This document shows positions 1 to 64,000 of a stretch of DNA of 64,000 bases, piece after piece. The notes below the pieces were generated by a model. It ran no database searches. It saw only the letters and a list, made by a program, of their open reading frames with translations, and was not told the origin of the DNA. Position 1 is the first letter of the stretch. Each line of letters begins with the position of its first letter. Location: positions 22,529,201-22,593,200 of the forward strand of contig OZ038422.1 of NCBI GenBank assembly GCA_964036155.1, in the 5' to 3' direction. The translations under genes were made by a program, and so were the position numbers. This stretch comes from Diploscapter coronatus (Eukaryota > Nematoda > Chromadorea > Rhabditida > Rhabditidae).

Positions 1-109
1 CTTCGCTCAAATTTCGTTCTTAATTCCTAATTTAGAGTTCATTTTCCATTGAATTTTTCGCCCAAAAATATGACTTCTTCTTCATAAAATTATAAATTGG
101 TAATTTCAG

Positions 110-175
110 GATCATCATGAGGAAGATTTGTTCCTGTATATCGCATATTCGGATGAGTCTGTGTACGGAGCGTAG
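110..175 (+). CDS. lgg-1: Ubiquitin-like autophagy protein LGG-1/GABARAP, last exon only (partial)
   Basis: Only the terminal exon lies in the window. After a TTTCAG acceptor it reads DHH then EEDLFLYIAYSDESVYG, then Ala and a TAG stop. This is the C-terminal end of Atg8-family proteins, matching what I remember of C. elegans LGG-1 up to the glycine that is conjugated to phosphatidylethanolamine on autophagosome membranes. Here only one residue (Ala) follows the glycine, as in mammalian GABARAP (one residue), whereas C. elegans LGG-1 has a longer tail; an ATG4 protease would remove it. A possible splice donor (GTAGGT) overlaps the stop codon, so a longer tail made by another exon is not excluded. 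Earlier exons lie left of the window. Confidence 0.88.
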   Translation, partial: DHHEEDLFLYIAYSDESVYGA

Positions 176-2128
176 GTCTCTCGACTCCTAACTCAATCTC
201 CTCCTTCAATTTGCGAGTATTCGGACTTTTCCCACCTTTTTCACATCCACAGCAGCCCCTATTTCATCCCCTAACCAAACCCCTCAAAATGGTCCAATCG
301 GGCAGGCTCATTCCTCGTTTTTCATCATTTCATTTCATAGAATTTTCCCTCGAAAATATTCAAGTAGGTTTTCTTTCCTGCTGTGGACCTGGCACAATCA
401 ATTCATCGTTTTTGTAAAGTGTTTCAGTCACTAACCATATTTTCAAGAAATATAGCTTTTTCTTCAAATTTCTGGGTATTTGTATTCGATTTGGTTCAAT
501 GAGTCTTTAATATGGGAAAAATCATCGTTCGTTCTCTTTCTCTTTTGAAGAATTTTGAGAATTGCGATAGGAAAATTCACTATAAAAATTGAAATAATCA
601 ATTAAAATTAATTTTCCAAAACATTCACCAGAAAACTGCCCCAGATGCAGAGAAAAAAATTTTAGTTTTAATCGAGTTTTTCGAATCTTTCGTGTGATTT
701 TTAATTGTATCAGACAAAAAATGATTTCTTCAAAAATCGATGTAAAAAAGTGTATAGCTGAGTTTCTAAGTTTCATAGCGAGTTTGACACTCTTAGAAAG
801 TTGAGCTCGAGGTACTTTTCTAGAATTGATCGAAGGAAAGAAAGTGAAGGAATCCTGTATTTTACAAAATTTGCGCGATTTTTCACTTTCTTTCTTTGCA
901 TCATTAAAATCGCTGATTTGTGTGTATTTTTCTTATTTAGTAGACGTTCTTTTATTGGTAATTGTTTTATTCTTTCTTCATTTTCATTTAATTTTCATTT
1001 TATTCACCAAACTTTCCGATGCTTAATCATCTCGTAACATTAAACGGTTGGACTCTTGATTAAATCATGGACTCTCTTCTTCATTTTCTTCGAGCATCTT
1101 TTTGCTAGTTTTAAGCTGTAGAGTTTTGGCGAGAAATTCTCCTTCTTTTCGTATATGAAATTGTCTTTATTTTTAAAGGAATTGTGATCAATAAAACATG
1201 AAAACCTCAAGTCGATTTCAATTTATCTGAAAGCTTCAATAACTTTTCCAACATATTTTATGCAATTTTTGTGGTAATTAACTTTTGTCCAATGCTGCAG
1301 TTATTATTAAAGCTTTCATTTATCTAATCAAAATTTAGAAAAATCTAGCCAATACAATTCAAGAAAATCAAAAATTTTAATTTTAGGCTAAATGCAGAAT
1401 AGTTTAGATATTATCCTTGGTTCGTTATGGATCGATCTGAATTTTCTTGTAGCAGAGGAGATTTTGAGCTGAGATCGTCGGATTTTAAAAGCTGGAAAAT
1501 AGGCATTAAATTATGAAGATCGTAGTGGAATGTCGAAATGTCTATTGCGCAATGCAAAATATGGGTTTATCATTGCACAATAGATCTAATTTTCATCAGG
1601 TACACACTATCTTTTAGTTACAAACCTTTTATTTCATTTCTAGTCTACGATTATCATGTAATACCTGATGAAAATCACTCCAATTTTGTGAATTTCAGAC
1701 CGTCTCTGTTTTCATCGGATTTGATTGTCGATTAGGCAAGAAATCCAGCAATAAACGCAGCTTTTTATCCGGAAACCCGACTGTTTTCTCGTAGAAAAGG
1801 CGGAATGCGATGTGATTGAGCGTGTTTGGTGGCACCTAGATATCATTTTTCGTGAACATAAACAATTTTCGATCATTTTTCTATGGTGTCATAAATTATA
1901 TAACACGAACAGCTATTCAAATAATTTGATGCTGATTTTGAAAATGACGAAATTTTTATTTCGTATCATCGCGAGACGAATTATATGTGTCGTCATTTTG
2001 TTATTGTTTACGTAAAATTATTCAAAATTTTCGGTGTTTGAACTGACAAACTAGGGCGGCAATCTGGAAAAGTAGCTGCAATAGGTGCATCGTTGAATGC
2101 AAAATAGTAAAGAAAGTGAATCGTTTCC
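176..2128. other. Intergenic, no gene recognised
   Basis: AT-rich sequence between the lgg-1 end and the 3' end of the SDR gene. The open frames in it are short, lack splice logic and match no family I know. The first few hundred bases would hold the lgg-1 3' UTR. Around 2050 there is a motif resembling the ends of a small foldback family seen elsewhere in the window (GGCAA..TGGAAA). Confidence 0.5.
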
Positions 2129-3951
2129 CTAACAAATCCTATCTATCTGCCATGCAAAGATGCTACGATACGAGTAATTTTTCAAATTGTCATTAGGACA
2201 AACATTATGTTGTTTTTTTAGTTTTCTCACCTCCAACCCGAGCCATTTCTTCATGTAATAATAGTAGCTTTTGAAGAAGGTAGTCGAGAATCGGACTGAA
2301 TTCGACGCGTTGAAAACTCGATTCGAAACTCGTTTCTCCGTCAGCTGAAATTGCAAATTGCAGGAGGAATTGCGAGGAACAGGGAATTATGGCTCTTTCC
2401 ATTTTACCTGTACGAACGATGTCACATTTGTGTCTTCCAGGCAATACACTATCTCTCCACTGTATTTCACCGGATCGTTCAATAGCCCATTTATAGAGCG
2501 TTCGATTACGTCAGACATATTCCGAGCTGATATCTGGAATTAGAAAAATGTATTATCATCTTTAAAATATAATAATCATGTTTCCAAAGAAATCAACTAG
2601 AAGACAAATTTGAACTCAAGCTCGGGATTATTTTAAATTCCGATTCCGTCTTAAAGAAATCCATTTTTCGCAAAGCTCTTCAAATCAGTATGAATATTGA
2701 ACTTGAAAGTGGCTAAAAATCCTTTCAAAATTAATCCCTCATTTAATCATTCACAAAATCGATTTACATATTGATGCATCCCTCTCCGTTCATGCGGAAT
2801 ATATGGAAGTGCTCCACTTTCAGCAGCCCTCTTCAATCGTCTCCACAATTCAGAGTCTCCTTCCTTAGATTCATCTTCAGCATAACAAATCACAGGCCTC
2901 AGAAATATCGCATCGATTCTTTTGTTTCCAACTGCTTTTCGAGCGATCATTTCTCCTCGACATCGAGATTCGCCGTATTCGTCAAGTAGATAGTTACGGG
3001 GCAAATCGCTGAATTTGAACACAATTTGGATTTAGATAATAACATTCATATCCAGGCTGTTGGAGGTGTGAAAAGTGAAACCGACGCTTGCGTACACCTA
3101 CAGACCCCATTACCTGCTCCTGCAAAATCTTTCCCTCTCCATACCTATAATATCTATACCCGACCTGCAGATGTCAGGTACGTAGATACTTGCCAACAAC
3201 CCTGATTCACATAAAAATGCAAATTTTAAGGTGAAGAGTTGAGAAATGTCGTCTCTTGCTTGAATTATTTGGAGTGTTTATAAAATCCTACTGGAAAACA
3301 TATTCAGCGAGTCCGTAGTTGTCTTCAATCGGCAGTGCAGAATATGCGTCTCCCACATGAACAAGACGACGAATTCCATACTTTTGCATTGCTTCAACCA
3401 ATATTTCAACTGCTAAAACATTTGAAATAAAACTGATCGATCTCCATTTTCAGAGAATTGCATTTCTGAAGAACCTTCGCAATTATCGTTCCACATTTGA
3501 TCATTCTCCCTGTTGTTCTGATAGAAGATAGGCAAGGGAGCGTGTGCACAGTGCACGACGAAATCGACTCCTTCGGACAGAACTCTCTCTAGATCTGTCA
3601 CATTTGTCATGTCGAATACATGTTGCTTCACTCGGGGAATTTCATCTGAAATTCAATATTGTCTGTGTTTTTGCCATAAACTCAAGCATAAGCTAAAAAT
3701 ACGATTTTGGAAAGCTGGCAGTAAAAATTATGACTTCATCAAGGTGAAGTTATTCAACTAAATAACTCATGGATAATATTTCGTAAATAGTAAAATGATC
3801 TGCAATGATAGTTCTTATTCTACTAACTCCATTCATCTGAATGAGTTCGATCGATAATCCGAATGCATTCAATCGATGGGTTTTGAAGCAGACGGCGAGC
3901 TGTATTTCTTCCAATCAGGCCATTTCCTCCTGTTATCAAAGCAGTCGTCAT
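2129..3951 (-). CDS. 3-beta-HSD / NAD-dependent epimerase-like extended SDR
   Basis: The protein starts MTTALITGGNGLIGRN, a Rossmann TGGxGxxG dinucleotide-binding motif. Six exons can be joined: 3951 to about 3831, an exon from about 3645 (DEIPRVKQHVFD...VVHCAH), one beginning near 3421 (VEILVEAMQKYGIRRLVHVG), 3009-2770 (YGESRCRGE, FLRPVICYAED), about 2530 down to 2400 (ISARNMSDVIE), and 2356 downward. The order matches 3-beta-hydroxysteroid dehydrogenase/epimerase proteins, which oxidise or isomerise steroid or sugar substrates with NAD(P). The YxxxK catalytic motif reads Y-GES-R, and the Ser/Thr-rich strand before it reads HVGDAYS, so key catalytic residues look substituted. The C-terminal exon runs openly to 2129, but a GTGAGA donor at about 2230 may end it earlier, so the 3' end is uncertain. 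Expected cytosolic or ER location. Confidence 0.8.
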
Positions 3952-5345
3952 TCTACAAATTTGCATTTTAAAAAATCGCACAAAAACAAAATCAAGAGTC
4001 GTTTTAAAGAGGTGAAGATCATCTTCAAAACGATAAATAAAAGTCGGAGAGTTAACGGATCAAATGAAGTTCTAATCGAAGTTTCCACAAACGAGGTTGT
4101 TATGCGGAACATTGGAAAATAATCGAATAGAATGAAACGAAGAGGAGAGGACGGTCAATACTGCTGAATTTGCGCTGTTCCTTCATCTCCAATTCTGCAT
4201 GTCCGTATTTCTAAGTCCACTCTTTCATTCCTCTATTTTAGCTGATTAAGATCGCTCCAATTGTAGGCATCGCGCAGCGCATAGCGCCTGGAGACAACAC
4301 AGACTTCCCGTTTTCTGCCTGCCACCTATTATTTCTCTCCTTCTCATGCAAAATACTAATCAACACTTGTTTCTATAAAAATCACGCATTCTTCCGATTT
4401 TTCCATTATAAAATTTTATCAGATTTTTGAAATAGAAATTTTAGCGTAAGCAGAAAAATGAAGTGCAAAAATATCGTAACATCGAAAAATAAATCATCTA
4501 AAATCATTTCAAGTATCTCAAAGTAAATTGACGGACGGATACTTTACTTGCAAGACTCGAATTATTTGAGAGAAGATGTCGATAAAATTCCGAGAGAAAA
4601 CTGATCAGTTTTGGATAAATAGGGCCGTTTGATCGATTTATACAATGCGGTGATTCGACGCATTCTATCTCTGTTTGACTTTGCTGACCGACTATCGAAT
4701 ATCACGAAAATGCTTAGCGAATTGCAAATTGATCAGGCAAATTCGGTAAATTACAGGCACAATTAACGTTTGAATGTTAGAATATGTCAAACTTGCTATA
4801 TAAAATAAGGTAGAAGGAAAAGAAGTTTGACAAAATTGAAATTAGACAAAAATAAGAAAACGGGAAAAATAAAAGTAATCGATCGATGAAGAGGAAGAGG
4901 GGAGAATGAACGCAGAAAGGTCATCTGAATTCAATAGCCCTCTTCACAAATACGTGTTCTCATTCGGATTCAGAAGAGAATGAGTTTTATGATGCATTTC
5001 TTGCAAACAATAGATCGAATCTGATCGAGTCAAAATTTTGACATACTTGTTATTTTTAAATTTCTTTTACATTATTATTGATGCCTAAAAATTACATTTC
5101 ACAAAAGATGATGGAAAGATCAGAAGAATATATAGGAAATGACGTTTTTTCATACTATTTTTCAGGAACTTATATAAACTAGACGTTGTTACGAACAGTA
5201 GGCGGCTTTATTGAAAAAATCTAATAAGGTAAGGTTAAACTTGAATAAATTCACAATAACTTCAGACAAAGCCATCGGAGAAGGTATTTTTGAGAAGGGT
5301 AAATTCCGAAATTTCATTTAAAAGAGAACATTTTAAAATAAGTGA
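3952..5345. other. Intergenic, no gene recognised
   Basis: Probably the shared upstream region of the SDR gene and the 3' flank of the small secreted gene. I see no coding exon pair, RNA gene or clear repeat. The 94-codon frame at 3841-4122 (+) overlaps the first SDR exon on the other strand and is a shadow. Confidence 0.5.
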
Positions 5346-6048
5346 TTAATTCTCCCTAAGTTCTTTCATGCAATTGAGCATTTGTTTGTCGAGTTTATCC
5401 GCACTCTTCCTGGATAAACCTTCTGCAATCTTGAACTTATCAGTTTTGCAAATAATATTCAAGAGGAAGTTATTTTTCTCAATCTTCCTTTCGCATTTTT
5501 CGACAGATTCCTTCATGGATGGCAGTACTTGGATGATACACTTGCCAAGATTTCCGTTTTCTTTTATCATGTAATCGAGATCAGCCTGAAACGATTATGC
5601 TCAGCATTTATCATATCTATGGAGGAATTTAAGATAATAAATCTATGAATGTTCTTCCACCTTCATATCTGCATAAGTATTCGGCATCCAAAAATTGTTG
5701 GCTCTCATCCGAATGCAACGATTCAGTTCCAAGCTGTAAGTAGATGTGGAATTGATATTCGCCTCTTCGTCGAGCTTTGCCAGATGAAATATCAGACATT
5801 CGTCTCCGGTATCAATGGGTAAATTTAGTTTCTTGCACTGTTCCTTTCCAGCGAGGGAATTCTTGACAAACAATAGATTTGGATATGCAAGTTCACCACA
5901 TTCAAGAAGAGTTTTCGTAAAATTGCCATTAGAAGAACTCTGAAGCAAAATTATTTTAAACTCATTGAAAAAATACACACACAATACTTACATCTGCGTT
6001 AATTCGATGTATAATAAACATGGATAAGATAACAAGCAAAGTTTTCAT
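5346..6048 (-). CDS. Small secreted cysteine-rich protein (DUF19/T20D4.11-like?)
   Basis: Three exons. Exon 1 (6048 down) encodes a signal peptide, MKTLLVILSMFIIHRINAD, cut by a GTAAGT donor. Exon 2 runs from about 5940 to 5660 and exon 3 from about 5586 to the stop at 5346. The mature protein is about 180 residues with eight cysteines in contexts such as LLECGEL, EQCKKL, DECLIF, NRCIRM, GKCIIQ, EKCERK, IICKT and LNCMKEL. Cysteine number and spacing suggest the nematode-specific secreted DUF19/T20D4.11-like family, whose function is largely unknown. That assignment is by eye only. The start is fixed by the signal peptide. It lies tail-to-tail with nothing and on the same strand as the kelch gene upstream. 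Confidence 0.72.
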
Positions 6049-6794
6049 ATTTGAAATCCGCCGAAGTTGAATCACTATTTTTCCAGACTAAACTAAAATG
6101 TTCCAGAAGTGAGAACACCAAGCAATTTGATAGTTTATTGGTCGAATACTGTTTGTAATTTCTTCGTTTATTTTATTTCGGCTATTGATAAATTAATCTT
6201 TGCGTACACATACAAACCACATAAACTGATCAATTGTAATGTTAGTGCAAGAAGCAAATAAATTAGGAAACCATTTAGTATTCAATTATAATGAAATAAA
6301 ATGGACGAAAAATGATTTATTAGTGGAGCAGGCCTAGGAAGGACGATCGTCAGAGACCCTCTGCGACCTACCCCCTATAGTTTATTTTCGTCTGACGAAA
6401 ATGCTCTCTAGGTTTGTTTTGGAATAAAATATTTAAAAGAATATTTATTTTAGTTATAATTACCCCTCATCACTCTTGGATGTATTCGAAAGTTCCTGTA
6501 TCATGTGCATTGAATAATTATTACTTCATGATTTTTATTGAAAGAATAATTTTAGATGAAATTAATGATAATCATATCAACGAACTTTATTTTATTGTCG
6601 ACAACTGGCAAATACTCCAAACGTGAAAATCGTTCAAATTTACAATTAATGCCCAATATAAAACTTTCTTCAATTTGAATATAAATAACAAGTAGAGATG
6701 GGATATCGAACCAAAGGTTCCTTTCTCTTCAGAGAGAAGAACCTTATCATTTTACTATAGTCGCGTATATAAATTCGGCTATTTGGATATGCAT
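6049..6794. other. Intergenic with one small foldback repeat
   Basis: Upstream region of the small secreted gene and 3' flank of the kelch gene. Apart from the foldback repeat at 6333-6412, nothing recognisable. Confidence 0.5.
6333..6412. repeat. 80-bp foldback repeat, family 1, copy 1
   Basis: Begins CCTAGGAAGGACGATCGTCA and ends CGTCTGACGAAAATGCTCTC then TAGG, so the ends are imperfect inverted repeats. A second copy lies at 19741-19823 with the same internal text (CTTGCGACCTACTCCCTA versus CTGCGACCTACCCCCTA). Size, terminal symmetry and dispersal fit a tiny non-autonomous DNA transposon (MITE). Confidence 0.6.
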
Positions 6795-8623
6795 TCAGCT
6801 GAGAAGGCAGGTATTCTCGTTAGTACGATTAGTGCGCGTTTTCTTTCCAGCACCTTCGTTAGACTCAGGCAAGTTTCTCAATATTCCCACTTCTCGCCAT
6901 TCATTCGTTTGTGGGTCGTATTCCTCGATTGAATTGGAAAAATTTTCATATAGTCTTTGAAATCTAGGTTAATAAATATTTCGTATAAAGATGTGCAAAA
7001 TCTCAGCTCACCCTCCGATTGCATACAACTTCCCGTTAGCGACAATGAGCGAATGATTCCATCTTTCATGATTCATATCAGCGATTGTAGAAATTCGATT
7101 GTCAACTGGAGCTGAGGGATCGAAACACAGACAGGACTTCCATGCATTAGGATGACTAAATATATAATGATACATTATTTATCATACAAAATTAATGACT
7201 TCCATCCTCCAGTTATGTAAATTCTTCCATTCAGTGATGCAACTCCGAAAGAAATTCGCATTTCTGGAATTTTTCTAACTTCAATCCACTCCCGTTCATC
7301 ATCTGATAATCGATATATCATTTTACTTTTCCAACCATCAATAACTGAATATCCATAATTATAATAATGAATATGCTATAATGTAACCGTATAAACTTTC
7401 ATTGCATGTTATTGCTTGAGCATAAATAGTTGGAAGAGGAAAAGCAGGTCCTGTTTGCCATTTTCCATCTATTAAAACCTGAATAAATTATTTCATGGAC
7501 TTTCATTCGATCTTCTTACATCAACGTGGTTCGTATCTTTCCTTGTTTTAGGACCCTTTCCACCCAAATAACACAATTTGTCCTTGAAATGAGCGACAGA
7601 TGCATCTTTACGCCATTCAGGAGGATTTGGGCCTGCAAAAAGTGCAATAAAATTAAACCAATCTACTGGCTTTTGTAATGTTACCTTTAGTGATTTGTCG
7701 AGTATTCAGATCGAAAATTTCAAACGATTTTTTATCAGAACTAATTGCAAGAATCTAAAATTTTCAAAATTGGCAATCCCAAATAAACTAATCTACCTTA
7801 TCTTTTGTGGCTGCAACTTCCCGTGGCCATAAATAATTAGTAAATTTTGCAATCTGCTCAATAGAATTAGTATGCGAATCAAATAGGCAAATTTTTCCTT
7901 CTCTAACATAGTTGTTTTTACGAAGTACTAAATACTAAAATTAATTTTCGCTCATACAAGAAATATTTTCCTACTATAGAATAAAGTTTTATCACTGCTA
8001 TTTGATTGGGTATTTTGATCGATCTTCAAGGAATTGTCAAATTCCTGCTGTGGTTCATTCATTTAAATGTTAATTATTGATAATGAACTAGAACCTGCCG
8101 ACTTTGAAGAGCTAGAATAACAACACCGGCCAAAAGTGCGCATAATAGAACTAAAACTAATAGAATAATGAATATTTTTAACCAAGGACATTCACAATTT
8201 TTCCTGAAAGACAATAAATAATAGAATATTTTTCAGATAAAATTATTTAGAAAAACTATAGAGTTCATCGGTAATAATTAGTTTCGTAAAATACCCTAGA
8301 CAAAAGAAATGCGAATGCATGTTTCAACTAAAAGTGGAATTACATGGGATAAATAATTGTTTATTTATTTCTATTTTTCGCTTATTTCACGCGTTAAATT
8401 GTTCGTCCCATGCAATTTCACGTTTCAGAATGTCCCGTTATATCATCTGCATTTACCTCGTTTCTGTCATAGGTTGATTATCTGCATCCACTAATTGAAT
8501 AAGTTCAGGTGGACGGTCAGTAGATTTAACGATATGCTGTAAATGTATATAAGATATTAAATGAAAAAATGAGTTTTAGCTTACAGGATTTGAAGGATCA
8601 TTGTGGTTTGCCATTTCGATCAT
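6795..8623 (-). CDS. Type II membrane protein with extracellular kelch repeats
   Basis: About ten short exons separated by roughly 45-60-bp introns. The N terminus starts MIEMANHNDPSNP (a second Met lies three codons in) and continues with a polar stretch ending MTETR. A membrane segment follows (KNCECPWLKIFIILLVLVLL then CALLAGVVILALQ), and after it come kelch blades. Blade signatures include VAHFKDKLCYLGG, VASLNGRIYITGGW, SLIVANGKLYAIGG and YDPQTNEWREV, with the YDP...W ending in the last exon. Positive and Cys residues before the hydrophobic stretch suggest cytosolic N terminus and luminal or extracellular kelch propeller. Kelch propellers bind protein partners; no BTB or BACK domain is visible, so this is not a Cullin adaptor. 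The TGA stop follows a short basic tail (about 25 residues) rich in Asn/Thr. Confidence 0.82.
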
Positions 8624-9044
8624 CTTCGAGTATATTGAGTAATAAACTAAACGAATAATAAAAATCGGAAAATAAAACTTTCACTCGAATTATCAAAAGA
8701 CACGAATTGAAACATAAATCAATCAGTAAACTTTTAAGAATGACCTTTTCTAAGCACACAAAAACGAATTTTCACAGTTCTAAAAGTTAAGGGGTTAATG
8801 ACGCCAGAAGACGGATAGGAGAGTTTTAGTGCTGTGGAAGAAAAGAGAAGACAAGAGTTTCAATCGAAAACGTTTATTACCTGCAAGAGATCACTACAGT
8901 GTGCGAGGAAAGTTCGTGTGCACTGTTTCATTTGTGCTTAAATTATTTTTTTCTTTTTTTATTTGTTTATTTTATCTATAATTATAAACTTAGAGGTCTA
9001 ATCGACGTTCTGCAATCATAAAGCTAAATGAGAAAGGTAAAGGA

Positions 9045-9752
9045 GTGACAGAAATTGAACGTCTTCTGGACATACACCGTAACACTGTTCACAGGGCGAT
9101 CAAGCGATATCAAGAAACCGGATCTAACGACGATCGCCCTCGCTCCGGCCGTCCGAAAACCGCCAATACAGCTGCTAATCGACAGAAGATTCTCAATCGA
9201 ATCGCCAGAAACTCCAGAAGTCGAAAGAATTTCACCAGAAAGTTGGGCAAAGAAGTCGGAATCTCCAATTGGTCAGTCAGAAAGATTCTCAAGGATATTG
9301 GCCTAAAATCTTGAAAAGGAGTCGAAGTGCACTTCCTAATCGACGAAATGAATACCAAGAGAGTCGCTCAATACAAGAAATTGCTCTGATGCTTCGCTGC
9401 CGGTCGTCATCGCATGATCTTCTTTCAACGATGAGAAGTAGTTCGATATCGAGCAAAAACACAATTGGCAAAAAAATCGGCGTTGGTTTCTTTTCGAGTT
9501 TTTCTTTCAATTTCTGCTCTGGACGAGTGGCATTGAACTCTCCGGAGCTCAATATTATGGACTTCTTCATTTTGGGCATCCTGGAGTCCAAGGCATGCGC
9601 GGAGCCTCATATCTTGATCAAATCTCTGAAGCGAAGCTTGAAAAAGGCATGGGCCGAGATTCCGATGGAAATGATCTCTAAAATCGTCGACGAATTTCCG
9701 AAACGCCTGAGAAAATGTGTGGCTGCTAATGGCGGACATTTTGAGTCCAAAT
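9045..9752 (+). pseudogene. Tc1-like transposase remnant with internal deletion and frame change
   Basis: 9045-9314 encodes a paired-like HTH DNA-binding region (RLLDIHRNTVHRAIKRYQET, then RPRSGRPKTAN and a second HTH ending SVRKILKDIGLKS) followed by a stop. About 200 bp further, in another frame, 9525-9752 encodes the transposase C terminus: VALNSPELNIMDFFILGILE with the last catalytic acidic position in the SPELNxMD context, then FPKRLRKCVAANGGHFESK. The region with the first two catalytic aspartates is absent, and the intervening 9315-9520 sequence is only partly transposase-like. Full Tc1/mariner transposases are about 340 residues, so roughly a third is lost. The first HTH part remains open and could make a stand-alone DNA-binding peptide, but nothing shows expression. 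Confidence 0.85.
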
Positions 9753-9768
9753 AACCCTGTTATTTTGT

Positions 9769-9841
9769 GGCCTGTCGTAAAGGACGCCCACTTTTCAAAG
9801 TTGAGCGCTCTCTAAAAAGTGGGCGTCCTTTACGACAGGCC
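9769..9841. mobile_element. 73-bp hairpin insertion nested in the Tc1-like element, 9-bp target duplication
   Basis: A perfect 27-bp inverted repeat (GGCCTGTCGTAAAGGACGCC then CACTTTT) occupies 9769-9795 and 9815-9841 with a 19-bp loop. Immediately outside both arms is the same 9-bp word TTATTTTGT (9760-9768 and 9842-9850). Inverted ends plus a 9-bp duplication mark a transposition event; 9 bp is usual for Mutator-like elements. It sits between the transposase stop and the right end of the host element. Confidence 0.85.
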
Positions 9842-9910
9842 TTATTTTGTTGTTATTTGTTGCTAAAAATAAATTTTAAAAGTGCACACGAACTTTCCTC
9901 GCACCCTGTA

Positions 9911-11785
9911 TCTACTTCTACGTGTTAATAATTTTCTACTCTTTAGTAATGTTCTACCTCTTTTAGTCATTTTCTACTTTTTAGTAATTTTCATGAGTAT
10001 TTGTTTGTGTGCATTTCTAACGCTATAATTTCAAGGTGAATAAGAAAAAACTATGATGATCTGTTACCTCTATTATATAATTCTTAGTCACCCTTTTTAT
10101 TTTTTATTTTCATACGAATTATACAAATCGACTATGGAGATTTCAAACAAATTTTGATTTCAAAGAATAGCCAAAATTAGCATTAAATCGATTTTTGACA
10201 GTTTTTCACCCAAAATTCAACTTTTTATTTCGAAAATAAAAAAAAAGCTAAAACAATACGATTATGCCCGTATATAAGGGCTTCAAAATTATGTATAAAA
10301 TGCCGGGGTAAAAATGCATTTATGGGGTGTGTAAAAACTTGAAATTAGCATAACTCTACTCCCTGCATTTTTATGAAAAACAGATAGCACCACGAGAATC
10401 GGAGTGAAAAACTGTATAAGATATGTGAAAATCAGCCAAATCGGCAAACCCCTGTTCCGCATCACTTTGAATAATACTGACATTCACTCTTAAGAAAGTA
10501 AAGCATGCATGTCCAGCTTCACCTGTCGATACTCGTCTCGAAAATTAAATCAAACTGATCTGGCTCCTCTGAAGAGTGTGTAAGCAACTTTATTAATGAG
10601 CCATAGCTTTCGATTTATTTTCATTTCACACTTTTTGATAAAAATAAAGATTTATTATTTGTACAGTGTTCATTTGAAAAATGAAATATCAGATAAGAAG
10701 GATAATCGTCAGCATGCCACGAGAAGCTGTTCGTCCGTTTCGCAGGTATAGTAATTCAAACTAGAGTTACACTAAATATTGAATATGATTTTAGAAAAAT
10801 TTTTATAGGGTGCGTGTAGTTTCTGAACTATTTTCATGTGTCTTTAATAATCAAAAATGATATTTCTTTCAAAATTTAAACGAATCTAATATCGGGTCAA
10901 ATCTTCCAAATCTGATCATACATATTTTCTCTTGCCTTCCATTTTCTAACTAAAATATTTCATGCCGTAAAATCTGTAATAGATACCTTGGAGTTTTTAA
11001 TTTCCAACCTCTCAAAAGTAAAAAAAAGATTATATTAGAGAATTTACGGCATTCGTATTTTCACAGATTAAACTTAATCTTACATCAGCGTCGCCCCATA
11101 ATCCAATTGGACGTATCTAAAAATATTCATTATAAAAATACATGTGAGTTGTTATTAATTTCTGCATTTAATGGCATTTTATTTGTTTTTTCTTGATCTA
11201 AGTCAACTTCAAAATCTCTTTTATAAGTAGAGAAGTCGAGTAAATTTTAGGAAATAGGTGATAATGGTAATTCATCAAAATAACACTATTACAAACTCTC
11301 AACAAGACAAAATAACTTTTAGATTTTCGAAAATGATCCACTCGGTACAAATTAATTCATTTTTGTGCAGCGATATATTTTATAAAAGGTAAACATTAAA
11401 AGGGATTAACAATATGACTCACAAAGGCACAATCACCACGGCCAGCTGAAGGAATTTAGTAGAGAGCATCAGGAAATTGAAGAACTGATTTTCATAAACG
11501 CACTACTATAAAATATGGAGATTTGGTATTGCGATATTTGTGCATTTTTGAAAATCAAATTCTTCTTCCGTTGCGATTAACTAAATTTCTTACTTGGCTG
11601 CCTAAATATAATTAATAATTATCCACTAGTTGAAAATTCAATCGTTCATTATATCTTATTCTTTTTCTATGTATTCGAGGTCTGGATTTATGTAGTGAAC
11701 ATGAATTGTGCTGATGCGTGCGAATGTTCGAGATTCGTCGCGATCACCATACGAGAATCGAGGCCAAGCCTCAACATTCGCGACT
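9911..11785. other. Intergenic, AT-rich, no gene recognised
   Basis: About 1.9 kb between the Tc1-like element and the lectin 3' end. Short frames (for example 10289-10483, -) have no flanking splice logic or family match. Nothing else seen. Confidence 0.45.
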
Positions 11786-14700
11786 TCAGCACGAGCCATG
11801 CTCACTGTTCCAATCCAGATCTCTCAAAGAGTTGAGGGTACTCTTGCTGTAGATTTTTATTCAATTATCCAATTAAAACTATTTACAGAAAAACTTTTTT
11901 ACTTACCCATTTTCAGTATCCCAAAGAGGACAGTTGTATTCCACGCCATCGCTGTTTTCCACACTCGTTCCCTAAATTTTTATAGATAAAAGTACTGAGC
12001 GATAAAAAGTATGAAAACAAATATCCTTGAACTATATAATCATAGTAGGCAACCTGGAAATGTAGAACGATAGATCGTAGGAACATACGAAATAATATGG
12101 TAAAAGATGCTCTAGCCTATCCTCTCCTCTCCTAACCCTTTACTATTCTCGTATGTTTCTATCGTCCTACTTTTCAAAATTGCCTATAAGTAGAATGATA
12201 ACTCACAGTAGGATCATCTGCGATTTTACGTATATCAATCCAAGAGCCTAAACCGCCTTTCATAGTCACTGAAAAAGGAGAAAATCAATAGATGATTTTA
12301 AATATCCTGGTTAATTTTTGATAAAATTTAGTTAGTAAGAAATTTTGGCCAGTTTCGATATAATTTAGATGAGTTTTACGCTAAATTACATCTTTTAAAA
12401 ATAGTAGACTGAGTTTATTTCCGAAAAATTCGGGAAGGCTACAACAGGAAAGGTTCGCTTTACAAAGATGGTCATAGTTTTACTTAGGATAGATCATTTT
12501 CGGAGATCTAAAGAGTTTTGAGATCAGCATAATTTTGATGATCAGACTGATACCAAATTTAAACGCTAAAGTCAATGTTGGAAATTGATTTGGCCTCTCT
12601 AACCATTAGCTTCCTTTGTGAGTAGTACTAATGCCGCAAAATGAAAAAAAACGCAATTCAGAAATCGAATGTTCCAAATTAATTTATACATTAATAAATT
12701 CTCATGAAATTCCTTACCATAAGCACGCAACTCCATGCCCTGCTGTTGGCTGTAAAGCCTTGCTAGATGGCACATTGTTGGTTGGGTGCATAATCCCATG
12801 CAAGCCGCAACTGCTGCGTTCCAAGTGATAAAAGTAGTAAAATACTGTAAAATCCTTGCTATTCACAAAACGAAAATGATATTCAGCGATCACCTGATAG
12901 CATTTGCCGCTAACAAAATCCCAGCCAGTAGGACATTGTGCCTCTGAAATTGTTGAATTTAGATTTGAAAAACGTTTTTCGCTTGAAGAAGACGAAGACA
13001 TCTTTTCTTTATTCTTTAATCACAATGAGTTGTTATTGAGGAAGAGTAAGATCATGCTATTTTTGAAAAACGGTTTTGTCGTTTATTCATGTAAATTTTG
13101 TATTGATAATTAAGTTTGGCTAAAAAGAATTGATAACGCTTTCTTTGTAATTCACGCACTATTCCTACAAATTTGGTGTATGAATTTTAATCGAATTTAA
13201 TTAATGAATATGCTCTCGGAACATATACAGTAGTTTTTTCTAGAAAACAAAGTGATTCCTCCGAAAAAGATCCATGAAATTCATGGACTCGGGCAATATA
13301 TTTCCTCTTGAATTGATAATAAAATGGTTGGCTTGAAAAATTGTTAAGACTTACCACATTGAGCTAATGGAGCCGAATTTGCGAAACAAGGATCGGTTGT
13401 AGTAGCTAAAAGAAAATTTAATGTCAATTTTCAAGAAACTGATACGAGAATATTCTCATAGATAGTCTACCAAAATTCGGGCTCAAACTGAATCTAGAGA
13501 CATTAATTATTTATTCCCATTCAATTTGAAGTTGAACGATATCAAGCATGGTATTGTACCAAATGGTAACAACTCATATGGTTAAGTTGTCATTTGGTAA
13601 CATTTTAAGAGTTTCACGCTTAATTAGGTTAATTGGTGTAAACGCAGTGCAGTTTCTCTGTCGGAAAAATTTGGGAAGGCCGCTGCAGGAACGAATTGCC
13701 GCACAAAAATGGTCATAACTTTTGATAGTGTGGACCGTTTTTTAAAATCTAAAAAGCTTGAGATTATTTTAATCTCGGCCATCATTTTCATATCAAATTT
13801 ACCAAATCCAACCTATTTTGGAAAACCACTTGACCTCTCTATTTATAAATAACGATTTAGGCAATCTAATTTAGGTTCAATTTTTTTCATAGCTCATATG
13901 GAACCTCGTGTGAATTGAAAGGTCACACGAGGGGACTTTAGTACAGTCCCTGATGCGAAGATGGAAATCTCTCAGTAATGCTCATAAGCTTATAACCTCG
14001 CCGATTATATAATCTCGCCGCAAGCTAAAGATTTTTCAAATTTTTTTTCTTCAGTTTCACTAAATCCATCGGGTGGGAATAGATGATCAAAAAGCACGAA
14101 TATGGGAAATAATGAAGATAAAATGATAAGCGCCAGAGCGCAGGCGTTGAAAAACGACAGCCGGATAATTTCATGAATCGCCTTCGACAGGCTTGCCCGA
14201 AATTCACTTTTCTAGGACGGGGACGGAATAGATAAATTTGTAACAAGCCTGATTGCCTCGCTTTTGCATGGGGCAGTATTTGCACTCTCTTTGTTTAGGG
14301 TCCCTGTAAAGAAATAAGAAAACTGGATTTATTTTAACTTATTTCTTTATTTTAGAAGATCACATAATTCCTTACAAAATAGGGTCTGCTTGGTTTGGAA
14401 AGAGTGAATTCAGCTGAATCACATGGGGCTCTGTGAAGAGGAAAGAGTGAGAGATAATGAGGGAACGGTCTAATTTGTATGGACGCTAAATTAATAAAGT
14501 GGAGAAATGTTAGACAGATTGTTCATAATAAATCATCTTCTAAATTTGGTCTTGAAATTTAGAAATTGAAAAGTGAAATGAATTATTTCACGACAGTCCC
14601 CAAATGGTTTTACATAACCTATAATTTTCTATGCGAAACGAACCTAGATTTTTTACATTTTTACTTTACTTCAAATCCTCCCATTACTTCTAGTGTCATA

Positions 14701-15266
14701 AAACATTCCCAACAACGGTATCAGCCGGAAAAAATAACCCCTATCTTATCTTTCTGGACATTATGAAATGGAGCCCTCTTTTTCCTCCTTAGCTACTGCT
14801 TATTCTGATGCTAGCGATTTGGAAGACTGCTATTCAGGGAGAATCTGATCTAGACACAGCGATAATATCTGTGTTAGGGAATTGACAAAAAATCGTAGTT
14901 AAATCATTATTGAGTATGGTTTAAAAGACGAAGATAGATATTGACTTACATGAAGTAGTGGACGTGCTTGTAGACGTCGATGTGGACGTGCTCGTAGACG
15001 AAGATGTGGACGTGCTTGTAGACGAGGATGACGTGCTAGTTGACAGCGTGGAAATTAGAGTACTAAAATCCATGGCTGACGTTGTTTCCGTCGTCTCGGT
15101 AGAAAGCATTGTAGATGTGGAGGGAGGTAGTATTGTTGTAGCACCGTCTCCTAAAATGCTGACAAGATAAATGCCAATTGATCTAAAGATTACCTGGTGC
15201 TGTTCGAAAGCACGGGTCAACAACGGCGAACAGAACGTGGAACAGAAAGAAGATTATTCCTGCCAT
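11786..15266 (-). CDS. Secreted C-type lectin with Ser/Thr-rich mucin stalk
   Basis: Eight exons. Exon 1 is a signal peptide (MAGIIFFLFHVLFAVVDPCF). Exon 2 (about 15166-14951) is a Ser/Thr stalk dominated by STST repeats, probably O-glycosylated. Exon 3 at about 13400 gives TTTDPCFANSAPLAQC. The next starts EAQCPTGWDFVSGKCYQ, the classic opening of nematode C-type lectin-like domains. It continues with FITWNAAVAACMGLCTQP, GGLGSWIDIRKI, VEYNCPLWDTENG and a final DWNSEHGSC stop. Residue spacing fits one CTLD. The usual calcium/sugar motifs (EPN, WND) are not evident, so sugar binding is doubtful. Nematode genes of this type are often intestinal and infection-responsive. The 1.55-kb intron 13401-14950 contains repeats and one arm of a large inverted repeat. 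Confidence 0.82.
12046..12186. repeat. Foldback (MITE-like) element in a lectin intron
   Basis: Left end TAGGCAACCTGGAAATGTAG continues with AACGATAG...GAACATACGA. The right end read on the other strand is TAGGCAATTTTGAAAAGTAG followed by GACGATAGAAACATACGA. The imperfect terminal inverted repeat is about 40 bp. Related end motifs (GGCAAC.TGGAAA) occur near 2058, 38253 and 45090. Confidence 0.65.
12340..12602. repeat. Dispersed ~250-bp repeat, family 2, copy 1
   Basis: Shares an ordered series of words with 13610-13853 and 32480-32635: GGGAAGGC, ATGGTCATA..TTTT, GATCATTTT or GACCGTTTTT, ATACCAAATTTA, and an end reading TTGGCCTCTCTAA. Found three times in the window, so a dispersed repeat; no coding content. 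Confidence 0.6.
13610..13853. repeat. Dispersed ~250-bp repeat, family 2, copy 2
   Basis: Same word order as the copy at 12340-12602. Its right half is closest to the 32480-32635 copy (AACCTATTTTGGAAAACCAC then TTG.CCT). Lies in the large lectin intron. Confidence 0.65.
14164..14484. repeat. Left arm of a large inverted repeat (partner 18284-18604)
   Basis: About 320 bp that recurs in reverse orientation at 18284-18604 with only a few differences, mainly near the inner ends. The arm contains a possible 3' coding exon: on the minus strand here, after TTTCTTTACAG, it reads DPKQRECKYCPMQKRGNQAC then YKF and ends VPVLEK stop. The arm lies inside the large intron of the lectin gene. Confidence 0.9.
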
Positions 15267-18200
15267 TATGTTGAACGGAAGAAATTCGAAAGCGATAAAG
15301 TAAAACGCAAGATGACGAAGGGCAACGGAATTTGCCTGACGGTAAGAGATATCACCTGATGGCAGCTTTTATAGTAATAAGGGTAGTCATGATTAGAGAT
15401 GGACAGGCATCTAGAAATCGACGAATTAGTGTCAACACACAATTCATTCATGATGTATCGCCATTTACAACAGTCACTTTTCCTTCTAATTGATATTCTT
15501 TTAGGGCTGATTTCTCAGAGTCTCTTTTAGCAATGCTATTTCTGCAAATCTCATGCCAAAAAATCGAGTTCAACTTGGGTTCTAAGGGAGGGAAGGAGGC
15601 GGTGCTTTAAAGAGGCGGCGCAACGGCTGGCTGTCTATGGACCGGAATTGGACAACTATAGGAGAGGTGCTGGGCAGGGGAAGGAAAGGGTGATTTGGTA
15701 AGGAGAGATGCTCGAAAAGGAAAAGCGAAAACAGATAAACGAGGAAAAGGAGAAGTTAGATGAAGAAATTGCCAGTCAATATCAATCGGTTGGATATTTT
15801 ATCGTGGATGCAATGGATAACTGAGTACGCAATTACCTATGAGAATAACAGATTTGATATCCTCCATTATAACGGAGTTGAGAGTTGTCAGTGTCCTTTA
15901 CTCAAGGAGGCGGTGTGAGCGCATCGCGACGCAAGATGACGCGTTACGTTTTCACCGCGCCCCTTGGGCGAAGCAGTTCAAGAATCGGTTATTTGGAAAG
16001 TATGGTCAAATTTCTCTGGAATAAAACTATATCCTGTCTTTTCAGAAAGCTTCTGCTGCCATTTTGGATCTCAAATGACAAGATGACAATTTTCGAATCA
16101 AAGCGGGAAATGCAAGGGGGCGAAATTTGCGATGCCTATCTAGGTTTAACACATAGGAGTCAGAAAAATCTGTCATGATCTAGGCTTGGACATACAGACA
16201 AACTCGGCAAAAATACAAATTGCTCAAATAGGTATGAAAATTCGGAGTAAACTCGCACTCTGCTGCTGTAGTGGTCGAGAGTGCACTTGAAGTTGTACTA
16301 TCACCCATCGGTGCTGTGAGACAGAAAGTTAAATAAATAACTGTAAAATAGAGATTAGATTATCAGAAATGTGCATGATGAAGTTGAAAAATATTGCTCT
16401 TACAACACAACGAAATGTAATTCTAAGATCAAATGAACCTCACCTGAATCTCGTGTGAACTGGATTATTCACGCGAGGTTCACTTCACATGAGAGGGCAC
16501 TTTATAAGAGCCCTGGTTCTGAAATCGACTCAACTTTCGAACATCTCAATATGAAAATTTAGATAGAGCATGATGAAAGAAGCTTTGCCACGATGAGTAG
16601 CCAATGTGTTTGTCATTCACTTTTATGCGTGCATATCTCTCAACGCATAATATAAGCCTGTTTCAATCTTATTTTCTCTCTTCCTTCAGTTTGATTCCAA
16701 ATCTATCACTATTATCTTTCTTTTTATTCTGCTATTATCTTTCCTTTTTCTTATGAAGGCAAGGGGATAAGAAAGGATCGATTCTTGCCTTCGTAGATGG
16801 GTTACCAGCCCATAAAATTCGAAAGCGGAATTGCAGACAGGCCTTTCCGCAATGATGCAACGACAACTTGAAAATGTCGCAACGTCACAATATGAACATG
16901 TCGTAATTTTCATTTGAAAATGCTGTACCTTTTATATATAAAGCTGCTGCAATCAGCCATTTGGAGTTTTCGTCATTTCGCCATATGGCTTGTATAATCA
17001 GGAAAGGGGATCTTTTCTCCACACTATTTCGTAGGATGTGGTGAAGTGGCGTTGAATGCAATTACCATAAAATCTACAATATTTCCAACTTTATATAATG
17101 ATGCAACTTCACACATTAAACCTATTGATCCATATTAGGCAATATGCGGACCCACAGAGAAATTCTATTGTAAATCAATGTGAGCGAATGCGGATCTGCA
17201 TATTACCTTACACGAAACGACAATCCACAACTGCTGATCCTTGCCAATCCACTCAGATTGATGGTTTGAACACTGAGGCATATTCACTTTGCGACATTTC
17301 AAAGTTTCTGACAAAGATGCAATCTCCTGATTCGAAGAGAATATCAGCCTTTCTTCTCTCTTCAATCGTCTGTTTTGACTTGCGACTGTCCATGGACTAA
17401 TTTGATGAGAGATTTAGGGAAAACGATAATGACAGAAAGGTGATAAGAATTTGCAGGGAGAATTGAAAGAAGGAAGACGAAAGATGAAGAACGGAAGAGG
17501 TGCCTCCACTGTCAGAAAAGGCAGCCAAATAAAAAGAAATCCTGTCTAAAAGGGCGATGATTGATTTACAACCTCCCGTAAATATTCTTATAAGCATGAA
17601 AGGCATCTTTTCGTTATCTTTTGTCAAGGCTAGTTGAAATGGAATAGTGGGATATTGAAAATTTACTCTTCTCTTATTAAGATGGGCACAAAGCATAACA
17701 TAAATAAAAATGCCAGAATGCCAAAATTAGCATTCGAATATAGATTAGACATTTTGAGCCACTTTTCTTCGACCCATTTGGCCGGATTCCTAATTGATAA
17801 TCACGGAAAATTGTTTCTGTATGATATACTATGGATTTCTTCCTCAAATTTCGTAATTGGAAACTCTCCCCGAAACCCTCAAAAATCGCGATTTTTGGAT
17901 ATCGAAACTCCGGAATGTCGAAAATTAAGGACCCTTCAAAAATCTCCATATCAGACTCTGAAACTACGATATCGATTTGCCTACCACGTGTTTCAGTGTT
18001 TTCATAAATACCAGGCACAACCGAGCACAAACGACTTAAAAAAAATAGCCTCAGATTAGGAATTTGAAAAAAAAAAAATTCTAAGCTACGAAGAGAGGTG
18101 CAACAGTCCACCATGAATCGAAGTTGAATGATGAAATATGTTAATGAAATTGCACAAAAACTGATAAAGTTGAGCAGAATAAAATTCCAATGTTGTATCA

Positions 18201-18283
18201 TGTCGAAAAACAGTAAAAATGATTGATCGGATAAAATGGGAAGCGCCTACAGAAACTTTCTGAAAAGACGACCTAGTTTTATC
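15267..18283. other. Intergenic, inside the large inverted repeat
   Basis: Apart from the lone exon-like piece near 16200-16320 and foldback-like text at 16440-16520 (which recalls 13915-13965), no gene is recognised. The overlapping long frames at 17634-18059 (+) and 17677-18201 (-) are low-complexity, lack family signatures and contradict each other. Confidence 0.45.
16200..16320 (-). pseudogene. Possible lone exon of a Thr-rich secreted gene
   Basis: After a CTCACAG acceptor the minus strand reads PMGDSTTSSALSTTTAAEC then EFTPNFHTYLSNLYFCRVC. Ser/Thr run followed by cysteines resembles the stalk-to-domain junction of the C6-like and lectin genes elsewhere in the window. I could not find convincing partner exons, so it is either a decayed paralogue or an unresolved small gene. 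Low confidence. Confidence 0.25.
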
Positions 18284-18604
18284 CCATAGAAATTTGACCG
18301 TTTCCTCATTATCTCTCTTTCTCTTTCCTCTTCACAGAGCCCCATGTGATTCAGCTGAATTCACTCTTTCCAAACCAAGCAGACCCTATTTTGTAAGGAA
18401 TTATGTGATCTTCTAAAATAAAGAAATAAGTTAAAATAAATCCAGTTTTCTTATTTCTTTACAGGGACCCTAAACAAAGAGAGTGCAAATACTGCCCCAT
18501 GCAAAAGCGAGGCAATCAGGCTTGTTACAAATTTATCTATTCCGTCCCCGTCCTAGAAAAGTGAATTTCGGGCAAGCCTGTCGAAGGCGATTCATGAAAT
18601 TATC
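18284..18604. repeat. Right arm of the large inverted repeat
   Basis: Reverse copy of 14164-14484. The same exon-like sequence is found here on the plus strand after TTTCTTTACAG (18465-18567), open in the same frame with the same stop. Outside the arm, identity stops abruptly at 18604. Confidence 0.9.
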
Positions 18605-19097
18605 AACTAACTAGATAGACTGCGTTCGCGGCCACTCACTTGTCTGTCTAGAGATTGCTTCGCAGCCCGAATTATTCTATATTGAACTTTTAGAAGATTT
18701 TTTTTTCAAAAATTTATTATAAGAAAGAAGTTTTCTTTGTACCTCCTGTTTACAGTCAAGTCGTCCAAACTCCCAACTTTGATCCCCACGTAGCTCCGCC
18801 CACTTTAGGAGGAGGGGCCTAATTTTTTTCATTTTTTGTGATTAGGGTCCATGGGTGTATTCACCATATGGGTTTGATTCGGATCCGGGACACTTTTGCA
18901 ATTGTCCGGACCCCCTTTGCCAGTTGTTCCGTTTATTCGTGGAACGCCTCTTAAGCTTCTGTTATTTTCTTCGATATTAGTTGTGTATTTGTAAATTTGA
19001 TGTTTATTGGTTAGATTTTTCTCATTAAGTTTCTGATTATGGTTTTCAAATTATTCATTAGATGTGGAATTCAGTTTATTTATTCATATTAAAATCA
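18605..19097. other. Intergenic
   Basis: No coding signal. A loose palindrome (CTAGATAGAC...GTCTGTCTAG) spans about 18609-18653. Confidence 0.45.
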
Positions 19098-20429
19098 TTA
19101 GGCACTTATTGAAATACACAATGGGATATGAAGGATTTTATTGCATAGTTCTTCTATTTTCTCAGCCACTCCAAGTTCCTTTCGACGCTTCTGAAATTTA
19201 AATATTTACTACTAAATTATTAGTCGATTATAGTTCATTTTCAGATTTAGAATAAGTTCAAACTGACTGATAGTATTGACAAATAATTTAGACAGAATAG
19301 ATATTCAGTAATTTTTAAGATATAAAATGTTCAGTGCATAATATTGAATTACTATAAAAAAAAAAATCATGCCTAGAATTATTGAAAGTTTCGTTAGGTA
19401 GATTGCAAAAACGCGTTAATTTTCGTGCATCAAACTTATTGCTATTTATTTTCTTTCAATTTATCGATCTCTGACAAAGTATCGTAATTGTTTAGACCTC
19501 CTTTAAAATTCATCAGTTCTTTTGTCTATTTCTCTCATTTGCCTACATTCCCTACCATTAAAGCCTGGCGAGTTTACAGAAAGCTATTGTTTATGTGAAA
19601 CTGTTGTGTCATAAAAGATTTACCTCAAGAGCCTCGTTTACTCTTCTTACTTCTTCAAGCGCAGCTCTCCCATTCTTCGAACGTAGAAAACACGATTTCA
19701 TGAGCCCATAGAACTGAAATTTGAAGCTTCATATTTATGTAGATCTAAGGAGGACGATCGTCAGAAGCCACTTGCGACCTACTCCCTAGTTTTTTTCGTC
19801 TGGCGAAAGTTCTCCCTAGATCTGTATTTATGTCATCATTTATGTTTAAAAAATGAATATTCTGCCAAGCTATGATTTTAGCAGGAGTAAATCAATTCAC
19901 GTAAAAATAGTAAACTACTAATATAAAAATTGCAAACTACATACGATTTTCTGAGTTTCTGTTTCGCTATACATATTCATTTTTATGAAATCGTCCTGTA
20001 TCAAACCGAAAAGTTTGTCATAATACTGTTTCGTCTAAAGTTTTAGAAATATAAAAGAAATAGAGTATAGAAACTTTACTTCGTTCATCAAAGAAGGATA
20101 TAACTTAATGAAAAATTCGTCAAGATACATTTGATCTTTCTCAAGGATTGTTCTCATTAAATCTTTATGCTGGAATATAGTTTTATTATGTCCAAGAATT
20201 TCTTCCATCGAGTCGAGTCTTTGATCAACAGTTAAATTTTTATCATAAGTTAAACCTAAAACCTGAAACAAATATATGCTAATCGAATACGATAATATCA
20301 TGACAATTTTGACTATTTGTCAGTTAATAATGCATACTTTATTGACGATCGCTTTTTCACTTTCATTTAGGCTTCTGAGTTCTTTCTCAATCGTATCAAT
20401 TCTTTGAGCATTGTCTGCCAGAAAAGCCT
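19098..20429 (-). CDS. Secreted alpha-helical protein, SXP/RAL-2- or FAR-like family, member 1 (5' exon not found)
   Basis: Five exons read on the minus strand: AFLADNAQRIDTIEKELRSL then NESEKAIVNK; VLGLTYDKNLTVDQRLDSME...; TKQYYDKLFGLIQDDFIKMN...; FYGLMKSCFLRSKNG...; and KRRKELGVAEKIEELCNK... to a TAA at 19098. Exon borders and phases match the genes at 21763-22778 and 50600-51745, which shows common descent. All-helical, charged composition and the LTxxDK..I...Y/N...T...K pattern recall SXP/RAL-2 (DUF148) or FAR lipid-binding proteins, but I cannot decide between them. The signal-peptide exon upstream of 20429 was not located. Confidence 0.6.
19741..19823. repeat. Foldback repeat, family 1, copy 2 (in an intron of helical gene 1)
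   Basis: Starts AGATCTAAGGAGGACGATCG and ends CTCCCTAGATCT, giving inverted AGATCTA termini; interior matches the copy at 6333-6412. It lies in the intron between exons 3 and 4 (transcript order) of helical gene 1. Confidence 0.65.
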
Positions 20430-21762
20430 CTAAATTTTCAACTTTATATTGAGATTAATTTTCTTAAAATTCCAAAATTATAATTAAATCTTTAGCAACT
20501 TGTATATATAATTTCTATGGAATTAAAATAAAGTAATAGTTAATCTAATTTTGACCTCGATTAATTAATAATTGCTATTCATTATTGAATGAACTAGTTT
20601 TTATCCAAACCTAAGCAGAGATTAAGCCAGATCACTCTTGCTTACTTTTATAAGTGTCAAAACAGCCCTCAAAATCTTGTTGCGGACCCCCAAGTGTATC
20701 AACTTTCTATGGAAAAAAAGATTATATGCGGACCTCTTCCCCTATAATACTTCGTTCTGGTTGAAGATCTACTTAGATCTGTTTTTGTTTATCTGGAAAG
20801 GTAGGCACTACCTACGAAACTCGCGGGCATTTCATCACTTGAATCTGCCGAAGATAATAGAACAACAGAGAAATTCAGAAGAACTGATAATATTAGACGC
20901 ATTTTGAGTGTAATGGGGATCTTGGTTCGGAAAACTAGAACGTGTTTTGAGACATGTACTGGGTCTATTTATTACGTTTTCTTATCGTGACAGACTGATT
21001 TGACAGATAATAGTGACGACATTATGAATCAATTTTTGTTTAGAAATAAATATTCTGAACCAAATGTGATTTGTCGAAAATATCGCACTACTCCTATATA
21101 TTATTATAATAATTAAGATAATATGGATTTTACGCGATTTCGTGATCAGGCAAAATAGGGTGTAAGGTTAGGAGAAGGTAAAGTAGGGCTCACACTTTGC
21201 ACAATATTTCTCCAGTTCGCGTTCGCGACGTCATGAAGTCGAGAAAAATCAAAATTATCTAATTTTGGATTCTCTCTCTGACATGCTATTGAAGCCGAGC
21301 TAGGGGGTACTTCGTCAAACGAATATAAACTATGGAGGTAAGTCGAAAAATTGAATTTGTAGTTATGATACCATGTCACACTGATGACAATTTTAGCTAG
21401 CTACAGGTTAAGAAGAGAAATTAGTTAAGGAACTATACTCTGGGAGTAGATCATAAAAGCCCTCCGACGTTCGTCCTACCTAGGATTGGATTGAAGGCAG
21501 ATCATTTCAAAAAATTAGGCGGTTCTCTTCAGATTACTTGGATAAGATAAATTAAGCATGAATTGCACATTTAGAACTACACTAGTGTTGTATGTAATCG
21601 ATTTGGCGATATTTAGGGGCCATTTTATATTGTTGCAAAATTTAATGGCGAACACTTTCGTTTATTTATTCTGAGATATTCTTTGGATAAAATGCACTTT
21701 TTAGCAATTGTTTTCAAAAGAATAAAACATCAATCGTGGAATCAAATTTATTCAGTTTCAAA
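20430..21762. other. Intergenic / 5' region of helical gene 1
   Basis: May contain the missing first exon of the gene below it, but no signal-peptide exon is evident. The plus-strand frame 20638-20907 has no family signature. Confidence 0.4.
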
Positions 21763-22778
21763 TCAAATCGTCAACAAAGAAAATGGGAAATAATTTGTCT
21801 TGTTGTACAATTCCTGTGCTTTCTTGTTAAGCTCTATTTCAGTAAGTTTATCCTAAAATTTAACATTTAATTAAAATATTGATGTAAAAAGATGAATTTC
21901 ACTTACCTTCATTTTGTCCCATCCATGACTGATTGTAGTCTTATCTCCATCTGGTCTATTATTCGCGTAATGATAAACATCTGCATGCTGAAATTATTAG
22001 TTTTTAAATATTTAACAACACGCATCCTGCCATCTACAATAAAAAATCATGGTATATTTCATCGTCATCTAAATTCTAGTAAAATAAAGTCATTTACCAT
22101 CTTTTTGACGCCATCCTTCCCCTCCTTTGAATATGTTAATGCCAAATTTTTACGGAGACTAAAATATAAATCGAAGTACTTTTGCACCTAAAATAAAATT
22201 AGTATTCTGAATAAGTTATTTTTCTTCTACTTCTTCTGAGGCTTTAGAGAAAATTTCACTATTGTAGAAGTCGAAAAATTGCTGAACCCCCTCCACAAAT
22301 TCTTTGATCGAATCCTTATTTGCATTGACTAATTTCTTGATTTCAGGTATTTCCTCAATCGATGCCATTTTTTCTTCGGCATTAGTCGTTCTGTCGTATA
22401 TAATATGTGCGAGCTAAATTGAGGAGTTATTGATTTTTTTAAAAATATATTAAAGATAGTCTCTATAAATACTGTCCAATTTCTAATTCATTTCAGTTAT
22501 CTAAAAGCAGGATTCTTCATTAAATAACGAAAATTAGTTATACGACATTTTCAGTAGTGGATTTCTTAGAAGCTGCATCAAGTTTTATATATGATTAGGG
22601 CCTGATAAAGTAAAAATTGGGCAATAAGTGATTCTATGCTATGAATGATAATCGGATAGTAAATATAGCACGCCCTGTAATTCATTTGTTCTTACTTTAT
22701 GTGTAACTTCAACTTGTTCTGGGGTCAAATTTATGTAAAGCTTCTCATTTGCGTCCAACGAATCCGCACCGAAGTTGG
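21763..22778 (-). CDS. Secreted alpha-helical protein family, member 2 (5' exon not found)
   Basis: Minus-strand exons read NFGADSLDANEKLYINLTPE...; LAHIIYDRTTNAEEKMASIE then EIPEIKKLVNANKDSIKEFV...; VQKYFDLYFSLRKNLALTYS...; HADVYHYANNRPDG...; DKLTEIELNKKAQELYN... to a TGA at 21763. The second exon aligns closely with that of the copy at 50600-51745 (EIPEIKKLV versus EVPETKKLV, both after a DEKM/EEKM motif). Probably a secreted lipid-binding or similar helical protein. The N-terminal exon lies above 22778 and was not identified. Confidence 0.62.
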
Positions 22779-24426
22779 CTAAAATATTATATCTACAAAG
22801 GTAATTTTTAAAAATATCATTAAACGCATAAATCACAAAGTATAGATAATAACCTATCTAGGATTGCTCACAGATAGTGAAAATCGTGCATATTCTTTAC
22901 TTGTATCTGTCTAATTTTCCAAAATTCGTACTTGTATTCTCCCTAAGGAAAGATACAGCTTCTCTACCTGTACCTTATCTGTCAAATATCTTCAGAACTT
23001 GGGATCACTTGAGTCAGACACAAAAATATGCAGGGAGTAGGTTGCAAGAACGATATTTGCATTATGACTTCATCATTAATGGAGAAAATTTAGAAACTTC
23101 AAGCCTAGGAATATAAAATTGTAAAGAAAATATTATAGGTGACAGGTCGCACGACCATCCTTGACTTAAATCGTCCCTAGGTCTGAGTGCCTTAGCTGTG
23201 AAAACCCATGATCATATTAGTATTTTATTTGATGCTTTTTCTAATATTTTGTCACTACTGTGTGCAAATGACTTTAAATATCTAAAAAGTCACTTATGAC
23301 TTACTATCGAAACTGGTCTTCGCATCGTATTTTACGTCAGCTAAAATTGAGTGATTACCTAATTTTTTGCATAAAAGCAAACTTCATAGGTTTAGAAAAA
23401 TAAAAACATACGGAAAGGAGATTTCCATGTCAGAGTAGCTTCTTGGAATGAAATTGATGGAAGGAATATGAGCACAAAAATATTCGAGAAAAAACTCATT
23501 GCAGAGAATGGAAGATGACTTTTGTACGAAAACACAACGATACAACCTACCACTATTTATCAAATTGACCGGTCTGGAAAGAAGAAAAAGTGGCACTGAT
23601 GACGAAGTTCTGATTCAATTGCCGATTTGCACGAAACTGAAATGAACTAGGCAATATTTCTTGTATTGAATGTACCGAGTGCATAAAAATTGCTGTCCAA
23701 TTCTATTTCATATGTTTTTGAAAGACATAATGTCTGAAATGAAGATAAGTTTGTTCAGTCGCTTGAATTATGATTTTTCTCGTTGTGAGCATTGTCTGGT
23801 ATCCTAGCCTTCCCAGAAACATTTCTTGTAATACTAGCATGAAAATGAGTGATAAAACGATGCTGATCTGTTGAAAATTTTTAAAAATGAGTGACTTTCT
23901 TTCATGATAATAACATTCAGCATTTCATTTAAGAAAATAAATATATTTAAGAAAATTTTTCGCTGTTTTCCTCTTCTCCCCTTTGGCAGTCTCGTTCTCT
24001 ACATCTCCAGCAAATATCGGATCACTCAGTCGAACACCGAGTAGCTGAATTCCCAGTCCGAGTTTTATTTCGAGAGCAGATCAAGGGAAGTCGTTTGATA
24101 TGTGAAAATAATTTTAAAAAAAAAAGTTCATTTTTTAACGAATTGAATCATTTCATGTGAAACTTTCAAGCTGAAACCCCATAAATTATTTCATTTTGCA
24201 TTTAATTCTGTTGAATACAAAGTTCAAGAAAGTTTTCTAACCAATAAACCATTAGGTATGAAAACAAACCAGAAATTCTAATCTCTCCACTCTTTAAAAT
24301 GTTCACACGAAATTCATTCCGTCAGAATTTGGCGATACTGCATTTTTGTATATAATTATGCTAAAATTGTTAGTTATGTTTTGATTTCTGATTGAGGAGG
24401 AAATCATTTTCACTCGACTCTTCGCA
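22779..24426. other. Intergenic / 5' regions
   Basis: Between divergent genes (helical gene 2 on minus, kinase on plus); presumably both promoters. No exon is firm. 23130-23200 holds text vaguely like foldback family 1 (GTCGCACGACCATCC...CCTAGGTCT). Confidence 0.4.
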
Positions 24427-27400
24427 ATGGAAGGTGGCGGAAACCTCTGGAGAAGAATCTACGAAGCGAAGACCAAGGACCCGCTTGCTCTGCCTGCCAT
24501 CAGCAGCCTCATGCAGGTCAACAACAACAGCAAAATTCACGAACAGACGCAGACGCACGACATTGTCACTCAAATGACATTGTCAAGTGTCTATTTGCAT
24601 GTAACAGTGAAAAATCACAATGCCACTAACCAACAGTGTTGCTCATCAAATTGATCCCGACAAAGCTGTCAGACCGACTGAAACAGCATTATCCTTGTCA
24701 GTGCCAGTATCAGAATTGGTCCAACTGATAGTTCTGCCATGATGATTAATCCTGAAGCATGTGTCAGTGTCACAAGTCTCACAAATAATCTGCAGACAAT
24801 CCCAATTATTTACCTTTGTTCAAATGAGCAAATGAACTGATGTCGTTTCAGGTAGCCAAGGAAATGCCGTCCGAAAAGCAGGTGACGCTGACCCTGAAGG
24901 ACCTGAGATTGCACGCCTACGGAGTTTTCAGTAACGTCTACAGGTAGAGTAGAGGATGATAGGGCAGGCTCAGGAGCCAAATCGAAGAAATGTCACCAAA
25001 CATACTTATGAATCAGCGTTATGAGAAATGAAAAAAAAAACTTTTCACCATCCTATCCTTACGCATGATTGCTCAAAAATGTAGAAAAATCTCAATTCTG
25101 CGTGAGGATAAGCTTTTTCCTTACAAAATTTATCAAAACTAACCATCTTCTAATGTCGGTAATTTCAGAGGCGCGCTAATTTCACCGACTCCGCAGCGAG
25201 AAGTCGCCATCAAGAAGACATGGAGGAGCGCGCGCGTGTGCAATTTCGAGACGATCTTCTTGTCCGGAGTAGGCCGACCCAAGCACAAGTCCATCATCGA
25301 GGTGCTCTACATCTGGGAGAACAGATATGAGGAAGAAGTCGACGGAAAGAACACCGTCAAGGTCAGGAAGAATGCGAAATCAAGCAAATTTTTAAAACAA
25401 ATATAAAAAATCTTCATTTGAGTTTGACGAAATAATAAATGTTTACGCTTTTTTACGATCGCTTCTTCTGCCCTAATCTTAGCCATGCATTTCATCACTT
25501 CGCCATTTCTAACCTGAGTAGAGTTGACAGTATAGCATATTATGAAAATCCTTAAAAAATCACAAAACCCTCAATGAACTCATAATTCGTTTTCAGATCT
25601 GCGAGTCGTTCGTATTCCCGTTCTCGACCTGCACGCTGAACGCGCTAATCCGTCTCAAGCCGATGGATATCACCGACATCAGGATATACACCTGGCAACT
25701 GTTCGACGGACTCCGCTACCTGCACGACAGGAGAATTGCGCATCGAGACATTAAGGTTGGCAGAAGGGAGGGAAGAAAATCAAATGGAGATTTTCAAAAT
25801 CGTCAAGGAAAACTTGAACTTTCAATCTAGTTTTGAGTAGCGCAAGCTGAATATGAATTGATCTGTGATTCTAAAACTGTTCAATTAAAAACTATCATCA
25901 TCTCTTGTAAACACCACTGACATGCTTCATTTTAGGAACGGCTTATTTCGCGAATTGAAGAAGTGACTAAAAACGAATTATCCCTTACTTTTTTAGCCAG
26001 CCAATCTGCTTATGGACCCGGGCGGCGGTCGTCTAACGATCAGCGACTTCGGATCGGCCAAGTTCATCTCGACGAGCCACGCCTCGGTCACCTACCAAGT
26101 ATCGCGTTTCTACCGACCACCCGAGATCCTCTTCGGCTCGGCGTACTACTCTACGGCTATAGGTGAACAAGGAAGAATCTAATCAACAAACTCAACTTTC
26201 GCATTTTTGAGGCAAAAAGACTTAACAACTAATACCAAACCACCAAATATCTACCCTTTCCAGACGTCTGGTCGGCGGGCTGCGTTACAGGCGAGATGAT
26301 GCGAGGTGAAGAAAATCGATGGATCAAATAATCATCAAAAACCATTTTTGCATTTTTCTTCTCAAAGCAAAATGTTGTATGCTAGAAATCTGATGATAAA
26401 CTTCCGAGATGAAATTCAAAACTAACACGACAATTTTCAGGTAGCGTGCTATTTCAAGGGCGCGACACCAATCACCAGATGAAGCTAATATTCTCGGCAT
26501 TTGGTAAGTGCTACACCTAACCCCGGGCAATCCAACTTTGGAAACCTCAATCTATAAATTTAGGTCTCCCATCGCAAGACGAAGTGAGGTCATGGCTCTC
26601 GCCGACTACACTCAATCCTGGGACATATAAGGGGAAGCCGACAGGATTAGCATGCGTGAGTCGAGAATATGAAATCAAAGAAAATCACATCAATCAAAAT
26701 CCTCTAGATGAAAAATGACCAATCAGCGGCTTCAGCTAATTCCAAGAGCGAAGCCTGAATGGTTGGAATTCCTCGGCAAAATCCTCGTCTATCGACCGAA
26801 GGAGCGGTTCTGCGGTCGCCAGCTGCTCGACGACAAGTTCTTCGACCCGATATTCCAGTGAGCCGAAAATTCACTACGATCAATCAACCAGAAAAGAACT
26901 TCAAAACTACAAAATTTTCCTCATTCTAGAAAAAGCACTGCAAAACAAGATCGAAATTGGAGCAAGTATGGGAAAACTCAATAATTTCAGGAAGGGAGCT
27001 CACCGATCGAATGGAATGCTAATCAGCAGCACTATCACAGAGAACGACCGGGCGAGGGCGCGCATTCCGCTCGAGAAGAAGGACAGAAAGATCTACGAGC
27101 GACTCGTCAAGAAGCTGCAGAATGACTACCACGAGGCCGCCAAGGAGAAAGAGAAACACGTGACGCTAGTCGTGGTGAAGAAACAAAAAAAACACGGGAA
27201 AGAATCTTCTTAGATATTTTCTAACTAAAAACACTTCTGAAAATTCCAAATGAACTCGAGAAATTGCAGGAGCACGAGAACACAACAACTGCCAAGGAGG
27301 AACTCGGCGAAGCGCACAAAAAAGTGAGTCTTCAAAAATTCACAAACCCATCAAAATTCAACTTTTTTTCGAAAAATAATATTTTCCAAATCCAAGAAGA

Positions 27401-27518
27401 TTCTGAATAATAAATTTTGCTGCAGGAAGCCATCTACCCGCACACGGACCACAATAAGCAGTCGTTCTCGCGACCCAATGCCTTCTCACCGAAGATATCG
27501 CAGAACATCGTCGAATGA
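24427..27518 (+). CDS. Divergent GSK3-family protein kinase
   Basis: About 12 exons. Exon 1 starts MEGGGNLWRRIYEAKTKDPL; exon 2 begins at 24852. Kinase landmarks: VAIKKTW (ATP lysine), HRDIKPANLLMDPGGGRLTI (catalytic loop), SDFGSAKF, VTYQVSRFYRPPEILFGSAY (GSK3-like activation segment with the regulatory Tyr position kept), DVWSAGCVTGEM, LFQGRDTNHQ and PKERFCGRQLL. This order is diagnostic for GSK3, a Ser/Thr kinase. It departs from GSK3 in the Gly-rich loop (AYGVFSNVY) and at the priming-phosphate arginine, where human NREL aligns with NFET here. A charged helical tail (KDRKIYERLVKKLQNDYHEA...) follows the kinase; the last two exons end NAFSPKISQNIVE at TGA 27516-27518, with AATAAA at about 27684. 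The donor of the tail exon is ambiguous. It resembles nematode-specific GSK3-like kinases rather than the conserved GSK3. Confidence 0.88.
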
Positions 27519-28309
27519 ACAGACGAGAAGCCGAACAGCGGAGCAGCAAAGGGAAGAGTAGAAGAACACAACAGGATCTTCTACATCCTTACATCACAAC
27601 GAACAAACAATATCACAGACCCACTCAACCAACCATCCAATGAGACCCATTTCTCTCAATAACCATTACTATTACCAAAGACAATAAACTCTGATAACAG
27701 ATCAAATTGTGTTTCAGTTCAATTGTACAGAACAACTTCTAGGATAAAAACAATAGTTTGGAGAAAAGGAAATTTGGAATAGAAAATCAAAAAGAAAATT
27801 CTTCTAATTTCAAGCAGAAATGAGTGAGCCTCAGCTTCCAAGAAAGCCTGTCTTTACAACCTTTCTCTACGCAAGAGCAAAAATGACCTAGTTTTCTTGA
27901 TAACATAGAAAACTTTTGTGATCTCTAAGACAAGTATAATAGTCTGATAGGGGAAGTTTTTAAAGTGTTTGCTTTCGGCTTGGCTGATTTTTAGACCAGG
28001 GTGGTATTTCAATAATGCTAATTACAATTTTGAAGTCGAAAGGTGCTGACCAGGGATGTTTGCGGTGCAGTAACCGTTTTACTGCACCGTTAACATCCCT
28101 GATTATAACAGACAGATAGAAATGCATCAATTTCGAGACTCTCACCTGCCTTACATCACTTTGAGTATGTTCATTTTTTGTTTTCCTTCCTACACTCTCA
28201 ATATTTCCTATTTGTGATGGCATTGCATCGACTGGTCGAACGTGTCTTCTGGTTCCAAATTCGCAGTTGGTTAATTTTTCCCTGATCAGTCCATTTACTC
28301 TTCAACAAA
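27519..28309. other. Kinase 3' UTR and intergenic
   Basis: AATAAA near 27684 is a likely polyadenylation signal. A strong hairpin lies at 28051-28101. No gene is seen. Confidence 0.5.
28051..28101. repeat. 51-bp near-perfect hairpin
   Basis: CAGGGATGTTTGCGGTGCAG then TAACC pairs with TTTTACTGCACCGTTAACAT then CCCTG. Two or three mismatches only, with almost no loop. Probably a foldback element or cruciform-forming remnant. Confidence 0.75.
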
Positions 28310-29508
28310 ATGTCTGGTAGGTCGATTGATATAATAATCTAAACTGCATAATTTGATGCACTTATTTAGTGAAATTCAAAATGTTTACTTTTTATAAAGG
28401 ATGTTTTTGTTTAATTATCATATGAACATCAGGGCTGCACACTAATAAGATCTCGAGTCAGTTTTTTCCTTTAACTATAGAAGGAAACAGGCAACAGGTA
28501 CTGGAATTTTTTTACCTGTTTAGAGTTAAGACAAGTAAAGGTAAGAATTTGTGAATTTCACACAGGATTTCACACATGAGTCAATCCGGGTATATAGATC
28601 ACCCGCCGACACCGTGGCTACTCACATAGATGGAAGGGGTGCAGATCAATTCAAAATCGATGTTGATTACATATTGAATCCTTTATTTAATATCAAACAA
28701 ATCTAGACAAAAGCTTGAGGATAATGACTGCCTCTCCTAGCGGCTCCCTCTTTATATCTATCCAAGAGAGTGAGGGAGAGAAGTAAAGACAAAGATGTTT
28801 TTATATTACACTTCTTAATACAACGTATCACAAGGAACAGAATCGATTTTTCAATAATCGTGAGCAGCCTGATGATTATAATTTGAATGAGTATCCAATT
28901 TGCAAATTTTTATGTTTTGATTATAAATTAGAAAATATTTTTTCAGTTCGCGAAAAGCCTCCCGTATATCCTCAAGTGACGATGACACAAGGAGGCCAGA
29001 CGACGATTGTCACGAGGATGCAGCCGAGGTTCGATGAATATCAGCAGAGCCTGGTCTGCCCGAACTGCAGGGCCAACATCGTCACGAGAACTGTCTACAA
29101 AAATGGACTTCTCACTTGGATATCTGCTGGAGTGATGTTTATGTTAGGATTGTGGTGCTGCTGCTGCATACCGTAATTATTCAAGATTAAGCGGGAATCT
29201 GGATTTAACGCAATGGGTGAATGTGCTAACGCGAACATGACGAAGCACAATAGTTACTGTTAGAAATTGTGTAAGAAGAGAAAGAATTTCGTCATTTTCG
29301 CGTCACACGTCATTTCGTCATTACGCTATTTCCGAACTGTTAAAAAATAAAATTAAAATGAGGAGAATTTTCATTTTCAGGTGTTACATTGATGATCTGA
29401 GAGATGTCGAAGTAAGGTTGAATTTTTAAATCGATAGTTTAAAGAAATTTTCAGCATTATTGCCCATCATGTCATGCGCACCTTGGAACTTACAAGAGAA
29501 TCAAATAA
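28310..29508 (+). CDS. LITAF-domain (CDIP1/LITAF-like) membrane protein
   Basis: Four exons: 28310-28316, 28947-29172, 29381-29411 and 29455-29508. The joined protein starts MSVREKPPVYPQVTMTQGGQ and has the LITAF zinc-ribbon halves: CPNCRANIVTRTVYKNGLLT at about residue 45, a hydrophobic hairpin (WISAGVMFMLGLWCCCC), then HYCPSCHAHLGTYKRIK at the end. LITAF proteins insert monotopically into the cytosolic face of late endosomes and lysosomes and bind ESCRT or NEDD4-type partners; the Pro-rich N terminus (KPPVYP) fits that. Length (about 110 residues) is normal. The first exon has only seven coding bases before a 630-bp intron, so the start is set by frame and signal context. Confidence 0.87.
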
Positions 29509-30020
29509 GATAAACTTATTTTTCCAAACAATTAATTGATATTCTGTATTTGTTTTATGAAACTGCATAACATTAGATTTGTCTCTCAGAATAAAATTCT
29601 CTGCCAGATTTGTTTTTGCTTGCAAAAATGCCCTTTAGTCTTTACATATTTTTATGTCACAGGTTAGTTTCTCCAGTTTGTCATTAATTCGGTGCATTTT
29701 GAGTGCAAGAATGACACTACATGGTGGCGTGACTGTGAGTAAAATTTGCAATAAAGACTAGGAATTCTTTGTCGAATTTCGATCGAACTGTCATAGACGA
29801 GTTTGAAAGACGACAGACTTGTCTATTATATGATTAGATGCGTGAGAGAGACGGGAAGAGAATAGTTGAAGGGAAGAACGTTATGGGATTTGAAGTGGAA
29901 AGTTGAAGAATAAAAATTACAGGATTGAAAAATATCGCTGATATTATGTTTGCAACATTTTTAGTAAATCTCAGATTATTGGAAATGATCAATTTCGTAA
30001 TTTAGAATCGCATGAAGTCT
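29509..30020. other. Intergenic, contains left direct repeat
   Basis: No gene. 29934-29990 is a direct repeat of 32640-32695, described separately. Confidence 0.5.
29934..29990 (+). repeat. 57-bp direct repeat flanking duplicated block A (left)
   Basis: ATCGCTGATATTATGTTTGC ... AGATTATTGGAAATGATCA is repeated, with a few changes, at 32640-32695. The two copies bracket duplicated block A and a family-2 dispersed repeat. Confidence 0.8.
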
Positions 30021-30207
30021 TCATCGTGGCATTCGCTTTGACTATTTCTACTGCTTGTAAGATTTTTGTAAAGTTGAAAAGAGCATTATATTCCATTTGA
30101 AAAATTAAGTGTCGTTATTTACTACTTTTTTGATATTCAAATTGTGGCGAAGTAAGAAAGCGGAAACGAAAACTGAAGACGTTAGAATGGAGCAGGTTCA
30201 ACGTTCT
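30021..30207 (+). pseudogene. Truncated 3' fragment of the four-TM gene
   Basis: Begins mid-exon at the sequence coding IVAFALTISTA in copy B (49928 onward) and includes the last intron and the KAETKTEDVRMEQVQRS tail. No upstream exons exist here. Confidence 0.85.
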
Positions 30208-30691
30208 TAATCATTTCTCATTACTTCATTTCTAATTTTGTTTAAGAATAAAAATGTTTCATTTAAAAATTCAAAATTAGTCTTCGAAAAACTATAGAAC
30301 ATTATGTCATGAAAGTATACTCACGTGTTTAACTCTAAAATGAATCGTCACTTATTTATTGCAGAAACGATTTTGTAGTGAAAAATGCCGTTATATTTGT
30401 CGCGCCAACTCAATGACAAGTCAGACTGTCGTGGCAAATGATGGCCTTCTGCAATGATTGTTAACTCTTCGACGAGAGAACAGAACATTCTGCTAGAAAA
30501 TGCACGGTTAAAACACATTGATATTTTGAGTACAATGTAGCTGGCACAGAAAGATGCAGACAGTTTCTCAAGTTAACACAAAATATTTAGGGACTATAAA
30601 CGATAGATATCAAGTGTATTATTGTTTTCATTCTCTTATTATCATTTGAAATCCTGTCATAAAACTTACTGTTGATTATTAAAGTTGAGAT

Positions 30692-30742
30692 ATGCTAACT
30701 TTGGTTACTTTGATTATATCGATACCTGTTAATAAGAAGTGA
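30692..30742 (+). pseudogene. Stub of the helical secreted gene (start codon plus ten codons)
   Basis: ATG at 30692 reads MLTLVTLIIS as in copy B (50600), then runs into the deletion junction (IPVNKK) and a TGA. The rest of the gene is absent; the promoter side is kept almost unchanged. Confidence 0.85.
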
Positions 30743-30793
30743 GAAATGACTAATAAATTCAAAGACCACATTTCTTAAAACAAATCTAATATC

Positions 30794-32025
30794 TTAAGTT
30801 TTATTCGGCTCTTGAACTTCTTGGTTTTCATTGAGAGTTGGTTCGTTACGATTTCGTATTCGTTGCCATCTAAAATCTTATGATCATTTGTTTGCTATTG
30901 ATTGGCAAGTTAACCTCGCTCTGAATTTATCGCGAACGTGATTATTCCACCAATTTGTTGTGTCGAATTTATTGGATATCAAATACAGGCAGATGCGAAT
31001 AAAAACTCCCAAACACATTCTGGAATATAAATTATAACTTGATTATGAACGAATTCTTACAGAAAATAGATGATCCCTAAATCATCTGTGCAACAATCAA
31101 ATCTAAATTTTAATATTAACACATTTCGATTTTGCGCTGCTCATATTAAAAAATATTTATACGTGAATCATTGAAGGAATATTATCGATTCCTTATCACA
31201 TGATTATAAGTCTGTCTTGCCAAATCAAATTTGACTGAGATTCAAATAAGAACTTACCCACAACATTGCTTTCCTGAATCACATCCGTAAACGATTTCTT
31301 TCACTTTTGTTCCATTTTCATAGCGAATCTGGGATGTCGAAAACTTAATTTTCTTTCGATTTCAATTCATACATTTCCGAATGGATCAGATGTCGAATTG
31401 GTAACGTTGTAGATGCACACTATCGCGTGATTTTGATGTGATGAATGATAATAATATGCTCCGTAAAAATAATTGTGACTATAGTAGCTAAATAGTCTAA
31501 GCCTTGAGAGAGAATATCAATAAATTCTGATTACCTGTACGGCTGATTGGGGCTAATAACCACGTAGGTATTTGATTTACTATCCTTCCTCAAACCTCCA
31601 TCCGAATACATTTTCGTATAAAATTCTGTCGACTTTATTTCTTGAGCTGATCTGAAAGTTTTTATCAAATGTATATTTCCTTTTCTAAAGTTCTATGGAA
31701 CTATTCTATAAAAACCATGATGCAATGCTATCAGTGTCGTTTGTTCATAAGCAAAATTAAAAAGAAAAAAAACTAGGAGACCTGGCTCCAGATCCTGAAG
31801 AACCAAAGTAGGTCCCTCCACCTGAGGATCGATATGAAAACCCGAATGAACGCGATCCACCTCCGATCGACGCTGAAGAAGGGAAAAAATTCAAATTTAT
31901 CAAAAAATGAAGAAAATCATACATCGAGCTCCACTAACTCCCCTTCCCCCTCCTATTCCACCAATTCGCTTTGAAACTGCTGACGGAAGAATTGTCAAAA
32001 TTAATAGTGCAAACCGAACTTCCAT
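30794..32025 (-). CDS. CX-module type I membrane protein, copy A
   Basis: Seven exons, all open. A signal peptide (MEVRFALLILTILPSAVSKR) is followed by a Gly-rich segment (GGIGGGRGVSGAR, then GGGSRSFGFSYRSSGGGTYF). The nematode CX-type domain comes next (SAQEIKSTEFYTKMYSDGGL, NTYVVISPNQPYR, YYHSSHQNHAIV then CIYNV, and EIVYGCDSGKQCCG). Then come a membrane segment (GMCLGVFIRICLYLI) and a short cytosolic tail (RWQRIRNR..EPNKT). The CX module is a nematode-specific Cys domain of unknown function. In this copy the membrane exon has diverged from copy B more than the ectodomain has. The stop is TAA versus TAG in B. Confidence 0.82.
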
Positions 32026-32479
32026 GATTTTCTGGAAAGGAAATAATTGAAACTAAAGTTTTTTTTTCTTCTTCAAAGTACTAATATTTCTACAAGAAAA
32101 AAGAATAGGATAATCATAAAAGTGAGATTTTCGATTTGAATATTCCGAATCTGAAAATTCTCTCAGAATTCATATAGAAATAACTAAAGTTTAGCAGTTA
32201 TTATGATCGTGCAAAATCGTCTAGCCAACGAAAATGGAAGCTTCTCGCCTTTGAAAATCAATAGCTCCGTTCTTTGCCTAACTTAGAGAGAGGCCTAAGC
32301 CTCCCCCTTTCGAGGGAAAGAAAAAAGAACGTATGAATTTTTCCAACGTTTCAATTATCGTTAGTTATCCCATTAATTAGTTGATAATTTCATGAAACCA
32401 AAACGTCAATTAGGGTAATAAAGTGCGCCCGAAACGATGGTGTCGTTGGTTTTTCGAAAAAAAAAAGGATATGCTGAAA

Positions 32480-32635
32480 GAATGAACGACGTCGAAACTC
32501 CAGTAACATAACTTTTGATAGGATGGACCGTTTTTGAAAATTTACAAGTTTTGAGTTTGTACCGATCTCGCCCATCATACTGATATCAAATTTACCCAAT
32601 TTAACCTATTTTGGAAAACCACTTGGCCTTCCTAA
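32480..32635. repeat. Dispersed repeat, family 2, copy 3
   Basis: GATAGGATGGACCGTTTTTG and AACCTATTTTGGAAAACCAC then TTGGCCTTCCTAA match the copies in the lectin intron region at 12340-12602 and 13610-13853. The element may extend left to 32283, where TTAGAGAGAGGCC mirrors its GGCCTTCCTAA end. Confidence 0.65.
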
Positions 32636-32639
32636 ATAC

Positions 32640-32695
32640 ATCGCTGGTATTATGTTTGCAACATTTTCAGTAAATCTCAGATTATTGAAAATAAT
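32640..32695 (+). repeat. 57-bp direct repeat flanking duplicated block A (right)
   Basis: Counterpart of 29934-29990. Confidence 0.8.
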
Positions 32696-33473
32696 CAGAT
32701 TTTATTTTAAAAACTGAAAAAAGCGTAATTTTGATAATGAGTAAAAATGGTAAAAATAATATTTCGTATAAACATAAAATGACTATAGAATAACCTATTG
32801 TTTTAGTATGTTCAAATAAAGTTAAGTTTATCATCTTCGCCTAAATATACTAATGAAAGAACTGATATTCATGAATTTTCGCGATATGCTGGCTGATTGT
32901 ATCGTGAGAGATGTTTGAAATAATTTTGTAAAGCAAAATACCGAATTTTTTGAATAATTTAAAATACCGGTTGATGCCATTCCTGCATGCTGGGGGGTTA
33001 GGTCAGATTATTCTGTTTCTCTGAATTCTCTGCCAAATATGCTTGCAGCAATTATCTCTTGTTTCACATTAAGCCGATAAAGCTTCAGCCATTCATTTCA
33101 GTTACGTAATCACTCAAAGATGCATAACAATTTTCTATAACCAGGTGAGTATATAAAATAGTTTTTAGAATAGGTTCTACCGTTTCTCATTCTTAAAAAA
33201 TCTCAAGAAACGGTAAAATTAGTTAATGGCTTGCGAAGTTGTGAACTGTTCAAGATGTATTTATCAGCAATAACGCTCGATATGTTTAACTTCAATTCTT
33301 GGCTTATTGATGTGATATAATTCAATTTTTACAACAGATGATCACATTTTTAGCTGAAAATCATTTATGAACTTCCTATTTTCGAGACTCCGATTTAAGC
33401 TATTGATACTTTAAATTAAACTTAAGCCATTCAAAAATCATCTCCCATATCTAATCTTCGAATTTTAGTGGCA
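32696..33473. other. Intergenic / promoter of the C6-like gene
   Basis: No coding exon or clear element recognised. Confidence 0.45.
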
Positions 33474-34730
33474 ATGACTACAAGAAGATTATTCTGCTTC
33501 TTTTTGCTGTTATCAGTGAAATGTGGAGAATGCTGCATCCGAGTAATTACATCAGACGAAACTGTGATCACAACAACGAGCACTGCGAGCACTGCAACGA
33601 CGCAAACCCTCACCACAGTGACAACTACTCCTCCAGCAACTGGAACCACGGAAGCAGCGACGACGACGACAACGACGCCCACGACAACAGCAACGCAAAC
33701 AACTACTTCGACAACACAAACCACTACTACAACTACTACAACATGCAAGTTAAAAGATCTGTTAAATTTAAGAGTTGCGCTATTAATTGGCAAATATAAA
33801 AGCGAGCAGCTTATAGCCCAAAAGGTGCCAAGCAGAGGCTATAGTTGAAATAGACCTATGCGTAGGAACCATACATGGTTTTGCAAAACTCCGAATTTTC
33901 AGAAATTTTCTATTCGAAATGATAAAAAATTAGGTGTAACTAAGAAATTCGTGAAGAGGAAAATAAAGCGAAAATAAATTTTGACCAAAACCCACTCCTA
34001 TGAATGGTTCATCGAATCTGATTATGACTTTCCGTGACCCTCCACCTTGAAGGGTACTTGTTTGCCATTTTGGGGTTTCAAATGATCACTTTTTAAACAA
34101 AAGCAAAAAATGAAAGGGGGAGAAGTTTACGGTCTCTACCTGTGGCAGTCACGACCTACAATCCTAATTTTAGTGTTGTGCGATGATGACTGCGCTCAAA
34201 TAACAACGACAGATACGATATTCGGAAATTGGTCGGGCTGCTGTGATGGTTGAGTGCAATTTTCATGTAATCGAAGAAGATCGATTTCAGGCTATTATAT
34301 GTCGCAGCTGCGACTGTTCGCACCTACCATTATGGACAACTCGCAGCCAGGCACTTGCGTCCTTAACTATGACTGTGCTTTCGAATATTCCTACAAAATG
34401 ATGATCACTCAGAATCAGCAGGATAGCATGATCAACTGTAGGATCACCCCCAGAGATCCGGCTGGCGTGGAGCCATTAAATGTGGAGGTCGGCTGCAATA
34501 TCGCCGATAGAAGATTCCACATAACCAACGATGGAATGGTGATGCTCTATGCCTTTGCCTGTCTAAATATTCCCGCAGGGACTGCAAATAACTGCCCCGT
34601 TCCCACACACGATAGTCCTACAGTTAATGACGCCAAAAGCGAGCAAACCACCACCTTGAATCATAACGATGTGACTCTGTTCAACAGATTTTTAGAATTT
34701 ATGAACTTCGTTTCTAAAAACCGAAATTGA
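33474..34730 (+). CDS. Secreted Thr-rich protein with C6 (DUF281)-like domain
   Basis: Three exons: 33474-33744, 34174-34248 and 34291-34730. The signal peptide is MTTRRLFCFFLLLSVKCGEC. A stalk of about 55 residues follows, nearly all Thr with some Ala/Pro (O-glycan mucin). Then LLCDDDCAQITTTDTIFGNW and SGCCDG from exon 2, and exon 3 with TIMDNSQPGTCVLNYDCAF, INCRITP, VEVGCNIADRRF and FACLNI. Cysteine spacing resembles the nematode C6/DUF281 domain, of unknown function. The first intron works only with a GC donor (T|GCAAGT): a GT donor one base on would break the frame, while the equivalent site in the lectin gene reads T|GTAAGT. The long open Asp/Asn and Val frames over the stalk are shadows of its ACN repeat. 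Confidence 0.77.
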
Positions 34731-36045
34731 ACATCTATTTGATTGCTACCGATTTATAGATTCTCTATAGAAACGTGTTGCAGATCTTTCCAAATTAGTT
34801 CATGTAATATTGTCGTAATTTAATTAATTTATTTATGTTAATTACAGTCCCATTATTAGTAAATTAATAAATGAATTATAATAATTTGCGTTTCGTATTT
34901 AAGCTTTTTTATAGTACACATGAGAAGAATTCCTCTACAGCTTTTGAAAAAGAATCAAATAATTTATTCCATATTATTGCTATGGAAATCGAATTCGAAG
35001 GTTTTTACCACCCATTTTGTCCATATATAATATTAACTAATCAATTTCTTAAAAAGTTCAAAATTTGATAATCTTAAATATAGTTGTGCAAATCAACACA
35101 GAAGAGAATTCCTCCAAATCGTAGCATTTGCGAGAGACTATTTGATAGGAGATAATAATAATGTCCGTTTTCTCTCACCATTCATTTCCTACAGTTTCTT
35201 CAATGTATCGCATTAGATGCCCCATTTTTATCTGAGATAGTGCGTACGCACCCGTAAAGCAAGTCTTCTAGAGAAGAGATTGAGATACGCCTGACCGAAC
35301 TTTCTTCTACCCTTCATGGTCATTTGCTAATTGGAAATATCTTTGCCTTTTATTTAAAGGAAAATGTCGTAAGCAATACCAGCAGTTCGTCCAGGATGTC
35401 TGAATAAGAGATAAAAAAAGAAGATCTACAATTATATTTAGAATAATATTGAAGGAGTCTATATGATTAGTGAAGAATTAATGCTTCTTAATAATTTGAG
35501 AATAAGGCTCCAAAGTGACAAGAATTAAAATAATCTTTGTAAGAATGAAAAAACTCCGAATGAATAATTTTAAGCGAATTCTGATTGATATCCTTCTATG
35601 GTTAAGAATTGAGAACACGATTTATAAAAAAAAAAAAAAAGAATTAACGAAATAAATAAGCTTTACATATCGTACATGCACTAAATTCAATGAAAATTAG
35701 CTATAGAAAATGATATACGTATTTCATAAAATATTCATTTCAAAGTGAACTGAATCATTGCCCTATAAAATGATCAATGTTGAGAATTTCGAATAGAAGG
35801 AAAAAATAAGATCGTCAGCATTTAGTTTGTTATCACATAAATTTATGGATTTAGTAATGAATGGGTATTACTTAGGATTCATAAAATCAATTTGCTGTTT
35901 TTTCCCTTATGAAAGTTAGAATATTTTATTCCGTTACGGATGTCACATCTCAATCCAGCGCCTAATACATATTGGGCGTGCGCGTCTGCAAGCAATTGAT
36001 TGCATTCAGCATCAAGAAAATCAAGCTAACCCAATCTATGCAAGA
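34731..36045. other. Intergenic
   Basis: AT-rich, no gene recognised. A 14-A run lies at about 35627. The 34871-35068 frame has no support. Confidence 0.45.
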
Positions 36046-38684
36046 ATGCTAAAACTGATTATAAGTCTGCTGTTAATTAATACTGCAAGCAGTTGCATTT
36101 CGGCTCCAGAAATGGACTTGGAGCCCGTTGACCCTACAGATACTGTAACAACCACGACTACAACTACCACGACGACGAGTAAGTCATTTGAAGTATCATT
36201 AATTCTTGCACTGGATATTAAAAATATCCATTAAAGTTTAACATTCGAGACACTATGATTTAAATTATCGCAAGGAGCTTTCTCCAAACAACCAATATGG
36301 AATTTTTATCGGATCTCTTTCAAAGACGCGCTATTTCTTTGATTTACTGATTGATAGACGTTAGAATGGACGATTCCATAACTTTTTTGATAGTTTAGGT
36401 CAATTGAAAAAGTGAATACAAAGAAGAAATAGAAAGAATACAGTATTTGAAATTAGAGAACAAGTATTTTATGCAAAAACTAATAATTATAGAACCGTAA
36501 ACTGATCTATTTCCAATTTTAAAAGCAAGACGAAATTTCGCGTTATGATTAATTGTCATTGCACAACTGTCTACTTTTAGCTACGCCGACCACCAGTACG
36601 TCAACTCCAACTACAACCTCAACCACTACCTCAACTACAACATCAACTACTACCTCTACTACTACTACTACCTCTACTACAACATGCAGTGAGCAACTCG
36701 TTTTAACTTTTTTTTTTTTTTTGCAATTTTTAATAATATGGCATTTTTAGCGTATCAGTGTCCAACTGGATATGAAATGATTCTCGATTCGTGCTATTTC
36801 GTAAGGAAGAACATTTTGTTATTATCAATGAGCGATTACTCGAAACAGAATAAATGAGAAAAATTGATGTGTAAGAATTTTGGTTCGCTAAATGATTTTG
36901 ACGATTATTTAAAATCATGCAACGTACACTTTGCAAATTCGAATCTGTACATTATTTATTCTGTCTCAAGTTATCGGTTATTGACAATACACTAATTTAG
37001 ATTTGTTAATTTAATCAGAGATGTGCAGAATTCCGATTCCGACCTTGAGGAATTTTCAATTCAAATTTCGAATTTTTCAAATTTAAAATTCTGCACACTC
37101 CTGATTCCAATAAAATTCACATCAGAAATAACTGCTATATGTCATGATGTCGTGAGCCATATTTTCCCACACTATTTCCCCCTACTTTCACTCCCTTCCC
37201 TATCTCCAACTATAACGCGCGACATCACGACACATAATAATTGTTCACATCAGGCAGAGGCTAGGATATACAGCAGCGAGGTGATCGCCCAGGCCACGTG
37301 CACAGCCCAAGGTGGTCATTTGGCATACATAACCAGTGCAGCCGAAAACGATGCTATATACATAAGTATCAATTTAATTAACATAACTAAAAATAGCTTA
37401 AAAACTTCAGAAAATGGCTAGTTATCTAGTGGATAATCATTCCTGTCTTTGAGTAAATTCTTTATACACTTTCGACTTTCGAATATGATAAGAAGTTTTT
37501 TTTTTAATGTTTCTTCTATAAAGACGAAAAAAATCTCTTTATTCATCTAATGAAGACATTGAAAATTTTTCGTAAAGCCGAAATTAAATTTAAACAAAAA
37601 ATCATTGATCCTTAAAATATCGCAATATTTTAATTTAGGATTCGGCGGTCCCGCTCAATATTTCATCGGAGTTAGACGAATAGCTCCAAATGTATGATAA
37701 TTTTCCAAATATTATGGAATAATATCTGCTAATTTCATAGAATCCCGTGTTTACATATCTAAATGGTGATCCTCTGGTTTTCGCAAATTGGTGTCCAGGG
37801 GGTATGTTGACAATTTTTGGAAAAATACCAAAGAATGATTGCCTAAGATAAGTAGCATTAAGAATTTAGTTAGGGTTCCCAAGCCTCGTCTATTGCAAAT
37901 ATACGTTTTGTAGAAACGTGGTAGTTTGAAACCAAAATCTGGGAAGGAAGCATCCTTAAAGCTTAAAATGTCATGAAAGTCTACCTCTAAATCGATCATA
38001 AACCTGAAAAAATCGTTCTATCCCAAAAAATCAGGCCAAAATCTCGGTAAATAACCACGCATAAACAGTATTTCGTTTGTGGAAATATTTTCGTTTTGGG
38101 CGATGGGTTTTTTACGGTTTTTTATTTTCATTTTTCCCTTTATAGAAATCTTATTTGAAATCCAGTTAACCTTTCTGCTAAAGAATTTTACACCGAAAGA
38201 CAGTTTGACATATCCGCTTGGAACCCTAAACTTAGTACATCTATTTTTGTTCGGCAACTTGGAAACCTCAAGTCCTCAAAATCATGCGAAATAGTGTAAG
38301 ACGAGAATCTTTTTCCTACCATCCCTCACCCTATTTCGCATGGCTTGAGGTTTCCAAATACCCTTTTGTTCATACTGTTGTTGATGATTAAAAATGATGT
38401 ATCTAAGACGCGTTTTCTTGTTTTCTAAAGTTATTTTTAAATGATCTGATGACCTATATTATAATATTTTAGAGCCGGCGAATTTTCTCAATACTGAAGA
38501 ATGCGTGTTAATGCTAGACAAAACAAGTTGCTGGAATGATATATCGTGTACTGATGTGTTTGCGTAAGACGCTTTCTAGCTGATTTTTTCCATTTTTATC
38601 GAAATTAGGCATTCAAATTATTATCAGCGATTCAGATACGGTCCGTATGGTGCAATATGTGAGACTGATCGACTTTGTGTATAA
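36046..38684 (+). CDS. Secreted C-type lectin with Thr-rich stalk
   Basis: Eight exons: 36046-36178, 36581-36688, 36751-36800, 37254-37365, 37639-37691, 37741-37801, 38473-38563 and 38609-38684. The signal peptide is MLKLIISLLLINTASSC. An acidic spacer and Thr-rich stalk cover two exons. The CTLD reads YQCPTGYEMILDSCYF, GGHLAYITSAAEND, QYFIGVRRIAPN, GDPLVFANWCPGG, EPANFLNTEECVLMLDKTSC, WNDISC and GAICETDRLCV. Unlike the lectin at 11786-15266 it keeps the EPAN...WND series near calcium/sugar-binding positions, so carbohydrate binding is plausible. In nematodes such genes often respond to pathogens. The mucin stalk and gene plan match the other lectin and the C6-like gene next door. Confidence 0.87.
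37023..37098. repeat. Foldback repeat in a lectin intron
   Basis: GTGCAGAATTCCGATTCC at the left pairs with AAATTCTGCACAC at the right. Similar GTGCGGAATTCCGATTCC text occurs near 46168 and a looser version at 56052. Confidence 0.5.
38253..38360. repeat. Foldback repeat in a lectin intron
   Basis: GGAAACCTCAAG...ATGCGAAATAGTG pairs with CACCCTATTTCGCATGGCTTG then AGGTTTCC. The left end has the GGCAACTTGGAAACC motif seen in other foldbacks of the window. Confidence 0.65.
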
Positions 38685-39632
38685 ATTTGACAGAACCTAG
38701 AGCCATTTGTAAACAAATACAAGGAATACTGTATTAATAGATACTATCATTGGTAGAAATTCTGTAAAATTATTCAATTATTAATTATATTCTCTCATAG
38801 ATGGTGTTCATTGCAGAATAAAATGATTACTTCCGAATCTGCTTCAGTCAACATTGCAAAAGAATAGATCACAACCACGTGTTTACACCTTATTCTAAAT
38901 AAAAGAAACTATAATGGCAAAAATCAATTAATTTCTTGAAAAATATGAACAAGATAATTTTTAGTGAAGAGAAGTACACGTAGGAATGGTTTGACTTTAG
39001 GATGAGATGGGAATAGAGATTTCTGATGCGTTCCCCTTTCGCGACCTGGATCTATCGACCCAAGGGAAAGGAAGATATTCTAATTGAAAACTACGTCGTA
39101 TCACAGCATTTTCAATTACTCGCTCGACTCTTTGCAAAACTGTACATTTATAATTTTACGATTTTATTAAGCGAAATTTAGATTCACTGAATAATCTATC
39201 AAAACCATCACTGATTTACAATTTGTTGTGTATGAAAAATAGAAAAAGACCATTTAGAAAGGAAATAAGGTCTATTTAGGTTAATCGAATTTCATCTCGT
39301 CTTCCTTTGATTCACTCAAATTTTCAAATTGTCATTAAGATATAGTAGCCTTTTTCATTTTATATATTTTTCTTTTCAATAACCTGTTTCAATTTGTGGG
39401 TTTACTTGATATATTTTTAGTAAACTGACATAAATCATAATAATTTATTTGAGTCATATTGATTTTAAACTTGCGAACATAAACATTGACGTTTAAATTA
39501 CAGAAAAATATTGCGCAAAGCCTAAAAATATTTCGGCGTAACTAGATCCATTATATTCAGCCATAAATCAACTCCAATAGGCAAATCGACCTAAATTCAT
39601 CGAAAAAAATCAGAATATGGGTATTCCAATCT
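38685..39632. other. Intergenic, tail-to-tail
   Basis: Between the 3' ends of the lectin (+) and the Hog gene (-). No gene recognised. Confidence 0.5.
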
Positions 39633-42600
39633 TCATACCAAATCATTCAGTGTTGGAGAGGTTGTGAAACTCCTTAAAGCTTTTCGAAATTTCGTAACGA
39701 GCTGAGAATGCTTGTCATTATTAATCTGATAAACTTGTTCCATAGATAGAATCTTACTTCAGCAAATTTGTACTGTATGTTAATCTCCTTCACATTGCTA
39801 TGGCAGGAGGCAAACATATCATTCACAAATATCCGTCCATTGCTAGTCATCGGTGCATAAATTCCTTTTCGCTGTGTAATCCAAATCTCTTGAATTTTCT
39901 GTTGTTGGAAGAGACCCTGGAATATTTGGTAATCAAACGAGTTTTTAGAAATTCCAAAATTAGTATTTTCTCCAAATTCTATGCTATTTTCGCTATTTAT
40001 GACCATGAATGCGTGAAGAAAACGCGCATGTTAATTTTTAAATTACAAAAACTCATGAAATAAACAAAAATGACAAAGCAAATAATTGCTTAGATTGATA
40101 TTTTCTGCGCTATTGAAATTTTTATTCACAATTACCTTTTTCAATACGATCACACAATCTCCCTCCCTCAATTGATCGGCGTACACGGCTTTCGTTGGCA
40201 AAATCTCGATGTATTCATTGTAGATATCTAAAAATGTTCAATTTCGCATTTTCGAAGTATTGACTAGGATACTATCGCATGAAGTTTTGAATATTAGATG
40301 CTTTCCAGATAACCGCAGCATTTTTCCATATTCAGTCATGATTGTGAAGAAATACGCGTTATGTTCGGGCTCTCTGTGCATCCACATCGTAATTGGAGTG
40401 AAGAATGTCTAAAATAATTTTGAGAATTAAATATAAGACTTTTAATCGACAAAAGTCATTACATGAGTTTTATTAGCAGTCAGAACGAAATCGCCGACAT
40501 CGATTTCACTCATCCTTTTCTTTCCATTTGGAGTAGTCAGCCAGGTGTCGTCAGAGAAGCAATACCTTTGCAGCCAGTTCGAGTTTTGATACTCCTCTAG
40601 AATTTATCAATTCAACGACATTTTATTAGGGAAGAAATACGATAAAGACTGTTGGAATAGCTGGAAGCTTGAGCCCCGCCTGCCCGAGCCTGGGCTGCTG
40701 ATTGCTCTGCGATTGCTGCATTCTGAAAACAATGAAGATGTTATTAATCGAATATTGTATCGACCAAGTCTAAGCGGTAATAAATTACGATAAAAATTGT
40801 CAGGATATTTCTAAATTGCAGTTCGCCCTACTCTAAAAATTCATTCTATGGAATACGTTGAAGGCAATTCAACATAATTTCTAGAAGTAGAATCGAAATT
40901 GATCACTTAATGATTCAAAAAAACTAGCGACTTGTAATGAATTTCATACGTTCAGTGCCTTGACATTGGCACTTTAGATTTTAAGGGAACCTGCACACAA
41001 ATATCAAATTTGCAAAATTAAAATAATTGCTTATCGTAGTACCTGTTGAGACTGTGATTGAGCAATTTCCAAGGCACGCTGCGTTTGTGCGAGTTGGTTG
41101 GATAGTTGATTTATTGTGGCTCGATTCGCTGCTGATTGATCGGTTGGTCCTAGATTAAAGAAGATCATTTTTACTAATATTAAAACCATAAATGCTACCG
41201 GAATTCTGTCCTTGTGTCCCATCGCCTCCGTTTTGATTTATCGTGGCTTGATTCGCTGCTGATTGATCGGTTGGTCCTAGATTAAAGAAGATCACTTTTA
41301 ACAATATTAAAACCATAAATGCTACCGGAATTCTGTCCTTGTGCTCCATTGCCTCCGTTTTGATTTATTGTGGCTCGATTCGCTGCTGATTGACCAGCCG
41401 ATCCTAGATTACAGAGATTTATTTTTAACAATATCAAAACCATAAATGTTACCGGAACTCTGTCCTTGCGTCCCACCACCTCCGTTTGATTGTGGCAGAT
41501 CAACAAAGTCGCTTGAAGGAGGAGGCTGAATAATGGAGTTTTCTTGGAATCAGCGATTTCAATACTCAATGCAAATTTTAATTGAATCCAAGTTAGACAA
41601 TTTAAAAATTGCCGAGTTCAGGTCCAGTTCGTGTGTTACTTTTAAAAAATCTTGCAAAAATTCGAGTTGAATTTGAGATCGAAAATGTTCGAATTGTCAT
41701 AGACTCAGCACAAGCTGAGGTATTTCATGCCAAGTAATCACAATTTCAACTACTTAGCGTTCTTACGAGAGGACTCGACTGGAAAGTAAGCGCACTGAAG
41801 AGTCCTGCGTCGATCTTGCAGACCCTTTCGTTGTATCTCTGAGTGCCCCAGACGAATTCGGCCGGACTGACTATCGACTCGAATGTCGTGTTGAATTTCC
41901 TCTGCACTCGCCGTAGCAGCATCTGGAATGCTCGACCCCATGATTTCATTCGAAATATTGAGTTACAGTGGCCATTTTCTGAGTGTCATGTTTGTTGAAC
42001 CCTGGCAACTGTTTCTGCTCGTCAATTGTGCTGAATATTTCATACTGCAGCTCTGGGTTACAGCAGGCTTGGCCTAAATTATAGAGATAATCTTCAATGA
42101 TTTAGCTATTTCAGCCGATTGATACCGTTGAGCTCTTTCAGTTTAGATGGACAATTGGTCGATTTTGCTTCCCCCAGATCCACGTTAACTGGCCAGTGAA
42201 GGGGGTACTGAAGCGTTCATTTTCGCATTTAAGTCGAATGAATAGATTGGGTTTTTGAAGAATTCGCAATTTTTCAACCTGTTGTAATAGCATGTGGGAC
42301 TAGGAATAGTGCTGCGTGAGATTTCGATTTAGACTTCGGAGGTAAAAATTGTTGAAATTGAAAATTCGACTTTGATTTTGAATTTAAAAAAAAAAAATTC
42401 CACTCTCACGCGCTACCTTGGCTAATAGGAGAAAATATGAAAGAATAGGAAAGTTATCATTCCCACTCTCATACTATTTCAGTAGTTATGAAGTTGCGAA
42501 TTTTTCAAGCTACCAATAAATACGCGTTTTACCTTAACTTCTGTTTCATAGGCAAAGATATGGTATTTATCGACTCTGAATTTGCAAACTCGATCATTTT

Positions 42601-45600
42601 GATGATTGGCTCGGAAGACAAAATCGTCGTAGGACACAATGACTTCCATAGAGTGCTGCACGATCTCTTCTGCGTCCCATTGCAGCTTCTGAAAAGGAAT
42701 CGTTTTCTGTGAAATACTGTGAAATTTATGCAGTGATGCACAAGAGTTTGGAACAGCTTGTAGATTTTAAACATGACTGGTTGATACATTTGCAGTGTTT
42801 AGATCTGATTGAAAATTTCAAAAACTACAAATTTTTCAATCTTTTGCGCACCACTGTACTCACCTTTGCGATTTGTCGCAAATTATACTGATAGAAATTC
42901 GGCTGATCGATAAGTTCATTGTAAGCGCAGATTAACGCATTGTAAAGAGCTAGATTGCAACAATACGAGCCTAAACTGATATTGAGTTTCTTTGAAAAAG
43001 AAACTTTTGTCGTCATACCTTCATGTTCCAATTGACAATGTGAGTTTAGAGGGAACCCTTCTCTTTCACCGGCATGCTCAAGTGCGAGCGGAACGTGAAG
43101 TGACTTCATATTAGGCAGAACAATGTCTGTGGAGCCCAATGGCTCACGAACAGAAATTGAAAAGAAATAGTTCTCGGCTAATTGATAATCAATGTCGTAC
43201 TGAAAAATTTTCGAATTACAGAAAATTTGTAATCTTCGTGATTTTCAGCTTTTCATTTTGTGGTTCCTAGACAAGGCAACACGGATTTGGTGTAATGACG
43301 GACTGACGAAATGCAATATAAACGATAGGAATTGTGTGACAAGGGGTTATTTTCGGGCTCGTCATCTCACATGTCGTCCTTCTGTTCATAATGACATTTT
43401 CAAACTATTTCCAAACGATATAAATCGAAAGATTCTTTTCTGAGAAGGCATTATTTGAAATTTTATAATAATTTGTAAGATAAAATGGACCCTATCTAAC
43501 CTGTCTTGGTGTAGAATAGGCCAAAATGGTGAACTCCTTGTAGAACTGCTTGCAAATGACCGTGCCAACGTGATGAGTGACGAAGACGAAATCTCCCCTT
43601 GAGACGATCACCTCAAATGATTTCTCGAAGCGTCGTTGAATTGCCTTTTGAACTCTCTGAATTCAAATCAGTCCAATTTTCAGTAGGGCTGTAAATCATA
43701 TCGGCTCACAGATATTCTCGTCTTTCTCTTTTTTGCTTCTCTATCACCAACGTACTCTAGTCGCTCTTTCTCTTGACATTTTTCTGTTCATTAACGAGTT
43801 AGAGAGGAACAATGGATAAGCAGAGAAACGGAAAGAGAAGAGAGAGAATAGGATGCGTCGCTGGAAGCGAAAAAAAACCAAGAGAGAGAATACTTGCGAG
43901 CCGGTCCGATTTACAAGCCTGATATCTACCAAATCAGTAACATCTGTATTCTAAATACCCCAGCAATAATTCCTTCACTGCCTGGACCATACATGGGCGA
44001 AGTGGACAACTCAGTGACAGCATCTCGGATGGTCTTCGACAATACTCCATCGCAACATTTGTTTCCTGCATAATTTTGAAATTATTAGAAAATACGCAGT
44101 CCATTGTCAACCTGTCGTCTGCTTCATTATACAGTGCGTTCCTTTGGGCAGTTTTTCATTCCACCTAGAGTTTTCAAAATATTTCGGCTTCGGAGGAGGT
44201 CCGGCAACTTCATCAGTGGCGTTTACGTTTTGAGTTTGGCTCTTGTTTTCCTGAAACTCACCAAAATATCAATTAACTCATGAAATGAGAAGAATTTTGG
44301 TGGAGTTAGTCTTTGTTTGAAAGAATTGTAATTTTAGAAAGATATCTCAGGAACAAATATACCAAATCTAAGACCTCACAGAACAATATTTTGAAGAGAA
44401 AACTTAGGTACTTATTTAATCACATGGTTAGACTAATCTTAAATTTTTAAAAATCGATCTTATCTGAAATATAATATTTCAAGCATAAAAATTCACTTAC
44501 GATCAATGTCTCATCTTCTTCATCTGATTTATCTATGATGAAACTCGGAGTTTCCATTTCCGATTCGACACTATTTTTCTCGATTTGGCGATGTTTTCTA
44601 TTCACCGTTCTTTCTGATCTCTTCCGTCTCAAATATAATCTTCCAGTTTGGTTTTTATATCCTGAGGATCAATTTCAATGAAAATTTCAATCAAAAGGTA
44701 TCACTTTGATCGTCATACTTAAACTGATTGTCATATGTCTCGATTTGTCTTATTGGTGGTTGGCAGGACAGATCTTCTAAAATACAAATACCATCAATAA
44801 AATCTCCATGATTTGCAATAGTGGGCATAAATATGGAACCAAGCATGATTTTATTCTTGATCTGACTTTCTTCAATTTTAGTGAACCGATTTCACCACAA
44901 TTTTTTTTTACAAATATTGCCATTTGTAAGACCTGAAATTCTCTAAAATTCCAACCAAAATCGATTTCATTAAGGATTTAGAAATACGGCAGTTTTATGA
45001 AGTAATAAAACGATTTTGACTTTACAAAGCTATCAATTTTCTTAAATCTGTTCATTTCGCTTCAAATTGAGTCGATTTTGATGCCTGAATGGCAACTTGA
45101 AAACTGTATGACATTATGATAAGATTTGACGAAATATAGAGAGAAAATCTGCCTCACTCTATCATCTTCTACTCTATTTTGCCTACGATTTTAATTGTAT
45201 CATGCGGTTTCCAAATATATTGCGCGAAAATGATATAAAATTTGTACAATTTTATAAACAAAACACTAAAAATTATGAAAGAAAATAATGGAAAATCAAT
45301 AATATCGTAGAAAAATTGCCGCATTTTAGTAAAAAGCGTGTTGTAGTATAGCTGTTGCCTAGAAATACAATAATACTCTACACACTCATGCTCGGCTCCA
45401 TAATTTTGTTGCCACTGTAATTGCTACCTCCAGCAAGTGGATCTTCAGCAATGTCTGGGAAATACCCCCTCACACCCAGCGGTCTCGTCGACCCCAAATG
45501 TTCCTGTGCATCCAGAGCTGTAAACCAATCCTCGCGTGTGATGTCGAATGGATCATACTAAACTTGACTCATCATAACTGAGTGACTCTCGTTCAATTTT

Positions 45601-46552
45601 TACAAAAGTCGGAGTCTCGTAGATTAGATAGTGATATCTTCCATCTGAGATTCTGCATGATCTCGAGCCGTGATAATACGAGGAAATCGCGAAATTTCTC
45701 GCTGTGACGATCACTTCAAAGGTGACATGGAATTCGAGTTGGGCTCGTCTTTGGATGAACTGATTCGAAGATTTTTATCTTGAGAGAAATCTGGTGTTAC
45801 TTTGACAGCATCCCCCAACTTCTCCGAGTTGATACCCATTTCGATCGATTTCCGCAGGCTTTCTTCCAGATCCAAGTCGCAGCAGCGAACTTGGAGGCTT
45901 TGATATGGATGATTTTCATCTAAATTTTTTGTTTATATTGAATTGAAGTATTATTTAAATCCGATCGAGTAAACTGTTGATAAATATGTAATAAAGCATA
46001 GAAGAAAGTACGCAGAGTAGTGCACAGATTAATCGTCAACTTTTAGTGCAATTTTCACTCTTCCATTGGCCATTTCGACGACATATCTGCGTATCATAGT
46101 GCTTACTTTCTTTCACTTTGTTACGCATTTTTTTTTTCATATTTTACTCCGTTTGATCCAGATACGCGTGCGGAATTCCGATTCCAAGGGTTTTTGGTCC
46201 TTAGAACTTCAATTCTGCTGTGAAAAATCAATTTCGATTTCGAACTTTTCAAAACTAAGTTTCGAGGCCCCTGATTTGATCAATGCAATAGTTTGTTTAC
46301 CCAAAGGAACTCCTTCATCGGATACGAGCCAGTCGCAAGCAGGGGGTCTTCTAACAGCAGCATTGTTTGGCCCTTCTCGATATTCAGTCAATTCATTCTG
46401 GTAGAAAGGAGAATGCTGTTGCTGCTGCTGAAAATTTTCCGCATACCTTTTTCAGGTTTAACGTGCTTTACCAATTTTTCAGAAATTATAGGTTGAACAT
46501 GCATCAGAATAAGTAGGTTCAGATGAATCATTATCCATTCTATCCATAGCAT
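39633..46552 (-). CDS. Hedgehog-related (groundhog-like) precursor: four Ground-like modules plus Hog/Hint domain
   Basis: About 25 exons. The signal peptide is MLWIEWIMIHLNLLILMHVQ, after TTTTAG|A; a 44-bp intron follows. Four Ground-like modules come in order, each split by an intron. (1) CCDLDLEESLRKSIEMG plus FEVIVTARNFAISSYY. (2) KCCDGVLSKTIRDAVTEL plus FEVIVSRGDFVFVTHH. (3) YCCNLALYNALICAYNE plus MEVIVSYDDFVFRANH. (4) ACCNPELQYEIFSTIDE plus FESIVSPAEFVWGTQ. An RRKR (furin-like) site lies between modules 1 and 2. A Gln/Asn/Gly linker with tandemly repeated exons follows, then a Hint domain: RYCFSDDTWLTTPNGKKRMS, EIDVGDFVL, RLSGKHLIF and GIYAPMTSNGRIFVNDMFAS then CH. The Hint Cys at RYC|FS predicts autoprocessing as in Hedgehog. 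Nematode Ground/Hog proteins act in cuticle and moulting. The last exon (39633 versus 39674) is uncertain. Confidence 0.85.
41108..41497 (-). repeat. Tandem exon-intron repeats (~126-127 bp) in the Hog gene linker
   Basis: About three units, each one exon of about 78 bp plus one intron of about 48 bp, encode versions of GPTDQSAANQATINQNGG then DGTQGQNS. Units are 85-95% alike including the introns, so they are recent duplications. Each exon keeps the same phase on both sides, so unit number can change without breaking the frame. Confidence 0.85.
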
Positions 46553-48918
46553 TCTAAAAGAATAAGCTAGATTTTATGCAGTAACATAATTGCCATTTAT
46601 TAATCAAGTTGCATTACTAACTGAGTTGAAGTTTACAAGGAATTCGTCAACATAGGAACTCAAAAATTTTGATGGAATATACCAAATAGGAGCTTTGGAT
46701 GACGCTGATCACGATGATAACATCGAAAAGTTCTCAAACGTACCCCGAGACCTTCGATTTTTCACTCGCATTTTGTATGAGAAATGAGCAAATTCGTAAA
46801 TACAAGTGAAGAAATCATGCAAAAAGCAAAACTCGAAACTTCTAAGTGTATTTGAACACTTTTCAATGTGATCATCGTGCCAACATCATCGAAAATTCTC
46901 ATGTAAAATGTAGGAAATTTCATAAAGATCTATGGGTTCCTATGTTGATGACTTCTTTGTTATTTTCATTATCAAGAAAATATTTGTATAAATTAAAGCT
47001 TGAACAATATTGACATGCATAAATAAAATTATGATTAAAACACATGGTGCGGAGTCCATGATACATCAAGAACATCCGCTTTTCTTTATCTCTTCTGACC
47101 GTCTCTTATCTGTTAGTCACTAGCAAATATCTTCTTATCTTCCTCACTCTCTAAATCTCATGAATTCCATCGTCTTTCCAAATTGCGGAAATAAAAAAGG
47201 TCGGGGTTTTTTTTTAGCATTTTGTCTGCCAATGCAAATTACGTCTTTGCGTTAATTTTCCAAATCTTCTAGTGCTGCATTTTGATATCTTTTTCTTCAT
47301 TATTCTAACGATCTCTAGGTGCTATTTTCTATCTTCATCCAATTTTCTATCACTCTCTTCACATCATCTGCTAATTTCTACTAAATCCGATCCGTTTGAC
47401 TCCGCCCACTCATTTGTGGCTATGCGAATTCGTCATTGTTGAGGAGGACATTTGACAGTTGTTTACGGTTTCTTATGCATGCAAACAGATCGACATAAAA
47501 TTAGCTAATATTGGCATGTGGCAAGCACGACAAATCGTATTAATGAGGAAAGATTGAAAAATTGAAGAACAAAATGCTTTGCCAAATATTGGAAAATGGA
47601 TGAATAATAATGATGCATGATAAAGAGTGAGCATTATGCCACTTATCCCCTATTGAGCTGTAAGCCTGCATGGCAGAAAAGTGAGAATTTATAGAACAAC
47701 GAGAGAATTAAGACCCAAGTAATTACTCAAGACTTGTATTTAGCTTTTATTAGTCTTCAAATTTTGACCTGATGGAATGTAAGTTGACGCATTCTTTTAC
47801 AAATTTGCTAGACTTGGAAATACCCTTTCGTCCGTTATGCATGGCAAAGATCCCGATTGTTTCATTCTGTTTAATCACTTATCCGGTCCAATGAATCGTA
47901 ACAGGAAAGAGTGTAGCAGACGAAGAGAGAACAAGCGCCTAATTGCAATCAGACTATCTGATTATTCTTTGATTGTCTGAAGAAGTGAAAAAAATCTAAT
48001 TAATTCAAGTGCATGTTAATGGATTTCCACTTAAGATAAGGGGACAATGAAATGACAAGGGGATTTCATGAACTGATTTTTTTCAGACTGTTTGTGACAA
48101 GTGTAAACAAAGTACAGGCTAATTATCTGATTCACACATGAAATTTTGTATGGCTAACTTTTTATTTTTGATTTTTGACAAATCTTGTATTGTTCGAATT
48201 TGTCATCAATAAATTTATTGCAAGAACTTAAGTGATAAAGTTTGTAAAATCACGTCTTTTCATCATGACATTTTATTAGTATCAAAACTAAATAGCTTTT
48301 CTACTTTTTTGTTATAAGCATGAATTGATAATCTGTAAGAGAGACTGTCCAAGGGTTCTTCAAATCATCTAGCATTCTGTCAGAGCGCTTTAAAGGAATT
48401 AAGCTTATAGTGGATACTGTATCGAAATGAGTCAATTATTTGTCATCTTTGACATGTTCTAGTCCCCTCTTGTTAATCACATAAGGCTGGACTGATGCGG
48501 AAAATATCGTGAAAAAAATAATAAAAAATATGACAGCAATATTCTGTCAGGATTTCAAGCAGCAAATCTTATGTTTGAAAATAAGATATAATATTGCATT
48601 CAAAATGGGATATATCAAATTATTTTCAGAATTCTATTGATGCGTATTACTCTCTTTTACCAAATGATCATTAACGAAACGTGACAGAAAGTGATTCTCG
48701 AAGAAACTCGATTTCGTCCGTATTTTCACTCATGAAATAGAACCACTAAATTCTTGTTCGAAGAAGACATCTAATCAAACAAGTTAGAATTCATTTTAGG
48801 TAAGTTTATTATTGTGGCTATTATTTCTTTATCCTTCATTTTTGTCAGCTCAAATTTATATTTATACCATACTGTTATTTCGAGAATGTCTTTTTAGGAA
48901 ACAATTCAACAAATAATT
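46553..48918. other. Intergenic, divergent promoters
   Basis: 2.4 kb between the Hog gene (-) and the four-TM gene (+). No exon or RNA gene is recognised; it presumably holds both promoters. Confidence 0.45.
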
Positions 48919-50117
48919 ATGACTTCGGCAACATTTCACAAAATGGATGTAAAGGTACGGATTTAATATCGGAATTTACAAAAAAAAAAAAAAAATTTCA
49001 CATTTTTGAATTACCTAAATTTCAACCAAATACATTTTTGAATGATAGAGATTCAGACTCTACTCATGTTTATAATGGTATTGACCGCTGTAATCAATTT
49101 GGTGGCCCAATTTGCTCTGGGCCCAGCCTCTTTGGGAGCTTTGATTATGGGCAATTTCGGAGCAGGCATTCCTGCCCGATTATACGTCAATCCTGGTGCC
49201 GCTTCAAGCCCTATCACTTTCCCACAATCAGGTAATTTATTTCTTTGCCTAAGATAACTGAATGCAGTGATATACGGATAATGAATATAATAAAAGAAAA
49301 TAAAATTTTGTCTGATTATGGTACTCATTCAAACCCTAGAAAATGTTATAAATATGCAAAAAAAAAAAAAAAAACTTTGATATAAACAATTTATGTAGTC
49401 CAAAACGTGCATCAATTGTTTCAGATAAAAAATCGACGAAATCAGATGATAGAGAGCTCGAAGATCGAATTTCTGTATGTTTTTGGCTTGAATAGATTAT
49501 AATGATAAATAAATTAGTATTACTAAACAATGATTAATCATTGAACAATATAGTATGGGAAATATGAACAAAACCATTTCAGACAATATTGGCTTTAGTT
49601 CTGATGTTTCTAGTTTACAAAGAATTCCAATGGTTCTTGATTGCCTTTTTGGCTCTTTATGTGAGTTAATTCATAATATCATTCAAACTCGAGAAAAAAT
49701 ATTTCTGAGTGAATTTTAATCCTGAGAATTCGATTTTTAGAACCATGATTTCATATAAACCAATTTCTGTCTATTTCAATTTCAGGCATTAGGCAGCTTA
49801 ATGTGCGTTTTGGCGACTGGTTGTTTCTTTTATATTTCAATAGGTATGAGTTTTTGTGAGGGTATTTGATATGAATTATGTATTTCAGAATATGCGATAA
49901 AAGGTGTCGGCGATTGGTGGATAGTCCTCATCGTGGCATTCGCTTTGACTATTTCTACTGCTTGTAAGATTTTTGTAAAGTTGAAAAGAGCATTATATTT
50001 CATTTGAAAAATTAAGTGTCGTTATTTACTACTTTTTTGATATTCAAATTGTGGCGAAGTAAGAAAGCGGAAACGAAAACTGAAGACGTTAGAATGGAGC
50101 AGGTTCAACGTTCTTAA
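48919..50117 (+). CDS. Four-transmembrane nematode protein, family unknown
   Basis: Seven exons: 48919-48954, 49051-49231, 49425-49474, 49583-49660, 49785-49843, 49889-49963 and 50017-50117. It starts MTSATFHKMDVK. Hydrophobic segments: TLLMFIMVLTAVINLVAQF; a Gly-rich loop (GNFGAGIPARLYVNPGAA); a charged loop (DKKSTKSDDRELEDRIS); ILALVLMFLVYKEFQWFLIA then FLALY; ALGSLMCVLATGCFFYISI; and WWIVLIVAFALTISTA continuing SLFTTFLIFKLW. The tail is KKAETKTEDVRMEQVQRS. Four TMs with both ends probably cytosolic. The last intron uses a weak acceptor (AAATTAAG); without splicing the protein would stop at 50007. No family recognised. Its 3' part is copied at 30021. Confidence 0.65.
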
Positions 50118-50599
50118 TCATTTCTCATTACTTCATTTCTAATTTTGTTTAAGAATAAAAATGTTTCATTTAAAAATTCAAAATTAGTCTTCGAAAAACT
50201 AGAGAACATTATGTCATGAAAGTATACTCACGTGTTTAACTCTAAAATGAATCCGCTACTTGTTTATTGCAGAAACGATTTTGTAGTGAAAAATGCCGTT
50301 ATACTTGTCGCGCCAACTCAATGACAAGTCAGACTGTCGTGGCAAACGATGGCCTTCTGCAATGATTGTTAACTCTTCGACGAGAGAACAGAACATTCTG
50401 CTAGAAAATGCACGGTTAAAACACATTGATATTTTGAGTACAATGTAGCTGGCACAGAAAGATGCAGACAGTTTCTCAAGTTAACACAAAATATTTAGGG
50501 ACTATAAACGATAGATATCAATTATATTATTGTTTTCATTTTCTTATTATCATTTGAAATCCTGTCATAAAACTTACTGTTGATTATTAAAGTTGAGAT

Positions 50600-51745
50600 A
50601 TGCTAACTTTGGTTACTTTGATTATATCGACACTCGTTACTACGACTAAAGCTGCCGATGATACGATTGCCGTTCCTACTACTAATTCAGAAAGTAAGAT
50701 ATTACTAATTCGTGAATACTGTTTAATTAAATCATAATTCTAGCTTCAGATGCCGACATGCTCAAGATGAAGGGTTTGTTTGATTTAATAGCAGATAAGG
50801 AACCGAGACTGAAAGCTCTATCTGATGAAGACAAATCAGCCATTAAAAAGGCAAGTTGTAATCTTTTTGATTCGAAACATCTAAATCGTAGAGATCGTTC
50901 AATTTCCAAATTTGCAATGTTGATTCTGATATTAACTAAATTTACCATATTTTATCGAATATTAAATGAGGTTCATGTTACAGCTCACGGAGATAACCTT
51001 CAATCTGAAGACAAGCGCCGATGAGAAAATGAAGTTGATTGATGAAGTTCCTGAGACTAAGAAATTGGTAGCGGAAAATAGGGACCTTGTCAAAGATGTG
51101 GTCGAAGGCCAACAGAAGGTTCTCGATGCTTATGAGAAGGAAATTCTCTCTACACTGAAATTCGAGGTTTGATATTTTACATTTTAGCTTTTCGCAAAGT
51201 TTCATTTCAGAAGACCAAGGAAGCTATAGAAAGCTTTATTAATATGCTGAAAAATATGTCTTATAAGGTGGCGACAGAAGGAAAGGAATCATTCGAGGAG
51301 ATGGTATTATATTGACAATCAATAATAAATGAGGGTCGAACAGCAATTCTTTGCTCTTTCAATTATTGGAAAGAAACATCTCCAGTTCAATTGATATTGT
51401 ATTGATTAATTATTTGGATATCAGCCCAATCGATTATCCTTTTCTGAGTACCATTAGAGATTTGAGGGTTTATAAGAATATTTTGCGTGATAAAAACTTG
51501 TTTAATGATAGGTTTTATTTTCAGATGAATAACCATGGTGAAAAATATGGTACAGGACTGGATAAAGCTATTATTACTGAAATCGATGGTACTCTTGCTA
51601 AAATTTACGTAAGTTTCGCAATTTGTTGATTTGATGCATCAAAATGGAATTTTAGGCGAAGAAGGACGAAGTCGGTCTGGTAGGGATGTCGAAGAAACTC
51701 TTTGATAAAGTCCACTACATCCCATTCGCAGTTATGATTATTTGA
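50600..51745 (+). CDS. Secreted alpha-helical protein family, member 3 (complete)
   Basis: Six exons: 50600-50693, 50744-50850, 50984-51166, 51211-51303, 51525-51608 and 51656-51745. The signal peptide is MLTLVTLIISTLVTTTKAAD. The mature protein is about 195 residues, highly charged, with no Cys in the core and helical throughout: LKMKGLFDLIADKEPRLKAL, SDEDKSAIKKLTEITFNLKT, DEVPETKKLVAENRDLVKDV. It ends HYIPFAVMII (paralogues end HIPLCISISA and YFPFSLLTI). Composition suggests a SXP/RAL-2 (DUF148)- or FAR-like secreted ligand-binding protein. Intron 2 requires a GC donor (AAAAAG|GCAAGT); the paralogue at 19098-20429 has GT at the same site. It lies between the four-TM gene (+) and the CX gene (-). 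Confidence 0.82.
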
Positions 51746-51907
51746 ATTTGCACGTCTGTTTTGTTAGATATTATTTTGCATTTAAATAAATTTTATTAGA
51801 CTATTCAAAAAAGCAATAATTATATCACAGGTTCCATACCCGTTAATAAGAAGTGAGAAATGACTAATAAATTCAAAGACCACATTTCTTAAAATAAATC
51901 TAATATT

Positions 51908-53144
51908 CTAAGTTTTATTCGGCTCTTGAACTTCTTGGTTTTCATTGAGAGCTGGTTCATTACGGTTTCGTATTCGTTGCCATCTAAAATCTTATGATCA
52001 TTTGTTTGCTATTGATTGGCAAGTTAACCTCGCTCTGAATTTATCGCGAACGTGATTATTCCACCAATTTGTTGTGTCGAGTGTATTGAACAAGGAGCAC
52101 ATGCAGATGCAAATAAGAATTACGAAACATATTCTGGAACATAAATTATAGCTTGATTGTGAATGAATTCTTACAGAACATAGATGATCCCTGAATCATC
52201 TGTGCAACAATCAAATCTAAATTTTAATATTGGCACATTTCGATTTTGCGCTGTTCATATTTTAAAAAGTCGATACGCGAATTATTGAAAGAATATTATC
52301 GATTCCTTGTCATATGATTATCGATCTGTCTTGCAGAACCAAGCCTGACTGAGATTCAAATAAGAGCTTACCCACAGCATTGCTCCCCTGAATCACATCC
52401 ATAAACGATTTCTTTCAATCTTGTTCCATTTTCATAACGAATCTGGAATTTCGAGAACTTAATTTTCTTTCGATTCCAATTCATACATTTCCGAATGGAT
52501 CAGATGTCGAATTGGTAACGTTATAGATGCACACTATCGCGTGATTTTGATGCGATGAATGATAATAATGTGTCCCGTAAAAATAATTGTGACTATAGTA
52601 GCTAAATAGTCTAAGCCTTGAGGGAGAATATCAATAAATTCTGATTACCTGTACGGCTGATTGGGGCTAATAACCACGTAGGTATTTGATTTACTATCCT
52701 TCCTCAAACCTCCATCCGAATACATTTTCGTATAAAATTCTGTCGATTTTATTTCTTGAGCTGATCTGAAAGTTTTTATCAAATGTATATTTCCTTTTCT
52801 AAAGTTCTATGGAACTATTCTATAAAAACCATGATGCAATGCTATCAGTGTCGTTTGTTCATAAGCAAAATTAAAAAGAAAAAAAAAACTAGGAGACCTG
52901 GCTCCAGATCCTGAAGAACCAAAGTAGGTCCCTCCACCTGAGGATCGATATGAAAACCCGAATGAACGCGATCCACCTCCGATCGACGCTGAAGAAGGGA
53001 AAAAATTCAAATTTACCAAAAAATGAAGAAAATCATACATCGAGCTCCACTAAACCCTCTTCCCCCTCCCATTCCACCACCACCTCGCTTTGAAACTGCT
53101 GTCGGAAGAATTGTGAAAATGAATAGCGCAAACCGAACTTCCAT
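51908..53144 (-). CDS. CX-module type I membrane protein, copy B
   Basis: Same exon plan as the gene at 30794-32025. Signal peptide MEVRFALFIFTILPTAVSKR; Gly-rich (GGGGMGGGRGFSGAR) and Ser/Gly/Tyr segment; CX domain with FYTKMYSDGGLRKDSKSNTY, YYHSSHQNHAIVCIYNV and EIVYGCDSGEQCCG; TM segment GICFVILICICMCSLF; tail ending EVQEPNKT. The ectodomain is nearly the same as copy A, but the TM exon is recoded (FVILICICMCSLF versus LGVFIRICLYLI), with copy A having a charged residue within the hydrophobic stretch. 3' end at 51908, convergent with the helical gene (about 160 bp apart). Confidence 0.83.
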
Positions 53145-53396
53145 GATTTTCTGGAAAGGAAATAATTGAAGCTAAAGTTTTTTTCTTCTTCAAAGTACTA
53201 ATATTTCTACAAGAAAAAAGAATAGGATAACCATAAAAGTGAAAATTTCCGTTTGAATATTCCGAATCCGAAAATTCTCCCAGAATTCATATAGAAATAA
53301 CTAAAGTCTAGCAGTTGCTATGGTCGTGCAAAGTCGTCTAGTCGGCGAAAATGGACATTTCTCCCTTTGAAAATCAATAGTTTCATTCTTTGCCTA

Positions 53397-54059
53397 GCTG
53401 TCTACAGCAATTTACGAACGCATGCACCGAAACACATCATTGTACGATGGTGATGTCAAAATTACATCATTGTGAATGATGGCGAAATAGGTTACTTATT
53501 TTGTATATTGCAAGTAAGCAAAAAACTAATTAATATACTTCCCTATCTTGTAATCAAAGCTAAACTTGTGTATATTATAGACGCACACAAAAACACATTC
53601 GTACAGGTGAAATATGTCTTAAGTTGAGGACATCATATTTCCTAATTTAGATTTTTATACTGTAGCTCCAACAGTGCACATTTGTAGAATATCTTGATAT
53701 TTAATTTTGCGATGAATAAATCATTTTTCAAGCAGCTAGCCAAAATGAAATTGGGTAGTATGAATTCGAAATAAATTAAGTTGGCTCAAAACGACATGTG
53801 CAAAAAGTCTTAGGATATAGTATGTATAAAAGAGGACAAAATATTATATGCGAATTCCAACGAAAAAAATCTTTCTTACTGTAACTAATTTTTATTGATT
53901 TACACTATTTATTTTTATTAACTTGTAATTCTTGTAATGTATGAATGCAGATTAAATTCAAAACAATATGAATCGCGCGAAACATGCGATGGTAACATTT
54001 TCATTTTAGCTTGATTAATGAATAATCCTACTCAAGATCCAAAATTAAATTAATTGCAG
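53397..54059. other. Intergenic; likely holds the first exon of the chemoreceptor
   Basis: Short frames such as the one starting ATG at 53968 end at a GT donor but do not join the next exon in frame. No other feature seen. Confidence 0.4.
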
Positions 54060-56015
54060 GATTAATCAATAGCAATCTTCATATCATAGCTTTGGCTACA
54101 ACTTTGTACAATGAGCCAATATGTAAGTTATCCATGCTGGACATTCTCTAATAGATTTAACGCTGAGCAATAGTTAAAGTGTTTTTTGAATTCATTGACA
54201 ATAATTTGATGGCTAATCATTAACTTTTAAAATATTAAAGAAGTCGAGTTTCAGCTTACTTGAGAGCTTGCGCAGCGTCTTTTATACCCTCAATACCAAT
54301 CTTCATTGCAATTAGGACTATCAATATGATAAGAAAAAAGATGGGAAAACAATCAACCTATGAACGAATATTGCTTACCTTATTCATTATCAAAGTCATT
54401 TACACCATATTACTCATAATTAAGGTAACATTTTATTTGCTGCTAAAAAGTATGTGTGTGTGCATTAATCAATACAAATTATACAGCTATAGATTTTATA
54501 ACTAAATGTGATATGACAAGGAAATGTTCTAAATTGAATTATTCAAAACAGTAGATAAAGATTTTATTCCGTAAATTTCAGACTTTAATTGAAAACTATG
54601 TATTTATTAAAGATCTCTGTTGTACCCAGAACGATGACATTAATGTAAGTTAGTTTCATAATGTTGTTTTTTATGTGTATTATATGAAATTAAAAAAAAA
54701 AAACTGACTTCTCTGAATATATAATTATTCGAAACTCACCATGTGTGTTCATCATATTATTGTCGATCATTTATTTCTTACATTATAATTCCATTATATT
54801 TCAGGCGTGGCTTTATGTTCTACATGACACTTGTGACATTTTATTAGACTGTGCTAAATTTATTTCATGTGTAATGGCGATTTATAGAGCAAGAACATTT
54901 TCCGAGTAAGTTTTATAATTATGCAACTCATAATGAAAGGATATGTCTATCGAAAATAATATTATTTTCGACTATAAAAATCACTATATAACCCAGTGAT
55001 TGTAAATAATTATCATATTTAGGAGACCTAGTGATAAGCTGACAATTATAATAAAAGCTCTCTTTGCATTAGGAATAAGCACCTATCTAATTTTTGGACT
55101 AATCATTCAATCAGCAAGAATTCATCGAATTGTTTCCTATAGAAGAATCAAGGTTTCCGATGATTATAATTATGTTCAAATTCTTCAGTTTCAAACAATT
55201 GTAAGCAAACATAAATCTATACGGATTTAAATCAAATCTATAATTTAAATAATTAAGTACTTCTTTTATCTTAATGCGACCAATATTATTACTATTTTGT
55301 CGACACCAGTTTTGATAATAAGCACCATATATTTACTAAAGAAAGTCGGAAATCAATATAAACAAATCTCTGCTAATGTAAAAAGAGAAGAGACAGGACT
55401 AAACAGAAGATTAATCATACACGTAATTCATTTCTTAATTTATCGAGAAACTATACGGTTGATTTAAGACGATGTGCGAAGTGATCACAAATGGTATCGC
55501 AACAATTTACGATATTGCGATGCGATATTTTTTCGTCCTCGATATGTCAATTAATCTATCATTTGTACCATACAGAATCTTATTGGTAAAAATATACTTC
55601 AATGTTTTTCTTAAAAATGGATAAATGATCATATCGTCTAGAAAATAATCTTGAATTTAATTCAGCTCAAAACTGAACTGAAATAGTAGGTTAAAAGTTT
55701 AAACCATCTTCGCTAAATTTTAGAGGGTTTTTATTAAAAATCAAAAATTATTTTTACTAAACAATCTAATAAAAAATTATATTTAGGCTGCAGTTGCATT
55801 GATCATATTCTTTACCCCTTCTGTGCAAATGGTTACACTATATTTTCTAATTAGAAAAAGTCTGAAGGTAAATGTTATTCTGTTAAAATAATTAGATGAT
55901 AGTAAAAGTGATTTAGAGGTTGGAAAATCAGCTAAAGCTCGAGTCGCAAGCAGCAACTAGGAAGACCGTTCAAGTCAGTTCAATTCGACGCGGAAATAAT
56001 CTAATAAATCCTTAA
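54060..56015 (+). CDS. Serpentine (7TM) chemoreceptor, first exon unresolved
   Basis: Nine or more exons join in frame from 54060 to a TAA at 56013-56015. Segments: LINSNLHIIALATTLYNEPI; YLRACAASFIPSIPIFIAIR; ILLTLFIIKVIYTILLIIK; AWLYVLHDTCDILLDCAKFI then SCVMAIYRAR; LTIIIKALFALGISTYLIFG; YFFYLNATNIITILSTPVLI; TMCEVITNGIATIYDIAMRY; and AAVALIIFFTPSVQMVTLYF then LIRKSLK. That is at least seven hydrophobic helices with basic cytosolic loops and a 35-residue tail. It resembles nematode chemosensory GPCRs, but I cannot assign a class. The AAG acceptors near 55258 and 55467 are weak. An exon ending in phase 1 must precede 54060. Confidence 0.72.
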
Positions 56016-56051
56016 CCATAATCAGTATTGTAATAAACCCTATTTATACAC

Positions 56052-56123
56052 CAGGGCTGGACGGAATTACGAAAAAATAAAAATAACTCCGAAAAGCAAG
56101 ATTTCGAATTCCGCCCGGCCCTG
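56052..56123. repeat. 72-bp foldback repeat
   Basis: CAGGGCTGGACGGAATTACG pairs with TTTCGAATTCCGCCCGGCCC then TG. It lies just downstream of the receptor stop. Confidence 0.55.
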
Positions 56124-56351
56124 GTTCGGATTGAAAAACTTTTGCACTAATGCAATTCTTGTTCGAGTCTTACACGGAATGTCTCTTAAGTAAAAATGAA
56201 TCGATTAATTGTTTCCTAAATATAATAGAGAAATGGACCAAAAAGTTGAAATAGATTTATTCTAAACTCTTATGAGTCGTCTTTTACTCTTATCCCAAGT
56301 TATTGGTTTCCACATGTATCTGAAATTTTGGATATCTTTTGATAAATGGTT

Positions 56352-58168
56352 TTATTGAGGTTTTTGCCTATGAAATCCGCTATAGCCTCCTTTCCAAGTT
56401 AGCATTTCATGATCATAATAAACGTGATCATTTCTTTTGCTGAAAAATGCCAGAAACCACCCGAAGGTCGACTCAGGTACGGTCATCAGAAACGACGAGC
56501 AGAGCTTCGATGAAATGTAGAAATCTTCCCCAGGCCTTTTATTCTGGTTCACAATTATTTTTGCCTAAATTTTAAATGACTCGACTAGTTTGGACGGTAC
56601 TTGAATATTATGGCATGGTAGGGCACATTACGGCACGATAATTTTTAGATATGACGACATAAGTTTAAGGCATAGAGGAAAGACGAATTTTCAAACTATT
56701 GAAAATCGTACATCATATTCAGAAAGATGTGCCGTAACGATCCGTCGTGCCGAATTCTTCGAATTATTACTTTGGAAAATTTTAATGAAAATAAGTCTCT
56801 GAAAGGAGTACCCGTTTAAATTTCTCCTCTATGTAGATTATTTGGGATAAGTTCTTCATGAACTGTTTATCATCACCGAATAGTATGATATTTCGAGTTT
56901 TCTAAATTAAAAAATATAATACTAATTTTGATCACTTTATTCAGACCTCTTTGTCAACTAGATAATGCAATCCAGCAACGGCGAATTTATACTCAACCTT
57001 ACCTGGATGATCTCTTCTACGAATATGCATGCACGCGAAATTGTCGTCTTCATCACTTCAAATCATGGATTTGTAGGATATCAGATTCCGGCTTTCTTAT
57101 TTAGGGTAAATTCGTTCCCATAATAGAAAATTTGTGGTTCAATTCGTATTCACATTACGATTTTCAAAATTCAATTCTATCCCGGTAGTTTACATCTAGT
57201 GGAGATCATTCACCTACATGTTCCATTCCTTGATGATCTCGTTTCCTCGCTCGACGACGTCTTGACTAAATTCGAGTAATTCCATCAATTCAGGTAGATA
57301 TCGTTCGAAATAGAACGTGTTCTGGACATATGTCGTATTCAAATCGAGATGGTCTTCAGTCCGATTTGCCAATCTCCTGAATATTTTGAACTCCATGGAT
57401 ATTTTCATCGTTTTTAATTTTGATGATTTGAAGACAAACCAAGTCGGATCTTCAAAATGACAACATACAACGCGACCATGATAATTAGCAAACTCCAATG
57501 TCACGCTGTTATTTGAAATAAGATATCTATCCTAAAATTGCGTATTAAATATTCTTCTCGGTTTATAACTGATAAAATTATCTTCTTTCCTTGAGGTTAG
57601 GACCAATTTGAAACTTATAAAATAACTAATTAAGTCATCGAAAAAAAATCACAAGTAATTGAAAAATCATCCTTACATCTGTTTGAATTATACTTGAGAT
57701 ATTTGGGAAAATCCTTTTCATCGTATTCAAATGCCTTATATTTGAATCGTAACAATCAATATTTAATCGGAAAATATGAGTTCGATTGATCATCCGACCA
57801 ATTCCATATCCAGAAATTACACGAAATAACTGAAAATCAACTTTTTAATTGCGAATAATTTAGATGATCCTACTTGGTTTCCTAATTGAGTACAGCAGTG
57901 GTTTAATGAAAATGTTTGAGTAGGTTTGTAAAAATGCTCTGAATGGAAATTTTTATCTTTAAACTTTCCAAATTACTCTTCATTTACCTTTCACTTGAAC
58001 AGAATAAATTGGATCTGTCATAACAGCTAAACTGTTATTCAGATAGTAATCAGATATGAAATAGCTACATAATATAAATCCAGAAGCTAAGAGTAACAAA
58101 AGTACCAACATCTGAAGATAAAAAATGCACATTCTCATGTATTGATTATTCAACAATAAAAATTTCAT
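56352..58168 (-). CDS. GT11 alpha-1,2-fucosyltransferase-like glycosyltransferase
   Basis: About seven exons. Exon 1 (58168-57988) has a signal anchor: QMLVLLLLLASGFILCSYFI. The next exon ends CCTQLGNQ, joined to LFRVISGYGIGRMINRTHIF, which is the GT11 GLGNQxF region. Further exons have VVCCHFEDPTWFVFK, TTYVQNTFYFERYLPELMEL and DDNFACMHIRRRDHP, the HxRRxD GDP-fucose motif. NIILFGDDKQFMKNLSQII follows, and the last exon has LMTVPESTFGWFLAFFSKRN then DHVYYDHEM, the GT11 ST(F/Y)GWW block. These motifs in order identify a Golgi type II fucosyltransferase that adds fucose to galactose or similar acceptors. One intron is 49 bp. A start at 58168 or at a Met about 57 bp downstream (after TTTTATCTTCAG) is equally possible. 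Confidence 0.82.
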
Positions 58169-58694
58169 CGTGAAAATTCCGATTTTTCAAAATTTTGAGT
58201 TAGACGTTCAAATCATATACCATTCGATAGAGCATGAAAAACTGAGAAGATTGTGAAAACACCTCCAAAAATTCTTGCAGCAATCGACTCAGCTCGTCGA
58301 GCTGGTGCTTCTGATATAGGTTTCGGAGTGTTGGAGTGACTTTTGAAATTTGACCTCCGGACCAGAATTTGGAAACTTCGGGAAAAAAGCCTCAAAATGG
58401 TGTTCTCCAGGTCGAATATAGGTAGAAAATATTCACATATCCCCTAAAAACGAATTTGAACCCTCTGGTCCGAGCAGTTTCTAGAATTACGGAGAATCGG
58501 TTTTAAATTTTTTGTGTGCTGAATCATTCTGTTTTTGTTCGATCAAATGATCCTGAAACTGTTTATATGTCGATTGGGAAATACAATCCGCCGCTAATCA
58601 ATGTTTATTCAAGTTCACGAAATAAAAGAATGGCTCTAGTAGTATTAATATTGATACTGGAAGTGTTTGACACCAATTGTAACCCGAATCAACT

Positions 58695-59213
58695 ATGTTC
58701 GAGTATTATTTAGTTTGGCTATATATTTTTCTAATTAGCGGAGGATTTGCTCATAGTAAGGAGATTGCCGAAGAAGTTGAGCATCGAGAACATCATGAGC
58801 GTGACAAGCGTTTTCTCCCATTGCTTGGCGTCGTTTTGAGTGTAGCTTCGTTGGGTGTAGCAATAGTTGATACGATCCTTCAAAACACCAAATCTGAATC
58901 TAAGCCAGTAGTGACAGTAGTTATCAAGGAGGATCGTCAAGTTCGTGAGGCTGCAGAAAAACTGGGCTCAGCCACGAGAATTGCTGACGGAGTTTATGAG
59001 GTTCGTGGTACACGAAATACGATAAGCTGTAGCCCCGAGTTTTGCAACAAACTCGGAAGACTTGGAGAAGCAGCGTTTTCACTTGTATGCAGTTCCGAAT
59101 TTTGTCATTGCGATACAGGTGAAAGAGCCTGGAAGAAATCATGCGGAGTTGGTACCGTGTTTAACCCAATTCACAGGGTTTGTGACTGGCCAAGAAATGT
59201 TCCTGGATGTTGA
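58695..59213 (+). CDS. Intronless secreted protein with C-terminal chitin-binding (peritrophin-A) domain
   Basis: 172 residues in one exon. Signal peptide [20 protein letters not shown]; a His/Glu-rich charged spacer ([13 protein letters not shown]); a hydrophobic stretch [20 protein letters not shown]; a mixed segment ending VYEVRGTRN. The Cys-rich end is [51 protein letters not shown] then PGC. The ending C...GTVFNP...CDWP.NVPGC is the classic type-2 chitin-binding domain, so it probably binds chitin in eggshell, pharyngeal lining or cuticle-associated matrix. The RDKR before the hydrophobic stretch could be a furin site. No introns, unlike nearly all neighbours. Confidence 0.82.
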
Positions 59214-60193
59214 TTAGTCTTGCCTGGAAAAGTATCCCTCATAGGTACTCCTCTAAAGCTGCTTATCTTTAATTCCTTGGATAGATTTATTATAATGTCA
59301 TCATTTGTCAACAGTTTTAGTTACTTATGCCAATCTTATCTTAATCCATCATATTATCCTTCAATTATAGCAAATGGATTTAATTTGAGAATTACAGTTT
59401 TTATCCTAAGGAATTCTTTGTTGAAAATTGCTCAAAGCAAAGGTTAGAGAATTTCTAAAGGTTTTTACTTCCACAGTCCTTAAATAAGCTCAATAAGACT
59501 TGTAATTGTTTAACTGCTTTATAATAATACATTTTTAATAAACATTTATTTCATTGTATATTAGTTATAGAATAAAATAAAACCATTTATAAAGGTGTAA
59601 AAAGCTGCAAGCACCCAAGTTTACAAAAATCAGCAAGATCAATTTAAGAGGGCTCCTAGAAAAAGATTGGTTTTTCTAAGAAATATTATAAAGGGAAGAA
59701 AAAAAGATAAACAAAAGTGATCTTTTTCTAGAAGCCGGGACAATTAACATAAAATAAAGCTTGATTGTAATAATCTCAGATTTCATATAGAAATTTTATT
59801 CAATAAAATGTTAACTAATATTCTAATTTCAATGCACATGATACAGACAACTCTCGAAGACATTCAAAAACGATGAGGGAAAATTGTAGCTGAAATAAAT
59901 ATTCCTTTTAATCAGGGTTGTACGAACTTCGAACTGCCTGGAAATTAGTCAAAGTTCGATTTTTTCTTTCTTTTTCCATAATCTCTTGCTTTCTCCCATG
60001 ACTCTGTTTATGCTAATTTCCTGGGTGAGATTGAGAATTCTGACACCCGGCCGTTTCCATAGCGACTGTTGCGCAGTCCATTGCATCGACCTCTTTCTCT
60101 CTTCTCCTTTCGTCCATCAAATTGGTCACTTTCATCCATTCTATGCTCAGTTCAGTCTCTTTCGACATGAAAATCTAATATTTTCTGCCAAAA
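59214..60193. other. Intergenic; promoter side of mks-5
   Basis: No gene recognised. Contains the hairpin at 59651-59736. I see no clear RFX X-box. Confidence 0.45.
59651..59736. repeat. 86-bp hairpin
   Basis: GGCTCCTAGAAAAAGAT pairs with ATCTTTTTCTAGAAGCC; the interior is A/T-rich. Confidence 0.55.
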
Positions 60194-63100
60194 ATGACTA
60201 TCCGCCAGCCGATCGAAACGTGGACTCGGCCTCAGTTGGAAGACCAATACCATGCAGTCTATGAGCAGCTACAGGAGGCCAAGAAGAAGATTCAGGAACT
60301 CGACAAAGAACTCATCAAGTAAAATTTTCTTGATTTTCCAAAGAAAAAATATTAGTATTAGGGTGTAATTTTTTCCGCACATTTTATCACCAACAACATG
60401 TTCTGATTATTGATCATTTTTAGATACAACACTCGAATTCGAAGAACTCTCTTGGAGAAGAAGAGCAAAGATGAGGAAATGGTCGAGAAGGCCAAATACG
60501 ATGAAGTCGTCAGGGATAATGAAATCCTCGCTATGAAACTGAAGACAGCGAAACACCAGCTCCTCGTCTACACGGCTCCTTCCGCCCGTCCCGTCACTGC
60601 TCTATCGATCATTACGGTATGCATTTTAAGACAAATAAAATGTCAAATCAAAGGTGCAATTTCAAGTTCAAATTTCCGTTTTTTCTTGGTTTGGAAGTAT
60701 TTCAATCAGATTATAAGCGATTTTTTTCGTGGTGAGGAAAATTGTTCCCAGGGTCGATCGACGTATCGCCCGATTTCGACAGTGCGCAGGCAGCCAAACA
60801 CAGGCGCGTATGCGACAGTAACTGATCGAGGGACTATCGAATATGAGCCCACTGATCCTGTTCAGCAGCATACTATAGGGTAAATTTAAAATTACGAAAA
60901 TCGGTATCTTTCTACAATTTTCAGAACGAGAGACCCGACCGTACGGATAACAGAAGCAGTTGTGAGTGAGAAGGCGACGATCATTCGACTGAATCGGACA
61001 CTCAAAGAGAAGAACCAGCAAATCGCTGATCTTCAGTTCCAGCTGAATCGACTTTCTACTGTGAGTTCTCAATGAATTCTTGATAAATTGGCTGGTTTTA
61101 TTTCGTCTAATTTTTGTCGAACGAAGTTTGGATCTTGAAATTTTTAAGCCCGTCTTGATCGAAATAAAGGCTCATTCAAGTTCAATATACGTCTTTCCCG
61201 CCAGTTTTATTTCGATTCAAACAGTTTCATTCATTTCAGCAAAATCAACAGCTCTTGTCTTCAAAACTAGATCATCGTCCGAAATATTCGAAGGATGAGA
61301 CTAAATTTGATAGTGACAATGAGTCTTCGAATCAGGAAAATGGAAATACAGAAAGGGAGCTAGAGAATGGAAGTGGGGACGGAATTGGGAAGACAGTGAC
61401 AGGACAAGGAAGGAGCAGTGACAGACACAGGACAGAGGCCAGACTGGAGATGATGCAGAAGGAGCTGCTCATTCTCAGGAATGAGTGCGAGGTGCTCAAG
61501 GACGCCAACGAACGACTTGTCAGAGAGTAGGCCGATTTTTGAATATATTGGATAGTTTCGAAAGGAAAAACTAGCAAAAATCAGCTTTCTATTGAAGCTC
61601 AGAAATTGATATTAAAATTAGCATGAATTCATTTGAAATCCACGATCTTTTTTTAAATTACAACTATTATTTTTCACAAATGATTCATGAATTTTCAGAT
61701 CACTGTCACGGGACTTTGATGCAGGCGCAACAGAGCAGATCGAATTGAAGAAGGAGATTGCGAGACTGGAGGAGAAAGTTAGGGAGGCAGAGACGAGGGA
61801 AAATGAGGCCAACAGGCGAAGAAAAGAAATGGCAGAACAGATGAAGAGGATTGAGAGCAAGAGAACAACAGAACAGTACGATTTTTTTCTTAGAAAAATT
61901 CATTCACTTTTATTTTGGGATGATTGATTTGAGGCTGAATGTATTCTCTTAAAAGATGATGTTATTTCTTTTAGCAGTGTTGAACCTGAATATTCGCCTT
62001 TTAATTATTATCAAATTCGAAAACAAAACTGAATTCATACGTTTTCAGAACAAAAATCGTAGAAAGCACGACCAGACATGAGCAGAATCTAGAAGCTCTG
62101 CGACAAGCGGAAATAGAGGAAAGGGAGATGGAAATAGAAGAAAGACGGGAGAAGCAGAAAAGGAAAAAGAATGGATGGAAGGGGGAGAGTAGAGGAAATG
62201 GGGATGTGCTGGAGAAGCTGTACAGAGATGTGACTGGGCTGCTGGAGTCGTACGACAGGAATGTAGGGGACAGCATCGACGAATTTGATGGAGAACAGGC
62301 CAACAGTGTTGCCAAGTAAGCTTCGAATTTTTTTTTCTTGTAAAATTTGGTCAAAATCAACATTTCTGAGATTCAAATTCATCATGATTTTTGAATGTAG
62401 GGCGATACGTAACAGGAAAGAGTGAGCAGAACTTTTTTTTTTTTTTTAAACAAACCTATCCACAACTCAATTGGTTTGTTGAATATGGAAGATTCGCTTT
62501 CACTTTGAAAACTATTGATAATGAAGATCAATTTGGTCATGAACTTATCTTGCTCAAATTACTCATCAGAATGAAAATATTTCATCAGATGGCGTCAAAT
62601 GTATGCAGAACTCTATGACGAACTGGAGAAAGTACGCAATATGCTCGTCATTCAGCACAACATCAACGAGAAGCAGTCAAAAGAGGCTAGATTTTTAAGA
62701 GAAAAATCATGCTTAGACTTTTCAGATAGCGATAATGCAAGAAGAACGAGTGAGAGCATTAGCCTTGTTCGAGAAGAAAATGGAAGAAATGAGTGACCAG
62801 ATCAACGAGAAGTCAAAGAAGATCTACCAGCTGGAAGAGGAAATCAGAACGATTGCATATTCTGGGCAAGTTGCTCTGCCTGTTAAAATTGATCAGGTAA
62901 GATTTTTTATTTTTCTTAAAAAATCTTGAGAGAAATTACTAATTTTTCCATTAAAAAAAAAGAAGCTACATTTTTGTATTTAGAGCATCGCGTTTTGTTT
63001 GGACATAAAATGCATTAATATTAACAGTTCGATAATTTTAGCTTTCATAGATAAAACAACTTCAGGTCCCTTCATCGCCCCCGGCCTCAAATGATATTTC

Positions 63101-64000
63101 GCTTCACCTGTCGAACATCTCCTTCTCCTCTTCGGTTTCTGCACTCAATTCCTTCTTCGTCACGCTGGAATTTTTCGATTTCGAGCTGCAAACCACGCCG
63201 GTGATGCAATGGAGAAGTCAGGTAAAATATTTTCGTTTTTATTGAGGATTTTTCGTACCACTTATTCTTCGGATTATCTTCAATTGTCCAATTTCTCATA
63301 AAAAATTGTTTAGAAAGTTAGAATGAAGATCCTTTAGGGTTTAGGACGTTTTGTACAGAAATGAGAAGTTCTGTAACAAAGATTTAGACAATCGTTCTAT
63401 TTTGTCACGAAATGTCTCACTAACATTTGAAATATCCTACATCTGATCCTTTATTTGTAATTCTTATCTGTCGAATTTTTCATATTCACAGTAATTTGTT
63501 GCTTTTTCAGGCAATCGACTTCACGACAGTGTACAACGTGCTGTTGTCAAATCTGTTCGTGTACTACCTCGAGAGCAACGGCATTTCCGTGGAGATCTAC
63601 AGTCCGAAAGGCACCAAATGCGAACTCGTTGCTGCTGGCGTCATCTCACTCAAGCGGCTACTCAAAGCACCGAAAGGAAAATCTAAACAAATGCAGTAAT
63701 TATTTTTTCCTAAAAAAGTCAGAAAATGTCACCATTCATAGACGAAAAAAGTAGTGAACTTATTTTGTCTTTAACAAACTATTACCAGAATCGGCGGCGA
63801 ACTCCGAATGATTTCCCCCTCTTCTGCTGCTGTTGTGGCTGTAATTTCATACGACGTAACTTTGGCGAAGGATTTGACTGATTCTATCGCCAGTTATCAG
63901 GTAAAATCAAAAACTATCAATTTCAGATGAATAATTTTCAGAGACTCGAATCAGCTCGGAACTTCCTGCCTCTGGAGAACTGGCAGACAGGACAGGCTTT
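60194..64000 (+). CDS. mks-5: RPGRIP1L / MKS-5 ciliary transition-zone protein (3' end outside window)
   Basis: Thirteen exons in the window: 60194-60318, 60424-60616, 60752-60879, 60925-61060, 61240-61526, 61699-61875, 62049-62315, an exon ending about 62682, 62726-62896, 63066-63221, 63511-63695, 63789-63900 and 63942 on. Start MTIRQPIETWTRPQLEDQYH, then about 700 residues of coiled coil (DKELIKYNTRIRRTLLEKKS..., IELKKEIARLEEKVREAETR...). The first C2-type domain follows: LEFFDFELQTTPVMQW, IDFTTVYNVLLSNLFVYYLE, KCELVAAGVISLKRLLK and YQRLESARNFLPLENW. Coiled coil plus this C2 is the RPGRIP1/RPGRIP1L plan; in C. elegans MKS-5 assembles the transition zone of sensory cilia. The intron after 62682 seems to have a GC donor. 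The second C2 and C terminus lie right of the window. Confidence 0.87.

What the first reader, a model, noticed from the sequence alone, without database searches (positions are those of the whole stretch)
39633..46552. One precursor with four Ground-like modules and a self-processing Hog domain
Seen: four CC...L...FEVIV...C Ground-like modules, each with the same intron split, precede a Hint/Hog domain with its nucleophilic Cys. Known: C. elegans groundhog (GRD) and GRL proteins, as I recall them, carry a single Ground/Ground-like domain, with Hog in only some. Inference: one transcript could yield several secreted Ground-like ligands, released by furin-type cleavage (RRKR between modules 1 and 2) and Hint autoprocessing. 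That is a polyprotein logic not usual for hedgehog-related genes.
Basis: partly seen in the sequence, partly recalled or inferred. Interest (0 to 1): 0.75.

Follow-up and report, generated by a model that had tools for sequence, protein, structure and literature searches.

The report
Four-module groundhog gene of a nematode
This is an intact worm gene of the known groundhog family, whose layout of four repeated modules followed by a self-cutting domain was described in C. elegans in 2006; what looks new is that each module is predicted to fold like the cell's LC8 dynein light chain, made here as a secreted, cysteine-containing part.

Summary
The minus strand, 46552 to 39522, carries an intact 27-exon gene (1035 aa) of Diploscapter pachys: four Ground modules, a low-complexity linker and a Hint/Hog domain. 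Every module is split by the same phase-0 intron. The gene ends 111 bases beyond the finding.

The claimed novelty does not hold. C. [quoted passage not shown] Complete Caenorhabditis relatives have four modules; three strongylids have five. D. pachys has at least 20 such loci on its two large contigs.

A four-ligand polyprotein is not supported. RX[KR]R sites between modules lie only in linker 1-2 (16 of 20 loci; 0 of 20 in linkers 2-3 and 3-4). At most two N-terminal products plus Hog are likely. The window gene and its partner show dN/dS 0.15.

Unexpected: the module looks like a secreted LC8 (dynein light chain) fold. PF01221 exceeds its cut-off on the window protein, and two AlphaFold2 models of relatives have dynein-light-chain-type chains leading their PDB matches. 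The models have low overall confidence, and sequence profiles alone are not significant. One search found no paper naming both domains.

The parts
39522..46552 (-). whole coding span of the groundhog (GRD-1/2/11-type) gene, 27 exons, 1035 aa
   Evidence: gene model; aligner recovery; Pfam
46472..46552 (-). exon 1: start codon and hydrophobic N-terminus, read by eye as a signal peptide
   Evidence: no signal-peptide predictor was run
45604..45919 (-). Ground module 1 (exons 3 and 4; residues 79-162)
44618..44629 (-). RRKR, furin-type site in linker 1-2 (residues 240-243)
43501..44065 (-). Ground module 2 (exons 9 and 10; residues 329-417)
   Evidence: also the best stretch of PF01221 Dynein_light (360-411)
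42533..42970 (-). Ground module 3 (exons 12 and 13; residues 477-565)
41767..42073 (-). Ground module 4 (exons 15 and 16; residues 592-680)
41043..41525 (-). low-complexity linker exons 17-20; 41106-41491 is a 127-bp tandem array, the repeat unit being a 78-nt exon plus a 49-nt intron
   Evidence: the partner locus has one unit fewer
39522..40596 (-). Hint/Hog domain, exons 22-27
   Evidence: Pfam Hint residues 826-1005; relatives' profile matches PDB chains named Protein hedgehog
40559..40561 (-). Hint nucleophile Cys831
40376..40378 (-). His874 at the position of Hedgehog Asp303 (general base)
   Evidence: alignments of relatives
39803..39805 (-). Cys977 in the SCH motif, equivalent of Hedgehog Cys400
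   Evidence: the name Cys400 is recalled

Best explanation
It is a groundhog gene of the GRD-1/GRD-2/GRD-11 type in the nematode Diploscapter pachys. Shown by computation: an intact precursor with four Ground modules and a C-terminal Hog domain, under purifying selection, in a family expanded in this genome. Inferred: the chain is secreted; each module folds as a disulfide-bonded, LC8-like domain; Hint Cys831 cleaves the Hog domain from the N-terminal part, possibly attaching a lipid; and a proprotein convertase may cut once in linker 1-2. That would give module 1 and a three-module fragment, most likely parts of the cuticle or precuticle, as reported for several other hedgehog-related proteins, rather than four separate ligands.
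For: Intact model; four Ground stretches and Hint; Caenorhabditis and strongylid homologues with the same domains. Module tree: modules 1, 3 and 4 each form a clade across genera (95/94, 100/100, 100/99). dN/dS 0.154. The same layout is described for C. [quoted passage not shown] Linker 1-2 RX[KR]R in 16 of 20 loci. Hedgehog-related proteins as precuticle and cuticle parts (PMC11304992 passages). LC8-like fold.
Against: No RNA or protein data. No C. elegans GRD sequence came back under that name in any call, so kinship to grd-1 is inferred from congeners and the published layout. Module 2 does not resolve as a clade. The furin motif in this one protein is not significant against shuffles (P 0.0885). 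Four of 20 loci lack it, and in L031 it sits at another place in the linker. No signal-peptide predictor was run.
Confidence: 0.85

Rival explanations
1. A polyprotein that is cut between all modules to give four separate Ground ligands.
For: RRKR in linker 1-2; RX[KR]R in linker 1-2 in 16 of 20 loci; six Caenorhabditis or Caenorhabditis-like rows have one site before their last module.
Against: 0 of 20 D. pachys loci have RX[KR]R in linkers 2-3 or 3-4. The Cylicocyclus proteins P0012 and P0015 and the Angiostrongylus protein P0021 have none (P0015 and P0021 are partial models); Ancylostoma and Dictyocaulus have theirs before the first module.
Confidence: 0.08
2. The four modules stay together (apart from at most one cut) and act as a multivalent extracellular hub: LC8-like modules pair with each other or with peptides and cross-link the matrix.
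For: LC8-like fold matches; LC8 is described as a dimeric hub protein (abstracts in the search listing); four or five modules are kept in tandem across genera.
Against: No dimer was modelled; module number varies from four to five; no peptide-binding residue was tested; a shared fold shows no function.
Confidence: 0.25
3. The interval holds two or more separate genes, wrongly joined.
For: A 651-bp intron follows module 1, and AATAAA occurs inside the span; the public D. pachys model stops early in Hog (P0001).
Against: In-phase splice sites throughout; the public model itself runs from module 1 to the start of Hint (P0001); public predictions in four other genera (Caenorhabditis, Cylicocyclus, Ancylostoma, Angiostrongylus) hold several modules and Hint in one protein.
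Confidence: 0.04
4. A decaying or artefactual copy.
For: The gene belongs to a multi-copy family in this genome.
Against: Two intact copies, dN/dS 0.154, one non-synonymous change in Hint.
Confidence: 0.02

Closest known systems
C. elegans groundhog genes grd-1, grd-2, grd-11 (one co-orthologue in C. briggsae)
   Same: four Ground domains and a Hint/Hog domain (PMC1636047 section 5; PMC2362128 passages)
   Different: D. pachys has at least 20 such loci over two large contigs; the inter-module furin-type site is in linker 1-2, whereas the Caenorhabditis relatives examined here have it before the last module
Ground-like (GRL) and other GRD proteins
   Same: Ground or Ground-like domain (Pfam PF04155 matches the modules here)
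   Different: listed without Hog (Table 1); a single domain in most, as recalled
LC8 / DYNLL dynein light chain (PF01221)
   Same: predicted two helices and three or four strands per module, with dynein-light-chain-type chains leading the PDB matches
   Different: secreted precursor, cysteine-containing, in tandem; identity in the fold matches is 3-21%
Hedgehog Hint domain
   Same: first Cys, T/SxxH and SC[YH] motifs; profile match to PDB chains named Protein hedgehog, E down to 1.3e-16
   Different: His at the Asp303 position; no Hedge domain found by Pfam

Membership tests
groundhog (GRD-1/2/11 type) | four Ground domains upstream of Hog | tested here: met
   definition from PMC1636047
groundhog (GRD-1/2/11 type) | Hint/Hog domain with nucleophilic Cys | tested here: met
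groundhog (GRD-1/2/11 type) | homology to Caenorhabditis four-Ground Hog proteins | tested here: met
   C. nigoni P0009 E 1.0e-221, 39% over 51% of the query; in the tree all D. pachys loci fall on one side of a weakly supported split (79/69); C. elegans proteins themselves were not retrieved by name
groundhog (GRD-1/2/11 type) | signal peptide | not tested
   hydrophobic start read by eye only
groundhog (GRD-1/2/11 type) | autoprocessing activity | not testable with these tools
   needs biochemistry
LC8-like fold | PF01221 profile above its cut-off | tested here: inconclusive
   met for 2 of 17 proteins scanned: window 33.8 bits (34.2 for the first version) and P0012 30.3 bits against 29.1; single modules at best E 0.0041
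LC8-like fold | predicted structure superposes on LC8 | tested here: met
LC8-like fold | sequence profile finds LC8 in the PDB | tested here: inconclusive
   best LC8 E 0.21 all modules, 1.4 module 2 (85), 0.28 module 4 (88), other proteins ranking higher each time; no LC8 row for modules 1 and 3 (86, 87)

The most novel reading that the evidence does not exclude
The Ground domain of nematode hedgehog-related proteins is a secreted, disulfide-bonded version of the LC8 dynein light chain fold. Tandem four- and five-module groundhogs are then extracellular LC8-like arrays that Hog releases, and lineages have placed a single furin-type cut at different points of the array.
Probability: 0.55. Interest if true: 0.65.

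Novelty: new member of a known kind. Interest (0 to 1): 0.42.

Why it matters
As a gene it is ordinary: a well-preserved groundhog. It matters in two ways. First, it shows an expansion (at least 20 loci on two large contigs that I read as homologous chromosomes, against 3 genes in C. elegans and 1 in C. briggsae) and a processing site that sits at different places in different lineages. Second, it gives a testable fold for the Ground domain, for which sequence profiles found no significant solved relative. If the LC8-like fold is right, what hedgehog-related proteins do in the cuticle can be asked as a question about dimerisation and peptide binding.

Tried and rejected
Expanded copies as cargo of a mobile element: among the 14 loci compared the shared stretch usually starts about 750 bp upstream and ends near the modelled gene end, 84-91% alike (97% for the L024/L025 pair); I saw no sign of a transposon there, but terminal repeats and target duplications were not scanned for. 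A single-module GRL set for a deep alignment: one hit only. Viral structure library: no row named as a dynein light chain among the 50 listed. Profile-profile comparison with LC8: probability 4-6%, P 0.0065 and 0.0096, score reached by 1 of 200 shuffles. ZinT, ferritin (85) and LC3 (86) ranked above LC8 in sequence-only searches and count against the fold claim. NCBIfam gave only a sub-cut-off intein match.

Rows left out: the tree used 10 of 22 returned proteins plus the 20 loci; annotated D. pachys versions (P0001-P0008, P0014), partial P0015, and P0016 and P0022 were left out. The module tree used modules over 75 residues from eight proteins or models and two loci. A2 holds 19 of the 84 module pieces, chosen by hand; A5 leaves out the Dictyocaulus module (9 of 10).

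Full report
What is there. The minus strand from 46552 to 39522 carries a 27-exon gene of 1035 codons without stop or frameshift. A first version (25 exons, 981 aa) was corrected after comparison with public relatives fetched: an exon after module 1 and a last exon (39590-39522) were added and splice sites shifted. Pfam on the corrected protein gives four Ground-like stretches (2.5e-59) and Hint (1.9e-39). Each of the four modules consists of a CC exon (119 or 107 nt) and a 156-nt exon with a phase-0 intron between them. Each module has CC and a later C, with a further C upstream of it; module 3 has one C more.

Which organism. The assembly has three contigs, two of them 87.7 and 82.0 Mb. I read these two as homologous chromosomes; that this species has one chromosome pair is recalled. 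The public model lacks parts of modules 1 and 2 and most of Hog.

Is it functional. The partner locus L032 is intact and has one 127-bp linker unit (exon plus intron) fewer. Between the two, 976 of 1006 aligned residues agree; dS is 0.084, dN 0.013, ratio 0.154; Hint has 1 non-synonymous and 4 synonymous changes.

Is it new. [quoted passage not shown] briggsae, and its Table 1 marks all three as having Hog. PMC2362128 (passages) labels the four as repeats R1 to R4 and counts 3 groundhog genes in C. elegans and 1 in C. briggsae. The finding's refuter is therefore met. Of the 12 papers listed, these two hold the phrase 'four ground domains'.

Family. Three protein searches returned 22 proteins. 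My module profile was run on 21 of them. It counts four modules in C. nigoni, P0010, C. angaria and C. bovis and five in Cylicocyclus P0012, Ancylostoma and Dictyocaulus. Partial public models give three in P0015, P0017 and P0019 and four in P0021; nine annotated D. pachys proteins give four, some of them cut short; P0016 has none. P0022, scored, has none by this profile. In the module tree of 43 rows, module 1 (95/94), module 3 (100/100) and module 4 (100/99) form clades across genera, the extra strongylid module stands apart (99/99), and module 2 is unresolved. In D. pachys I modelled 19 further loci with a homology-guided spliced aligner. All 19 have four modules and a Hint Cys with no stop, but the aligner penalises stops, so this is weak evidence of intactness. 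With the window that makes 20 loci, 11 on C1 and 9 on C2; the genome scan is a lower bound. The tree of 30 rows puts them on one side of a weak split (79/69), with the window pair sister to a 14-locus group inside a 16-row clade (100/99).

Processing. RX[KR]R occurs in linker 1-2 in 16 of 20 loci (absent in L019, L034, L036, L038; at another place in L031) and in linkers 2-3 and 3-4 in none. In six Caenorhabditis or Caenorhabditis-like rows the one site between modules lies before the last module. In Ancylostoma and Dictyocaulus the one site precedes the first module. P0012, P0015 and P0021 have none. Within one protein the motif is not significant or barely so (P 0.0885 window, 0.1065 P0002, 0.028 C. 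nigoni, 1.0 for P0012 and P0018), and shared ancestry inflates the count across paralogues. One cut, not three, is the most these data allow.

Hog chemistry. Of 42 rows, 38 show the first Cys motif. The letter at the Hedgehog Asp303 position was read in 35 of these 38 and is His in all 35; rows include annotated and re-modelled versions of the same genes. T/SxxH was read in 32 of the 38 and SC[YH] in 31. In the fly Hint, Asp303 to His keeps activity and widens sterol tolerance (PMC9163320 and PMC8529194, passages). Groundhogs carry this residue naturally. Whether nematode Hog domains attach a sterol was open in PMC2362128 (passage) and is not tested here.

Mechanism. Shown: gene, modules, Hint motifs, selection, family. 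Inferred from family knowledge: secretion, Hog cleavage, a place in cuticle or precuticle (PMC11304992, passages). Inferred from motifs: one convertase cut. Speculative: LC8-like pairing of modules.

Noticed in passing
window 41106-41491: 127-bp tandem array, three copies, whose unit is a 78-nt exon plus a 49-nt intron; the partner locus has one unit fewer, so the linker changes length by whole exons.
   Followed up: partly
C1:25942-170860 and C2:26938-185564 of the assembly: Clusters of dynein-light-chain-type (PF01221) hits near the starts of both large contigs.
   Followed up: no
P0003, P0005 (public D. pachys models): An animal haem peroxidase fragment is fused upstream of groundhog copies; perhaps a merged gene model.
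   Followed up: no
window 28787-29173 and 58683-59210 (+): A LITAF-like zinc ribbon exon and a chitin-binding peritrophin-type reading frame.
   Followed up: no
groundhog Hog domains of D. pachys, Caenorhabditis and strongylids: His at the Hedgehog Asp303 position in all 35 rows read of 38 with the first Cys motif: a natural case of the engineered general-base swap.
   Followed up: partly
G000:C1:67056500-67085400 (L024, L025): Two groundhog copies 18.5 kb apart, 97% alike, pointing to a recent tandem duplication on C1.
   Followed up: no
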